From positions 1 through 50,695 of the forward strand of contig JAICGZ010000008.1 in assembly GCA_025922875.1 (NCBI GenBank): a stretch of DNA of 50,695 nt. The letters are read 5' to 3'. A program made the translations under genes and the position numbers. Shown piece by piece: positions 1 through 50,695 of this stretch (positions are counted from its first letter, which is position 1; every line of letters begins with the position of its first letter). The DNA is from Pyrinomonadaceae bacterium. Its GTDB lineage: Bacteria > Acidobacteriota > Blastocatellia > Pyrinomonadales > Pyrinomonadaceae. Under the pieces are notes generated by a model. It was given only the letters and a program-made list of their open reading frames with translations. It made no database searches and was not told the origin of the DNA.

Positions 1-1
1 C

Positions 2-604
2 GCGCAAGTCGCGAAGGAACGTGGCGAGTTCACGATCGACGACGTCACTAGCGCCATTCACGACAAAATGGTTCGTCGCCATCCGCACGTGTTCGGTGAC
101 GTCACTGCTGATGATGCCGCGACCGTCTTACTGAACTGGGAAACGATGAAGGCCGAGGAGCGGCGTGCGGCAGGAAAAACGGAAGCCACAGACACCTCGC
201 TGCTGGCCGGCGTTTCTTCGAAGGCGCCTGCGTTGATGGAAGCACATCAATTATCGACGAAAGCCGCTCGCGTTGGTTTCGATTGGAAATCAGTGGACGA
301 CATCTTCGATAAGTTACAGGAAGAGATCGAGGAACTGCGTACGGCAATCAAAGATCATTCAGACCTGAAGGACGAAGCAAATCATGCGCGAGTACGAGAA
401 GAGATTGGGGATCTACTTTTCGCCGCCACAAACATCGCGCGGCACATGCAGGTTGAGCCGGAGGCAGCTTTGAAGTTGACTAACCGGAAGTTTCGCCGGC
501 GCTTTGAATATATCGAAAGCGCACTGCACGCCCGCAGCCAGGCGTTTGATGCGACGTCAATTGATGAGTTGGAAGCGTTGTGGCAGGAAGCGAAAAAGAA
601 ATAG
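2..604 (+). CDS. mazG: MazG nucleoside triphosphate pyrophosphohydrolase (5' truncated by window edge)
   Basis: Hydrolyses nucleoside triphosphates to monophosphates and pyrophosphate in the cytoplasm, a house-cleaning and stress-modulating role. The reading frame is open from base 2, so the start lies upstream of the window; the first ATG (68) is internal. What is visible is the end of the first MazG domain, with the family motif RRHPHVFGD (residues 24-32 of the fragment), a linker, and the second MazG domain with the metal-binding pattern EEIEELRTAI...EEIGDLLFA. These match the C-terminal two thirds of two-domain MazG proteins. The stop codon lies inside the left arm of a 14-bp palindrome, so the repeat supplies the gene's end. 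The M48 gene that follows is convergent. Confidence 0.93.
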   Translation, partial: AQVAKERGEFTIDDVTSAIHDKMVRRHPHVFGDVTADDAATVLLNWETMKAEERRAAGKTEATDTSLLAGVSSKAPALMEAHQLSTKAARVGFDWKSVDDIFDKLQEEIEELRTAIKDHSDLKDEANHARVREEIGDLLFAATNIARHMQVEPEAALKLTNRKFRRRFEYIESALHARSQAFDATSIDELEALWQEAKKK

Positions 605-631
605 GTCCTATAGGACATATAGGACCTATTT
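599..631. repeat. Palindromic repeat, AGGTCC family, bidirectional terminator-like
   Basis: A perfect 14-bp inverted repeat, AAATAGGTCCTATA (599-612) and TATAGGACCTATTT (618-631), with a 5-nt loop. It lies between the convergent mazG and M48 genes and overlaps the mazG stop codon. A diverged copy lies at 44357-44394. It could end transcription in both directions, although there is no long T-run. Confidence 0.8.
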
Positions 632-645
632 CACAGCGTTCTCAA

Positions 646-2064
646 TCAATCGTTGATCCGCACGGACCGCAGAATATTCTGAAACGCACTCTCAAAGTTG
701 CGCTCGTTCTGCGGCACCACAGCGATCATGTAGAACAACTGCCCGCTGCGTAGTTGAGTAGTGATCAGGCGCACACTCTCTGCACGTCCTGTCGCTTGAT
801 TTCGATTGCTCAAGATCGACATCAGCGCCGTACGTCCGCCCATCGAGGTTCGCTGGTAACCACCACTCATGCGCAAGTTGCTGTTGACCTGCGCCAGACT
901 GTTTATCAGATCTTCAGTTGCACGCTGCAAATTGCGGTTGCCCGTCTGAGCTACACCGAAACTCGCACCGTGAGTGAAGACCGCCTGACCGTTGTACTGG
1001 CCGTAACCACCTTCCGGCACAAACCACACCGAATTTTGAGCGTTGATCTGCCGCCAGTTGCCCGGCACACTCACCTGCACGCCGCCATTGAAGATCGAGT
1101 AAGTCTGGTAACGATTCGATGGATACTCCACTCGTCCACTCGGCGGATTGTTTGGATAGTTACCGGTATTTTCACCAACCGGGTAGCGCTGACCACTGCG
1201 CTGGATCTCGGCCATCGTTGGAGCGCGCTGCATAACACCCAGTCTCTCCTGAATGCGAGCAAACTCGCGCGAGTCGCGCACGCCGGCGTTAACGCGAAGC
1301 AGCTGCGCTTCCCGGCTGATCCGCTCATAACGATCGCTGGGATTCGGGTGGCTGCTCAAAAATCCGCCGCTGCTACCTCCGCCCTGCTGTTGGATGGTAC
1401 GGAACATGTTCGCCAGATCGCGCGGATCGTAACCAGCGCGGGCCATGATCTGAGCACCGAGAATATCGGCTTCAGTTTCATATTCACGACTGAACTTCAG
1501 CAGGTAGACGGCAAACGGCGCCTGGGCCAGTTGGCCCACTCCAGGACCGCCCAATATCGTTCCGGCAATCCCTGCAATGCCGGCCAGCAGGCCGTACTTC
1601 TGTCCTTTACTCGCCTGGGCCGTACCATGTCTTAAAGCCACGTGACTGATCTCGTGGGCCATCACGCCTGCCATTTCACCTTCAGTGCGCGCGGCCTCGA
1701 TCATTCCGCGGTTGACGTACATTGGACCACCGGGAAGTGCGAACGCATTGATGTCTCGCGCATTGACTACCTTGAAATAATATTGAAATTCGGGATGTTG
1801 AAATTGAGACGGAATCGCACTGACCAGCCTGCGACCTACATCCTCAACATAGCTCTGTACTTCCTGGTCGCGAAGCAAGGGAAACTGTTGCTCAGCTTCC
1901 TGCGCCGCCTGGCGCCCAAGTTGAACGTCGTCCTGAATACTGTATTTGTTGCTGTGATACTTGATCTGCGTCTGCGCCAAAGCCGAGAAAGGCATGACGC
2001 TTATCGCTACGAGCGCTAGCCACGCAATCAGCGCCCGTCGCCTAATGACAAATGTACTTTTCAT
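646..2064 (-). CDS. Secreted M48 family zinc metalloprotease (BepA/LoiP-like)
   Basis: Periplasmic or envelope zinc metalloprotease of peptidase family M48; relatives such as BepA and YcaL work in outer-membrane protein quality control. The start at 2064 is preferred over 2100 because GGAGG lies 6 nt upstream and a signal peptide (about residues 8-30, ending FSALA) follows directly. HEISH at residues 137-141 gives two zinc ligands and the catalytic Glu; the downstream E-T-E-A-D (about 196-200) gives the third ligand. The approximately 145-residue C-terminal part is beta-rich and polar, not the TPR region of BepA, and I do not recognise it. It sits alone between a convergent mazG and a DUF4870-like gene on the same strand. 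Confidence 0.92.
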   Translation of the reverse strand: MKSTFVIRRRALIAWLALVAISVMPFSALAQTQIKYHSNKYSIQDDVQLGRQAAQEAEQQFPLLRDQEVQSYVEDVGRRLVSAIPSQFQHPEFQYYFKVVNARDINAFALPGGPMYVNRGMIEAARTEGEMAGVMAHEISHVALRHGTAQASKGQKYGLLAGIAGIAGTILGGPGVGQLAQAPFAVYLLKFSREYETEADILGAQIMARAGYDPRDLANMFRTIQQQGGGSSGGFLSSHPNPSDRYERISREAQLLRVNAGVRDSREFARIQERLGVMQRAPTMAEIQRSGQRYPVGENTGNYPNNPPSGRVEYPSNRYQTYSIFNGGVQVSVPGNWRQINAQNSVWFVPEGGYGQYNGQAVFTHGASFGVAQTGNRNLQRATEDLINSLAQVNSNLRMSGGYQRTSMGGRTALMSILSNRNQATGRAESVRLITTQLRSGQLFYMIAVVPQNERNFESAFQNILRSVRIND

Positions 2065-2221
2065 TGTGACCTCCACGAAACCACTTTTTCCGGGATCCAT
2101 GCACCAAAACGCAACAGGTTACACCTGCTGAGACCGGTTTCACTTCGTGATATCGCCGAATTTAGCCCGACTAACCGACCTGCGGGTCAATTATGCAATG
2201 AAAATGCCAAGAGCCGCAGAT

Positions 2222-2917
2222 TCACCCCTGATTGCGAGGATCGATGTGTTCGTTAAACCATTGGGCAGGCTCGGCCAGCGGGGCGATTCGATGGGGCTCG
2301 CCCTTCCATACACGAATCATCGAGATAATCAGGAATATAAAGGCCGCTAATTTGAAGATAGTACCACCCAGCGAACTGTCGGTAATCGTGTTGATCACCC
2401 CAAACACTGTGTGAACGATGAGAATAGCGATATGAAGAGCTAAAGCCTGAGACGCATGAAAACGCACCTTAACTTCTTTGCGCGGAACGAGGAACAACTC
2501 CAGCAGCGAGAACACCAGGCCGATGTAAAACGGAGCGTAAGGCATCATCACCGCCCACTTCTCAGGTACACCCATTCCTAATATGGGCCGTGATGTGGGA
2601 GCGGTGCTGACCGGAGCTTGATAGATGTTTTGTCCTGCCGGATATTTCGCCGGCGGCGAGTAAGTTGGAGGAACAAATACGGACGGATACGGAGCCTCGA
2701 GCGGCGGATTCTCATAACGACGAGTGGGCGCTTCAGAGTACACATTCTTGCGCGCATCCTCGTTAGCAGAATTTGCTACTTCGCGAGTTGCGCCACCCAC
2801 TTGTTGTGTAGTGCGATCGCCTCCTGAACCTCCTGACTCGCCCCAGGCTTCCTCCGCCTTGCGCTCAACGTCCGGGTCGAGAGGATTCGTGTCGTATTTG
2901 CTCTTCTTCGTCTCCAT
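2222..2917 (-). CDS. DUF4870-like membrane protein with long disordered N-terminus
   Basis: The first 115 or so residues are polar, proline- and glycine-rich and probably disordered. The C-terminal half has three hydrophobic segments around V-R-F-H-A-S-Q-A and a closing I-R-V-W-K-G-E motif, which is the pattern of DUF4870 membrane proteins; their function is unknown. The start METKKSK (2917) is chosen because the longer frame would begin in the palindromic repeat just upstream (2952-2991). No strong ribosome binding site is visible, so the start is uncertain. Family assignment rests on motif resemblance only. Confidence 0.7.
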   Translation of the reverse strand: METKKSKYDTNPLDPDVERKAEEAWGESGGSGGDRTTQQVGGATREVANSANEDARKNVYSEAPTRRYENPPLEAPYPSVFVPPTYSPPAKYPAGQNIYQAPVSTAPTSRPILGMGVPEKWAVMMPYAPFYIGLVFSLLELFLVPRKEVKVRFHASQALALHIAILIVHTVFGVINTITDSSLGGTIFKLAAFIFLIISMIRVWKGEPHRIAPLAEPAQWFNEHIDPRNQG

Positions 2918-2951
2918 CAGCACGCCGCAAAACACAAACGATTTAAATCCA

Positions 2952-2991
2952 TCCACAGATTTCACGGATTTCTTTCTGTGTAATCTGTGGA
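2952..2991. repeat. Palindromic repeat, CACGGATTACACGGA family (imperfect)
   Basis: TCCACAGATTTCACGGA (2952-2968) faces TCTGTGTAATCTGTGGA (2975-2991): an imperfect inverted repeat between two minus-strand genes. Related arms lie at 5254-5270, 7886-7902 and 37077-37126. Confidence 0.7.
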
Positions 2992-3004
2992 CGGCGTTTT
3001 AATC

Positions 3005-3427
3005 TTACTCGTCTGTGATCTCATACTCAACCTGTTGCCATCGCTGCTCACGCTCAGAAATTGAAAACGCCTTGATCACGGCCTCCATGCCGCCGATACC
3101 GATGATGAGGTACTTAGCTGAAGGATAGTACGCGAGCCTCACGTCGGTTTCAGATGGACTCGGATCTGAGGAGCGTGGGTGGGAATGATAGATGGCGAGC
3201 AGACCTTCCCCGCGCTCGCGCATTTGTCTCTGCGCGGCAAACAGATCTTCAGGCGCGGCTTCGTAGCCTAATTCGGGATTTGGGGTGACGTTGCGAAGAC
3301 GATAAAGACTCGCTGCGCGGGTTTCGGAAACTCCACCGATCAGTCCGCAGCATTCCTCCGGGGCGGTTTCGCGAGCATGGGCGATCATCGCCTCCAGATG
3401 TTCGCGACGGAGTTGAATCGGCGGCAT
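3005..3427 (-). CDS. JAMM/MPN+ (Mov34) family metalloprotease
   Basis: Predicted zinc-dependent isopeptidase or peptidase of the JAMM family; bacterial relatives process the C-terminus of ubiquitin-like sulfur carrier proteins (Mec+ type). Visible motifs are P-E-E-C-C-G-L near residue 25, containing the catalytic Glu as E-x-x-G, and YHSHP followed by S-E-T-D around residue 85-100, giving H-x-H and S-x-x-D. The distance between the His pair and the Asp is 11 residues, whereas 10 is common; this may be a one-residue loop insertion. The ATG at 3427 begins 2 nt after the aspS stop, so translation is probably coupled; a TTG at 3433 overlaps the aspS stop and is possible. No ThiS/MoaD-like carrier protein is next to it, so the substrate is unknown. 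Confidence 0.85.
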   Translation of the reverse strand: MPPIQLRREHLEAMIAHARETAPEECCGLIGGVSETRAASLYRLRNVTPNPELGYEAAPEDLFAAQRQMRERGEGLLAIYHSHPRSSDPSPSETDVRLAYYPSAKYLIIGIGGMEAVIKAFSISEREQRWQQVEYEITDE

Positions 3428-3429
3428 GG

Positions 3430-5238
3430 TCAATCTTCAATCACTCGAAGATGCAGTTCTTCCAACTGTTTTGGATCTACCTCTCCAGGAGCATCGATCA
3501 TCAGGTCCGCGGCTGAAGCCGTCTTTGGAAATGCAATGACATCGCGCATGTTGTCGGTGCCCGCCAGGACCATCATCAGTCGATCGATCCCCGGGGCGAT
3601 ACCACCGTGAGGCGGCGTGCCGTACTCGAGTGCGTCAAGGAAGAAGCCAAACCTCTCGCGAGCTTCTTCAGTGGTCATGCCGAGCGCTTTGAAAACCAGA
3701 CGCTGCACATCGCGGCGATGAATACGAATGGATCCGCTCGCCATCTCCACTCCGTTGATCACCGGATCGTAAGCTTTCGTTCTGATCTGGCCCAGCAGAT
3801 TTGTTTCGCCACCTTCAACCGCTCGTTGCAGTAACTGTAGATCTTCGTCGACTGGAGATGTGAACGGGTGGTGCATCGAATAGTAGCGGCCGTCTTCTTC
3901 GTGAAACTCGAACATCGGAAAGTCAGTTACCCAAAGCGGCGCGTAAACATTTGCCGGGATCAGGTTCTCTCTTTTGGCGACCTCATTTCGCAATGCACCT
4001 AAGCTTGCAGCAACTACCTTCGGCTTACCCGAAACGATCAGAACGGCGTCGCCTTTTTGCGCACCCGCAACACTCGCGATCCTGCCGACTACATCACCAC
4101 CGAGCGCTTTCAGCAGCGACGATGAGATCTCGTCGCCCAACTTGATCCACGCGAGTGCTCCGGCGCCATAACGTTTTGCAAACTCCTGTAAGTCATCAAG
4201 AACCTTGCGCGAAAGATTTGCGCCGCCCGGCACGACTATTCCCTTGACCTGTCCACCGGAGCTCAATGCCGAAGCAAACGGAGGAAATTCGGTGCCCTCG
4301 ACAGCTTGTGCTAAATCCCGCAACTCGATGTTTTCTATTCGCAGGTCAGGTTTGTCAGAGCCGAAGCGACTCATGACTTCAGCGAAAGTGAAACGCGGAA
4401 ACGGCGTTGGCAGATCGACGTCGATGAGTTTGAAAACAGACGCGAATAGTCCTTCGATCAACGCGTAAACCTGATCGAGTGTCGCGAAGCTCATCTCGAC
4501 GTCGAGTTGCGTGAACTCCGGCTGGCGGTCAGCGCGCAGGTCTTCGTCACGGAAGCAGTGTGCGATCTGGAAGTACTTGTCCAAACCACCAATCATGCAC
4601 AACTGTTTGAAGAGTTGCGGCGATTGCGGCAGGGCGAAAAACTTCCCTGGAAAAATGCGTGATGGAACGATGTAGTCACGCGCGCCTTCCGGTGTCGATT
4701 TGATCAGGATCGGCGTTTCGATTTCACTGAAACCCTGCGCGGTCATGTAACGACGAATCTCGTTGAGAACTCGATGGCGAAGATGCAGGTTCGCCTGTAA
4801 CTGCGGGCGGCGCAAATCCAGATAGCGATACTTCAGACGAAGATCTTCGCTCGCGAGCGCATCCGGTGACGCGTCGAGTTGAAACGGTGGAGTGCGCGCA
4901 TCGTTGAGCATCAACAACTGTCGCGCGTGCACTTCAACATCGCCCGTAGCCAGTTTTGTGTTTCGCGTGTTCTCCGCGCGCGCGACCACTGTGCCCGTAA
5001 CGGCGATTACGTATTCGCCGCGAAGTTCCTTGGCTCGCGCATGCGCTTCGGGTGCGTCTTCCGCGTTGAATACGACTTGAGTGATACCCGCGCGATCGCG
5101 CAGATCGATAAACGTGAGCTCGCCAAAGTCACGACGCTTCGCCACCCAACCCATCAAAACCACCTCCCGCCCGATGTCAGACGGACGGAGGTCCCCGCAC
5201 GAATGTGTTCGTTCCAAATTTCCGAGGTTATCCAGCAT
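3430..5238 (-). CDS. aspS: Aspartyl-tRNA synthetase
   Basis: Cytoplasmic class IIb synthetase that charges tRNA-Asp with aspartate. It has a full-length bacterial-type arrangement (602 residues): an N-terminal OB-fold anticodon-binding domain (G-W-V-A-K-R-R-D-F-G at about 31-40), the catalytic core with motif 2 (FRDEDLRADRQPEFTQ at about 225), an inserted GAD domain, and motif 3 (G-I-A-P-G-I-D-R near 550). Whether it is discriminating or also charges tRNA-Asn cannot be told from the sequence. It precedes the JAMM gene with almost no gap. A repeat arm of the CACGGATTACACGGA family lies just upstream of the start. Confidence 0.97.
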   Translation of the reverse strand: MLDNLGNLERTHSCGDLRPSDIGREVVLMGWVAKRRDFGELTFIDLRDRAGITQVVFNAEDAPEAHARAKELRGEYVIAVTGTVVARAENTRNTKLATGDVEVHARQLLMLNDARTPPFQLDASPDALASEDLRLKYRYLDLRRPQLQANLHLRHRVLNEIRRYMTAQGFSEIETPILIKSTPEGARDYIVPSRIFPGKFFALPQSPQLFKQLCMIGGLDKYFQIAHCFRDEDLRADRQPEFTQLDVEMSFATLDQVYALIEGLFASVFKLIDVDLPTPFPRFTFAEVMSRFGSDKPDLRIENIELRDLAQAVEGTEFPPFASALSSGGQVKGIVVPGGANLSRKVLDDLQEFAKRYGAGALAWIKLGDEISSSLLKALGGDVVGRIASVAGAQKGDAVLIVSGKPKVVAASLGALRNEVAKRENLIPANVYAPLWVTDFPMFEFHEEDGRYYSMHHPFTSPVDEDLQLLQRAVEGGETNLLGQIRTKAYDPVINGVEMASGSIRIHRRDVQRLVFKALGMTTEEARERFGFFLDALEYGTPPHGGIAPGIDRLMMVLAGTDNMRDVIAFPKTASAADLMIDAPGEVDPKQLEELHLRVIED

Positions 5239-5253
5239 TTAACAATCCATGTT

Positions 5254-5270
5254 ATCCGTGTAATCCGCGG
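5254..5270. repeat. Single repeat arm, CACGGATTACACGGA family
   Basis: ATCCGTGTAATCCGCGG between the end of the DinB-like gene and the start of aspS. It matches one arm of the palindromes at 2952-2991 and 37077-37126; no clear second arm is present. Confidence 0.6.
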
Positions 5271-5271
5271 C

Positions 5272-5883
5272 CTATTTCGTGCTCTCGGAAAAACCTGCCG
5301 CCGCGTCGAACTGTTTTTCTCGATCCGCGACACCACCTTTGACGGGTTTGTTAACCAGGTACGCATTAAAATCCGCAGATCGGTTTCGCGGAATACTCAG
5401 CGATTTCCACTCAGCCGATCGAAAGTGCTTCGCCAAGAAGACGATTTGACCAATGTGATAGGCGTAGTGCGTCATTTGACGATTGATCGCCTGCACTACC
5501 GTGTGTTCTTCACCGCGAATCGTGATCTTCTTTTCAAAATCTTCGGGACGCAAAGGTTCCAGTGCGTCGAAGACGGACTTCCAGCCGCGCTCCCAGTAAG
5601 CGAGCATGTCATCTTTACTGGTGTTGGGTCCAATTACAAACTCCATATCGCGATTACGGTTCGGCTTCTCGCCGTCGGAGGTTAGAAAGTCAGTCCAACG
5701 TGAAAGCATGTTCCCGGCCATGTGTTTCATCACGACAGCAACACTGTTGGCCTCTTCGTCGAGAGTTACAAAAAATTCTTCGTCTTTCAATTGCGCGATG
5801 GCTTTATCGGCTAGCTTCTTGTAAGCCCTGAACGACGACAGCGCATCCTCGAAGTAGTTTTGCACTATAGCTTCAGCAGACAT
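5272..5883 (-). CDS. DinB/DUF1572-like four-helix protein
   Basis: A 203-residue protein of the DinB/YfiT superfamily, four-helix bundles that bind a divalent metal through three histidines. Some members are thiol-dependent transferases (bacillithiol or mycothiol); the substrate here is unknown. Candidate ligands are H54 (in V-M-K-H-M), H139 and H143 (in T-H-Y-A-Y-H-I-G-Q), the family pattern. The start at 5883 (MSAEA) is preferred: the extra 17 residues of the longest frame (R-K-G-A-K-A-Q-R-K) are a translation of the GCGCAAAG repeat, not protein. It lies 1 nt downstream of the hisS stop, so it is probably co-transcribed and translationally coupled with hisS. Confidence 0.85.
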   Translation of the reverse strand: MSAEAIVQNYFEDALSSFRAYKKLADKAIAQLKDEEFFVTLDEEANSVAVVMKHMAGNMLSRWTDFLTSDGEKPNRNRDMEFVIGPNTSKDDMLAYWERGWKSVFDALEPLRPEDFEKKITIRGEEHTVVQAINRQMTHYAYHIGQIVFLAKHFRSAEWKSLSIPRNRSADFNAYLVNKPVKGGVADREKQFDAAAGFSESTK

Positions 5884-5884
5884 G

Positions 5885-7297
5885 TCAGTTTTCCTTTGCG
5901 CCTTTGCGCCTTTGCGCGAGAAAGTCTTTCGCAAAATTCACCAGCTCATTGCGCGTCACGGCGCGTTGTTCTCCACTTTGCATGTCCTTCAACGCTACCT
6001 GGCCTCGTGCAACCTCCTCTTCACCCAGAACCGCGACAAACGGAACGCCCAGCGCACCCGCATATTTAAACTGCTTACCGAGCTTATCAGCCTCGGGATA
6101 CAAATCAACTCGTAAACCCGCCGCGCGTAACTCCTGCGCCAACGCCATAGACTGCGACATAGAATCTTTATTCCATATCGCCACCATTACATCTGCCGGC
6201 GAAGAACTGAGCCTTGCGGGAAACATGTCCTTCTCGCTCATCACCACGAGAATTCGTTCGAGTCCCAGCGAGAAACCGCACGCGGGAATGTCCTGGCCCA
6301 AAAACATTCCCACTAAGTTGTCGTAACGCCCGCCGCCACCAAGGCTGCCGGAAAGATCCTTCACATTGATCTCCATAATCGCGCCGGTGTAATAGGAAAG
6401 TCCACGCGCGAGACTCGGATCGATCTTTATCCGATGAGAGATTCCAGCCGCCTCAGCAAAGTCCAGGATCGACTGCAATTCATCTACACCTTCAGCTCCT
6501 AATTCATTCGCACCCACGAATTCAACGATGCGACCGAGCACTGCCCTGTTTAATGCCTGCTGTGGGTTGTCTTCAGCGGCAATCTCAGCGGCGCGTTCCA
6601 GCGAAGTCAGCACTGAAAAGAAATTCAGCAATCGATCGCCGGCCACTCCTTCAACGCCGCGCGACGCAAACTCCTTTTTCACACCTTCGCTTCCGATCTT
6701 GTCCAACTTATCCAGCGCGACGAGCGCTGCCTCATGCTTATCCAAAGCGACCCCGGCGACCGCGAGTATCCCGGTCAACGCCTTTCTGTGATTAAGTCGT
6801 ACACAAAAATCGCTGAAACCAAGCTTCACTAAAACCTCACTGGCCGCCGCGCAAATCTCTGCTTCAACCACCATCGACCGTGAACCGAGCACGTCGACGT
6901 CGCACTGGTAAAACTCTCTAAACCTGCCGCGCGCCGGACGATCCGCACGCCATACCGGCTGTATTTGATAACGTTTGAAAAACTTCGGTAGCTTGTCGCG
7001 ATACTCTGCAACCACACGCGCAAGCGGCACCGTCAAGTCGTAACGCAGCGCGAGATCGGCTTCACCAGTTCCTTCGTGTACACCGCGCTTCAGTATTTTG
7101 AAGATCAGTTGATTACCTTCTTCGCCATACTTCCCCATCAGCGTTTCGATATTTTCCGCGGCCGGTGTTTCGAGCGGCTCAAAACCATAGCGCTCATACA
7201 CGTCTTTGATCACACCGATCACGTATTCGCGTTTGCGAACGTCTTCGGGTAGAAAGTCGCGCATGCCGCGCGCTGGTTGCGTCTTCGCTGAAGGCAT
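5885..7297 (-). CDS. hisS: Histidyl-tRNA synthetase
   Basis: Class II synthetase charging tRNA-His. Visible are R-G-M-R-D-F-L-P at the N-terminus, motif 1 and the ALRYDLTVPLAR stretch (about residue 85), motif 2 with R-A-D-R-P-A-R-G-R-F-R-E-F-Y-Q (about 120), and the HisA-type loop S-L-A-R-G-L-S-Y-Y-T-G (about 305). A C-terminal anticodon-binding domain follows. At 470 residues it is longer than the E. coli enzyme (424). The last 13 or so codons (A-Q-R-R-K-G-A-K-E-N) are encoded by a copy of the dispersed GCGCAAAG repeat, which also supplies sequence up to the stop, so the natural C-terminus has been replaced or extended by the repeat. Confidence 0.96.
   Translation of the reverse strand: MPSAKTQPARGMRDFLPEDVRKREYVIGVIKDVYERYGFEPLETPAAENIETLMGKYGEEGNQLIFKILKRGVHEGTGEADLALRYDLTVPLARVVAEYRDKLPKFFKRYQIQPVWRADRPARGRFREFYQCDVDVLGSRSMVVEAEICAAASEVLVKLGFSDFCVRLNHRKALTGILAVAGVALDKHEAALVALDKLDKIGSEGVKKEFASRGVEGVAGDRLLNFFSVLTSLERAAEIAAEDNPQQALNRAVLGRIVEFVGANELGAEGVDELQSILDFAEAAGISHRIKIDPSLARGLSYYTGAIMEINVKDLSGSLGGGGRYDNLVGMFLGQDIPACGFSLGLERILVVMSEKDMFPARLSSSPADVMVAIWNKDSMSQSMALAQELRAAGLRVDLYPEADKLGKQFKYAGALGVPFVAVLGEEEVARGQVALKDMQSGEQRAVTRNELVNFAKDFLAQRRKGAKEN
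5896..5920. repeat. GCGCAAAG-family repeat inside the 3' end of hisS
   Basis: Three tandem GCGCCTTT units followed by GCGCGAG. The same unit occurs at 7314-7342, 26366-26433, 41682-41795 and 48582-48656. Here it is read through as the last codons of hisS. Confidence 0.8.
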
Positions 7298-7313
7298 TTC
7301 AGTTTGTGGTTTT

Positions 7314-7342
7314 CTTTGCGGTCTTTGCGCCTTTGCGGGAAA
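7314..7342. repeat. GCGCAAAG-family repeat between gamma-CA gene and hisS
   Basis: CTTTGCGGTCTTTGCGCC and following bases in the 50-bp gap upstream of the hisS start: a single arm without a clear inverted partner. Confidence 0.7.
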
Positions 7343-7347
7343 CTCTC

Positions 7348-7860
7348 TTACATTGCTTCTCGATACTCCCTCGTGTACTCAACATAGTTCTTCCAAAACA
7401 CTTCGAGGCTCGCAACCTCTTCATCACTCAGCGGACGTTTTACTCGCGCAGGAAATCCCATCACCAGCGATCTCGGCGGGATGATCGTGCCGGGACTCAG
7501 CAGCGAACCGGCAGCCACCAACGACATCTCCCCGACGCGTACATCGTCGAGCAGAATCGAACCAATACCGATCAAGGATCCACGTTCGACGTAGCACCCA
7601 TGCAAAGTAACACTATGGCCCACCGTTACTTCTGCCTCGAGAATCGTCGGGTGCGTTCCATTTCGAACGTGAATTACAGAATTGTCCTGAACGTTTGACC
7701 GATCGCCGATGCGAATAAAATGAATGTCGCCACGAACGGTGGAGTTGCACCAGATTGAAGCTTCTTCGCCAAGATGTACGTCGCCGATTACTTGAGCGCT
7801 GGGTTCCACATACGCGGTTGGGTGAATCTGCGGGTGAACCCCACGAAACGGTCTAATCAT
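7348..7860 (-). CDS. Gamma-carbonic anhydrase-like left-handed beta-helix protein
   Basis: A 170-residue hexapeptide-repeat protein of the gamma-carbonic anhydrase / YrdA-PaaY family, which form trimers with metal sites between subunits. Repeats of the type [LIV]-G-x-x-x-x run through residues 15-145. Candidate metal ligands are the His in N-S-V-I-H-V (about 64) and the two His in V-G-H-S-V-T-L-H-G-C (about 81 and 86). Many family members lack measurable carbonic anhydrase activity, so the enzymatic role is open. It lies upstream of hisS on the same strand; a repeat arm separates it from the divergent secreted-protein gene. Confidence 0.9.
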   Translation of the reverse strand: MIRPFRGVHPQIHPTAYVEPSAQVIGDVHLGEEASIWCNSTVRGDIHFIRIGDRSNVQDNSVIHVRNGTHPTILEAEVTVGHSVTLHGCYVERGSLIGIGSILLDDVRVGEMSLVAAGSLLSPGTIIPPRSLVMGFPARVKRPLSDEEVASLEVFWKNYVEYTREYREAM

Positions 7861-7885
7861 GATTTTGGCGAGATAGTAACATAAG

Positions 7886-7902
7886 CCGCAGATTACACGG
7901 AT
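7886..7902. repeat. Single repeat arm, CACGGATTACACGGA family
   Basis: CCGCAGATTACACGGAT in the 61-bp gap between the divergent gamma-carbonic-anhydrase and secreted-protein genes. It matches the arms at 2952 and 37077. Confidence 0.6.
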
Positions 7903-7921
7903 TTCATGCTAAATTGACTTC

Positions 7922-8494
7922 GTGACTCGACGCGTACTTTTTCTTTTAGTGGCCCTCGTGTCGACGTCCTGCACGGGCTCGCTGTTCAAGGTCAAACCTG
8001 TTACCGACTTGCCGCCGCTTCCCGCAAACTCGCGCAGCGCGGACGCGGGCGGCGTGACTATTCGAGTCGCGCCTTTGCTCACGGACGAAGAGAGCCAGGA
8101 ACTTTTCGAAGCGAATCTCCCGCTCAGCGGCGTGCTGGCGGTTCGTGTTGAATTAGCTTTTCAGAGCGGCGTTCCGGTGGAGGTGAAGCGCGCGCGGTTT
8201 CGTTTGCGAGATGGTCAAAATAAGGAGTGGAAACTGCTTTCGCCTAAAAGTGCTATTTCTCGAATCATGAAGGCAAACGGAGTCTTTCTCTACAATCCAA
8301 ACTCGCGTAAGCAATTCGAAAAAGAGTTTAGCGCCTATGCAATCGATCTCAAGACACCGCTCTCGTCCAGCGACACGCGCCGCCAGGGCTTTCTCTTTTT
8401 CCAAACTCCTGATAAACAGCCCGTGCAATCAGGCCAGCAATTAACGCTTACCGTCGAGCGACTGCCTCAACCAGCAACAATCACAATCAATTAG
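7922..8494 (+). CDS. Secreted or lipid-anchored hypothetical protein
   Basis: A 190-residue protein that begins with GTG at 7922 and has an N-terminal signal (R-R-V-L-F-L-L-V-A-L-V-S-T-S-C). The Cys at 17 could be a lipidation site, but S-T-S-C lacks the usual Leu at -3, so ordinary secretion is also possible. The mature part is polar and predicted beta-rich, with no domain I recognise. No in-frame ATG offers a better start and the ribosome binding site is weak. A strong hairpin follows the stop codon immediately. It stands alone between divergent and convergent neighbours. Confidence 0.75.
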   Translation: MTRRVLFLLVALVSTSCTGSLFKVKPVTDLPPLPANSRSADAGGVTIRVAPLLTDEESQELFEANLPLSGVLAVRVELAFQSGVPVEVKRARFRLRDGQNKEWKLLSPKSAISRIMKANGVFLYNPNSRKQFEKEFSAYAIDLKTPLSSSDTRRQGFLFFQTPDKQPVQSGQQLTLTVERLPQPATITIN

Positions 8495-8543
8495 GAGGCA
8501 CACAAGCCACAAACTGATCTTGTGACTTATGTGCCTCTTTTGT
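8495..8543 (+). terminator. Hairpin terminator after the secreted-protein gene
   Basis: GAGGCACACAAGCCACAA (8495-8512) pairs with TTGTGACTTATGTGCCTC (8520-8537), 16 of 18 positions, followed by TTTTG. It starts at the base after the stop codon and lies between convergent genes, so it could serve both. The word CCACAAAGAGGCACAAA upstream of dut (about 13092-13108) resembles one arm. Confidence 0.75.
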
Positions 8544-8565
8544 AGTTCACTTCTCCTTCGAGGCG

Positions 8566-10461
8566 TTAACCCCTTGGACCAGTGGCCCTCAGAGTCACCT
8601 CAGTTCCGGCATTCAGTTCAAGATCATTTCGACCCTGAACGTATACCGAACCGGCGCCGGCGCCTGCACCAATCACTGCGCCAATCGCCGCACCTTTACC
8701 ACCGCCCGCGATCGCGCCGATTAGGGCGCCAACCGCAGTACCGATGGCTGTGCGAGTGACCGTCTTGTTAGTCTGGTCGCTTTCGCGTACCGCACCTTCA
8801 TTGTCAACGCGGACCACTTCTCCACTCGGCGTCCGCACACTCTCGAGAATGCCGGCAAAGCGATAGCTCCGGCCGTCTCTCATCCGGATGGTATCGAAGT
8901 CCATCGTCATCTCCGAACGACCGGTGACTCGACCGCCTCGGTCAACGTTGATCACGGATCCTTCGATCGTGGCGCCGTCATACTGTCCACCTCGCACCGT
9001 CATCGTGAAGCGTTCACCTTCACTAATGTTCTGCGTGGATAGATTGTTGTTGAGCACCGCCACGAGTTGGGTTCCGTCTGGAACAATGAAACTTCCCGTT
9101 GCCACGTCACCAACTACCGAAGATTCTCGATTGGTGTCGTAAATGTTCAACTGCGCGACATCAGACGTCCGATCGTAGTAAGTCCTGACGGTGATCGGAT
9201 TAGTGAAACGATCGCTGTAGAGCGTGCGCGTTACGAGCATCTCACGGCCATCGTTCGATGGATCAAACGTTACCGTGAAGTCGTTGGCACGCTCGCCAGT
9301 CCTCGTAATGCTCAGCGTGTCTCCCGACAGCGATGCGCGAACCCGAACACTACGGCCTTGCGGCGTAGTTTCAACATTCTCGCGGCCATCGGCGACGAAG
9401 TTGATCTGCGGAGCACGCGTGGACGCGATCGTTACCGAGTTTCCACGGCGATCGATCGCGAGCATCTGCGGTGGATCGAACCGTCGCAACAACGAATCGT
9501 AAACCCGCTGCCGCTCGGCTGCGGATAAGGTTCTCGTCGCATCATCGATGGCTCTGCGCACGTCGTCTCCACGGCTGGTGTTGAGACGGAAGGTGCCCGT
9601 CAGATCACCGCTGGCGGCAGAGTCTCCACCTGAACCTGTCGACCAATTCCATGCAATGTTGAAAGCACTCGCCAACCGATCGAGATCCTGCCGCAACGTG
9701 TTCCAGTTATTTTCAGTCCGATTCGACAACTGGCGATCGGCAATGTAGTTATTCAAAAACGCAGCCCGGTCTAACACGGTCCGCGCATCTGACGATGACG
9801 ACTGCCTGCTATTCACGCGATTGCGGAGTTGGACCAAAGCGGCCTCAAACTGGGTCAACTGCTGGCGAACCTCATCAAGACGATACCGATCGTTGTAGTT
9901 CCTACGGTTGAGATCCTGTCGCAGGTTGCGGCTAAAAGTTGCGGAGCGCGTATTGAGCCGGTCTACCAACTGCCGCATTTGAAAGTCGTTCAGGTTGTAG
10001 TCATTGTTTCCAACGCTGCCACTGCCTGAACCCCACGACGCACTCAAGTTGTAATAGCTTGCGAGCTGATCGAGATCGGCGCGTATCGCCTGCCAGTCAC
10101 GCCGCGATCCTGAACCGAGCCGGTTGTTTGAAAAGAAATTGTCGATCTGGGCGCCGCGATCCAAAAGTGCTTGCGCATCCGCGGTACCGGCGCGACGTGT
10201 ACCAAGGCGGCGATCGAGCTGATTTGCCGCAGCCTCGAAATCAAGGATCAAACGTTCGATATCGTCGACCCGGTAGTTATTTCGATCAGCAGCATTCTGG
10301 ACTGCGCGCTGTAGAGAGTCGGTGCGCGTTTGAATGCGCCGCACGAGATCTCTAATAGCGGCGTCGTTGGCGCCGAACTGAGCCATGCCGGAAGTGGCCA
10401 TGCCCGCGGTCACCAACGCTAATACGAAAGCCGTGAAAATTGTTTTTCTGATTGTCCTCAT
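8566..10461 (-). CDS. Secreted glycine-zipper protein with duplicated helical domain
   Basis: A 631-residue protein with a signal peptide (residues about 5-27, ending G-M-A-Q). Two related helical modules follow (about 30-150 and 160-275); each holds a pattern of the type R-x-Q-L-x-x-F-E-A-A, a D-R-A or D-R-G turn and a closing D-L-D-x-L-A-x-x-[YF]-N. A beta-rich middle comes next, then a C-terminal glycine zipper (about 570-608, A-I-G-A-V-I-G-A-G-A-G-A-G) of the kind that spans or inserts into the outer membrane (YMGG/OmpA-type). AAGGAGGAG lies 7 nt upstream of the ATG, so the start is firm. Envelope structural role inferred; no enzyme motif seen. Confidence 0.82.
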   Translation of the reverse strand: MRTIRKTIFTAFVLALVTAGMATSGMAQFGANDAAIRDLVRRIQTRTDSLQRAVQNAADRNNYRVDDIERLILDFEAAANQLDRRLGTRRAGTADAQALLDRGAQIDNFFSNNRLGSGSRRDWQAIRADLDQLASYYNLSASWGSGSGSVGNNDYNLNDFQMRQLVDRLNTRSATFSRNLRQDLNRRNYNDRYRLDEVRQQLTQFEAALVQLRNRVNSRQSSSSDARTVLDRAAFLNNYIADRQLSNRTENNWNTLRQDLDRLASAFNIAWNWSTGSGGDSAASGDLTGTFRLNTSRGDDVRRAIDDATRTLSAAERQRVYDSLLRRFDPPQMLAIDRRGNSVTIASTRAPQINFVADGRENVETTPQGRSVRVRASLSGDTLSITRTGERANDFTVTFDPSNDGREMLVTRTLYSDRFTNPITVRTYYDRTSDVAQLNIYDTNRESSVVGDVATGSFIVPDGTQLVAVLNNNLSTQNISEGERFTMTVRGGQYDGATIEGSVINVDRGGRVTGRSEMTMDFDTIRMRDGRSYRFAGILESVRTPSGEVVRVDNEGAVRESDQTNKTVTRTAIGTAVGALIGAIAGGGKGAAIGAVIGAGAGAGSVYVQGRNDLELNAGTEVTLRATGPRG

Positions 10462-10811
10462 CTCATCTCCTCCTTCAGACTTGGGGCCTGCACGTCAAAC
10501 TTTGTGCCAATCGAGTATTCGTTCAGCTCGGACAGGCCTTTCCGGGAGAGCCTGTTAGCGGGGGAAGGCTGAAAATGGTACGTACCACTGACTCACCTTG
10601 AAACAAATGCCCCACAAAAACCGCACGTTTTCCGGGATCTGTAGTGATGTATGCAAGGGGCGTGTTACTTGTGGGAGGAGTCTTGCGGAAAGATTGCAGG
10701 ATGGAGGAAAAAAGGCTGAACGCCGCCACGCGATCAACGTTTTCGGTTACACCATTCACGTGATGCAACAGGATTTATCATGCAAATCCTGTTACGTCTT
10801 TGTAATCTGTC
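10462..10811. other. 350-bp intergenic region with one hairpin
   Basis: Lies downstream of the M28 gene and upstream of the glycine-zipper gene. It holds a perfect 10-bp inverted repeat AACAGGATTT/AAATCCTGTT (10767-10793), probably the end of M28 transcription. A sigma-54-like TGGCAC-N5-TTGAC on the minus strand (10494-10509) has an imperfect -12 box. The remaining sequence shows no convincing gene. Confidence 0.5.
10767..10793 (-). terminator. Hairpin downstream of the M28 peptidase gene
   Basis: A 10-bp perfect inverted repeat with a 7-nt loop, 19 bases past the M28 stop codon. It lacks a T-run, so it may be a processing or repeat element rather than an intrinsic terminator. The core resembles the repeat at 35039-35076. 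Confidence 0.45.
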
Positions 10812-12467
10812 TTACGGCTCGGAGGGGGCAGGCTTGTCAGTCCCGCGCTCGCGGTTGAAAACCGACGACGGCAACCACGCCGGCATGTTGTCTTCGTTAG
10901 CGATGCGCAATCCCATCACTAACATCACCGACGCCACAGTGCGTGGGCCGCTCCAGTCCCACTCTGGACGAACGATGTCAGTCGGTTGGTGATAGTCTGT
11001 CTTTGTCCACTTCTTCAAGCGATCGATCCACGCCTCCCGGGCGCCGCCGGGCGCGCCCAGGATCATCATTGCCGGGATACCCTTTTTCACAAAGAAGTAA
11101 TGATCGGAACGATAGAACGACTTCTCCTCCGGCATCGGATCCGGAATAACACTGAGGCCGGTTGAAGCAGCAACTTCCGTCAACAAGTTGCCGAGCGTTG
11201 AATGTTCCGCTCCATAACCAACCAGTACCTTCACTGGTCCATAAACCTCTGTGCCCATACCGTCTAGATTGAGATCAGCGGCGACTTGTTTGATCTTCCA
11301 GGTTGGGTTCTTCACCCAGTGGTCTGTTCCGTAACCGCCGTACTCCTCTCCAGTCACTGCGATAAAGATTATCGAGCGTCGTGGTTTAGTTGCTGCTTTT
11401 GTCATTGCCTCGGCGATGGCCAGCATCTCAGCCACTCCCAAAGCATTGTCTGCCGCGCCGTGATAAATGCGATTGTCAGCCGAAACTCCGTACGCGTCGT
11501 AGTGAGCGGAATAGACCAGGGCTTCCGATTTGAGTTTGGGATCGGAGCCTTCGAGCAATCCGATAACGTTGTTTCCAACACCTTTACCCTTTTTCAGACG
11601 CACTGTAATGGTTGCGGATTGTTGGAGCTCGATTGGCGTGAAATCCTCTGCTTGCGCTTTAGCGAAGGCTTCTGCTCGTGTGAATCCGGAACCGGCAAAG
11701 AGCTTATCGGCGCCAGAGTCGCTGACGGTGATGAATGGAGGTAAAAAGTCAGGCGCTTCCTGTTGTGATTCAGGTTCGATTTGACGACGGGTTAAGTAGT
11801 CCGCAATCTCTGCGTACGTCAGAGTCTCCAGGTCTTCGCCAATGGTGACGAGCGCCGCAGCGCCGCGCGCGATTAGTCCACGCATAACGTTGAGTTGGGC
11901 ACTTGCTTTCTTCCACTGGTCTTTTCCAATCTCCGGCGGAGGACCGGGACGGAAAACAACGATCTTTCCCTTCACGTCGAGTCCTGCCAGATCGTTTCGC
12001 TTGAGGAATGGGAGCACGATGCCGTAACCAACAAACACCACATTTCCGGTGACGTTCTCGTCGCCACTGTATGGTGGCGTGACGATGAAGTCTTCTCGAA
12101 ATTTCAAGTTCTGATTGCCGAAAGCGAATGTGGGCTGAGGGAGAAATTGCGTTTCTCTGAATTTAACTGGTTGAAGATAGGTGTTGTTATTGCCGAGTGG
12201 TTTGAGTCCGAGTTTCGCGAAGCGATCTGCAAGATACGCAGCGGCTTTGTCACCGCCGGGTTGACCGGTCCCGCGTCCTTGCATGTCGGCGGCGGCGAGC
12301 GCGTTGACTGTGGCTTTGATGCTTTCAACGCTGATGCTATCGACTAGCTGTTGCTCCGTCGCTGAAAGCGAGCGGGTCGTTATCGGCGCGGTCGCCTGCC
12401 ATCCAAACGCAGTTGATGTAACGAGAAGGAGTGCGAGAAGAACTGAAACGTGTTTTTGATACTTCAC
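10812..12467 (-). CDS. Secreted M28 family aminopeptidase with PA domain
   Basis: A 551-residue periplasmic or extracellular zinc aminopeptidase. It has a signal peptide (about 5-23, ending A-F-G-W-Q-A), a protease-associated insert (about 130-260) with V-G-Y-G-I, and then the M28 catalytic domain. The co-catalytic zinc ligands can be read as H-Y-D in S-A-H-Y-D-A-Y-G, D in G-A-A-D-N-A-L-G, the pair in G-E-E-Y, D in L-N-L-D-G-M-G and H in R-S-D-H-Y-F-F. All expected ligands are present, so activity is likely; peptide scavenging is the usual role. Single-gene transcript by context. Confidence 0.93.
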   Translation of the reverse strand: MKYQKHVSVLLALLLVTSTAFGWQATAPITTRSLSATEQQLVDSISVESIKATVNALAAADMQGRGTGQPGGDKAAAYLADRFAKLGLKPLGNNNTYLQPVKFRETQFLPQPTFAFGNQNLKFREDFIVTPPYSGDENVTGNVVFVGYGIVLPFLKRNDLAGLDVKGKIVVFRPGPPPEIGKDQWKKASAQLNVMRGLIARGAAALVTIGEDLETLTYAEIADYLTRRQIEPESQQEAPDFLPPFITVSDSGADKLFAGSGFTRAEAFAKAQAEDFTPIELQQSATITVRLKKGKGVGNNVIGLLEGSDPKLKSEALVYSAHYDAYGVSADNRIYHGAADNALGVAEMLAIAEAMTKAATKPRRSIIFIAVTGEEYGGYGTDHWVKNPTWKIKQVAADLNLDGMGTEVYGPVKVLVGYGAEHSTLGNLLTEVAASTGLSVIPDPMPEEKSFYRSDHYFFVKKGIPAMMILGAPGGAREAWIDRLKKWTKTDYHQPTDIVRPEWDWSGPRTVASVMLVMGLRIANEDNMPAWLPSSVFNRERGTDKPAPSEP

Positions 12468-12516
12468 TCTTTAATTCCCTTTTCTGACGTTTGCCTTACG
12501 TACGTTATGCGGTGAC

Positions 12517-12606
12517 ATTTGTAGGGGCGGCCACGGAGGGCCGCCCCTTCCACGAAATAATTGTGCGGCAAAACAGGGGCGGCCGCGGAGGGCCGCCCCT
12601 ACAAAT
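12517..12606. repeat. Double-hairpin GGGGCGGCC repeat element
   Basis: Outer arms ATTTGTAGGGGCGGCC (12517-12532) and GGCCGCCCCTACAAAT (12591-12606) are a perfect 16-bp inverted repeat. Inside it are two near-identical hairpins, AGGGGCGGCC/GGCCGCCCCT at 12523-12548 and 12575-12600. The same layout recurs at 32554-32629. It lies between dut and the M28 gene. Confidence 0.85.
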
Positions 12607-12657
12607 ATAATCCATCGACCCAATTAATCAGTCGAGCGAATTAAAATCTCGAGCACA

Positions 12658-13092
12658 TTAACCCGTCGATCCAAACCCGCCGGCGCCGCGAGCAGTCTCA
12701 TCCAAATCGCTGGCCCACGCTGCTTCTGGGGTGATGATCTGTTCGATGATCAACTGACAAATCTTGCTTCCGGCAGGGAGGTTGATAACTTCATCGCTGG
12801 TGTTGTAGAGCAAGCAGCAAAGCTCGCCCCGGTAATCAGAATCTATCACACCGGCAAGCACATCCAACCCATTTTTCGCCGCCAACCCCGATCGCGGAGC
12901 AATACGCCCATAAAACCCCGGCGGTATCGCCACCGCCAATCCCGTCCTCGCCATCACCCTTTGCTTCGGCCCGATGCTCAAATCCTCAATCGAACAAACA
13001 TCCAACCCCGCCGCCAACGCACTCCCGCGCCTTGGAAGGATCGCACGCGAATCAAGCTGTTTGAAGCGAAGAACATCGACTGTGGTTGTCAT
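12658..13092 (-). CDS. dut: dUTP diphosphatase (dUTPase)
   Basis: Trimeric dUTPase that converts dUTP to dUMP and pyrophosphate, keeping uracil out of DNA and feeding thymidylate synthesis. All five motifs are present in 144 residues: A-A-G-L-D-V, P-R-S-G-L-A, G-V-I-D-S-D-Y-R-G-E-L with the catalytic Asp and Tyr, G-S-K-I-C-Q-L-I, and the C-terminal R-G-A-G-G-F-G-S-T-G. The start at 13092 is preferred because GAGG lies 7 nt upstream and the length fits; the longer frame only reads through dcd out of frame. It follows dcd by 26 nt, so the pair forms a dCTP to dUMP route. Confidence 0.95.
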   Translation of the reverse strand: MTTTVDVLRFKQLDSRAILPRRGSALAAGLDVCSIEDLSIGPKQRVMARTGLAVAIPPGFYGRIAPRSGLAAKNGLDVLAGVIDSDYRGELCCLLYNTSDEVINLPAGSKICQLIIEQIITPEAAWASDLDETARGAGGFGSTG

Positions 13093-13118
13093 TTGTGCCT
13101 CTTTGTGGCTTGAACGTT

Positions 13119-13685
13119 CTACATCTTTGGCAGGGTGACGCCGCGCTGGCCCTGGTACTTGCCGCCGCGGTCTTTGTAGGAGGTTTCGCAGACCTCGTCG
13201 GATTCGAAGAACACAACTTGTGCGACGCCTTCGTTGGCGTAGATCTTCGCGGGCAGAGGTGTGGTGTTTGAGAACTCGAGCGTGACGTAGCCTTCCCACT
13301 CCGGTTCGAACGGTGTGACGTTCACAAGAATTCCACAGCGCGCGTAGGTGCTTTTTCCGAGACAGATCGTGAGTACGTTACGAGGGATGCGGAAGTATTC
13401 GACCGTGCGAGCGAGGGCGAAACTATTCGGCGGGATGATTACCGAATCGCCTTTGATGTCGACGAAGTTCTTCTCATCAAATTCTTTCGGATCGACGATG
13501 GTGCTGTTGATGTTGGTGAAGAGTTTGAACTCATCCGCACAGCGAATGTCGTAGCCGTAGCTCGACGTTCCGTAAGAAACGATTCGCTTGCCATCAACTT
13601 GTTTTACCTGGCCCGGCTCGTAAGGCTCAATCATCCGGTACTCGCTGGCCATCATGCGGATCCATTTGTCTGATTTGATACTCAT
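13119..13685 (-). CDS. dcd: dCTP deaminase
   Basis: Deaminates dCTP to dUTP, supplying dUMP together with the adjacent dut. The 188-residue length and the motifs [10 protein letters not shown] (about 40) and [17 protein letters not shown] (about 115-131, including the catalytic Glu) fit the trimeric Dcd family. A separate dut next door suggests a monofunctional deaminase, not the bifunctional Dcd-dUTPase. The ATG starts directly after the stop codon of the preceding DUF4097 gene with no spacing, which points to translational coupling to the envelope-stress operon upstream. Confidence 0.95.
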
Positions 13686-14543
13686 CTACGTTCCTGCCTT
13701 CCGAATATTCACCGTACCGTCGCCAACCGTAAACTTGAAATACGCTCCACCTGCACCGGCGCGGGCGCGGACGGTGCGTTCCGTTAACCCGGGTTTCTCG
13801 CGCGACTCGAGTCCCTCGTAAGTGTTCACGATCTTACCGGTGCGCAGAATTTCAGCGTCGATGTCGCCGCTAAAACCAGGAGGCAGTTCGACGTTTATAG
13901 TTCCGGATGCAATGCGAATATCTGCGCCGCCGCCGCGCCAACTCCGCGACGGGATGGTCAACGTGATCGCGCCTGCCGTGACAGTGGTTGAAACAGTGCC
14001 GCCCGTGAGCGTAAGTGCAGTCTCACTCTCCGTAGCGCTGATGCGCATAGCGCCTTCGACGCCCGAAAGCTTTACCGATCCATGGCCCGCATTTATTTCC
14101 AAATCCGTATTCAATGGTACGCGCAGACGATAGTCGATCTTCCACGGCAAATTAAGCAGCTTCTTCGGAAACTTTTTCGCAGACCGCTTCATGTACGCGC
14201 GATCGTGCGTGCCCGTCGTGAGCACGCTCAGGTGATTCAAATCTTCGTCGAACACAAAACTGTTCACCGATGCGAGTTGGTCCAGGTCAGCTTCGGTAGG
14301 CGCTTTGAGCTCGATATTGGCTGTCAGTTCAACTTCATTGCGCGGCCAGCCTTCAACTGTTACTGAACCTCGCGGAGCTCCGATCAAAGTTACTGTTCCG
14401 CCGTAAGAGAAACGCCGCGTCTCACGCCGCGTAGTCGTGCGCGTCAACAGTTGGATATCCGGAACGACAGCCTTTTGAGGACAAACAGGATAAGCAGAAA
14501 CTAAAAAGATTGTTATGAAAAGAAGAGCTTTCAATTTAGCCAT
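13686..14543 (-). CDS. Secreted DUF4097-type beta-helix protein
   Basis: A signal peptide is followed by a DUF4097-like region of short beta-strand repeats (G-S-V-x-[VI]-x-G pattern). The function is unknown; the family is often found next to ECF sigma/anti-sigma genes. The start is taken at the ATG (14543), since the longer frame begins with TTG 9 bases earlier; neither has a strong ribosome binding site. It is separated from the upstream paralogue by an intrinsic terminator (14590-14613), yet abuts dcd with zero spacing, so part of its transcription may come from a promoter within the 100-bp gap. Confidence 0.8.
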   Translation of the reverse strand: MAKLKALLFITIFLVSAYPVCPQKAVVPDIQLLTRTTTRRETRRFSYGGTVTLIGAPRGSVTVEGWPRNEVELTANIELKAPTEADLDQLASVNSFVFDEDLNHLSVLTTGTHDRAYMKRSAKKFPKKLLNLPWKIDYRLRVPLNTDLEINAGHGSVKLSGVEGAMRISATESETALTLTGGTVSTTVTAGAITLTIPSRSWRGGGADIRIASGTINVELPPGFSGDIDAEILRTGKIVNTYEGLESREKPGLTERTVRARAGAGGAYFKFTVGDGTVNIRKAGT

Positions 14544-14581
14544 GAGACGCAATAGTACCGTGCGTTTACCTTAATCGAAAA

Positions 14582-14613
14582 CAAAAAAAGGACGTTGCCT
14601 GACCGCAACGTCC
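14582..14613 (-). terminator. Intrinsic terminator between the two DUF4097 genes
   Basis: GGACGTTGC (14590-14598) and GCAACGTCC (14605-14613) form a 9-bp perfect stem with a 6-nt loop, followed on the minus strand by seven T residues (A-run at 14583-14589). This is a typical Rho-independent terminator for the gene ending at 14648. Confidence 0.9.
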
Positions 14614-14647
14614 CCAATCAGTAACTTGCCATCAAAATGCGAGGTGC

Positions 14648-15409
14648 TTACCTTCGCAAAAACGTGATCTGACCGCTGAAGTTGGTGACTGACACAGATG
14701 AGCGGCCGTCGCCAACATCGCCGACGTATCTTCGTCCGTCCTGCGTCTTGAAACCATTGTTCCAAAAATCGCCCAACGCGATCTTCCGCGCCGGCGATGC
14801 AGCCACCAGGCGGAAAGCTGAGTTGCCGGGTATTCGAATCGTGATGTCGCCTTTGCTGGATTTGAACTCGTAAGTGCCGCCGCTTGAAAACTCACCGTCA
14901 AAGAAAATATTTCCAATGACGTTCTTTGCGATTACGTGCGACGCGCTAATGTTAGTCAGCTCGATGTCGCCTTCAGATGAAACGTGTGCCCGGACCAAAC
15001 CACTGCGAATGTTGGCTACACTAATGTTGCCGCGACGCGTTTCGAGATCGACCGATGAATTAACCGGAACTTGTAGTTTGAAATTGATATCGCCAACATC
15101 GCCAATGCCGCGATTGTCACTCATCACATCGACGACGAGACTTTGATCGATCTGCCTGGGAACAACGTGAGCGTTCTTCGATTCGCAGGTTGCCGAAAGA
15201 CGTATCTCATCTTTATTCCACGCCTCGACGACGATAGTGCCCGAGATGTTTTTCAACTCGATGCGGACATTTTTACCCGCCGGATAGCGTTTGGAAAGTT
15301 GCTGCTGCGCTTGAACCGTGAAGGACAGCGACCCTAATGCGAGGAGCGCACCAACTGCCAGGACGCCGGCGCGAACTGATGGGCGCCTGTTTAGTAATCT
15401 GCTTTTCAT
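14648..15409 (-). CDS. Secreted DUF4097 family beta-strand repeat protein
   Basis: A signal peptide (about 10-35, ending V-Q-A-Q-Q) is followed by repeated short strands such as G-T-I-V-V-E-A-W, G-N-I-S-V-A-N-I, G-D-I-E-L-T-N-I and G-D-I-T-I-R-I-P, spaced about 20-25 residues apart. This is the DUF4097 pattern expected to fold as a right-handed beta-helix-like sheet. The biochemical role is unknown. The ATG at 15409 is used instead of a TTG at 15430. It lies 26 nt downstream of the anti-sigma gene, so it is probably part of the sigma/anti-sigma operon and ends at the terminator just downstream. Confidence 0.87.
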   Translation of the reverse strand: MKSRLLNRRPSVRAGVLAVGALLALGSLSFTVQAQQQLSKRYPAGKNVRIELKNISGTIVVEAWNKDEIRLSATCESKNAHVVPRQIDQSLVVDVMSDNRGIGDVGDINFKLQVPVNSSVDLETRRGNISVANIRSGLVRAHVSSEGDIELTNISASHVIAKNVIGNIFFDGEFSSGGTYEFKSSKGDITIRIPGNSAFRLVAASPARKIALGDFWNNGFKTQDGRRYVGDVGDGRSSVSVTNFSGQITFLRR

Positions 15410-15435
15410 CAACGTGGGGCTTCTAATCAAAACAA

Positions 15436-16125
15436 TTACAAATCAGAAAACTCTTTGAGTAACGCGAGCTTGTCGTTCAACGCTTCGTTGAGCATCTGCT
15501 CCGAAACCTCATCGTGTGGGTTTCGATTCAATTCGTTGAGCGAATCGGCGACCGTCTGGTCGATGACTTTCATGTTGCGATCGAAAGTCTCCCGCATATC
15601 AGCGCTCCAGCGCGCCTTGTTTAATTCAACTCTTTGATTCCAGTAATTGATCACCTGGCGTCGTTGCCACACGCGATCGTTCACATTCGAAGCTTCAGCC
15701 TGCGCAGGAGTCGCCGGCGTTACTGCATAACCACCCCAGCGACGCAGCCCGACCACTGTCATCAGCGAAACTAACAAGACGATCGCCACTGCGGAGGCGG
15801 CCAACTGCGGCAACGACAGTTCCCAACTGCGTCCCATCAACTGGCCAAGAAACGAACGCGGCGGTTCAGAGTTACTGACGACCACGCCGGGTCTTTCCGC
15901 TTCGATCACATTCCGGATGCGCAGCCACAGCGCGTGTTCGTTTGGCGGCGCTTCGTAATGGCCGCGTTGCGTGTGGCAAAAGCTCACGATCGATGCCAGA
16001 TCCTGGCGAACACTTTCGCAATCCAAACACTGTTTCAGATGCGTATAGAGAGAGGACTCATCGCTGCCACTAATGCTGCCGTCGATTAGATCATGGATGA
16101 GTTCCTGACATGTCTCGCAGGTCAT
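15436..16125 (-). CDS. Zinc-finger anti-sigma factor, single-pass membrane protein
   Basis: A 229-residue protein with an N-terminal ZAS/zf-HC2 module: C-E-T-C near the start, then H-L-K-Q-C-L-D-C (H-x3-C-x2-C, about 29-36). One transmembrane helix (about 108-128, A-V-A-I-V-L-L-V-S-L-M-T-V-V) is followed by a periplasmic helical tail. This is the architecture of anti-sigma factors that hold an ECF sigma factor at the membrane; the partner is very likely the sigma gene 151 nt upstream. The tail may sense the envelope signal. Confidence 0.9.
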   Translation of the reverse strand: MTCETCQELIHDLIDGSISGSDESSLYTHLKQCLDCESVRQDLASIVSFCHTQRGHYEAPPNEHALWLRIRNVIEAERPGVVVSNSEPPRSFLGQLMGRSWELSLPQLAASAVAIVLLVSLMTVVGLRRWGGYAVTPATPAQAEASNVNDRVWQRRQVINYWNQRVELNKARWSADMRETFDRNMKVIDQTVADSLNELNRNPHDEVSEQMLNEALNDKLALLKEFSDL

Positions 16126-16276
16126 TTCTTACCACCTTCGTTCTGTCTCATAAGTGCGCACAATTCGATTAAAACTGTCTCCGGACAGAACCTTTCGGTT
16201 GCCATCAATCAAGGGAAGACTGCGTTTTGAAGCTCGGCAAGCGCGACAAACACATTCGCTGGCCTTAGCTTCGAGG

Positions 16277-16855
16277 CTATTCATTCGATTTCTGTTGCCT
16301 CAGAAGCCCGCGCAATTTCATTCTCGCTTTGTGTAATTGCGACTTCGATGTTCCTACCGAGCACCCCAACATCCTGGCGATTTCTTCGTGTTCATGCCCT
16401 TCAATGTCGTGAAGCGTAAAAACCGTCCGATAACCGGGCGGCAGTTGAGCGATAGCCTTATCGAGCGCTATACGGTCAACTACGGGCATGGCATTGGGGT
16501 TTTCTGTCCCTTTTACTATCTGGGTCGGCGTTTCGCCGTCCTCAGTCGTCTGCTCCATGCGCACGCCACGTTTGCGGAAATGCATGAGCACCTGATTGAC
16601 GGTGAGCCGGTGCAGCCAGGTAGTAAAAGCGGACTCACCCCGGAAACTACCGATTTTTCGAAAGAGCTGAATGAAGACCTCCTGTGCGAGATCTTCGGCC
16701 TCCGAGACGTTGCCGGTCATTCTCAAACAGAGTGAGTAGACGCGACGATTATGACGCTGGTAAAGCTCTTCGAAAGCTCCCATATCGCCCTGGGCGGCTT
16801 TCTGCGCCAGCTCATAATCTGTCGTTTGCGGTGTCTCGGTTTCGGCTGCGGTCAC
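16277..16855 (-). CDS. ECF RNA polymerase sigma factor
   Basis: A 192-residue sigma-70 family factor with region 2 ([14 protein letters not shown] about 50-65, then T-W-L-H-R-L-T-V-N) and region 4 ([16 protein letters not shown] and the helix-turn-helix [13 protein letters not shown]), and no regions 1 or 3. The start is GTG (16855); no strong ribosome binding site is visible. With the zinc anti-sigma and DUF4097 genes downstream it forms an envelope-stress module; dcd and dut lie at the end of the same strand run. The 5' region on the minus strand contains GGAAC words, but I see no clear ECF promoter. Confidence 0.93.
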
Positions 16856-17290
16856 GTGTTCACTGCTCGGGCAAGTTCGGAAGATATCTCACAAACTTCC
16901 GCCTCGTGTGGCACGATTCTCACGCTTCCGCGAATTTCAAGGGAGCAGCACTGTTCCTCAGAACGCCCGCGTGGGGATGCGGTGCGAAGGTCCAGTACCC
17001 TCAACGCGGCTTGTGATGCGGCGCTTTGCGCGCGTCGTTGCCTTACCCGACCCTAAAAATAGTGATTTTCCCAGCCGAATCGATAACTTTTCTACGGCTG
17101 GGTTGAAGGATAGGGGAAGAGGTGTAGAGATGACAAGTGTCTTAAAGGAAGTAGCACCGGAGGCCATTCATGAAGCTGGTCTGGCGCAGTGGCGAATGCA
17201 GGTATGTAGAACAAATCTATAAGCAGGGATTTCTCGTCCCGCCACTTTAGTACCCGCCACTTTAGTAAAGGTGTCGAAGCTACGCTGGCG
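16856..17290. other. 435-bp intergenic region with hairpin and tandem 15-mers
   Basis: Upstream of the ECF sigma gene and downstream of the RHS operon. It contains an 8-bp inverted repeat CCCAGCCG/CGGCTGGG (17070-17102) and a tandem 15-bp duplication (17238-17267). A 30-codon frame at 17130-17222 is not convincing. No other gene is supported. Confidence 0.5.
17238..17267. repeat. Tandem 15-bp direct repeat (two exact copies)
   Basis: CCCGCCACTTTAGTA occurs twice back to back, 24 bases past the end of the lipoprotein-like gene. It may be the remnant of a longer tandem array. Confidence 0.8.
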
Positions 17291-17713
17291 CTACTTGTAA
17301 AACTTCTTGTCGACGATTTTAAAGTCAGTTTTACTGATGGTGTACATCACATCCTTTCCCAGTTCTGACTCTCCTCCCTCAAGTTCTCGTTCGGTGGACT
17401 TTCGTTTGGCAAGGAAGAGCACAAAATACAGATCACCTCGTTGCCTAAACTCAATCTGGTAATTCTCAATTTGTTTCTTCTGATCGGGAATAAGAGGGTC
17501 ATCCTTGAAGGATGAGTAGGCAGCCACGAAGGCTTTCAGATACTCCCCATTTAATTTTATTTCGACGGGAATCTCCAATGGGTCACCCTCCGGTTTAGTC
17601 GCGTTAAGCTGCATAGCAACGTCGGAAGCTTTGGGCACACTAGTAGCTCGTTGGCACTGAGTCAAAAGTGAAACCAGTGCCAGGAAGACGGCTCCGGCTC
17701 GTGCGTGTTTCAA
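17291..17713 (-). CDS. Small lipoprotein-like protein, candidate RHS immunity or accessory protein
   Basis: A 140-residue protein with an N-terminal signal (V-F-L-A-L-V-S-L-L-T-Q-C, Cys20). The lipobox is atypical because Gln precedes the Cys. The mature part resembles a small cystatin/NTF2-like fold: a helix (E-Y-L-K-A-F-V-A-A-Y) followed by antiparallel strands (Y-Q-I-E-F-R-Q-R, L-Y-F-V-L-F-L-A) and a closing D-F-K-I-V-D-K-K-F-Y-K. Its TTG start overlaps the TGA stop of the RHS gene, so the two are translationally coupled. Position directly after a polymorphic-toxin-like gene suggests an immunity protein; that role is inference, and a structural accessory lipoprotein is the alternative. Confidence 0.7.
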   Translation of the reverse strand: MKHARAGAVFLALVSLLTQCQRATSVPKASDVAMQLNATKPEGDPLEIPVEIKLNGEYLKAFVAAYSSFKDDPLIPDQKKQIENYQIEFRQRGDLYFVLFLAKRKSTERELEGGESELGKDVMYTISKTDFKIVDKKFYK

Positions 17714-20700
17714 GGTGATGGTGCTGATATGGGTGTCCTCGATCTGAATGTAGTAATACGGCCCCTCGTGGAGTTAGAGATAACCGCCGGGTCAAACCTC
17801 CTTATAACACCACTCGGCGTGGCAACGAAGCTGGGCACCAGGTGACCGGCCGCCAAACTTCTGTTATTCGCATTAATCCGATCCTGAGGCGAAAAGTGTT
17901 CATTATCATAAAGCGGATTGTTTGCGGCGTGCGTGTGATAAGTTCCCACCCGCGTTAGGCCCGCACCACAGGGACTGGGCGTAGAGCTACTGGCGGTGCC
18001 AGGTGACGGAGCGGTGTAGGTTAGGGTTCCATTTGCAGACTCACAAATGCTACCAGCGTACTCCAGATCGACGCCGATTGACACCCAATTCCAAGCCCTC
18101 AAGGCGGCAATGGCTGCCTGATTGACGGTTTGATAGAGACCGGGCCGCCGGCGCCGTCTACATCCGGCGCCTACACACTGGAAGTTGGATACTGGTCCAA
18201 TTCCAGAACCGCCTTCCGGGTTCCACGGTGGCGATCCCGTTATACCTCCATTGAGCACGCCACTTATTGCTCCGGCAATGCCCTGGACCGTGGACGCAAT
18301 GCTGCCTATAGTTCTAACCACCCGGAGGAACCCCTGATGAAACGCGCCCACAATCAGAGCTGCGGACATTGCGGCTAATGCAATCCCCAACCCTAGAAAG
18401 AATCCATTCACTGTTTGGGTGGCCGGCGCCAGGGCAAATGCCCAGTAGAAGCCCAGACCAGCGAACGCACCGAGGACGATGCCGGCAATCAACAGGACCC
18501 ACTTGTTCGATAGGATCTTGGCAATCCCGCGAAAGAGCTTCTTGAAGAAACTGATCAACCCGAGCCCACTCGGATCCATGGCATTGATCGGATCGTTTGC
18601 GCAATACGCATATAGATTCAAAGTCTGCGGACTCGCAAGGTCGACTGAATCCATACCGATCGGATCGACCTGCGTAAAGCGGCCTTGTTGCGAGTCGTAA
18701 GTACGATTGTAGGCGTAATCAAGACGGGTAGTTTCACTGCGGTCGTAGGTAGTGAATCGTCTATTCGTCGCGCCGGTCGATTCTCCAGTTAAAGCGACGC
18801 CGAAAGGCAGTGCCACCTGTTCGAACGAACCGCCGGTGACCGGGTTAGTCACCACCCTCGTCCCTAATCGGTCCGGATGGTGAAATTCAACTGCCTCACC
18901 CCCACTGCCGTTCGGCGTCAAGGTGGAAAGCAGGCGGACCCCGTGATAGACATAAAACTTAGACCAGGCGGGCGTAGTCGAACCACCGCTCTCAACATAC
19001 TCAGCTATAGTTGCGCCACCGTCACAAACATAGTAAGTGCGCGAACTTCCTTCTTCCGCCATCAATCTGTCCCGCGAATTGCCGAAGGTGTAGGTCGCCA
19101 GCACTGTATTGCCGTCGTCGGTCTTGACCTTCACCAGGCGATTGGCTGCGTCATATTGATAGCGCTGTGACACTGTGCCACCACCCGGCACGAGAGCACG
19201 CACCTGATTTCCAGCCGCATCGTAAGCGAAGCCGGCAGTGGTGATACGATTGGACGCAGTTTCGTAAGAGAGAGACGCGTGGCCGTCGCGCGATATTTGT
19301 GATGACACATTCCAGGCAGCCTTCAGCGAGTCACGAATTTCCTGAATGTGCGGAGCCTTCACCAGGGTTCCTACCGTGAGGCTTGGATCTGTATAGCTGG
19401 TCGGCGATAGTCCTAACGCCGTTCTTGCTTCCCCCAGGCGCGTGCGCATTTCGGTGATGTGTGACGCTTTAATCAATACTCCGGTGCTCACGGCCTCAGC
19501 CCATGACACCGTTGCAATGCCAGCACGGATTCTGAGGAGATTGATTGCATCGCGTAGCTCCGTGACGTGGAGCGCTTTCACCAGCGTCGTTCCTGCAACC
19601 AACGGATCGTCCGTGAAAGTGGGCGGCCCGCTCTGGAACGGCGAAGGCGGGGTGCTGAGATTGTTCGCGTTCGCGTCCGTTTCAGCGCCTCGAAGCATGA
19701 GAGGCGAGTCTGACACTGACTTTGTATCATCGTGGAGAAACGCCGGGAGTTCGAATGTGTTCTTTGCAAGCAAGTCTCTCGGCGATTCTGTAGTGCGGCG
19801 CTCATTCTTTGCTGAGAAACCGCTTGCCGAAACGGCAGTGCGATTGCCGTAGCGATCGTACGTGTAGTTCTGAGTCCAAAGCGGACTGGCCGCCGGGCCA
19901 CCCGTCGCCTGCTTCAGTCGTCCCAAAGCGTCATAACTGTAGCCGCGATCCTTGTTATGGTTTAAGTTGTTTAAGATTTTTACGAGCTGGCCCGTACGCT
20001 TGCCATTAGCGCCGGCATAATCGTAGGAAAGATTGAGCAGTGTTGACCCGTTGCGCGTAATGGTTTGACTATCCAGTAAGCCTGTCTGGGCATTGTAGCC
20101 GTAGCTCTCGTTGACTTGGTTCGTGCCGGTGCCCACGCTCAGTGAACTCGTTAGACCCGCCGCGTTGTAGACAATGTTCGAGGCGAACGTTTGGCTATCG
20201 AAGGTCAAACCACTCAGACGGCTTGCAACGTCAAAATCGCGATGCACCAATTTGCGCGCGCCGCCGTTAAGATATTCCGCGGGATAACGCACATCTCTGA
20301 TCCGATCGAGCGAATCGTAAATGTAGTCAGTCACGAATGGATATGAGGTACGGCTGCTCAGGGTCAGAGTTTTCGCAGACACCCGCCCTTCGCTATCGTA
20401 ACTGTAGCTTTCAGTGCTCACGCCTGATACGGCGACGCTGGCGAGTTGCGTAACATCTAAAAGGTCTGTGCCTAAGGTCTTCACGCGATAACTGTACGTA
20501 ACAGTCGCTGCCGGCAAAATCGGATTACCTGTATCGCCAAAACCGCTCGTGTCCCACGAAACTGATTGCAAGCGATTCAAAGGATCGTTGTTGTAGCTGT
20601 AGATCGTCTTAACGCCGCGCGCGTCCGTTTGGGAAATCAGGTTTGAGCGACCATCGTACGTGAATACGTTACTCCATGAGCCCGATTGCACGTAGGTTCC

Positions 20701-23700
20701 AGCGTCATTAAGCGTAGCGCTCATTTCAGCCAATTTTTGTGCCGTCATCCGTCCTAAACTATCGTACTTAAACGAGCGCGTCTGTCCTGTTCCTTGATTG
20801 ATTTGCGTAACATTGCCGAGTGTGTTGTAAGCATATGTAGTAACCAATCCATTGCTCGCAACGGTTCCGTCACCCAATGGATCGGGCTCGACGATTTCCA
20901 CCAGGCGACCATTTGCATCCGTGCGTCCCCAGCGCTCACGCCCCCAGGCATCCTGCACGCGCGTCGTGTCTCCGGGAGCACTGGAAGCCACGCTGGGTCG
21001 TGCCGCTTCGTTATAGAAAGTTTGCGTCACACTGCCGTCAGGAGCAGTCGAGGTTTTTGTGCGACCGAGCGCATCATAAGTTGTGGTCGTCCAAAACTTC
21101 GTGTCGCCACTGCGGTAAGGGAGTGTCTGTTGAGACACCTGGCCCATATTGTCATAAATAGTGTCGACAAGATCCCAAACATTGCCGGTGCTCAATATTT
21201 GTTCCTGTCGCACTAATCCCCGACCATTCAAAAGTTTCACGTTCTTATCCGCGATACCGCCGCCGTCAGCAGTAGCCAGGTAGCTCGTGGTCGTTATCGT
21301 CATGGCGAGGTCGTCATAGGCATAGTCAACGTGAGCTCCGGTTGGTGCGGTCTCGCTGGTAACACGCAGCGTGTTCGGATTGTAAGTTGTGCTTGACGGC
21401 CGGTCATTGGCATCCCTGGTTGAAAGTGAACGGCCGGTATAAAAATCATAACCGGCGCTGGTAGTCACCTGGGCGAACGCATTTGTCGCTGAGCCGCGGG
21501 TGGATGATTGTGGGTAACTGTACTGCGTGTCCACCGTGTAATTAAAAGTGGTCTCTTCGCAGCACGAGGTCGAGGTCTTCACGACATTACCGGTAACGTC
21601 GTAGCGGCGCGTTTCCGTGATCGCGCCGGTGAGACCCGCGGCATCGGCGTAGCTGGTGATTTGCGTAACATTACCGCGGTAGTCAGTGGACGAGTCGTAT
21701 GGGCAGATCCAGTTCTGGTTACAATGACCATCGCAAGACAGCTCGAAGCAGTTGCCGGTGCAATCGGGATCGTTCCAGTCGTTTTCCCAGTAACAAAGAC
21801 CTTCCGCTTCCGCGTGCGGATTCGACGCTTGATTGTGCATCACCACGTTAGGCGCCGCCGTCAGGGGTTGTCCGTCGTACTGATACTCCGTGCGCGAAAC
21901 ACGCGTCACGTTATCGCTCGCATACACTTCGACACTTAACGGCAGGCTAAAAATGTGACGGCCAAAGCAACCGGAACTGTTACAAGTACCCGTGTAGTTA
22001 GAACTGTTTTGATAAGTCATGCGCCTGGAGCGCATGAGTACCGTGCCGCCGTAATCATACTCGCGTTGTTCCGTGACCTGGTTGTAAAGGCTGCCGCTGC
22101 CGTAGATGAACTCCTGAGCAGTTTTCTGTCCGAGCTCATTGGTTCTTTCGACGCGCGTTGGACGCGGTGAGTTATAAGCGCCTTGCTGCCAGGACACGTC
22201 GCTGCTCTGAAGCACTTGACCAGCGGTGACGTACGTCTCGTCGTGATAAGTCAGGCCGTCATTCCATTGGCCCGGCGCGTTGTAAGACACTTGTTTGTTT
22301 TTCGTGCCGTTCGGCAGCGTAACGGTCATCGTTCGCGGATTGTCGTTTTCGTGAACGTCATAAAGAGTTGTCGCCGAGTCGAAATTCGTGCCGTCTCGCG
22401 ACCAGCTTTCGACCATCGAGGGGTAAGTCGGCGCATCAGTTAAGCTGTAGTCCGGTGTCAGTGGATAATCGTAGACTTGCTTGCGAGTGACAGAGCCTTG
22501 CGAGACGCTGCCCATGTCCGTGAGTGAGGAAGCAGAGAAGCCCATGTTTCGCTGCTCAACCACCTTGGCGAGCATGCCGTAGCTGGAATACGAGTCGGAA
22601 TCATTCAGCCAGAAACCGGTGGCCGTCGCGGGATAATAGATAGCGTCAACCAACCACGGAGAGAAGTCGCGAGCTGAAGCGGTGAGTCCATTGAAGCCGT
22701 AGTTCAGCGTCTGTTGGTGATAGTGCAATCGGACTAGTGTGCGGCTGGCGCCGCTTAAACCCGGAGCGGTGACTGCGGTTAGCAGGTTGTTGGAGTTGTA
22801 GTGGAAGCTGACTACCCGGCCTGCCGTGTCGGTGATTGTTTGAATGCGTGGGCCCTGGTTGTTTACGTAGGTAATGGTGACGATATTGCCATTAACATCT
22901 TCAATGGAAGTAGGGAAAACTCCTCCACCGGATTGGGAATAAGCGCCGTAGTTTATAACTGTGCCGTTTGGATATTTCGCCTGAGCCCACGTGATGACGC
23001 CGTTAGTGCCCGTCTGATACGTGTAATCAATGAACGAGCCGTCGATCGTACGCATGACTCCGACGGTGCCCCAACTGTAGAACGTAATCGTGCCCGTATA
23101 GCTGTGTCGCGTGCCGTCAGGATCGATCAGCATGCAGCCGCTGTTGATTGTGATGCCAAGCAATTTGCCCAAACCCAAATTGAATCCCGGTGCAGGCCAG
23201 CCGCGATCGTTGTCGTAATTGATTGCAGTGCCTGCTTTATTCCACAAACGGGAGTTGTATGAGAGGGCAAGTGAGAGGCTGCTGCCGCGCCCAGCTAAAC
23301 TCAGCACCGGCGCAGTGAACTGAAAGTTGCCGCTGCCTGCGGCACTGTTAGGTGGGGCAGAGGGAGGATCGCCTACACCGTTACCAGGATCATCGGCCGA
23401 CCAGTAATTAGTGTCATCCCAACCGTTGCTGAGAAACAACGGCGCCGCCTTTGGTCCACGTGGTCCGGCGGTCTTAGCGGCATGCGCTCGCCTGTTAGTA
23501 TGACTGCCGTTACTTCCACGGCTTCCCCTGGCTGGGAGGCTGCTACCTCTCTCTGAATTTTTCCTATCTGTGATTGAGGCAATCTCCGCCGGATTATTAC
23601 GCGTTGAAATCTCACGTGTTCCGGTGGGTTTCTCGTTCAAGTTTCGCCTGGGATTGTCGCGGACAGTCACCGTTACTTGATCTGTAAACCCTCTGAATCG

Positions 23701-24120
23701 CGCGATAATCCTGAAGGTCCCGGGCGTCATCGCTTCGAACTCTCCAGCCTGAGAGATGCGCAGGCGCTGCGAGGGCGTGGCCCCCTGCCCACTCCAGACG
23801 ACTTTACCGCCGCCGATTGGATTATCTTCGGCATCGTATGGGACCGCCGCGAATCTCACGCGCTCACCAGGGTCTGCGGTCACATCTTTCGGGAAAATCT
23901 CAAGCCGGCTGACTTTTGCGTCACGCTCTGCTTGTTTTTCCTGTTCTTTCGCGTCGCCGGAGCCCTGACCATTTAGCAACTTCGCTACACCGCTTTGGTG
24001 ATACCAAAACGTGAAGCTGATGGTCGTTTCCCTTGCAAGCGTCATTATGGTTTGTGGCGCAGCAGGAGCGGAAGTCAACAACAATGAGATTATCAATAGC
24101 GCGGAAAGAAAGGATGACAT
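17710..24120 (-). CDS. RHS/YD-repeat surface protein with C-terminal DUF4329 (JAMM-like) tip
   Basis: A secreted 2136-residue protein. In order: signal peptide (1-22); Ig-like BIG2-type domain (about 70-155); low-complexity linker; YD-repeat shell (about 250-1500) with many Y-D-x-x-G-R and Y-x-Y-D motifs; three V-K-A-x-H-x-x-E-[LMI]-R repeats (about 1500-1600); more YD repeats; RHS core end G-R-F-T-Q-V-D-P-I-G (about 1807) and N-L-Y-A-Y-C-A-N-D-P (about 1833). After that come two hydrophobic segments (about 1865-1935) and a DUF4329 domain (about 1998-2125) with E-Y-A-G, G-T-Y-H-T-H-A and F-S-P-Q-D. AAGGAG precedes the ATG. The tip looks like an RHS toxin payload with JAMM-type metal ligands; its activity is unknown. 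It follows the fibre gene by 55 nt and overlaps the lipoprotein-like gene. Confidence 0.93.
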   Translation of the reverse strand: MSSFLSALLIISLLLTSAPAAPQTIMTLARETTISFTFWYHQSGVAKLLNGQGSGDAKEQEKQAERDAKVSRLEIFPKDVTADPGERVRFAAVPYDAEDNPIGGGKVVWSGQGATPSQRLRISQAGEFEAMTPGTFRIIARFRGFTDQVTVTVRDNPRRNLNEKPTGTREISTRNNPAEIASITDRKNSERGSSLPARGSRGSNGSHTNRRAHAAKTAGPRGPKAAPLFLSNGWDDTNYWSADDPGNGVGDPPSAPPNSAAGSGNFQFTAPVLSLAGRGSSLSLALSYNSRLWNKAGTAINYDNDRGWPAPGFNLGLGKLLGITINSGCMLIDPDGTRHSYTGTITFYSWGTVGVMRTIDGSFIDYTYQTGTNGVITWAQAKYPNGTVINYGAYSQSGGGVFPTSIEDVNGNIVTITYVNNQGPRIQTITDTAGRVVSFHYNSNNLLTAVTAPGLSGASRTLVRLHYHQQTLNYGFNGLTASARDFSPWLVDAIYYPATATGFWLNDSDSYSSYGMLAKVVEQRNMGFSASSLTDMGSVSQGSVTRKQVYDYPLTPDYSLTDAPTYPSMVESWSRDGTNFDSATTLYDVHENDNPRTMTVTLPNGTKNKQVSYNAPGQWNDGLTYHDETYVTAGQVLQSSDVSWQQGAYNSPRPTRVERTNELGQKTAQEFIYGSGSLYNQVTEQREYDYGGTVLMRSRRMTYQNSSNYTGTCNSSGCFGRHIFSLPLSVEVYASDNVTRVSRTEYQYDGQPLTAAPNVVMHNQASNPHAEAEGLCYWENDWNDPDCTGNCFELSCDGHCNQNWICPYDSSTDYRGNVTQITSYADAAGLTGAITETRRYDVTGNVVKTSTSCCEETTFNYTVDTQYSYPQSSTRGSATNAFAQVTTSAGYDFYTGRSLSTRDANDRPSSTTYNPNTLRVTSETAPTGAHVDYAYDDLAMTITTTSYLATADGGGIADKNVKLLNGRGLVRQEQILSTGNVWDLVDTIYDNMGQVSQQTLPYRSGDTKFWTTTTYDALGRTKTSTAPDGSVTQTFYNEAARPSVASSAPGDTTRVQDAWGRERWGRTDANGRLVEIVEPDPLGDGTVASNGLVTTYAYNTLGNVTQINQGTGQTRSFKYDSLGRMTAQKLAEMSATLNDAGTYVQSGSWSNVFTYDGRSNLISQTDARGVKTIYSYNNDPLNRLQSVSWDTSGFGDTGNPILPAATVTYSYRVKTLGTDLLDVTQLASVAVSGVSTESYSYDSEGRVSAKTLTLSSRTSYPFVTDYIYDSLDRIRDVRYPAEYLNGGARKLVHRDFDVASRLSGLTFDSQTFASNIVYNAAGLTSSLSVGTGTNQVNESYGYNAQTGLLDSQTITRNGSTLLNLSYDYAGANGKRTGQLVKILNNLNHNKDRGYSYDALGRLKQATGGPAASPLWTQNYTYDRYGNRTAVSASGFSAKNERRTTESPRDLLAKNTFELPAFLHDDTKSVSDSPLMLRGAETDANANNLSTPPSPFQSGPPTFTDDPLVAGTTLVKALHVTELRDAINLLRIRAGIATVSWAEAVSTGVLIKASHITEMRTRLGEARTALGLSPTSYTDPSLTVGTLVKAPHIQEIRDSLKAAWNVSSQISRDGHASLSYETASNRITTAGFAYDAAGNQVRALVPGGGTVSQRYQYDAANRLVKVKTDDGNTVLATYTFGNSRDRLMAEEGSSRTYYVCDGGATIAEYVESGGSTTPAWSKFYVYHGVRLLSTLTPNGSGGEAVEFHHPDRLGTRVVTNPVTGGSFEQVALPFGVALTGESTGATNRRFTTYDRSETTRLDYAYNRTYDSQQGRFTQVDPIGMDSVDLASPQTLNLYAYCANDPINAMDPSGLGLISFFKKLFRGIAKILSNKWVLLIAGIVLGAFAGLGFYWAFALAPATQTVNGFFLGLGIALAAMSAALIVGAFHQGFLRVVRTIGSIASTVQGIAGAISGVLNGGITGSPPWNPEGGSGIGPVSNFQCVGAGCRRRRRPGLYQTVNQAAIAALRAWNWVSIGVDLEYAGSICESANGTLTYTAPSPGTASSSTPSPCGAGLTRVGTYHTHAANNPLYDNEHFSPQDRINANNRSLAAGHLVPSFVATPSGVIRRFDPAVISNSTRGRITTFRSRTPISAPSP

Positions 24121-24175
24121 CGAAGTGCTCCTTGAGAACGATGATGTTAGTTCGGGTCTACAGATTGTCGGTTTG

Positions 24176-25993
24176 TTACTGCAGACTCAGCAGCACCAGA
24201 ATCTCTCCAGTGCCCTGTGCCAACGGCTCGAGTGCTTTGCCAATCAGTGTTCCGGGGAGATGCATGCGTCTACCGCCGAATTCGACCGGCACTGACTTCA
24301 TCGCGAAGCCTGTTTTGTCGCTTGTCACCAATAGATCGCCAATTTGAATTGGACCATTCGTCGCATCCACCTTCACTCTTACACGTCCGGTAGTCGCAAC
24401 CAGCACGCGGCCCTCGCCTCGCTCACCGAGTGCTATTCCCGGCTGGGGCGAAATCACACCCGCAACACGGCTGTCGTAAGACTGGGTCGAGGCAACTACC
24501 TGATTGGATTTACTGGAGTCGAGGACTACGACTGTTCCCGCGGGAAGCTCTTGTGAGGATTCAACCCATTCGGCCAGGTCCTGATACTTCGCGTTGATGT
24601 TTCCACCGACGTCGATGTTTCCTGAGACCTTGATGTTTCCAGTGACATGCAGCTTTTCTGTCGGACTGGTGTTGCCAATGCCGACATTCCCATTGGCTCG
24701 CACGATCATCTGAATGGCGCTGTTGTTCTCGAATGTCGCAATAGTATCGGTCGATAACACAGATGAGGACTTCGCACGAAAACCGTTAGTTCCGCCATTG
24801 ACATCCAGTTTGTAGAGAGGTGAAGTAATGCCTATACCGACGCTGCCGCCACCGTAGTTAATGCTACTGGCCCCATTGGCCCACTGGCTGGCAATCTGCG
24901 ACCACGCCGACTTGCAATCACCATTGATGCATAAATTCTGTGAGGTGTTGATCGACCCTCCCTGCACGTCCAGTTTGTAACCCGGAGTTGTAGTTCCGAC
25001 GCCTACGTTGCCTGAGAGATCCAGGAACAATCGATCGTTGACACCGTTGGAGCCAAGGGATGTTCTTACATTAGTAAGACTTGTCAGTCGTGCTGTTGTG
25101 GTTCCACCGTCGTACGTCCACGTTGAACGGGAATCGCCTGGGCCACTCACAACAAGTCGAAATCCGGTATTGTTAGTAGCATCGATCCCGGTCGAAGAAT
25201 AAATGCCTCCCACCACGTGCAATTTCGTACCTGGAGTGCTTGTGCCGACGCCGACATCACCGGTCGACGTAATTCTCATCCGTTCTCCAAACGTGGTTGT
25301 GTTTGCGCGGGTAAAGAAAAGCAGGTCGGCGGCATGGTTGGTTTGATCCTTCTGGAGGGCGGTAATGTTAACGTTACCGTAGCCGGCCGCATCCTGAAAA
25401 CTTATTACGCTGACATTTCCGTTGGTAGCGCTCGTATTGCGTAGTCCCAATACGAGATCGGCTAATCCCAGGTTCGCCAGGTTTGTATTCGCGCTCGAGT
25501 GGTGCACTTGAAGTTTTACATCGGGTGCATTCGTGCCAATACCCACGAAACCAGTAGGCGTAATCCTCATCTGTTCCGCGTTATTCGTGGCGAAGAGCAT
25601 TGGGGCATTGGCGAAATTCCAAAGTTGGACCGCCCCTGCTCCTCCAAAATGTGTAGTGTTATTGTCGTTGATTGACGCGATGTGAAACCTGTTTGCTCCA
25701 GACTGCCTTAAGATCAATCCCGAAAAGGCGACGTTAGCTGCGGTAGTAAACGGATTATCGATGAGGACATTTGTCCCCGCGTTTTGACTTTTCTTAACTT
25801 CCAGCAACGCAGTTGGCGTAGTTGTTCCGATACCGACATTTCCAGTGTTGGTGTTATTGATGTTCTGGCTGGCGTCAGGGGTGGTCCACTGCGCGTTTAC
25901 CGCTGCCGGCTGTAAAAGAAACAAAGTTACAAACAATGCGCTGCACGCCAAAATTGTCAGTGGTCCACTGAATGTTCGTTTAATGGTTGTCAT
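24176..25993 (-). CDS. Fibre-like surface protein with GIGT repeats (paralogue 2)
   Basis: A secreted protein of about 605 residues. The signal peptide ends around V-N-A-Q-W. It then carries at least six copies of N-V-G-[IV]-G-x-x-[TS]-P-x-x-x-L-x-V, the motif seen in phage tail-fibre and other trimeric fibre proteins, interspersed with beta-rich segments. A Cys pair in L-C-I-N-G-D-C-K-S-x-W-S-Q is shared with the other paralogue. The last 135 or so residues (Y-Q-D-L-A-E-W-V-E to L-V-L-L-S-L-Q) are about 85% identical to paralogue 1. AGGAG lies 6 nt before the ATG at 25993, so this start is better than 25999. It has its own consensus promoter and a long leader; the RHS gene follows by 55 nt, so the two are probably co-transcribed. 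Confidence 0.88.
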   Translation of the reverse strand: MTTIKRTFSGPLTILACSALFVTLFLLQPAAVNAQWTTPDASQNINNTNTGNVGIGTTTPTALLEVKKSQNAGTNVLIDNPFTTAANVAFSGLILRQSGANRFHIASINDNNTTHFGGAGAVQLWNFANAPMLFATNNAEQMRITPTGFVGIGTNAPDVKLQVHHSSANTNLANLGLADLVLGLRNTSATNGNVSVISFQDAAGYGNVNITALQKDQTNHAADLLFFTRANTTTFGERMRITSTGDVGVGTSTPGTKLHVVGGIYSSTGIDATNNTGFRLVVSGPGDSRSTWTYDGGTTTARLTSLTNVRTSLGSNGVNDRLFLDLSGNVGVGTTTPGYKLDVQGGSINTSQNLCINGDCKSAWSQIASQWANGASSINYGGGSVGIGITSPLYKLDVNGGTNGFRAKSSSVLSTDTIATFENNSAIQMIVRANGNVGIGNTSPTEKLHVTGNIKVSGNIDVGGNINAKYQDLAEWVESSQELPAGTVVVLDSSKSNQVVASTQSYDSRVAGVISPQPGIALGERGEGRVLVATTGRVRVKVDATNGPIQIGDLLVTSDKTGFAMKSVPVEFGGRRMHLPGTLIGKALEPLAQGTGEILVLLSLQ

Positions 25994-26276
25994 AATCATC
26001 TCCTGAAGGGGGCCATGTTTATAATTTTTGTTGCTGGAATGGACTCAGAAAAGAATTGGTCCAATGCCTAAAAGACACTGATAGGTGATCGTTTAAAACG
26101 CCCTTGTAGTGACAATTCGAAACGTCGGGATAAGTGATCGACTAGACTGAGCCGCGGGGAGAAACTATCCCTTGATCGATAGGAGTTACTTACCTTGACT
26201 GGACTTGTTATGCGCTACGCGACTTGAACAAACATCGCGGAGGAAACGAACATTAAAGAGAGAGAACAATTAATGT

Positions 26277-26312
26277 GCGCGGCATCTTAGTCTCATGTTG
26301 GGTCACTGTCAA
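26277..26312 (-). promoter_or_regulatory. Sigma-70-type promoter of fibre gene 2 and RHS operon
   Basis: On the minus strand TTGACA (26307-26312) is followed after 17 bases by TAAGAT (26284-26289). The spacer G-T-G-A-N4-A-A-C-A-T-N5-A-C is partly shared with the promoter of fibre gene 1. Predicted transcription start near 26277, about 284 nt before the ATG. Confidence 0.75.
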
Positions 26313-26365
26313 CAGAAATTGTTGCGAGGGTAAAACGCCTCATACTAACGATCTATACCGATAAG

Positions 26366-26433
26366 ATCTCTCGCGCAAAGACGCAAAGCACTGCCGTGTC
26401 TAAAAAATTTTCTTTGCGCCTTGCGCGAGAGAT
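26366..26433. repeat. GCGCAAAG-family palindrome between fibre genes
   Basis: ATCTCTCGCGCAAAG and following bases (26366-26388) pair with 26412-26433 (22-23 positions, one indel); the loop is 23 nt. Placed 50 bases past the end of fibre gene 1, it could end its transcription. Confidence 0.85.
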
Positions 26434-26482
26434 ATTTCTTTCTACGGGGTAAAAACACGACGCTCCGATTGCTGGTCCAACT

Positions 26483-28417
26483 CTATTGCAAGCTGAGCAA
26501 CACGAGAATCTCGCCGGTACCGTTAGCCAATGGCTCGAGCGCTTTGCCGATCAAGGTTCCCGGTCGATGAATGCGTATGCCGCCGATCTCCACCGGCACC
26601 GACTTCTTCGCGAGGCCTTCCTTGTCACTCGTTACCAGCAAATCACCAATCGCGATTGGCCCATCGCTCGCATCAACTTTGATTTTCACGCGGCCTGTTG
26701 TTGCCACCAGCACGCGACCTTCGCCTTCCTCACCCAATGCGAGTCCCGGTCGCAGGGAAATCACACCTGCAACACGACTGTCATAAGCCTGTGTGGAAGC
26801 GACGACTTGATTCGATTTACTGCTGTCGAGAACCACTACCGTGCCGGCTGAAAGTTCTTGTGAGGATTCAACCCATTCTGCGACGTCCTGGTATTTGGCT
26901 GTGATGTTACCGCCGGTGATCGTTCCGGACACATTCACGTCCCCCACAACATCGAGTGGCTTGGTCGGGTTGGTGGTGCCGATGCCGACTCTGCCCGTGC
27001 CGCTAACCATGAACCGGCTATTCCCAAGATCCCGAACATCAAGCAGTCTTGCCGGTGTACTGCCATTCGTATCGATTACGAAAGCGTTGGAGACCGTGCT
27101 GTTCTGAACATTGAATCTTACGTTGTCGCCATTTAGGTTTTGTACAGTGAATAGCATGCTGCCATTCGAGATGATGTTCGGATTGGTAGTGCGGAATTGC
27201 AGCGCGTCGGCATTGACAAGGTTCAACTTGGTTACAGACAGATCACCATGGTCGGCAGCGCCGTTTACGCGGACTCCGGCGTTGTTCACGATTAACCGGT
27301 CAGTGGCCACTAAGAGCTTATTCCCGGGGGTTCCCGATTGGCCAATACTAGTGGTCGTAGTTTGATCAACACCGATGTTAATTGTCCCTTTTGTAGTATT
27401 CGAGGTTGATTGCAGGGAGAGCGCGCCGCTGGCTGCGCTTGAACCATAAATCGTGCCGATTAAGGCGCCGCCATTAACTTCAAGCTTCTGAGTCGGACTA
27501 CTCGTTCCAATCCCAACATTGCCGGTATTGTAGTAAATGTGCGGCGCCGCCGTGGTCCATTGAGAACCACCCCCACTGACCTGAGACCAGGACGACTTGC
27601 AATCACCATTAATACACAATCCGTCCGACGCATTAATCGAACCACCCTGCACGTGGAGTTTGTAGTTCGGAGCCTGGATTCCAATGCCAACGTTTCCGGG
27701 GAAGTAGCCGATGGCGTTGGTATTTTGAGATGCATACTGAGAGTAGAATAACCAATTACCGAAACTGTCCGAGAACCCCATGCGGTGCAGTGCAGACTCA
27801 TACTTGTACCGGATGTGTAGCTCTCCTGCGGAACCCCCGGCATTCGAAAATGCCTGAATGACGTCGCCGGCAGGCACACGAAGGGTCAGCAAACCGGAGG
27901 GATTCGTAGTGCCGATACCCACATTGCCGTTTTGGTCGATGCGCATGCGTTCGCTTCGAGTGGTCGAACCATTTGCGGTCGTGGAAAACGTTAGAAAACC
28001 TCCATGGGCTGTACCCAACGTCCATGCCTGGCTGGAGAATCCTTGAATAGCGATAGGGTTATAGGACGTACCACCGTTTCGAACACCAAAAGTGTAGAAG
28101 CCCAGTCGTTGATCGGCAGCGCCGGGAGTGTCTGACGTAAGGGATTGAATACCGGCGCCGGAAGTTGGGCTGAGGGTGTTCGTATAAACCAGGCCTAAAA
28201 TATTAGCGCTGGCGTTATTGACCTGTAGCGGGAACTCCGGCGTCGTTGTTTTAACGCCCACGTTCCCTGAGTTCGTGTTGTTGATGTTTTGGTTAGCGTC
28301 CGGTGTGGTCCACTGAGCCTTCACCGCAGCCGGGTGTAGCAGACACAAAGCCAGCAACACCGCACCATACGACAATGTGGTCAGGGATCGACTGGGGTTA
28401 AATGTATTCGTCTTCAT
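26483..28417 (-). CDS. Fibre-like surface protein with GIGT repeats (paralogue 1)
   Basis: A secreted 644-residue protein. The signal peptide ends about V-K-A-Q-W. It has five copies of the V-G-I-G-T-x-x-P fibre motif, the shared L-C-I-N-G-D-C segment and the conserved C-terminal 135-residue domain. The C-terminal domain contains E-W-V-E-S-S-Q-E-L, V-L-D-S-S-K-S-N-Q-V, D-S-R-V-A-G-V-I and I-G-D-L-L-V-T-S-D; it somewhat resembles the autocleaving C-terminal domains of phage appendage proteins, but catalytic residues are not clear. AGGAG is 8 nt before the ATG. The mid-region differs from paralogue 2, which suggests a variable receptor- or target-facing region between conserved ends. Probably a cell-surface fibre; no other phage gene is nearby. 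Confidence 0.88.
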   Translation of the reverse strand: MKTNTFNPSRSLTTLSYGAVLLALCLLHPAAVKAQWTTPDANQNINNTNSGNVGVKTTTPEFPLQVNNASANILGLVYTNTLSPTSGAGIQSLTSDTPGAADQRLGFYTFGVRNGGTSYNPIAIQGFSSQAWTLGTAHGGFLTFSTTANGSTTRSERMRIDQNGNVGIGTTNPSGLLTLRVPAGDVIQAFSNAGGSAGELHIRYKYESALHRMGFSDSFGNWLFYSQYASQNTNAIGYFPGNVGIGIQAPNYKLHVQGGSINASDGLCINGDCKSSWSQVSGGGSQWTTAAPHIYYNTGNVGIGTSSPTQKLEVNGGALIGTIYGSSAASGALSLQSTSNTTKGTINIGVDQTTTTSIGQSGTPGNKLLVATDRLIVNNAGVRVNGAADHGDLSVTKLNLVNADALQFRTTNPNIISNGSMLFTVQNLNGDNVRFNVQNSTVSNAFVIDTNGSTPARLLDVRDLGNSRFMVSGTGRVGIGTTNPTKPLDVVGDVNVSGTITGGNITAKYQDVAEWVESSQELSAGTVVVLDSSKSNQVVASTQAYDSRVAGVISLRPGLALGEEGEGRVLVATTGRVKIKVDASDGPIAIGDLLVTSDKEGLAKKSVPVEIGGIRIHRPGTLIGKALEPLANGTGEILVLLSLQ

Positions 28418-28648
28418 AATATCTCTCCTGAAGTGGGGCTACGTTATTATTCGGGTAAATCGTGCTGAATGGGACGTTAGAGTCGGTCCAAATCGTTCCG
28501 AGACGCCGGCGAGCGTAGGAGCGATCGCGGTGTAAACGATCGGCCGCCGTCATAGCTAAATCAACGAAAACTGGACCTTGGGGAGAAAAGACTGTCGCTT
28601 TGAGTTAAATGTAAATCTTGTCGTTCGGGACTGGGCTTAATATCGAGG

Positions 28649-28670
28649 CGCGACTATACAGGTAGTCGCG
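28649..28670 (-). promoter_or_regulatory. Hairpin in the fibre 1 leader
   Basis: CGCGACTA (28649-28656) and TAGTCGCG (28663-28670) form a perfect 8-bp stem with a 6-nt loop about 45 nt into the predicted transcript. It could affect leader stability or early termination. No equivalent is obvious in the fibre 2 leader. Confidence 0.4.
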
Positions 28671-28715
28671 GAACGGATCAAGAGATAGAAGACGAAGAAC
28701 TGGTTAATTAAATGC

Positions 28716-28751
28716 GGGCCGCATCTTAGTGCGATGTTCGATCACTGGCAG
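28716..28751 (-). promoter_or_regulatory. Sigma-70-type promoter of fibre gene 1
   Basis: On the minus strand CTGCCA (28746-28751), 17 bases, then TAAGAT (28723-28728). Box spacing, the -10 box and part of the spacer are conserved with the fibre 2 promoter, while the -35 box is weaker (CTGCCA against TTGACA). Confidence 0.65.
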
Positions 28752-28803
28752 ACGAACAATCTCGCGCGGCAAAAAACCTCAATCGCCTGAGTCGACTTGA
28801 TCC

Positions 28804-30369
28804 TTATGTCCAATATGTTCGATCCAACGAGCGATAACCAACCGCTTCTGAAACGTGATTAGAACTGATCGTCTCGGCGCCTTCCAGATCTGCAATGGTT
28901 CTACTGACTTTCAGAATACGATCGTAAGCGCGGGCTGACAGTCCGAGGCGGCGCATTGCGTTCTCGAGCATCTTCTCGCTGTGCGAATCGATCCGGCAGT
29001 GAGTACGAATCATGCGCGGCGTCATCGCGGCATTTGAAAAGATCTTCTCGCTAGCGAAGCGATGCTGTTGCCGTTCTCGTGCTTTGATCACGCGCTGGCG
29101 TATGACTGCCGAACTGTCGGTTTCGGGTGAAGTCTCTCCACGCAACTCGCGAAACTTTACCGCCGGCACGTCGATGTGAATATCGATCCGATCCAAAAGG
29201 GGTCCTGAGATGCGACCGACATAACGTTGAATCTGAGTCGGTGAGCAGCGGCATTCTCGCGTTGGGTCATTCCAAAAGCCACAAGGACAAGGGTTCATTG
29301 CAGCCGCCAGCACGAACGAAGCCGGAAACGTCAACGACATCGAAGCGCGGCTGATGGTTACGCGTTGATCTTCAAGCGGTTGTCGCAGCACTTCGAGCAC
29401 GCTGCGATCGAATTCCGGCAACTCGTCAAGAAAGAGCACGCCCTGATGCGCCAGTGACACTTCTCCAGGTCGCGGGAGACTACCACCTCCAATCAGCCCG
29501 GCATCGCTGATTGTGTGATGAGGCGCACGGAAAGGACGTTCGGTAACGAGACCCGCACGTCCTGTCAAACCAGCGACGGAGTGAATCTTCGTCAACTCCA
29601 AAGCGGCGTCAAACTCCAGTGGAGGCATGATTGTGGGCAAGCGTTTCGCGAGCATCGTCTTCCCTGAGCCGGGTGGTCCAATGAGTAGAATGTTGTGTGC
29701 GCCCGCAATCGCGATCTCAAGAGCTCGCTTTGCCGACATCTGCCCGCGAACTTCTTTAAAGTCGACGTTGTAGTGTCCTGTTCGTCCGAGTATTCCGGCG
29801 ACATCAACCTTCATCGGCGCTGGCGGATTTGACGAACGCAGATCAGCCACAAGCTTCACGGCACTGCGCAGATCCGCGACTGGATAGACATTGACGTCCG
29901 AGACGACCGCCGCTTCTTTTGCATTCTCCTCAGGGAGTATCAAATGACGGATCGAGCCTTCGCGCGCCAGCATCGCGATCGGCAGCGCGCCTTTTATCGC
30001 CCGCACGCGGCCATCGAGTGAGAGCTCCCCGACGCAAAGCATGTGGATCAAGTTGTACTGTTCGGCGAGATCACCGTTCGCGCCGAGAATCCCCAAAGCG
30101 ATCGGCAGATCAAAACTCGCGCCTTCCTTGCGCACGTCTGCCGGAGCGAGATTGATCGTGGTCTTTTGAAATGGAAAGAAGTGGCCGCAGTTTTGAATCG
30201 CCGCACGTATGCGCTCGCGCGATTCACGCACGGCTGCGTCAGGCAGCCCGACAATGGTGACTGGTGGCGCTTGATCAGTCTCGCCACGAATCGGGGTTAG
30301 ATTGACTTCGATATCTACGAGATCAGCGTCTATGCCGTAGACGGCTGCGGAGAGTGTGCGAAAGAGCAT
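28804..30369 (-). CDS. comM: YifB/ComM family Mg-chelatase-like AAA+ ATPase
   Basis: A 521-residue protein whose family member ComM is a hexameric helicase that promotes branch migration during natural transformation. The N-terminal ChlI-type domain begins with the family signature ([10 protein letters not shown] near residue 6). Walker A is G-P-P-G-S-G-K-T at about 230 and Walker B is [11 protein letters not shown] at about 312. A Cys-rich segment N-P-C-P-C-G-F-W with C-R-C follows (about 360), and a C-terminal domain ends the protein. Length and motifs are complete. It lies 111 nt downstream of the lytic transglycosylase with a large hairpin between, so it is probably a separate unit. Natural competence is possible but not shown. 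Confidence 0.94.
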
Positions 30370-30416
30370 GTGAGGCGGCTCCTAACTTTTTGAGAATGAG
30401 GTTTAAGTTACTACTG

Positions 30417-30477
30417 ATTGCCAATTGCCGATTGCCGATTGCGAAGAAAAGCTAATCGGAAATTGGCAATTGGCAAT
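30417..30477. terminator. 24-bp imperfect palindrome, ATTGCCAATTGCC family
   Basis: ATTGCCAATTGCCGATTGCC and following bases (30417-30440) pair with 30454-30477 at 22 of 24 positions. It sits 3 bases past the lytic transglycosylase stop codon and probably ends that transcript. The arms are internally repeated ATTGCC units. Confidence 0.75.
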
Positions 30478-30480
30478 GCC

Positions 30481-32223
30481 TTAACGACGGCGCGAGGGTG
30501 CAGTCGTTGACGATGGAATTCTTATTTCCTGACCGGCACGAAGTTCAGCATTGACCGGAATACCGTTCAGACGTGCAACATCATTCGCGTCGAGATTACG
30601 AGCCGCTGCAATTCTCGCGATCGTATCGCCCTTGCGCGCGCGAACTTTGTCGATTCCAGCCGGTGCAGCCGCATCAGCATCAGACCGCGCAGTCGCTCTC
30701 ACCCACTTGGTAAGTTTGACGGCGCTATTCGGAACCACGAGTTTTGTCGTCGACTTCAAATCCACGCCACTATTCATGACCTGAAGTTGAGCGACGTTGA
30801 TGCCGGTTCGATTCGCAACACTCTGGAAGTCTTCACCCGGAGCCACTGAAATCACTCGTGCTGTCTCACGTCGATCCGGAGAGATTCTCTGAATCAGCGA
30901 GGCAAACTGTTTCGCGCGGCCAGCCGGTATGCGCACGTCGTAGCTGTCACCGCGTGGCGTCACATCGCGTTTCAACTCCGGATTCAATGCGCGGATGTGA
31001 TCGACGCTCGTGTCCGTCGCGTCGGCAACGAGTTGCAAACTCGTAGCTGTCGGAACCCGAACCACATCATACGACATCGGCGCGTCCGGCTTGATTCCCT
31101 TGAATCCGTAGCCCTCTGGATTCTTAGCGATCAGGATCACGGCAAGGATGTTGGGAACGTAGTTGCGTGTCTCCTGTGCGATGTACGGATAGATCATCCA
31201 GAAGTTGGCAGTGCCCGCTCGCGAGATGGCGCGATCAATGTTGCCGGCGCCTGTGTTGTACGCAGCCATCGCGAGTTCCCAGTTGCCGTTGTAACGCTTG
31301 GCAAGGTCTTTCAAGTGACGAGCTGAAGCACGAGTCGCCTGCTCATAACTGTTCCGCTCGTCGATGTATGCATTCTGGCGCAGGCCGTACATGCGACCGG
31401 TGCTGGGAATGAACTGCCACAATCCAGAGGCCGCTGCCCACGAAACCGCTTTCGGTTTCCAGGCGCTCTCGACCTGACCCAACCAGGTGATATCGAGCGG
31501 CACGCCTTCCTCGGCGAATATCTTTCGCGCGAGCTTCATGAACTGCCCGGAGCGGCGCAGTCCGTTCTCCATCGTGGCTCGACCACGCGGGCCCTGGTAA
31601 TAATTGATGTATTGCTGAATTAATGGATTAAGAGTAAACGAGAAACCGACGTTTCGCTGCGCCTGTTCCAACGCCAGCAGATCTTCACTGGAAACTTCCT
31701 TTTCGCGTTCAGTCAAAACCAACTTGCTCAACTCATCGAGCGGCGAAGGTTCAAACTTCTGATCGTGAAAACCGATCTGCGGCGGGGTGGGAGTTTTTTG
31801 ACTTGCAGGATCCTGCGTGGTCTGCGCAACCAGTTGGGTGTTTACAGCGCTGGGTGCGGCTGGCTGTTGTTGCAGCGGCACTTCTTCACGATAAATGCGT
31901 TCAACTAACTCGAGGTAGTAAGTCTGCAAGCGCTGGCTGGCTCTGACGTCAAACCCCGACTCCAAAATCGAGTCGACTGCCTTGTCGAACTCTTCGCGCG
32001 CCTGATTGCGCTTGTTATCTTCGAGGTTGAGCTTGCCTCTGCGGAAGTGATCTTCCGCACGCGTCATGATCTGGTTGATCCGACCTTCAGACTGTTCAAC
32101 TTCGGTTGGGATCGATCGAGCAGATGAAGCTACGGGAATCTGTGCAAAACTGCTTGCCGCTGAAGCGACGAGCGCCGTTAGTAAAGCCACACGGGCCATC
32201 AAACGAGGGAAGCTCGCTGACAT
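30481..32223 (-). CDS. Membrane-bound lytic murein transglycosylase with LysM domains (MltD-like)
   Basis: Cleaves peptidoglycan between MurNAc and GlcNAc with formation of 1,6-anhydro-MurNAc, acting in the periplasm. It has a signal peptide (M-A-R-V-A-L-L-T-A-L, ending S-S-F-A-Q), a helical N-terminal region, an SLT/GH23 domain with the catalytic Glu in G-Q-V-E-S-A-W (about 251), the motifs G-L-W-Q-F-I-P-S-T-G-R and A-M-A-A-Y-N-T-G-A-G-N, and then three C-terminal LysM-like repeats ending in R-K-G-D-T-I-A-R-I-A. AAGGAG precedes the start region; the ATG at 32223 is used, but a TTG at 32226 is equally well spaced. MltD-type arrangement, single gene. Confidence 0.93.
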   Translation of the reverse strand: MSASFPRLMARVALLTALVASAASSFAQIPVASSARSIPTEVEQSEGRINQIMTRAEDHFRRGKLNLEDNKRNQAREEFDKAVDSILESGFDVRASQRLQTYYLELVERIYREEVPLQQQPAAPSAVNTQLVAQTTQDPASQKTPTPPQIGFHDQKFEPSPLDELSKLVLTEREKEVSSEDLLALEQAQRNVGFSFTLNPLIQQYINYYQGPRGRATMENGLRRSGQFMKLARKIFAEEGVPLDITWLGQVESAWKPKAVSWAAASGLWQFIPSTGRMYGLRQNAYIDERNSYEQATRASARHLKDLAKRYNGNWELAMAAYNTGAGNIDRAISRAGTANFWMIYPYIAQETRNYVPNILAVILIAKNPEGYGFKGIKPDAPMSYDVVRVPTATSLQLVADATDTSVDHIRALNPELKRDVTPRGDSYDVRIPAGRAKQFASLIQRISPDRRETARVISVAPGEDFQSVANRTGINVAQLQVMNSGVDLKSTTKLVVPNSAVKLTKWVRATARSDADAAAPAGIDKVRARKGDTIARIAAARNLDANDVARLNGIPVNAELRAGQEIRIPSSTTAPSRRR

Positions 32224-32367
32224 CAATACGTCGTTCTCCTTCAATGCTTGATGCGACCTTCGAGCGACTCGAAAGTCACAAGCGGCTGCATTTGTTATGT
32301 GCGGTATCTATCGGCCCCTCTATGACTTGGATACTACAGGACTCACTAACGGAGCCAATCACGTTGG

Positions 32368-32397
32368 AGGTTACCACACGATTTTTTAGGGTGTCAA
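32368..32397 (-). promoter_or_regulatory. Possible promoter of the lytic transglycosylase gene
   Basis: Minus strand TTGACA (32392-32397), 18-base spacer, TAACCT (32368-32373). The -35 box is perfect but the -10 box is poor. It would give a leader of about 140 nt. Confidence 0.4.
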
Positions 32398-32553
32398 TGA
32401 AACGCCTACTGTAAAATAGACGCTCAAACGGTAAACTTTTCCACCAATCCGATGCACTGCTACTGATGCGACTCATCGTCTGCCGGTTTGCTTCGACGGG
32501 AGGTCTAACGCTCGAAAGTGCCCGTGGTTGCAATTTTACTCATTGGGCGCAAT

Positions 32554-32629
32554 TGTAGGGGCGGCCCACCGTGGCCGCCCGCCATTGATAAAACGAACGC
32601 ACGGGCGGCCACGGAGGGCCGTCCCTACA
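32554..32629. repeat. Double-hairpin GGGGCGGCC repeat element (second copy)
   Basis: Outer arms TGTAGGGGCGGCC (32554-32566) and GGCCGTCCCTACA (32617-32629) match at 12 of 13 positions. Two inner hairpins, GGGCGGCC/GGCCGCCC and GGGCGGCC/GGCCGTCC, repeat the layout found at 12517-12606. Confidence 0.8.
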
Positions 32630-32896
32630 GTTGTGACCGAGCAGGTTTAGACGTTTCCAGCACGAATTCCATACACCGCCGCTCCAAATATGTTTCGCAA
32701 CAAAATGGTTAACTTTTGTAAAGAGCAACTTTTAACTACTGGATAGGCTTCGTACTGCCGTTGGAACAGTGCTTGCCAAATCCTATCGCGTCGGCATGTC
32801 TTTTGTGCCTGGAATGCGAAGTCTTTGAAGACGATTGCCCGAAGATCGTCGGGAGCTCTCCCGAACATATTGATTTAAGCGATCCTGGAAAAAAGT

Positions 32897-35035
32897 ATGT
32901 CAACAGTTGTCAAACAACAAACCAGAATTCACGAATTCCCCAAGCGAGCGGAGATCGAGCCAGTCTCTTCGCGCTCACCCCTGTTTTTTAATCGCGAGCT
33001 AAGCCTGCTGGAGTTCCACGCGCGAGTTTTAGAGGAAGCGCTGGATGATCGAAACCCACTACTCGAGCGGCTGAAGTTTCTTTCGATTTTTTCCTCGAAC
33101 CTGGACGAATTTTTCATGATTCGTGTGTCCGGTCTCAAGGAAGAACTGGAACATAGCGTCAGTGTGGTTTCCGCCGACGGCCTGACTCCCGCAGAACAAC
33201 TAGCCAAAACGCGCGAGCGAGTCCTTGTTGTAGTCGAGGAGCAGGCTCGCTGTTTGCGCGATGAAGTCTTGCCGCAACTGAAAGAAGCGGGACTATCACT
33301 GATTCCCTACGAATCGTTGTCGCATCATGAGAAGGAAAGTCTTAAAGACTACTTCACGGAAAAGGTGTTTCCGGTACTGACCCCGCTGGCGGTCGATCCG
33401 AGTCACCCGTTTCCTTACATCTCTCCGCTCAGCGTCAACATCGGGTTGATGGTTCACGCACCGACCGGCGTGAGGTTTAAAGGACGGAGAAAACGCGAGG
33501 AGTCGCGGTTTGTGCGAATCAAGGTTCCGTCAGTCGTTCCACGATTGGTACCGATTGGTTCGTCCAAATCTCGCTTTGTGCTGCTCGAAGAGATTATTGA
33601 AGCGAACATCCAGACGCTCTTTCCTGGTATGAATCCCGGTCCTTGCCATCGTTTCCGCGTCACCCGCGATGCCGACATCGAGATCAGGGAGGAAGAAGCT
33701 GAAGATCTACTCAGTTTGATTCAGCAGGAACTGCGCAAGCGAAGGTTTGGTACGCCAGTGCGTCTGGAAATCTCTCCGGACATGCCGCCTGACATGGTCG
33801 AGTATTTGACCACTTCGCTCGACCTCGAACCAGACGACGTTTACGTTTTCGATGGTCCGCTCCACATTCAGGACCTGATGGAACTGTATGACTGCGATCG
33901 GCCTGACTTGAAAGACGCTCCTTTCACGCCATCAGTGCCCGAGTGGTACAACGAGCACGACACCATCTTCGACGCGATTCGAGAGAAGGATCGCATGCTG
34001 CATCACCCGTACGATTCTTACGAGTGTGTAACCGGGTTCATCAACCAGGCGGTTGAAGATCCGGATGTCGTTGCCATCAAGATCTGTCTCTACCGGACTG
34101 GTCCGGAGTCACCAATTCCGCCGGCATTGATCAGGGCCAGCGAGCAGGGCAAACAGGTCACAGCTCTCATCGAGTTAAAAGCTCGCTTCGATGAGGAACA
34201 CAACATCGAGTGGGCTCGCAAGCTGGATGAGGCGGGCGTGCACGTGGTCTATGGCATATTGGGTCTGAAAACTCACGGCAAGCTCACGCTCGTGATCAGG
34301 CGCGAAGGTGACGCACTTAAACGCTACGTCCATATCGCCTCCGGTAACTACAATCCGACAACCTCGTGTACTTACACGGATATCGGACTGTTTACCGCGG
34401 ACGACGAAGTCGGACGAGACGCCACTGAACTCTTCAACTACCTGACCGGCTTCTCGGAACAAATAGAATATCGAAAACTGATGGTGGCGCCGGTGAATAT
34501 GCGCGAGAAACTGAACGCGCTCTTTGATCGTGAGATAGCACACAAGCGCGCGGGACGGCCGGCACATATCATCGCGAAGTTTAATCGTCTCGCAGACCTG
34601 CAAGTTATCGAGAAGCTTTACGAGGTTTCGCGGGCTGGCGTGCAGGTGGATCTGATCGTGCGAGGTATCTGCACGTTGCGTCCGGGCATCCCTGGCTTGT
34701 CAGAGAACATCACGGTGCGCAGCGTGGTCGGACGCTTTCTCGAGCACAGCCGCGTATTTTGGTTTTCAAATGGCGGTGACGATGAAGTCTACATCGGCAG
34801 TGCCGACTGGATGGCTCGAAATCTGAAACACCGGATCGAGGTAGTTGCGCCGGTAATTAATTCAAAGTCGAAACGCTATCTGAGGGACGTGTTACTTGAT
34901 GCGTACCTCACCGACAATACAAAGGCGCGTGAGCTACAACCCGATGGAAGCTACGCTCCGATTGCGCGCGGCGCCGAATCGTTCGGCGACTCGTTTGATA
35001 GCCAGGTCTATTTCATCGGGCACTCGATCGACTAA
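32897..35035 (+). CDS. ppk1: Polyphosphate kinase 1
   Basis: Transfers the terminal phosphate of ATP to inorganic polyphosphate, reversibly, at the inner face of the membrane. The full-length protein of 712 residues has the N-terminal domain (N-R-E-L-S-L-L-E-F-H-A-R-V-L-E), the head domain and the two phospholipase-D-like C-terminal domains. The autophosphorylated His is H460 in K-T-H-G-K-L-T-L. Further family motifs are Y-V-H-I-A-S-G-N-Y-N, R-G-I-C-T-L-R-P-G and E-H-S-R-V-F-W-F. The start ATG at 32897 has G-G-A-A-A-A-A-A-G upstream, a weak ribosome binding site. The genes for a kinase-like secreted protein and DUF4956 follow on the same strand. Confidence 0.97.
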   Translation: MSTVVKQQTRIHEFPKRAEIEPVSSRSPLFFNRELSLLEFHARVLEEALDDRNPLLERLKFLSIFSSNLDEFFMIRVSGLKEELEHSVSVVSADGLTPAEQLAKTRERVLVVVEEQARCLRDEVLPQLKEAGLSLIPYESLSHHEKESLKDYFTEKVFPVLTPLAVDPSHPFPYISPLSVNIGLMVHAPTGVRFKGRRKREESRFVRIKVPSVVPRLVPIGSSKSRFVLLEEIIEANIQTLFPGMNPGPCHRFRVTRDADIEIREEEAEDLLSLIQQELRKRRFGTPVRLEISPDMPPDMVEYLTTSLDLEPDDVYVFDGPLHIQDLMELYDCDRPDLKDAPFTPSVPEWYNEHDTIFDAIREKDRMLHHPYDSYECVTGFINQAVEDPDVVAIKICLYRTGPESPIPPALIRASEQGKQVTALIELKARFDEEHNIEWARKLDEAGVHVVYGILGLKTHGKLTLVIRREGDALKRYVHIASGNYNPTTSCTYTDIGLFTADDEVGRDATELFNYLTGFSEQIEYRKLMVAPVNMREKLNALFDREIAHKRAGRPAHIIAKFNRLADLQVIEKLYEVSRAGVQVDLIVRGICTLRPGIPGLSENITVRSVVGRFLEHSRVFWFSNGGDDEVYIGSADWMARNLKHRIEVVAPVINSKSKRYLRDVLLDAYLTDNTKARELQPDGSYAPIARGAESFGDSFDSQVYFIGHSID

Positions 35036-35038
35036 CTA

Positions 35039-35076
35039 CAGGATTACAGGAATTCAGCACTGAACCTGTAATCCTG
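35039..35076 (+). terminator. Hairpin after ppk1
   Basis: CAGGATTACAGG (35039-35050) and CCTGTAATCCTG (35065-35076) form a perfect 12-bp stem, with an additional TTCAG/CTGAA pairing inside the loop. It starts 3 bases after the ppk1 stop and would make an attenuator or terminator before the next gene; no T-run follows. Confidence 0.7.
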
Positions 35077-35134
35077 CCCCGACATCCCTCTCCCTCGGCA
35101 CCCCCAGGCAGCACTTCTAGCGGCGGAGAGAACA

Positions 35135-36109
35135 ATGCACAAAACAAAGAAGCTTCGAATGCTGGTTCTGCTGGCATTACTGGTAAGCCTCACCTCGATT
35201 GATACCGGTCTCGCTAAATCCAAAAAGAAGAAAGCGGTTCCGACTGGAACGCCGATTCTTTGGCAGCGACCGGCCGACATTTCATCGCGCGATCTTTTCC
35301 TCGGCCCTGGCGGCGCGGCGATGCGTCCCGATCTGCGGCGCATCACGTTTATCAAAGAGCAGAAGGGCGGCTACTCGAAAAAGTTTGAAGTGCGCGATGG
35401 TTCGGGTCGCACGTGGGTTGTGAAGATCGGTAAAGAAGCTCAATCGGAAACGTCGGCGATCAGATTGCTTTGGGGCGTAGGCTATCTAACAGAAGTCAAC
35501 TATCTCGTGCCGCGCGTCACGATTCCCGGTAAAGGAACTTTTAGAAACGTCAGGTTCGAAGCACGTCCGGACAACTGGAAACGAGTTGGCGAATGGAAGT
35601 GGAAAAAGAATCCGTTTACCAACACCACGGAGTTTCAGGGGTTGAAGATCATGATGGCGCTGATCAACAACTGGGACTTGAAAGACTCCAACAACGAGAT
35701 CCTCCAGGTTCGCGGAGATAACGGCAACGAACTGCGATACATCATCAGCGATCTTGGCGCCACTTTCGGACATGCAAGCACGACCCCAATCTTATGGCGT
35801 CTGACGAGAAGTCGTAACAATCCAGCCAAATTTGCAAAGTCAAATTTCCTGGAGAAGGTTAAGGGCGATCGTGTCGTGCTGCATTTTGGTGGAAAGAACC
35901 GCGGCATCATGAAAGATATCGATGTTCAGGATGCGCAATGGATGGGTAGCTGGCTCGCGCAACTAAGCGACCACCAGCTCCGTGATGCATTCCGCGCAGC
36001 GAACTATAGACCCGATCAGATCAATTTACTTGTGCGGGCAGTGCGAGATCGCACCAATGAGCTTCTCAGTCTGCGGCCAAACGTGCACATCGGCAGAGGC
36101 GGTAATTAG
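35135..36109 (+). CDS. Secreted protein with protein-kinase-like motifs
   Basis: A 324-residue protein with a clear signal peptide (about 9-27, G-L-A/K-S) and a GGAGAG ribosome binding site. After a lysine-rich stretch it shows, in order and with kinase-like spacing, K97 in W-V-V-K-I-G, E105, D181-L-K183-D-S-N186 (like the catalytic loop D-x-K-x-x-N) and D206-L-G (like the metal-binding DFG). This suggests an extracytoplasmic kinase of an atypical, possibly HipA- or CotH/FAM20-like, lineage. I do not recognise a named family, and the fold is inferred from these four motifs only. It lies 6 nt before the DUF4956 gene and just after ppk1, which hints at a role in polyphosphate or cell-surface phosphorylation. 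Confidence 0.75.
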   Translation: MHKTKKLRMLVLLALLVSLTSIDTGLAKSKKKKAVPTGTPILWQRPADISSRDLFLGPGGAAMRPDLRRITFIKEQKGGYSKKFEVRDGSGRTWVVKIGKEAQSETSAIRLLWGVGYLTEVNYLVPRVTIPGKGTFRNVRFEARPDNWKRVGEWKWKKNPFTNTTEFQGLKIMMALINNWDLKDSNNEILQVRGDNGNELRYIISDLGATFGHASTTPILWRLTRSRNNPAKFAKSNFLEKVKGDRVVLHFGGKNRGIMKDIDVQDAQWMGSWLAQLSDHQLRDAFRAANYRPDQINLLVRAVRDRTNELLSLRPNVHIGRGGN

Positions 36110-36114
36110 TTCTA

Positions 36115-37068
36115 ATGGCGAGTCAAAGGCGAAAGGAAATATTCACGCTTGTAGTAGTGTTTGCCGGAGTACTGCTGATCACTGCGCTGGCAGTTTACTA
36201 CCTCGGTGGCGGCAGGCGCGCCACTCCGGAAACAATCAGACAGGAAGGTCGACAGCCTGATGCAGTGCTCGAAGCGCCCATGGAACGCGCCTCACCGGTT
36301 CCAGCGGAACGCACCTCAGCAACACCGCAGAATTTGGAAGGTGAGACTTTTGTAGATCGATTATTCGGCACACGACACAGCGAGCCAGACTTTGGCGGTG
36401 CGACGTGGGTCGAAACGATGGGAAAAATCTCACTGCGGCTTTTTTTCGCTGCGGCGCTGGGAGCCGCTCTTGCCTTTCGCCCACGCAAACGAATTCTTGC
36501 GCTCAAGCGCAATCCTTACGTTTCGCAAACGCAGATACTACTCGCCATCGTCGCGGCAGCCCTGATGATGATCGTCGGCGACAATGCGGCACGCGCGTTT
36601 GGTATCTTCGCCGCGGTTTCGCTCGTGCGATTTCGCACCAACATCCGCGACCCGAAAGAGATCACGGTGCTGTTGATTAGTCTTGCTGTGGGTCTGGCTT
36701 CGGGAGTCGGTCGGTGGGATCTGGCGCTTGTGCTCGCGCTGTTCTCGTTAACTGTGCTCTGGTTGTTGGAATGGCGTGAACCGGAGTTGGTATTTCGCTC
36801 AATGGAGTTGAAGATAACAACTATGAATGTGGCCTCAACGCAGCAGGCCCTGAAGCAAGTGTTCAAGCAGCATGGTTTCGATAAGGAATTCCGCGCTATG
36901 GAACGTAAAGCAGCCGAGGACTCGCCCGGGAGCATTGTGTATGCAGTTGACGTGAGTCCGACCGTGAGTACCGACGACATTAGCGCGGATATCCTCGCCA
37001 TCGACGGCCTGAACGTACAGGGGATTGAGTGGGATCAGAAGAAGAGTTATTCGTACCTGTATCAGTAA
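36115..37068 (+). CDS. DUF4956 family membrane protein
   Basis: A 317-residue protein: one N-terminal transmembrane helix (about 10-30), a proline-rich periplasmic linker, then a cluster of helices (about 100-225), and a soluble C-terminal domain of about 85 residues. The motifs R-P-R-K-R, R-T-N-I-R-D-P-K-E-I and L-V-R-F-R-T fit the DUF4956 core. In other bacteria DUF4956 genes lie beside VTC-type polyphosphate polymerases and CotH kinases; here the neighbours are ppk1 and the kinase-like secreted protein. Function unknown; a channel or scaffold for polyphosphate export is one possibility. A palindrome separates it from the convergent lon. Confidence 0.88.
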   Translation: MASQRRKEIFTLVVVFAGVLLITALAVYYLGGGRRATPETIRQEGRQPDAVLEAPMERASPVPAERTSATPQNLEGETFVDRLFGTRHSEPDFGGATWVETMGKISLRLFFAAALGAALAFRPRKRILALKRNPYVSQTQILLAIVAAALMMIVGDNAARAFGIFAAVSLVRFRTNIRDPKEITVLLISLAVGLASGVGRWDLALVLALFSLTVLWLLEWREPELVFRSMELKITTMNVASTQQALKQVFKQHGFDKEFRAMERKAAEDSPGSIVYAVDVSPTVSTDDISADILAIDGLNVQGIEWDQKKSYSYLYQ

Positions 37069-37076
37069 CTAAAAAA

Positions 37077-37126
37077 CCACGGATTACACGGATGAAATTC
37101 GCGGATTTTATCCGTGCAATCCGTGG
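37077..37126. terminator. Palindrome between convergent DUF4956 and lon genes
   Basis: CCACGGATTACACGGAT (37077-37093) pairs with ATCCGTGCAATCCGTGG (37110-37126) at 16 of 17 positions. It follows an A-run and ends 1 base before the lon stop codon, so it suits a bidirectional terminator. Best copy of the CACGGATTACACGGA family in this window. Confidence 0.75.
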
Positions 37127-37127
37127 C

Positions 37128-39581
37128 TCAAGCAGGCCGGGGAGAGTTTGCAGCCTGCGGCACACGCTGCGGCCGCGGCCCGGACGTAACCGGCGGCACG
37201 ACCTTCTCACCGAGCGCCTCACGAAAGACCTGGCGCATATTGTCCACAAACACGAAACGAATGTCCTTGAAAGGTTCTTTCGGGACCTCATCGAGATCGC
37301 GACGATTCTGTTGCGGCAAGATGATTGTTGTCACACGCGCGCGCCGTGCTGCAAGTACCTTCTCTTTTACACCACCGATTGGAAGAACGTTTCCACGCAA
37401 AGTGATCTCGCCGGTCATGGCGACGTTTTTGCGAACCGGTCTAGTTGAGAGTGCAGAGACCATCGCAGTAGCGAGCGTAATGCCGGCTGATGGGCCATCC
37501 TTGGGAATCGCTCCTTCGGGAATGTGGATATGGAGGTCGTAGTTATTGAAGTCTTCTTCCGCGATATCCAGTTCCTTTGCCCGAGCTTTCGCATAGGAAT
37601 ATGCCGCCTGGGCCGACTCTCGCATCACGTCGCCGAGCTGACCCGTAAGTACCAGATTTCCCTTGCCCCTCATTCGCAGTGCTTCGATGAAGAGTACATC
37701 GCCGCCTACGGCCGTCCACGCCAGGCCGGTTGCGACTCCAATCTGGTCCTTCTTCAAAACTTCTTCGGGAATAATTTTGGGCGCGCCCAGGAACTCATGA
37801 ACATTCTTCAGCGAGACTCGAATGCCGCCTTTGTGACCTTCTGCAATTTTGCGTGCGACCTTCCGGCAAATCCTTCCGATCTCACGCTCGAGCTGGCGCA
37901 GCCCTGCTTCTTGTGTGTATTGCTGAATGATCGTTATGAGCGCGGTTTTCGAAAGATGCAGATCTTTGGCTGTGATGCCGTTTTCCTCCATCTGTTTCGG
38001 GAGCAGGTGGCGAATGGCAATCTCGCGTTTCTCTTCTTCCGTGTAACCCGCGAGCCTGATCACTTCCATACGATCGCGGAGCGCCGGCTGAATCGTGTCG
38101 AGCACGTTTGCAGTGGTCATGAAGATCACGTTCGATAGATCAAACGTGACGCCGAGATAGTTGTCGCGAAATGAATTGTTCTGTTCGGGATCGAGCACTT
38201 CGAGCAGAGCCGACGATGGATCGCCGCGGAAGTCGGCGCCGACCTTGTCGATCTCGTCGAGCATGATCAACGGATTGTTGGTGCCCGCCTGCTGTACGGC
38301 TTGAATAATTCTTCCGGGCATCGCGCCGACGTAAGTTCTGCGATGTCCGCGAATCTCCGCTTCGTCGTGTACGCCGCCGAGAGAGAGTCGTACAAACTTT
38401 CGGTCCAAAGCCCTCGCGATCGAACGTCCGAGTGAAGTCTTACCAACACCCGGTGGGCCGACTAAACAAAGAATTGGGCCTTTGGGTTTTTCCTTTAGTT
38501 TGCGAACCGCCAGCGCTTCAATGATTCGATCCTTCACCTTCTCGAGGCCATAGTGATCTTCGTTGAGAACTCGCTCGGCTTTCTGCAAGTCCAAATTGTC
38601 AACTGACGATCTGGACCACGGGAGATCGGTCATGATCTCCATCCAGTTTCGCAAGGTCGCTGTTTCCGCTGCGTCCGGATGCATACGCTCGAGTTTTTTC
38701 AGTTGTCGCAGCGCCTCATCTTCCGCGGCCTTCGGCATCTTCGCGGCTTCGATCTTTTCCCGGAACTGTGCGGTCTCTTCCGCGAGCTCATTTCCCTCAC
38801 CCAGCTCGCTCTGAATCGCTTTGAGTTGCTGGCGTAAATAAAACTCCCTTTGCGAACGATCGATATCGGCGCGGGCCTGAGTATTAATTTCCTGTTGGAC
38901 CGTGAGAACTTCAATCTCCTTGTTCAAAAGATCGTTGACACGTCGCAGTCGCGTGGTGGTGTCGGCAATGTCTAAAACCGACTGCGCGTCTTCAACTTTC
39001 AGTTCGAGATTCGACGCGGATAGATCGGCTAATCGTCCTGCATCATCGAGGTTCGCGATTATGGCCATCACTTCAGGAGAAATGTTCTTCCCGAGATTGA
39101 TAGCCTTCTCCATCGACGCGCGCACGTTGCGCACGAGCGCCTCGACTTCCAGCGAACGTTCCGGAGGCAGCACCTCCTGCAACACGCTGACGCGCGATCG
39201 CAGATACTCGCCGGTGGCATCGACCGATTCAATTCGAGCACGCGCGAGTCCCTGGACCAGTATTCGGATACGCCCGTCAGGCAACTTGAGCATGCGCATG
39301 ATGACCGCGGCAGTTCCGACTGAATAAAGGTCCTCGGCCGTTGGTTCTTCTTTATCGAGATCCTTCTGAGAAGCGAGGAGAATCATCCGGTTCTCAGCAA
39401 GCGCTTCATCTACCGCCCTGATCGACTTCTCTCGCGATACGAATAAGGGGACGATCATGAACGGGTAGATCACGATGTCGCGCAATGGCAGCACGGGCAG
39501 TTCATTTGGAATCTGCAACTGCTGATCGTTGTCGGCGGCTTCCAGCGCTTCGGTGAATTCTGGTTCTTTAGCGATTGCCAT
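37128..39581 (-). CDS. lon: ATP-dependent Lon protease (endopeptidase La)
   Basis: Cytoplasmic hexameric AAA+ serine protease that degrades misfolded and regulatory proteins. It has 817 residues with the LAN substrate-binding domain (L-P-V-L-P-L-R-D-I-V-I-Y-P near 30-40), a coiled linker (about 200-300), an ATPase domain with Walker A G-P-P-G-V-G-K-T, and the protease domain with the catalytic Ser in K-D-G-P-S-A-G (about 700) and Lys in G-G-V-K-E-K. The start is 4 nt past the hsp20 stop codon, so hsp20 and lon are probably one unit. No full-strength heat-shock promoter was seen. Confidence 0.97.
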   Translation of the reverse strand: MAIAKEPEFTEALEAADNDQQLQIPNELPVLPLRDIVIYPFMIVPLFVSREKSIRAVDEALAENRMILLASQKDLDKEEPTAEDLYSVGTAAVIMRMLKLPDGRIRILVQGLARARIESVDATGEYLRSRVSVLQEVLPPERSLEVEALVRNVRASMEKAINLGKNISPEVMAIIANLDDAGRLADLSASNLELKVEDAQSVLDIADTTTRLRRVNDLLNKEIEVLTVQQEINTQARADIDRSQREFYLRQQLKAIQSELGEGNELAEETAQFREKIEAAKMPKAAEDEALRQLKKLERMHPDAAETATLRNWMEIMTDLPWSRSSVDNLDLQKAERVLNEDHYGLEKVKDRIIEALAVRKLKEKPKGPILCLVGPPGVGKTSLGRSIARALDRKFVRLSLGGVHDEAEIRGHRRTYVGAMPGRIIQAVQQAGTNNPLIMLDEIDKVGADFRGDPSSALLEVLDPEQNNSFRDNYLGVTFDLSNVIFMTTANVLDTIQPALRDRMEVIRLAGYTEEEKREIAIRHLLPKQMEENGITAKDLHLSKTALITIIQQYTQEAGLRQLEREIGRICRKVARKIAEGHKGGIRVSLKNVHEFLGAPKIIPEEVLKKDQIGVATGLAWTAVGGDVLFIEALRMRGKGNLVLTGQLGDVMRESAQAAYSYAKARAKELDIAEEDFNNYDLHIHIPEGAIPKDGPSAGITLATAMVSALSTRPVRKNVAMTGEITLRGNVLPIGGVKEKVLAARRARVTTIILPQQNRRDLDEVPKEPFKDIRFVFVDNMRQVFREALGEKVVPPVTSGPRPQRVPQAANSPRPA

Positions 39582-39585
39582 AAAT

Positions 39586-40053
39586 TTAATTCGCGTCCTT
39601 TACCGCTATCAGGACCTCCTCTCCCCGTCGGTCTTCAATCTTGGGAAGATAGATATGAAGCATGCCGCCTTTTAGTTCGGCGGAGGCGTTACGAATGCAA
39701 ACTGTCCAGCGTAGATGCACGATGCGGCCAAACTTCCCAAAACTACGTTCGGAGCAGAGATACGAAATGATTCTCCGCCGGTTAGGCCGCCGTTTCTTTT
39801 CCCCCCAGATTCGAAGTTTGGTGTTAGTCAGTCCGATCTTTATCTGATCCGCGTTCACGCCGGGTAGTTCGACGCGAATCGAAATGCCCTTTTCTGTTTC
39901 GCAAAGATCGACTGGCGGCGCCCAGGTATTTGATGCGAGCGGGCTCTCGGCCTCGTTAGCTTCCTGCAAAGCTGCGTAAAGACGTCCAACACGATCGCGC
40001 AGTCGTTGCAACTCGAGTCGTTCTAATCCGGTGGCGCGAATAGGCTTGATCAT
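39586..40053 (-). CDS. Small heat-shock protein, Hsp20/alpha-crystallin family
   Basis: A 155-residue chaperone subunit that holds unfolded proteins without ATP. The alpha-crystallin domain covers about residues 45-145: P-P-V-D-L-C-E-T-E, V-E-L-P-G-V-N-A-D-Q-I and the near C-terminal G-G-M-L-H-I-Y-L-P-K (usual form G-V-L-x-I-x-L-P-K). Its position 4 nt upstream of lon ties holding and degradation of damaged proteins. The central loop (R-R-P-N-R-R-R) is basic. It follows nrdR on the same strand by 23 nt. Confidence 0.9.
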   Translation of the reverse strand: MIKPIRATGLERLELQRLRDRVGRLYAALQEANEAESPLASNTWAPPVDLCETEKGISIRVELPGVNADQIKIGLTNTKLRIWGEKKRRPNRRRIISYLCSERSFGKFGRIVHLRWTVCIRNASAELKGGMLHIYLPKIEDRRGEEVLIAVKDAN

Positions 40054-40076
40054 TTCAGATTCCCTGGTTCGAGGTA

Positions 40077-40556
40077 TTACTTTTTACCTGCCGGGCCACT
40101 GGCCCTGGTGCGCACGAGGTTCTTGAGTTCAGTCATGAATTCCGAGACGTCTTCAAACTCGAGATAAACAGACGCAAAGCGAACATATGCGACTTTGTCC
40201 AATTCTTTCAAGCGCCGCATGATCATCTCTCCGATCTTGCTGGTGGGACGTTCGCGTTCCGGAGACTCCTGCACGTACTTCTCGATCGCATTCACTATGC
40301 TATCAAGTTTGGTTGAAGGCACGGGACGTTTTTCGCAAGCGCGCAACAATCCCGCCATCACCTTATTGCGATCGAAGGTTTCTCTGCGGCCGTCTTTCTT
40401 CACCACCATGTAAGGTATCTCGTCGATGCGCTCGTAGGAGGTAAACCTTCGCTCACACCTGAGGCATTCTCGCCGGCGGCGGATCGCATCGCCTTCGCGC
40501 GACTCACGGGAGTCGACAACTTTGTCTTCGAGATACGCACAAAATGGACACTTCAT
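40077..40556 (-). CDS. nrdR: Transcriptional repressor NrdR
   Basis: Represses ribonucleotide reductase genes by binding NrdR boxes; a zinc ribbon contacts DNA and an ATP-cone senses ATP/dATP. Zinc ligands are Cys3, Cys6, Cys31 and Cys34; the ATP-cone spans about 46-136 (Y-M-V-V-K-K-D-G-R-R-E-T-F-D-R-N-K). 159 residues is typical. The ATG overlaps the stop codon of the preceding membrane-protein gene by 4 nt, so the two are translationally coupled. No ribonucleotide reductase gene is in the window. Confidence 0.97.
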   Translation of the reverse strand: MKCPFCAYLEDKVVDSRESREGDAIRRRRECLRCERRFTSYERIDEIPYMVVKKDGRRETFDRNKVMAGLLRACEKRPVPSTKLDSIVNAIEKYVQESPERERPTSKIGEMIMRRLKELDKVAYVRFASVYLEFEDVSEFMTELKNLVRTRASGPAGKK

Positions 40557-41599
40557 CTCAGTTCAGCCTCCTTAGGTGAAATCAGAGTGCGCAATCTCGA
40601 TAAGCTGAGATCGCCTCGGATGACGTAGAAGATTCCAAACAAAAGTGCCGGACCAAAATCCACGAGGTGCATAACAATTGAGAGCGCTGCGGCGATGTCC
40701 TTTTTAACGCCGAGGAACAACAAACCTGCCGCAGTCGCTGCATGGAAAGCACCAGCAGCGCCGCCGGGTGTCGGCACCAGCGAACCAACTAGCGCCCACC
40801 CCAACACGAAAATGGTTTCGGCGAGACCCACCTGAAGGTGAAAAGCCCTCATCACCAGCAGATTCGCGGCCGCGATAGCAAACCAAAGTAATGCTGTCCA
40901 GCCGATTGTTTGCGCTAGCTCTCCAAAGTTCACCAGAACACGAAGCGACTGAGCCAGTTGTTCAAGTATGCGCAGAAAAAGTTTTGCCAACCGGCGTGGC
41001 ACAAAACGCCAGCTTGAGAACAACCGCTCGACAAACAGGAGCACCGCCGGCGAGCGCTTTCGGAACCACGTGAGAAAGGCGATGCCGAGTATGATTGCAC
41101 CGAGCAGTGCCAAACCCGCAATGCGAACTCGATCAAATGAGACTCCAAGAGTTAAGGGCGGCTTGAACCAGATCAGGTTGATCGCGAATATGAGCGCAAC
41201 AGCCGTCAGATCGTAAATGCGCTCAACTACGATCGTGACGAGCGACGCACTGGGTCTCACTCCGGGATCGCGCATCGAAAGCACTACGGGTCTTACAAAC
41301 TCTCCAGCGCGTCCGACAAGAAACACAGCGCTAAACCCGATCGTCGTCGCGGCAAAGAGGTCCGAAAGTCGCGTCGTGGTTAAAGGCTTTAGGAGCACTC
41401 CCCAGCGAAAAGCCCTAAACAAGTAAACGGAGCAAATAAGCAGTACCGCGGCGCAGAGCAGGTACGGATCCGAGTTGCCAACCGCGCGCCAGACTTCAGC
41501 CCAGTCCAGACTGCGCCCAAACCACCAGAAAAGAACTGAAGCGAGTAAGCATAGAGCGGCGAATTCGACGTATTTGCGATAGCTCTGAGCGTTGGACAT
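40553..41599 (-). CDS. UPF0104/LPG synthase-type membrane protein
   Basis: Membrane protein of about 348 residues with eight or so hydrophobic segments and the motifs V-G-R-A-G-E-F-V-R-P-V-V-L (about 100) and G-G-A-A-G-A-F-H-A-A-T-A-A-G (about 280). These match the flippase-like transmembrane domain of lysylphosphatidylglycerol synthase (UPF0104, PF03706), without the catalytic C-terminal domain; likely a lipid-linked transport role. The start at 41599 (ATG, M-S-N-A-Q) is used; a GTG at 41644 would add 15 residues. It overlaps nrdR by 4 nt. The 5' region holds the large palindrome at 41682-41795. Confidence 0.85.
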   Translation of the reverse strand: MSNAQSYRKYVEFAALCLLASVLFWWFGRSLDWAEVWRAVGNSDPYLLCAAVLLICSVYLFRAFRWGVLLKPLTTTRLSDLFAATTIGFSAVFLVGRAGEFVRPVVLSMRDPGVRPSASLVTIVVERIYDLTAVALIFAINLIWFKPPLTLGVSFDRVRIAGLALLGAIILGIAFLTWFRKRSPAVLLFVERLFSSWRFVPRRLAKLFLRILEQLAQSLRVLVNFGELAQTIGWTALLWFAIAAANLLVMRAFHLQVGLAETIFVLGWALVGSLVPTPGGAAGAFHAATAAGLLFLGVKKDIAAALSIVMHLVDFGPALLFGIFYVIRGDLSLSRLRTLISPKEAELR

Positions 41600-41681
41600 C
41601 TGAGTCAGGAGCAGTGCGACCACAATATCTTGGGTCGGCCGCACAGCCTACTACACGACGAGACGTAGAGCAAGAAACCGA

Positions 41682-41795
41682 TTGTTTCGCGCAAAGGCGC
41701 AAAGTCCACGCAAAGCCGCAAAAAAAAGCCGCTGGTTATTTTAATTAGCTTTCCTTTGCGGCTTTGCGTGGACTTTGCGCCTTTGCGCGAAACAA
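41682..41795. repeat. Perfect 41-bp inverted repeat, GCGCAAAG family
   Basis: The left arm 41682-41722 (begins TTGTTTCGCGCAAAGG) and right arm 41755-41795 are perfect reverse complements over 41 positions, with a 32-nt loop. It is the longest palindrome seen in the window and, unlike the others, lies in a divergent promoter region. Confidence 0.95.
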
Positions 41796-41848
41796 CCTTT
41801 GTGGCAAACTTTGCTGAACTTTACTTTAGTGCCTGTCGTAATCCGCTC

Positions 41849-41876
41849 GGAACAAGGGTTTGGCCACCCTTCGAAG
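41849..41876 (+). promoter_or_regulatory. Possible ECF-type promoter of the second sigma gene
   Basis: GGAACA (41849-41854) and, 16 bases on, TCGAAG (41871-41876) fit the GGAAC...TC pattern of ECF-dependent promoters. The predicted start near 41880 would leave a 30-nt leader before the GTG at 41910, consistent with autoregulation. Confidence 0.45.
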
Positions 41877-41909
41877 TTTTTCCGACCTACAGGTACCTGG
41901 AGAGATACG

Positions 41910-42512
41910 GTGGGAGCTGTTAAGGCTTTGGCAGTAAGCGAAGGAGCCGAATTGGTTCGCAGGTGTCGCGCGGGCGACGGCGCGGCGTGGGAAGAAATTG
42001 TGCAGAGTTATTCCCGTCGCATTTACAACCTCGCCTACCGGTTCACCTCGCGTTCCGACACAGCGGAAGATTTAACTCAGGAAGTTTTTGTAAGAGTTTA
42101 CCGTTCTTTGGATCAGTACGACCCCAAACAGGGTGATCTACAAAACTGGTTGATGAGGCTGGCGCGTAATCTGATTATCGATGACTACCGCAAGCGCCAA
42201 CGCACGCCGCACGATAACCTCGCCGACGACCTCGCCGACCACAGCTACCATCTTCACACTCGCACAAACTCAGTGCAGAAAGAGATGGAGCGACGCGAGC
42301 TCGGTGCTCAAGTGCAGGCGGGCATCGACAAGTTGTCACCGGATTTACGGACGTGCGTGATACTGAGAGATATCGAAGAACTGAGTTACCAGGAGATCGT
42401 AGATCTCCTGAAGATTCCTGAGGGAACGGTGAAGTCCAGAATTAATCGTGGCCGGATCGAATTGGCAAAGATTCTCCGGCGCATGAAGGTAGTGGCAATG
42501 AGTGAGGCATAG
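41910..42512 (+). CDS. ECF RNA polymerase sigma factor
   Basis: A 200-residue sigma-70 family factor. The GTG at 41910 is preferred: GGAGAG lies 5 nt upstream, and the longer frame would start in the repeat. Region 2 is visible as D-T-A-E-D-L-T-Q-E-V-F-V-R-V-Y (about 51-65) with N-W-L-M-R-L-A-R-N, and region 4 as L-S-P-D-L-R-T-C-V-I-L-R-D-I-E-E-L-S-Y-Q-E-I plus I-P-E-G-T-V-K-S-R-I-N-R-G-R. The anti-sigma gene with two zinc modules follows 77 nt on. Probably autoregulated if the promoter at 41849 is real. Confidence 0.94.
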   Translation: MGAVKALAVSEGAELVRRCRAGDGAAWEEIVQSYSRRIYNLAYRFTSRSDTAEDLTQEVFVRVYRSLDQYDPKQGDLQNWLMRLARNLIIDDYRKRQRTPHDNLADDLADHSYHLHTRTNSVQKEMERRELGAQVQAGIDKLSPDLRTCVILRDIEELSYQEIVDLLKIPEGTVKSRINRGRIELAKILRRMKVVAMSEA

Positions 42513-42589
42513 AATAAGAGTGCTCCTTTTAACGCGGGCAGGCATAAGAAGGAGCACAGGAAAACAGCGGGGCAGGAAGCGAAAAAACG

Positions 42590-43267
42590 ATGCTTTGTGT
42601 GGATTTTGAAACTCAACTGACCGACTACATTGAGGGCGTAGTTGGTCCCGAAACCAATCGGCTCATGGGCGAGCATGCGATGCGATGTCCCGTGTGTCAT
42701 GAAACTCTGTCTGCGGTGCGCAGTGCGCTCGAGGCCTGCAGAATGGGCACGGTGCCGGAGCCTTCAAGAGACCTCGAAGCCAACATTCTGCAAAAGACAA
42801 TGCCGGAGACGGCGATGAAGTGCGAGGAATTCGAGGAGTGTTTGACGGATTACCTCGACGGATTTCTTCCTGCCCATCTTTATCATCGCTGGGAACGGCA
42901 TGCCGCGCTTTGCGATCGCTGCACGGAACTTCCCGGTGAAGTCGTGCGAGCAATCGGCGCCTGCTACACGTACATTTCGGAAGAACGACCACTACCCGAA
43001 GGTCTTAACGCGCGAATTCTGCAAGCGACACTCGGAACAACGACTCCTCAGGAGATCAAAGCTCCCTGGACCGTGCGCGCCGCGTCTGAGTTTCGTTTGT
43101 GGTTAGACGCGATTATTTCACCGCAACTGGCGACAGTGGCGATGATGGTTTTGGTCGCGATTATGGTGTTGACAAGTACTGTTTCCGCGGACGGTTCGAT
43201 TAGCGGTGTTTACGATGCAGGCCTGCAGCTCGCGGAGCGAACAGGTGCACAGTCGGTCAGGCGCTAA
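42590..43267 (+). CDS. Membrane anti-sigma factor with two tandem zf-HC2 modules
   Basis: A 225-residue protein. The first ZAS module has H-A-M-R-C-P-V-C (about 29-36) and the second H-A-A-L-C-D-R-C (about 104-111); each carries the H-x3-C-x2-C zinc motif. One transmembrane helix follows (about 178-197, V-A-M-M-V-L-V-A-I-M-V-L) and a short tail. Position after the ECF sigma gene makes it the likely antagonist. The tandem duplication may let it bind two sigma molecules or increase affinity; most anti-sigma factors of this type have one module. Confidence 0.9.
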   Translation: MLCVDFETQLTDYIEGVVGPETNRLMGEHAMRCPVCHETLSAVRSALEACRMGTVPEPSRDLEANILQKTMPETAMKCEEFEECLTDYLDGFLPAHLYHRWERHAALCDRCTELPGEVVRAIGACYTYISEERPLPEGLNARILQATLGTTTPQEIKAPWTVRAASEFRLWLDAIISPQLATVAMMVLVAIMVLTSTVSADGSISGVYDAGLQLAERTGAQSVRR

Positions 43268-43316
43268 GGTAGAGTTCAAGCTTAGCTTGCCTGCTTTGAA
43301 GAGAAGGTTTTAAGAA

Positions 43317-44087
43317 ATGATGTACTGTGGCTACCATGCTAAGAATCCGGCGGTGGTTCAGTGCAATCAGTGCGCGCGCTGGTTGTGTCCTGCCTGCGAT
43401 CATCGCGTGCGGGGTTTTCCCTTCTGCCAGGATTGCATTGTCGCTGGCGTTGAACTGCTGCGGTATCACTCGAGCGCAAACCCGGCTCACATTCTGAGAA
43501 GAAAGAGTTCCCCGTTTGTCGCAACACTGCTTTCGTTCGTACCCGGATTAGGCGCTGCTTATAACGGTCAGACTTCGAAAGCGATCGTTCACTTCGCGAT
43601 CTTCGCCAGCTTCTTTCAAATGGCTGTCGTAACGCAGGGAATGCATTTCTTCGTTCTTGGCGTTATCGGCACCTGGCTGTTTGCCGCTGTCGATGCCTGC
43701 AGAACAGCACAGTTAATGAGGTCGGGATTGAGTCCGGATGCTGAAGATGACGTGATTGCCCGGCGTCTTTACGGAAATCCCTTTGCATGGGGCACCACGT
43801 TGATTATCATTGGCACTCTCTTCCTGCTGCATACATTGTTGAGAGTTACGCTGCCGATCAAGGAACTGCTTCCGGTGGCGTTGGTGGCGCTGGGAGCCTA
43901 CATGTTGTTTGATTACATTCGTCGCGGCAGGGGATCGGATCGGATTGTTCGATTTGATTCACGGCGTCCGCCGCCGTCGGTGGTTGCTAGTACGAGACCG
44001 GTTGAAACAGCTAATTTTCGGACCGGTGAAACCACGCAGTTAGGGCGCCGGGACGTTACTCCGCTTCCCTTCGAACGGAGATCCTAG
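43317..44087 (+). CDS. Membrane protein with N-terminal B-box-like zinc motif
   Basis: A 256-residue protein. The N-terminal Cys/His cluster (Y-C-G-Y-H, C-N-Q-C, C-P-A-C, C-Q-D-C within residues 3-40) resembles a B-box-type zinc finger. It is followed by hydrophobic segments around 65-80, 85-120 and 160-200 with P-G-L-G-A-A-Y-N-G-Q, a motif often seen in small bacterial membrane proteins. The C-terminal 50 or so residues are polar. Function unknown. It follows the anti-sigma gene by 49 nt and could belong to the same stress response. Confidence 0.82.
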   Translation: MMYCGYHAKNPAVVQCNQCARWLCPACDHRVRGFPFCQDCIVAGVELLRYHSSANPAHILRRKSSPFVATLLSFVPGLGAAYNGQTSKAIVHFAIFASFFQMAVVTQGMHFFVLGVIGTWLFAAVDACRTAQLMRSGLSPDAEDDVIARRLYGNPFAWGTTLIIIGTLFLLHTLLRVTLPIKELLPVALVALGAYMLFDYIRRGRGSDRIVRFDSRRPPPSVVASTRPVETANFRTGETTQLGRRDVTPLPFERRS

Positions 44088-44112
44088 TACTTTTCTTACG
44101 GGGTTTAATTTT

Positions 44113-44331
44113 ATGTGTTGCGGCATTCTTAAAGGTTTCGGCGGACTCGGCGCAATAGTGGCCTTGATCCTCCTCGTTGTGGCGCTCTTGAAACAATTAA
44201 TACTGCTGGTCGGTTTCCTGCTCACAGCAGTCAAAATCGCAATTATCGTGATTTTCGCAGGGCTGCTGGTGATGATTGTGCTGTCGATCCTGCGCGACCG
44301 CTCTCGCAAGCGACGCGATACCGAGATCTAG
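44113..44331 (+). CDS. Small two-helix membrane protein
   Basis: A 72-residue protein, nearly all hydrophobic. Two predicted transmembrane helices (about 11-32 and 38-58) are followed by a basic tail R-D-R-S-R-K-R-R. No family recognised. It is 25 nt past the preceding gene and on the same strand, which suggests co-transcription with the zinc-motif membrane protein. The M-C-C-G-I start has two Cys that could be lipidated or disulfide-bonded. Confidence 0.6.
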   Translation: MCCGILKGFGGLGAIVALILLVVALLKQLILLVGFLLTAVKIAIIVIFAGLLVMIVLSILRDRSRKRRDTEI

Positions 44332-44675
44332 TTTTTCTGTACAGATCGTTGGTTTTATAGGTCGTCTAGGTCCGATGGGACTTATATGACCTATTTTGCA
44401 TACAACCTATATTTCCCTTGCACCTTCCTTACATTTCTCCGGCCTAAGTTGCAACACTTTACCGGCCTGTGATAGGGTCATGGCCTTGCAGGAACCGGCC
44501 GGATGGATTTCACCTCGGAGGGACCTTGAGGTTTCAATCCACCCGCTGCAAATCTTCAAGTAGGTAAGCAAAAGACAATCTTTCCCCGCAACGCGCAAAT
44601 CGCTTTTGTTGGCGACTTTGTGCCTTTCGGTTGCTGCGTCTTGCTTTTTTGGCACAGCAACAGGAGCACGATCCG
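44332..44675. other. 344-bp region upstream of the M23 peptidase gene
   Basis: Contains an AGGTCC-family palindrome (44357-44394) and, after it, sequence without recognisable genes; a possible promoter lies around 44451-44480 (TTGCAA, 18 bases, TAGGGT), but the boxes are poor. Confidence 0.4.
44357..44394. repeat. Palindromic repeat, AGGTCC family (second copy)
   Basis: ATAGGTCGTCTAGGTCC (44357-44373) pairs with GGACTTATATGACCTAT (44378-44394) at 14 of 17 positions. It resembles 599-631 and sits 25 bases after the small membrane-protein gene. Confidence 0.7.
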
Positions 44676-45551
44676 ATGGCCAGAGAAGACCGATTTTACG
44701 CCTTTATCATTGCCCACACTTCCCGTTCCCGCGCACGAGTCCAACGAATCCGAATCGAAAAACGAGCAGTAAGTATCTTCTGTATCATTTTGCTGCTGCT
44801 TGGAGTCGGCCTGTTTTATGGACTCTATGGCTTGACCCAACAGGCCACGCACCTTCGTACCGCGTTCGAGAACCAACGGCTGCGGGCAGAGAACGAACGC
44901 CAGAGACTGGAACTGGAAAAATTAAACAATCGCGTCGAAAAGGTTGAAGACACGTCTCGGAAACTCGCTGAGAAATCAGGGGTCGTTGAGAATGCTTCAA
45001 CCATGCCCGGCACTGGAGGCCCATCATTGCCTGTCGACGAGATGGGGCTGGCGACTCTTACAGCCAAGATGGGCCGGCTCGAAGAAGATATGCGGGCTTA
45101 TGAAGCCATCCTGCGGCAGCGCGGTTACACGCCGACCGTTTGGCCCGTCGAGGGAACGCTGGAAGCAGGGTTTGGCGGACGCCGAAATCCTTTCAGCGGC
45201 ATGGGCTATGAGTTCCATTCGGGACAGGATATCGAAGCGCCGTGGGGGGCCCCGGTGGTGGCCGGCGCCAGTGGCACCGTCTCGTTCGTCGGCTGGCAAA
45301 ACGGTTATGGACAGCTCGTCATCGTGGACCATGGAGGTGGCCTGACAACGCGCTACGGCCATCTTTCGCACATTGACGTGGAACTGGGCCAGGTGCTGAG
45401 TCGGGCCCAATTATTGGGCAAAGTCGGCTCAACGGGCCGTTCAACTGGACCACATCTTCATTATGAAGTTCGGATCAACGACCAACCAGTCAATCCGCAG
45501 CAGTATCTTCTGCTCAGCATGAAGTCCGCGGCGGCCCAGGCGTCGAATTGA
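44676..45551 (+). CDS. M23 family peptidoglycan endopeptidase, membrane-anchored
   Basis: A 291-residue envelope zinc endopeptidase of the M23/LytM family. The start ATG at 44676 is used because CAGGAG lies upstream; the longer frame starts with a TTG. It has one transmembrane helix (about 35-58), a coiled coil (about 60-110, E-N-Q-R-L-R-A-E-N-E-R-Q-R-L), then the M23 domain with H-S-G-Q-D-I-E-A (HxxxD zinc ligands), G-H-L-S and H-L-H-Y-E-V. All four expected ligands are present, so it may be active, unlike the EnvC/NlpD type. The role is probably cell-wall remodelling. Confidence 0.93.
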   Translation: MAREDRFYAFIIAHTSRSRARVQRIRIEKRAVSIFCIILLLLGVGLFYGLYGLTQQATHLRTAFENQRLRAENERQRLELEKLNNRVEKVEDTSRKLAEKSGVVENASTMPGTGGPSLPVDEMGLATLTAKMGRLEEDMRAYEAILRQRGYTPTVWPVEGTLEAGFGGRRNPFSGMGYEFHSGQDIEAPWGAPVVAGASGTVSFVGWQNGYGQLVIVDHGGGLTTRYGHLSHIDVELGQVLSRAQLLGKVGSTGRSTGPHLHYEVRINDQPVNPQQYLLLSMKSAAAQASN

Positions 45552-45580
45552 GATGAAATGGCTTGGTCGAAAAGTCTGAT

Positions 45581-45674
45581 TTCTCTGTGCATGCTCTGTG
45601 TCTTTGTGGTTGTTTTTACGAATGATCCTTAACCATAGAGGCACAGAGGACACAAAGATTGCACAGAGAAGAAG
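45581..45674. repeat. Imperfect inverted repeat, CACAGAG family
   Basis: TTCTCTGTGCATGCTCTGTG and following bases (45581-45612) and TAACCATAGAGGCACAGAGG and following bases (45630-45674) are complementary with an internal gap. It lies after the M23 gene. Confidence 0.65.
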
Positions 45675-45779
45675 TCCGATCAGGACTTTTCAGGCAAAGC
45701 CAGATGAAATAAAACATGGTGGGGCAGCTAACCTGAGGTTTTACCTTAACTTAGCAACATCGTGAAACAAACTTCCTGC

Positions 45780-45808
45780 TTGACAGGGTTGGCAACTTGG
45801 CTTAGTAT
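45780..45808 (+). promoter_or_regulatory. Consensus promoter of the cold-shock gene
   Basis: TTGACA (45780-45785), a 17-base spacer, then TAGTAT (45803-45808). The predicted start near 45815 gives a leader of about 269 nt, as is usual for cold-shock mRNAs that fold as thermosensors. Confidence 0.78.
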
Positions 45809-46083
45809 GCGCCGTCGTTCATGCGGGGACGTCAAGTTTAGAGCCCAGCATTCCCGATTCACTAAGCTTTAGGTCCATGAGTTTCGTTAGTTTTGCCCCC
45901 GTAGTTGTGTGCATGTTGAATTAGCGCTCCCCGCGCTGTTCACCATGCATTTTTTGTTGGTTGTGTGTTTCCGTCTAGCACCAGTTCAAGGTGCGACCCG
46001 GCTCACAAGCATTAACCTGGTCGATGGGAAAGCCCCCGTGCTTTCACGTCCGTTTTACCGAATCGTTAGGAGGATTCGTTGTT

Positions 46084-46290
46084 ATGTCTAGAATAACCGG
46101 TAAGGTCAAGTGGTTTAACAATTCGAAGGGTTATGGTTTCATCGAGCAGCCAGGCTCTTCGGACATCTTCGTTCACTATAGCGCTATCCAGGGCGACGGC
46201 TTCAAAACTCTCGAAGAGGGCCAGGAAGTCGAGTTTGAGGTTACGCAAGGCCCAAAGGGACCTCAGGCTGAGAAAGTCACGAAGATGTAG
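46084..46290 (+). CDS. Cold-shock protein (Csp family RNA chaperone)
   Basis: A 68-residue single-stranded nucleic-acid-binding protein that melts RNA structure at low temperature. RNP1 is K-G-Y-G-F-I (15-20) and RNP2 is D-I-F-V-H-Y (27-32). AGGAGG lies 9-10 nt before the ATG at 46084; the longer frame from 45991 would add a non-homologous N-terminus. A long leader (about 269 nt) and a strong promoter upstream suggest regulation at the level of mRNA folding, and a strong terminator follows. Confidence 0.95.
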
Positions 46291-46362
46291 TGGTCTCCCC
46301 GGCTTGCCTTTAGCAAAGCCACTGACTGCTTCCGGTCACGGGTCCGGTAAGCTCACATGGAG

Positions 46363-46390
46363 AAAGGCGACCAATGTGGTCGCCTTTTTT
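46363..46390 (+). terminator. Intrinsic terminator of the cold-shock gene
   Basis: AAAGGCGACCA (46363-46373) and TGGTCGCCTTT (46377-46387) form an 11-bp perfect stem with a 3-nt loop, ending in six T. It leaves a 3' untranslated region of about 70 nt. Confidence 0.93.
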
Positions 46391-46423
46391 CACGCCTCAA
46401 AGCTATGGTCCTGCAGAATCGTG

Positions 46424-47068
46424 TCAATCCTGTCCATGATCGGCGCGGGCCCTAAAACTCACATGGCCGTTTTCGATCGCCACGGAAAACTGCACGCGAT
46501 CACAACCCTTTTGCTCCTTGATTCCATCAGCCTTTGAAGCGATCAAACGATGAAACCTGGGGAAGGAAAGATCTTCCGTCGGCTCACCACAGCTCCGCTT
46601 TGCATCGAGCAAAGAAGTGTAGAGGTTCTTGACGAGTTCCACTTCGCGGTGAGCATCAACGCAAACAAAGGAAACTTCTTTGGTCTCAACTTCCTTCTTC
46701 ACACGGGCACGCGCTGCTGAAGCCGGATCGCGGCCTTCTTCACGTCCTTGCATCGTGCGGCGCCACAAATCTCGAAATGCGTTATAACGCGCAGCCAGCG
46801 AGTTGTAGCGATACCTTTGCGCGTAATTTAAGGTCCGATCGTCGCCGAGTCTTTTCAGTAAAGTTTCAACACGGCCTTTAGTATCGTAAGGGGGCCGCTT
46901 CGCCGCGCCGTTGAAGAAAATATCAAACTCGACCCGCAGGCGGCGGATGTCGTCTTCCAAACGCGTGAGCTGCTCGTCCGGAGTCGGTTGGTTCTCACCG
47001 ACGGCGTATTTATTTTTGGCTTTTACCTGCAGTTTTGCTCTAAGCAGCTTGTTGTCGCGTAGTCCCAC
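46424..47068 (-). CDS. MXAN_5187 C-terminal-domain-like protein
   Basis: A 214-residue, highly charged, mostly helical protein. Residues about 30-110 match the MXAN_5187 C-terminal domain pattern (L-E-D-D-I-R-R-L-R-V-E-F-D-I-F-F-N-G, then L-N-Y-A-Q-R-Y-R-Y-N-S-L-A-A-R-Y-N). Function unknown; in myxobacteria the domain sits in larger proteins. The start is a GTG at 47068 with AGGAGG 8 nt upstream. It is convergent with the cold-shock gene. Confidence 0.75.
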   Translation of the reverse strand: MGLRDNKLLRAKLQVKAKNKYAVGENQPTPDEQLTRLEDDIRRLRVEFDIFFNGAAKRPPYDTKGRVETLLKRLGDDRTLNYAQRYRYNSLAARYNAFRDLWRRTMQGREEGRDPASAARARVKKEVETKEVSFVCVDAHREVELVKNLYTSLLDAKRSCGEPTEDLSFPRFHRLIASKADGIKEQKGCDRVQFSVAIENGHVSFRARADHGQD

Positions 47069-47157
47069 GAAAGAACCTCCTCCAGCAGTCTAGGAATTGC
47101 AAAAGCGAAGTGTCAAACTTTTTTATTAGAGGATTCCAATCCTGTTATATTTCCTCC

Positions 47158-48561
47158 ATGTCAAAGCCAGAAGAAACGACACGCGCGAGCCTTCGTGACG
47201 TGCCGTCAGTGGACCAACTGCTCCGGACCGACGCGGCGCACGAGCTTCGGCATTTAGTCGGTCTTCGCAGGCTAACCAACATCGCGCGCTCCGCAATTGC
47301 CGAGATTCGCGCGTTGGTCCGCGAGGGCTCACTCCCTCTTGCGAGTAATGGTCTTCTTACTGAAGCCATCAGGCGAATGGAAGCGAGTGCTCGAAGTGAA
47401 GGCCAGGCCGGTATCAAAAATGTGATCAATGCGACGGGTGTCGTGCTTCATACAAACCTGGGCCGCGCGCCGTTGTCGCAGTCAGCGAGGGCAGCGATTG
47501 ATGAAGCTGCTCGTTATTGTTCAGTCGAATACAACCTCGAGAGTGGTGTGCGTGGCGGCCGAGCAGCCCGAGTCGAGTCGCTGCTAAAAGATCTGAGTGG
47601 CGCTGAAGATGGACTGGTCGTGAACAACTGTGCCGCCGCAGCGCTTCTAATTCTCACGGTGCTTGCGCGCGATGGAGAAACGATTGTTTCGCGCGGAGAG
47701 CTCGTCGAGATCGGTGGTGACTTTCGTGTGCCCGATGTTATGGCGAGTTCCGGCACTCGCATGATCGAAGTAGGCACAACTAACCGCACTCATCTGGAAG
47801 ACTATCGACGCGCCATCAACACCAACACACGTCTGATCATGCGGGTGCATCCATCGAACTATCGCATCGTCGGTTTTGCGAGTTCGCCTGGAATTGCGGA
47901 GCTGTCGACTCTCGCGCACGAAGCCGGACTGCCGCTGTACGAAGATGCCGGCTCAGGGCAACTGAAGGATCTACAGCAGTGCGGGGTGCAAGATGAGCCG
48001 GTTGTGCGTGAGATCGTCGAGAGTGGAGTCGATGTTGTTTCGTTTAGTGGCGACAAACTGCTGGGTTCGGCCCAGGCGGGTTTGATTGTCGGTAAACACG
48101 CGATCGTGGCACGGCTAAGAAAACATCCGCTTTATCGCGCCTTGCGGAGTGACAAACTGAGACTGGCTGCGTTGGAGGCGACGCTTGTTTCACATCAAAA
48201 AGATGTGGCTGAGGTCGAGGTGCCTGTCATTCAGATGCTTTCGCTGACCGCCAACGAACTCGAACAGCGTGCACGCAGCATGATTGAAGCCGTAGACCAA
48301 AGCGGGGCTATCAAGCTCGAACTGCAAAAAGGCGAGTCGACGGTCGGCGGTGGCGCGGGAGCGACATCGACGTTACCGACGATGCTAATCGCAATCACTC
48401 ACGCTCAAAAATCAGCTCAGGAACTCGAACAACAGCTTCGAATGTCTTCACCACCGGTGATAAGCCGGATCTCCGAAGGGAAAGTGCTACTGGATCTACG
48501 GACGGTTTTTCCGGACCAATTACCGGCGGTGCTCCAGGCACTTCAGCAACTCCTGGCGTAA
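47158..48561 (+). CDS. selA: L-seryl-tRNA(Sec) selenium transferase
   Basis: PLP-dependent enzyme that converts Ser-tRNA(Sec) to Sec-tRNA(Sec) with selenophosphate; forms a decamer. It has about 467 residues with the conserved N-terminal helices, T-G-V-V-L-H-T-N-L-G-R-A (about 100), a PLP-binding glycine-rich region and the Schiff-base Lys in S-F-S-G-D-K-L-L-G-S (about 300). The ATG at 47158 is used; no Shine-Dalgarno is visible, and the -10-like TATATT (47147-47152) just upstream would make the mRNA nearly leaderless. selB, selC and selD are not in this window. Confidence 0.95.
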   Translation: MSKPEETTRASLRDVPSVDQLLRTDAAHELRHLVGLRRLTNIARSAIAEIRALVREGSLPLASNGLLTEAIRRMEASARSEGQAGIKNVINATGVVLHTNLGRAPLSQSARAAIDEAARYCSVEYNLESGVRGGRAARVESLLKDLSGAEDGLVVNNCAAAALLILTVLARDGETIVSRGELVEIGGDFRVPDVMASSGTRMIEVGTTNRTHLEDYRRAINTNTRLIMRVHPSNYRIVGFASSPGIAELSTLAHEAGLPLYEDAGSGQLKDLQQCGVQDEPVVREIVESGVDVVSFSGDKLLGSAQAGLIVGKHAIVARLRKHPLYRALRSDKLRLAALEATLVSHQKDVAEVEVPVIQMLSLTANELEQRARSMIEAVDQSGAIKLELQKGESTVGGGAGATSTLPTMLIAITHAQKSAQELEQQLRMSSPPVISRISEGKVLLDLRTVFPDQLPAVLQALQQLLA

Positions 48562-48581
48562 CGGACTCTGCGGAGCTTTTT

Positions 48582-48656
48582 CCCGCAAAGGCGCAAAGCA
48601 GCAAAGAAACCCTTCAGAAACGCGGTAGCGATTTGCAACCTTTGCGCCTTTGCGCG
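48582..48656. repeat. GCGCAAAG-family palindrome between selA and the histidine kinase
   Basis: CCCGCAAAGGCGCAAAG (48582-48598) and CTTTGCGCCTTTGCGCG (48640-48656) pair at 16 of 17 positions. It lies 20 bases past the selA stop codon and may end that transcript. Confidence 0.8.
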
Positions 48657-48741
48657 AGAGTTTTTCGTGGATTCAACAGTGATGGCCATTGTATAATCAG
48701 CCCGGCTTTTTGGGCGCAGCGCCTAACCTTTCCGAGCCTCC

Positions 48742-50682
48742 GTGACTCTCGCCTTGATTCGAAAGAAAACGCTTTATTCGTACTTCTCTGCAACCGGTCT
48801 CGGCATCTTTGCCGGCCTGGCAGCCTACGTGTATTGGCGACTCACGAATCCTGACTCTTCGATCGTCGCCGCTGGTCTGATCTTCTACGCGCTCGCGTTG
48901 AGTTTCACCATCAACCGTTTCGGGCTGCGCCGCTCATGGCGCCAGATCGTCGTCAGCGGTCTAGCCCTCGCCGGCATCGACATCCTCGGCTCCGAGTTCT
49001 TTGGTGTGGACGCCCTGCTGATACCGCTGCTCCTTACCGGTGGTTTGTCGCTGCTGCTGACTCAGATCAATCGTCTCTGGTCTATTGATCGCCAACTGTA
49101 TCGAACACTGCTTAACTCGCCACTCGCGAGTAAAGATCCTGGCGCCTCAGATGCGCGACTCATGAGTGGCCTGAAGCTCCTGAATATAGTTTTGCCGTTG
49201 AACGAGGCAGTCGTGTTTCACTGTGTCGAGTCAGACTATCTTGAAGCTGTGGCGCGGTTCAAAGGTCCAGCTCCGACTGCACAGGACCCGCGGCGGAACT
49301 CCGTCTGGCGCGAGGGTGTCGAGCTTTGCCAACGCGCTGCTGTCACCGGAAAGTTGGAGAGCAAAACAATTGCGAACCTCAATTCATCAACGGTTGCAGT
49401 GCCTCTACTTCACGAAGGCGAAACCACGGGCGTGCTGTTGATTCGACTCGCCTCGGCGTACTCGAGTGAGGACCGTCCATTACTGGAAGCCGTCGGTTCA
49501 CAGTTCGCGCGAAATCTGAAACGAGAAAGTTTTTCTAAAAATACCGCGCGGAGCCAATTACTCAGTTACTTCTCGCAAAGTGGAAACAAGAGAAAACTCG
49601 ATGCGCTCAACGTGCTCAAAGCAGTGACGGTGGAGCAGAGATGTGAAGCGAGCACTCTCACGCATATCGACGATGGAGTCGCGATTGCTTATCTCGATGG
49701 AACACTGGCGCTCGCCAATCCGAAGCTACTCAGTTTTGTGGGCCTCACTTCCGAGCAGGTTTCAGAGTTTGATCTCTTTGACTTACTAAACAACTTTCGC
49801 ACCGGCGTTTTTGACGAACCCGAGATCGCGGTAAGGCGAGTGCTGCAAACCGGCGCCGACTACGAAGGCGAACTCAACTTTGAACGCAAAAACCAGATCC
49901 TTAACCTCAAGATCTCGATCATTCGGGACAAGCAAAACGGCGACCCGATCGGCATCGCGATTTACGTTAAAGATCTGACCACGACCAAAGAGTACGAGAA
50001 GCTGAAGAGCGACATGATCTCGCTCATGTCCCACGAGCTTCGCACGCCGCTGACAAGCATAAATGGCTTCGCGGAGTTATTAACCGCGGATGAAACCGTT
50101 CCAGCACAGGCGCGGGAATTTGTCTCGATTATTGCGAACGAATCCCAGCGCATGTCGCGGATGATCAATACATTTCTCTCCGTGACACAGTTGGAACGCA
50201 AGGACAAACAGGAAGTGTTGAAGATTCCTCTTCGACTTGACGAGGTCGTGCGTGAAACTATTACTTCGCTGCAACCGGCTGCAAAGAAGAAACGCATTCG
50301 TTTGATCGAACAACCCGCACATCGCATTCCTCCCGTTGCAGCCGACAAAAGTCTCATCACGCAAGCGGTCAAAAACCTCGTCAACAACGCCATCAAGTAC
50401 AGTCCTGAACGAACCACGGTTACTGTTTCAACGGCGCTCGAGGCCGAAGCAGTCCGTGTTTGTGTCGAGGATCGTGGCTTTGGTATTCCAGCGGAGGCGA
50501 AGGAGCGCGTGTGGGACAAGTTCTATCGCGTCGTTCGTGAAGGACAGGAGAAGGACGAGGAATCGACGGGTTTGGGATTATCGTTTGTGCGCGAAGTTGT
50601 GGAGCAGCATGGGGGAAGAGTCGATCTCGATTCGGAAGAAGGACGTGGATCGAAGTTCAGCTTCACACTGCCGCGATTGTGA
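48742..50682 (+). CDS. Membrane histidine kinase (GAF-PAS-HisKA-HATPase)
   Basis: Two-component sensor kinase of 646 residues starting with GTG (48742). It has four N-terminal transmembrane segments (about 15-105), a GAF-like domain (about 130-270), a PAS domain (about 320-415), the phosphoacceptor His431 in M-S-H-E-L-R-T-P-L-T, and an HATPase domain with N box N-L-V-N-N-A-I-K-Y-S, G1 D-R-G-F-G-I-P and G2 G-L-G-L-S-F-V. The GAF and PAS ligands are unknown. A partner response regulator is not visible; the sequence ends 13 bases after the stop, where a possible GTG start at 50679 overlaps the stop. Confidence 0.94.
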   Translation: MTLALIRKKTLYSYFSATGLGIFAGLAAYVYWRLTNPDSSIVAAGLIFYALALSFTINRFGLRRSWRQIVVSGLALAGIDILGSEFFGVDALLIPLLLTGGLSLLLTQINRLWSIDRQLYRTLLNSPLASKDPGASDARLMSGLKLLNIVLPLNEAVVFHCVESDYLEAVARFKGPAPTAQDPRRNSVWREGVELCQRAAVTGKLESKTIANLNSSTVAVPLLHEGETTGVLLIRLASAYSSEDRPLLEAVGSQFARNLKRESFSKNTARSQLLSYFSQSGNKRKLDALNVLKAVTVEQRCEASTLTHIDDGVAIAYLDGTLALANPKLLSFVGLTSEQVSEFDLFDLLNNFRTGVFDEPEIAVRRVLQTGADYEGELNFERKNQILNLKISIIRDKQNGDPIGIAIYVKDLTTTKEYEKLKSDMISLMSHELRTPLTSINGFAELLTADETVPAQAREFVSIIANESQRMSRMINTFLSVTQLERKDKQEVLKIPLRLDEVVRETITSLQPAAKKKRIRLIEQPAHRIPPVAADKSLITQAVKNLVNNAIKYSPERTTVTVSTALEAEAVRVCVEDRGFGIPAEAKERVWDKFYRVVREGQEKDEESTGLGLSFVREVVEQHGGRVDLDSEEGRGSKFSFTLPRL

Positions 50683-50695
50683 GCCAGGCGAAGTC

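Follow-up and report, generated by a model that had tools for sequence, protein, structure and literature searches.

A ppk1, kinase-like and DUF4956 gene set in a Pyrinomonadaceae bacterium as a putative envelope phosphotransfer module

Do a polyphosphate-making enzyme, a secreted kinase-like protein and a DUF4956 membrane protein that are encoded side by side work together, and if so, at what? As an earlier note on this DNA described, three such genes follow one another on the plus strand of the window, by which we mean the whole 50,695-nucleotide stretch of a Pyrinomonadaceae genome that was analysed (Table 1). The note put 6 nt between the last two genes, a figure corrected here to 5 nt (36110-36114). 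The gap of 99 nt between ppk1 and the gene for the kinase-like protein (K) contains a strong hairpin (RNA fold, -21 kcal/mol, z -6.75; equally stable in 0 of 200 shuffles), and promoter-like and terminator-like sites showed no clear excess over shuffled DNA. According to excerpts of PMC7112168, streptococci and clostridia carry genes encoding CotH, a poly-phosphate polymerase, DUF4956 and DUF4832 next to their pel genes. The window set resembles these CotH-VTC-DUF4956 accessory genes in that DUF4956, a polyphosphate-making enzyme and a secreted kinase-like protein are adjacent, but it differs in having PPK1 instead of VTC, as well as K, which has no detectable sequence relation to CotH. The source genome contains no VTC match and no CotH match.

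Table 1. Positions of the genes and sequence features of the set in the window
Feature	Coordinates	Strand	Basis or remark
ppk1, polyphosphate kinase 1, 712 aa	32897..35035	+	PPK domain models, TIGR03705, PPK1 structure alignment
Hairpin in the ppk1-K gap	35039..35076	+	RNA fold; 12 bp + 4 bp stem, without T tail
K, secreted kinase-like protein, 324 aa	35135..36109	+	Family without Pfam or NCBIfam model
Signal-peptide-like N-terminal segment of K, residues 1-28	35135..35218	+	Simple hydropathy
K97/E101/E105 of K, VAIK-like Lys then Glu	35423..35449	+	K alignment
D181-x-K183-x-x-N186 of K, catalytic-loop-like	35675..35692	+	K alignment
D206-L-G208 of K, DFG-like	35750..35758	+	K alignment
DUF4956 membrane protein, 317 aa	36115..37068	+	PF16316 above cut-off
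DUF4956 model match	36526..36858	+	46.5 bits

The three proteins of the set

The ppk1 product exceeds the curated cut-offs of PF13089, PF02503, PF17941 and PF13090 in Pfam and of poly_P_kin (TIGR03705, 859 bits) in NCBIfam, and its residues 29-692 align with 9uuh, a PPK1 of known structure. The two HKD-type histidine motifs are retained in this alignment, which pairs the HGK and HSR motifs as well as the LYR and ARFDEE stretches; we take their histidines and arginines to be active-site residues. Enzymes of the PPK1 family make polyphosphate from ATP in the cytosol, and simple hydropathy finds no hydrophobic segment in the window protein. Thus full-length and with its motifs retained, the enzyme resembles other PPK1s; it differs in its membership of a K-linked clade, as one branch of the PPK1 tree holds all 11 K-linked copies, the window copy included, plus a single unlinked one. 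By comparison, K, DUF4956, PLD-like, VTC and CotH genes were found at 0 of 20 control PPK1 loci within the fetched DNA (3.9-15 kb each), the controls being hand-chosen, mostly from the same family and class, among the 166 of 297 phylum genomes that contain PPK1. K relatives occur in 37 of the 297, and PPK1 lies within 2.5 kb at 7 of 65 K loci taken from whole genomes.

That the 324-residue protein K is secreted and kinase-like, as the earlier note held, is supported by an N-terminal hydrophobic segment and by conserved catalytic-type residues. The segment spans residues 9-27, and simple hydropathy places one before ORF residue 150 in 99 of 102 K ORFs. Two fusions within single ORFs likewise point to a location outside the cytosol: in one, an Omp85 barrel is joined to a K domain (L275, the same place as L130 and L064), and in the other, a PAP2 phosphatase is (L272). 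Lys97, Glu101, Asp181, Asp206 and Gly208 are invariant in the 134 filled rows of the K alignment; residue 105 is Glu in 131 rows and Asp in 3, residue 183 is Lys in 113 and Arg in 4, and residue 186 is Asn in 121 and Gln in 10. A strict five-residue test (K97, D181, K/R183, N/Q186, D206) is passed by 115 of 135 rows, and the 20 failures comprise one fragment and otherwise only changes at residue 183 or 186. The conserved Lys, Glu, Asp-x-Lys-x-x-Asn and Asp-x-Gly match the order of these elements in kinase active sites, a protein-kinase-like layout from which we infer a kinase fold. It is improbable, in our judgement, that K has a non-kinase fold sharing these motifs by accident: such a fold would fit the lack of a significant match to known-kinase profiles in Pfam, NCBIfam and the PDB (searched with K and two K alignments) and the replacement of Lys97 by Gln and Ser in the two most divergent relatives (L268 and L269), but it sits poorly with five catalytic-type residues that never vary across the aligned family and with a Lys183 and Asn186 that are mostly retained.

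K appears to be a secreted kinase-like protein of a new type, and the copies of Pfam and NCBIfam consulted contain no model for its family. The window protein matches nothing in either collection and has no accepted PDB match. Four weak hits were taken as chance, namely PF24388 (E 0.002 at best, in 4 of 32 K members) and the PDB entries 8boz_A (E 0.28), 6a8m_A (E 0.69) and 5lec_A (E 0.0099, a designed repeat protein by name), while NCBIfam phosphatase rows for the K alignment were attributed to a single member that carries a fused PAP2 domain. The spore-coat protein kinase CotH (PF08757; structure 5jd9) is among the closest known parallels, as K is likewise predicted to be secreted and kinase-like and occupies the same slot beside DUF4956; its N..IY and D-L-(G/D) type motifs resemble those of K by eye only. 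The two nevertheless differ in sequence, the CotH model matching 0 of 32 scanned K members and hhalign returning no match (Probab 0.05 and 0.06 percent). No K was found in plasmids, phages or viral contigs.

The third protein matches the DUF4956 model PF16316 with 44.3 bits against a cut-off of 30.6. Simple hydropathy assigns it hydrophobic segments at residues 9-27, 141-159, 183-201 and 202-220 of 317, so that membrane segments are followed by a soluble C-terminal part. It also has a weak similarity to MgtC (PF02308, 26.1 bits, under the cut-off of 31.4), and this, together with a PPK1 that has no hydrophobic segment, is what one would expect of a cytosolic phosphate-balance module in which PPK1 acts with an MgtC-like phosphate or ATP sensor and K is an envelope sensor or a non-catalytic polyphosphate binder. 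We consider this unlikely, as the key catalytic-type residues persist throughout the K alignment, unlike in a pseudokinase, and DUF4956 elsewhere pairs with CotH, for which kinase activity has been published (excerpts of PMC7821199).

Linkage of K to DUF4956 within the family

The genome-neighbourhood check that the earlier note called for revealed conserved linkage. Among the 47 DUF4956 places in the family, 40 form the main count, and within 3.5 kb of DUF4956 these contain K at 33, PPK1 at 27, both at 24 and a phosphatase at 27; some of the 7 loci without K and the 13 without PPK1 lie at contig ends. When only the 22 loci flanked by 3.5 kb or more of DNA in each direction are considered, K is present at 19, PPK1 at 14, both at 12 and a phosphatase at 16. 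K is also present at each of six further places, which bring the coverage to 46 of the 47; PPK1 accompanies it at five of them (the window, L134, L142, L143 and L162), whereas L161 has K only. Single loci depart from the pattern: at L265, CotH stands in place of K beside DUF4956, and at L237, a PLD-labelled ORF lies 3.4 kb from DUF4956 in addition to PPK1.

The linkage of K and DUF4956 in the family is beyond chance. Of 119 family genomes, 41 have DUF4956, and 40 of these also have K, against 12 of the 78 genomes that lack DUF4956 (Fisher p 9e-20, in a test that ignores relatedness); in the 41st genome (G370), a more divergent K adjoins DUF4956 (L244). Once duplicate contigs are removed, 14 of the 52 K-DUF4956 pairs that share a strand show a 4-nt overlap between the two genes. 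The neighbourhood might instead be chance, or synteny of unrelated housekeeping genes, and the closest relatives (L037-L039) do share the flanking genes too. Such an explanation is nonetheless barely credible, as the set is retained in two conserved gene orders, ppk1-K-DUF4956 and K-ppk1-DUF4956, and the linkage of K to DUF4956 recurs in 8 families.

Partner exchange around DUF4956 across the phylum

In the phylum Acidobacteriota as a whole, the fixed member of the module is DUF4956, around which the partners change. In the phylum draw, 54 of 55 DUF4956 places were fetched and partners were counted within 4 kb; these counts omit L037-L041, whose contigs, to judge by their equal lengths, are those of L238, L231, L251, L239 and L241 in the overlapping family set, and the fragment row L187_1609, whereas the DUF4956 tree keeps all 60 rows. 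VTC and CotH, which the earlier note had given as neighbours of DUF4956 in other bacteria, were seen at 18 and 22 of the 54 loci, respectively, and all of VTC, DUF4956 and CotH at 14. The remaining polymerase neighbours are a PLD-like two-HKD protein (15 loci) and PPK1 (5), with none at 16; the other secreted neighbour is K (17 loci, in the 8 families), with none at 15; and 10 loci have no partner at all. No locus has two polymerase kinds among these 54, a rule to which the family locus L237 is an exception, and K and CotH never occur at one DUF4956 locus among the 60 phylum-set rows or the 40 family loci. On the DUF4956 tree, which has long branches and is midpoint-rooted only, three polymerase states require 2 changes and two kinase states require 3. 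The idea that PPK1 replaces VTC and K replaces CotH is therefore supported, since comparative genomics finds the partners of DUF4956 swapped for such alternatives.

The two-HKD protein, a candidate polymerase of about 300 aa that neighbours K in other families, was first labelled PPK1 by HMM and is a separate protein. It matches PLDc_2 (PF13091), as do PLD-superfamily two-HKD proteins, and NCBIfam adds similarity to DrmC, NucT and cardiolipin synthases. Its profile has its top match in the phospholipase 7e0m (2e-20), in pieces, and aligns with E. coli PPK1 (1xdo, 3e-14) in one continuous stretch that covers both C-terminal PPK1 domains, the catalytic core; it differs from PPK1 in having neither the N-terminal nor the middle domain. 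An Arg aligned to a PPK1 Arg, which we take to be Arg375, is Arg in all 41 filled rows of 46, but only one of eight scanned members (L109) passes a PPK domain cut-off. The PLD-labelled ORF at L122 lies 3.8 kb from DUF4956, has a membrane-anchor-like start and is probably a different enzyme; the class with both PLD and K numbers 7 with this locus and 6 without it.

Proposed function of the module

The retention of DUF4956 while a polymerase of three kinds and a secreted partner of two kinds are swapped suggests a joint function in polyphosphate making and extracytoplasmic phosphotransfer. We give about an even chance to the view that ppk1, K and DUF4956 act together as a single envelope module in which K is an exported phosphotransferase. 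Cytosolic PPK1 would make polyphosphate from ATP, and DUF4956 would be the membrane part that works with a polymerase of any kind, a role suggested by its co-inheritance with the polymerase kind; it probably anchors the polymerase and ties polyphosphate synthesis to the membrane or to transit across it. Exported K, in the slot of CotH, would be a phosphotransferase with a kinase fold and with a target outside the cytosol, and the phosphatase often encoded beside the set would reverse its modification; a phosphatase gene is absent beside the set in the window, though frequent at other loci. The module may serve polyphosphate export or extracellular phosphorylation. K has no set partner within 2.5 kb at 38 of 92 loci, some of them at contig ends, and therefore also works elsewhere.

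Published work on the pel-linked genes offers another reading, in which the module adjusts the matrix of an exported polysaccharide or of a biofilm, K, DUF4956 and the polymerase being regulators of its production or retention and polyphosphate a signal or matrix component, not the donor for K. In excerpts of PMC12345266, deletion of Streptococcus intermedius SIR_1592, which encodes an MgtC-type membrane domain plus an ACT domain and is probably the DUF4956 gene to judge from excerpts of PMC7112168, raises Pel and lowers aggregation, and deletion of the CotH-like SIR_1594 lowers both. The same excerpts describe aggregation that persists in mutants of the polymerase SIR_1593, with no drop reported, and state that the mechanism of such genes remains to be determined. 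Exopolysaccharide genes were also not noticed among the recurring neighbours of K, a weak point as it comes from sequence reading and few Pfam scans of single-linkage clusters at 92 loci (2.5 kb), where the 'metallophosphoesterase' cluster includes other small ORFs and had two members scanned, and the ABC ATPase was named by eye. We regard a matrix role as doubtful.

Returning to the envelope module, its trio, which some soil bacteria of the Acidobacteriota keep together, would mirror the known VTC/CotH gene trio with other parts, and this analogy hints at a way to phosphorylate outside the cell. A further step, which we put forward as a speculative and rather doubtful possibility, is that DUF4956 modules are extracytoplasmic kinase systems that run on polyphosphate, in which secreted CotH or K uses polyphosphate, not ATP, as its donor. 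VTC, PPK1 or the PPK1-core-like PLD protein would feed polyphosphate through or along DUF4956, and exported phosphatases would close the cycle. Excerpts of PMC7821199 pose as an open question where CotH obtains its ATP. The exchange of partners around DUF4956 makes the question of the phosphate donor directly testable, and if polyphosphate is indeed the donor, this would tell where secreted bacterial kinases obtain their phosphate.

The gene set in the window and its linkage in Pyrinomonadaceae

As the earlier note described, three plus-strand genes stand in a row in the window, encoding PPK1, a secreted kinase-like protein (K) and a DUF4956 protein; the spacing of the last two, there put at 6 nt, is 5 nt, and 99 nt separate ppk1 from K. 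Residues 29-692 of PPK1 can be aligned to a solved PPK1, and the HKD-type motifs are retained. The DUF4956 protein has a weak MgtC similarity in Pfam. K carries an N-terminal hydrophobic segment (residues 9-27) and matched no model in Pfam or NCBIfam and no PDB entry acceptably. The ppk1-K gap holds a hairpin (-21 kcal/mol, z -6.75; a 12-bp stem plus 4 bp, lacking a T tail) that is a possible RNA processing or attenuation element.

Features of the three-gene set in the window
Feature	Positions	Strand	Description
ppk1	32897-35035	+	passes four Pfam PPK models and NCBIfam poly_P_kin
Hairpin	35039-35076		in the ppk1-K gap
K	35135-36109	+	324 codons
DUF4956 gene	36115-37068	+	PF16316, 44.3 bits against a cut-off of 30.6

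A Lon-like gene, named by eye, ends 59 nt past DUF4956, and the PTP-like phosphatase gene that is typical of loci in this family is absent at 37069-37127. Intergenic inverted-repeat families of the GGGGCGGCC, CTTTGCGCCTTTGCG and CCACGGATTACACGGAT types occur at 12523-12606, 32545-32638, 41682-41795 and 37074-37098.

The co-occurrence of K with ppk1 and DUF4956, proposed as a neighborhood check in Acidobacteriota, proved to be conserved, with both partners present at 24 of the 40 DUF4956 loci from Pyrinomonadaceae. These loci are contained in 40 regions, 39 centered on DUF4956 places and one on a K cluster (L266), and within 3.5 kb of them K was found at 33, PPK1 at 27 and the phosphatase gene at 27. 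When only the 22 loci flanked on each side by 3.5 kb or more were counted, the numbers were 19 for K, 14 for PPK1, 12 for both and 16 for the phosphatase. K lacks a PPK1 neighbor in L229, L235, L241, L242 (twice), L243, L244, L249 and L264, and PPK1 lacks K in L256, L257 and L258, with K lying just past the 3.5-kb limit in L257. CotH is present and K absent in L265, no partner is seen in L259, and the phosphatase is the sole partner in L245 and L267, both at contig ends; L237 holds PPK1 plus a PLD-labelled ORF 3.4 kb from DUF4956. Six additional DUF4956 places in the family have K (6/6) and PPK1 (5/6), and one more place, G380:C673, lies outside the set.

Both ppk1-K-DUF4956 and K-ppk1-DUF4956 orders occur, and K overlaps DUF4956 by 4 nt in 14 of 52 same-strand pairs after removal of duplicate contigs. 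Eleven K-linked PPK1 genes form one clade with a single unlinked PPK1 (100/96), and the DNA fetched around 20 control PPK1 loci contains no K, DUF4956, PLD-like, VTC or CotH genes; genomes G038 and G114 each encode an additional unlinked PPK1. Wherever the phosphatase gene and DUF4956 occur together in the family (27/27 loci), the former is convergent and downstream. A hydrophobic N-terminal stretch is present in 27 of 28 phosphatase ORFs, and the two members scanned matched PF22741 and PF03162 in Pfam.

The window's genome contains a second DUF4956 gene, located on contig C213 (L134, 6575-10984) in a full K-ppk1-DUF4956 set with a phosphatase gene. The K protein of this set shares only 16 percent identity with K of the window, and the contig may be foreign because the assembly contamination is 4.9 percent. 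Both PPK1 matches in the genome fall within K/DUF4956 sets, and a protein search located three further K copies, on contigs C29, C135 and C407.

DUF4956 and its exchangeable partners

The module exchanges its partners around a hub, DUF4956. This gene was found at 55 places in 41 of 297 Acidobacteriota genomes, and neighbors within 4 kb were counted at 54 of them: VTC with CotH (14), VTC with neither CotH nor K (4), PLD-like with CotH (7), PLD-like with K (7, one doubtful, L122), PPK1 with K (5), K alone (5), CotH alone (1), PLD-like alone (1) and no partner (10). VTC occurs in 17 of the 297 genomes and by coordinates adjoins DUF4956 in all except G175 (16/17), and the search for CotH covered just the 41 DUF4956-bearing genomes, 25 of which have it. 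The suggestion that PPK1 and K replace VTC and CotH beside DUF4956 is therefore supported, as loci of both kinds exist in one phylum. No row among 60 in a DUF4956 tree has two polymerase kinds or K plus CotH; polymerase kind can be explained by two changes on the tree, the minimum for three states, and kinase kind by three. The window's DUF4956 belongs to a clade of 13 rows (99/99), comprising nine with PPK1/K, two with K only and two without partners. A separate clade of four partnerless rows (100/99; L173, L194, L195 and L197) has neighbors that, by eye, seem unrelated.

The PLD-like protein contains two HxK/R motifs, and 43 of its 49 ORFs lack a membrane-like segment. Its profile matched E. 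coli PPK1 (1xdo) in a single stretch over both C-terminal domains (E 3e-14), and one of eight members scanned (L109) passed the PP_kinase_C_1 cut-off. That it may be a PPK1-core-like enzyme filling the polymerase slot is a lead, because phospholipase 7e0m scores better (2e-20, in pieces) and further PLD families match too.

In the text excerpted from PMC7112168, genes beside pel genes include CotH, poly-phosphate polymerase, DUF4956 and DUF4832, and an excerpt of PMC2879425 places VTC-domain and CotH genes together in a Clostridium perfringens locus. Excerpts of PMC12345266 describe Streptococcus intermedius deletions and state that the authors' analyses did not detect the three-gene arrangement beyond the Pel locus. 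The literature searched yielded no publication on the ppk1-K-DUF4956 arrangement.

K as a kinase-like family

K is present in 37 of the 297 Acidobacteriota genomes (E 0.001, two near the limit) and in 52 of 119 Pyrinomonadaceae genomes (E 1e-10), and is absent from the plasmids, phages and viral contigs searched. When 28 highly diverse members were aligned (mean column identity 17 percent), G79, G116, D181, D206, G208 and G212 (window K numbering) were invariant, and K97 and K183 were among the columns with at least 90 percent conservation; L268 and L269, which diverge most, have Q and S at position 97. Across a different set of 134 filled rows, from which L268-L273 were left out, K97, E101, D181, D206 and G208 do not vary; position 105 has E (131 rows) or D (3), position 183 mostly K (113) or R (4), and position 186 mostly N (121) or Q (10). 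Protein kinases share a Lys / Glu / Asp-x-Lys-x-x-Asn / Asp-x-Gly motif set, and the conserved residues of K correspond to this set, so that K looks like a kinase. K is not classed as CotH, since profile comparison of the two found no match.

Within five genes of 92 K loci we observed PPK1 or PLD-like genes (47 loci), an ABC transporter ATPase identified by eye (33) that often adjoins K and the PLD-like gene (L044-L060, others), a cluster including metallophosphoesterases (26), DUF4956 (22) and the PTP-like phosphatase (21); at 38 loci, some of them next to a contig end, no other member of the module lies within 2.5 kb. A K domain is joined to an Omp85 outer-membrane barrel in a single 821-residue ORF (L275, 2230-4692; PF01103, 29.3 bits; L275, L130 and L064 are one place), and to a PAP2 phosphatase domain in a 741-residue ORF (L272, 2782-5004). 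These fusions, if they are not artefacts of assembly, would fit an extracytoplasmic role of K.

A possible route for phosphate

The module appears to be a variant of the known arrangement built on a new kinase-like family. In the likeliest mechanism, PPK1 makes polyphosphate, and DUF4956 would hold the polymerase at the membrane and may pass the polymer through, much as the eukaryotic VTC complex couples catalysis to membrane passage. Outside the cytosol, K would move phosphate onto an envelope target, and the phosphatase would take it off again. CotH has been assayed with ATP, the origin of which is called an unanswered question in an excerpt of PMC7821199; in the boldest and hypothetical reading of the present module, polyphosphate would be the phosphate donor of K.
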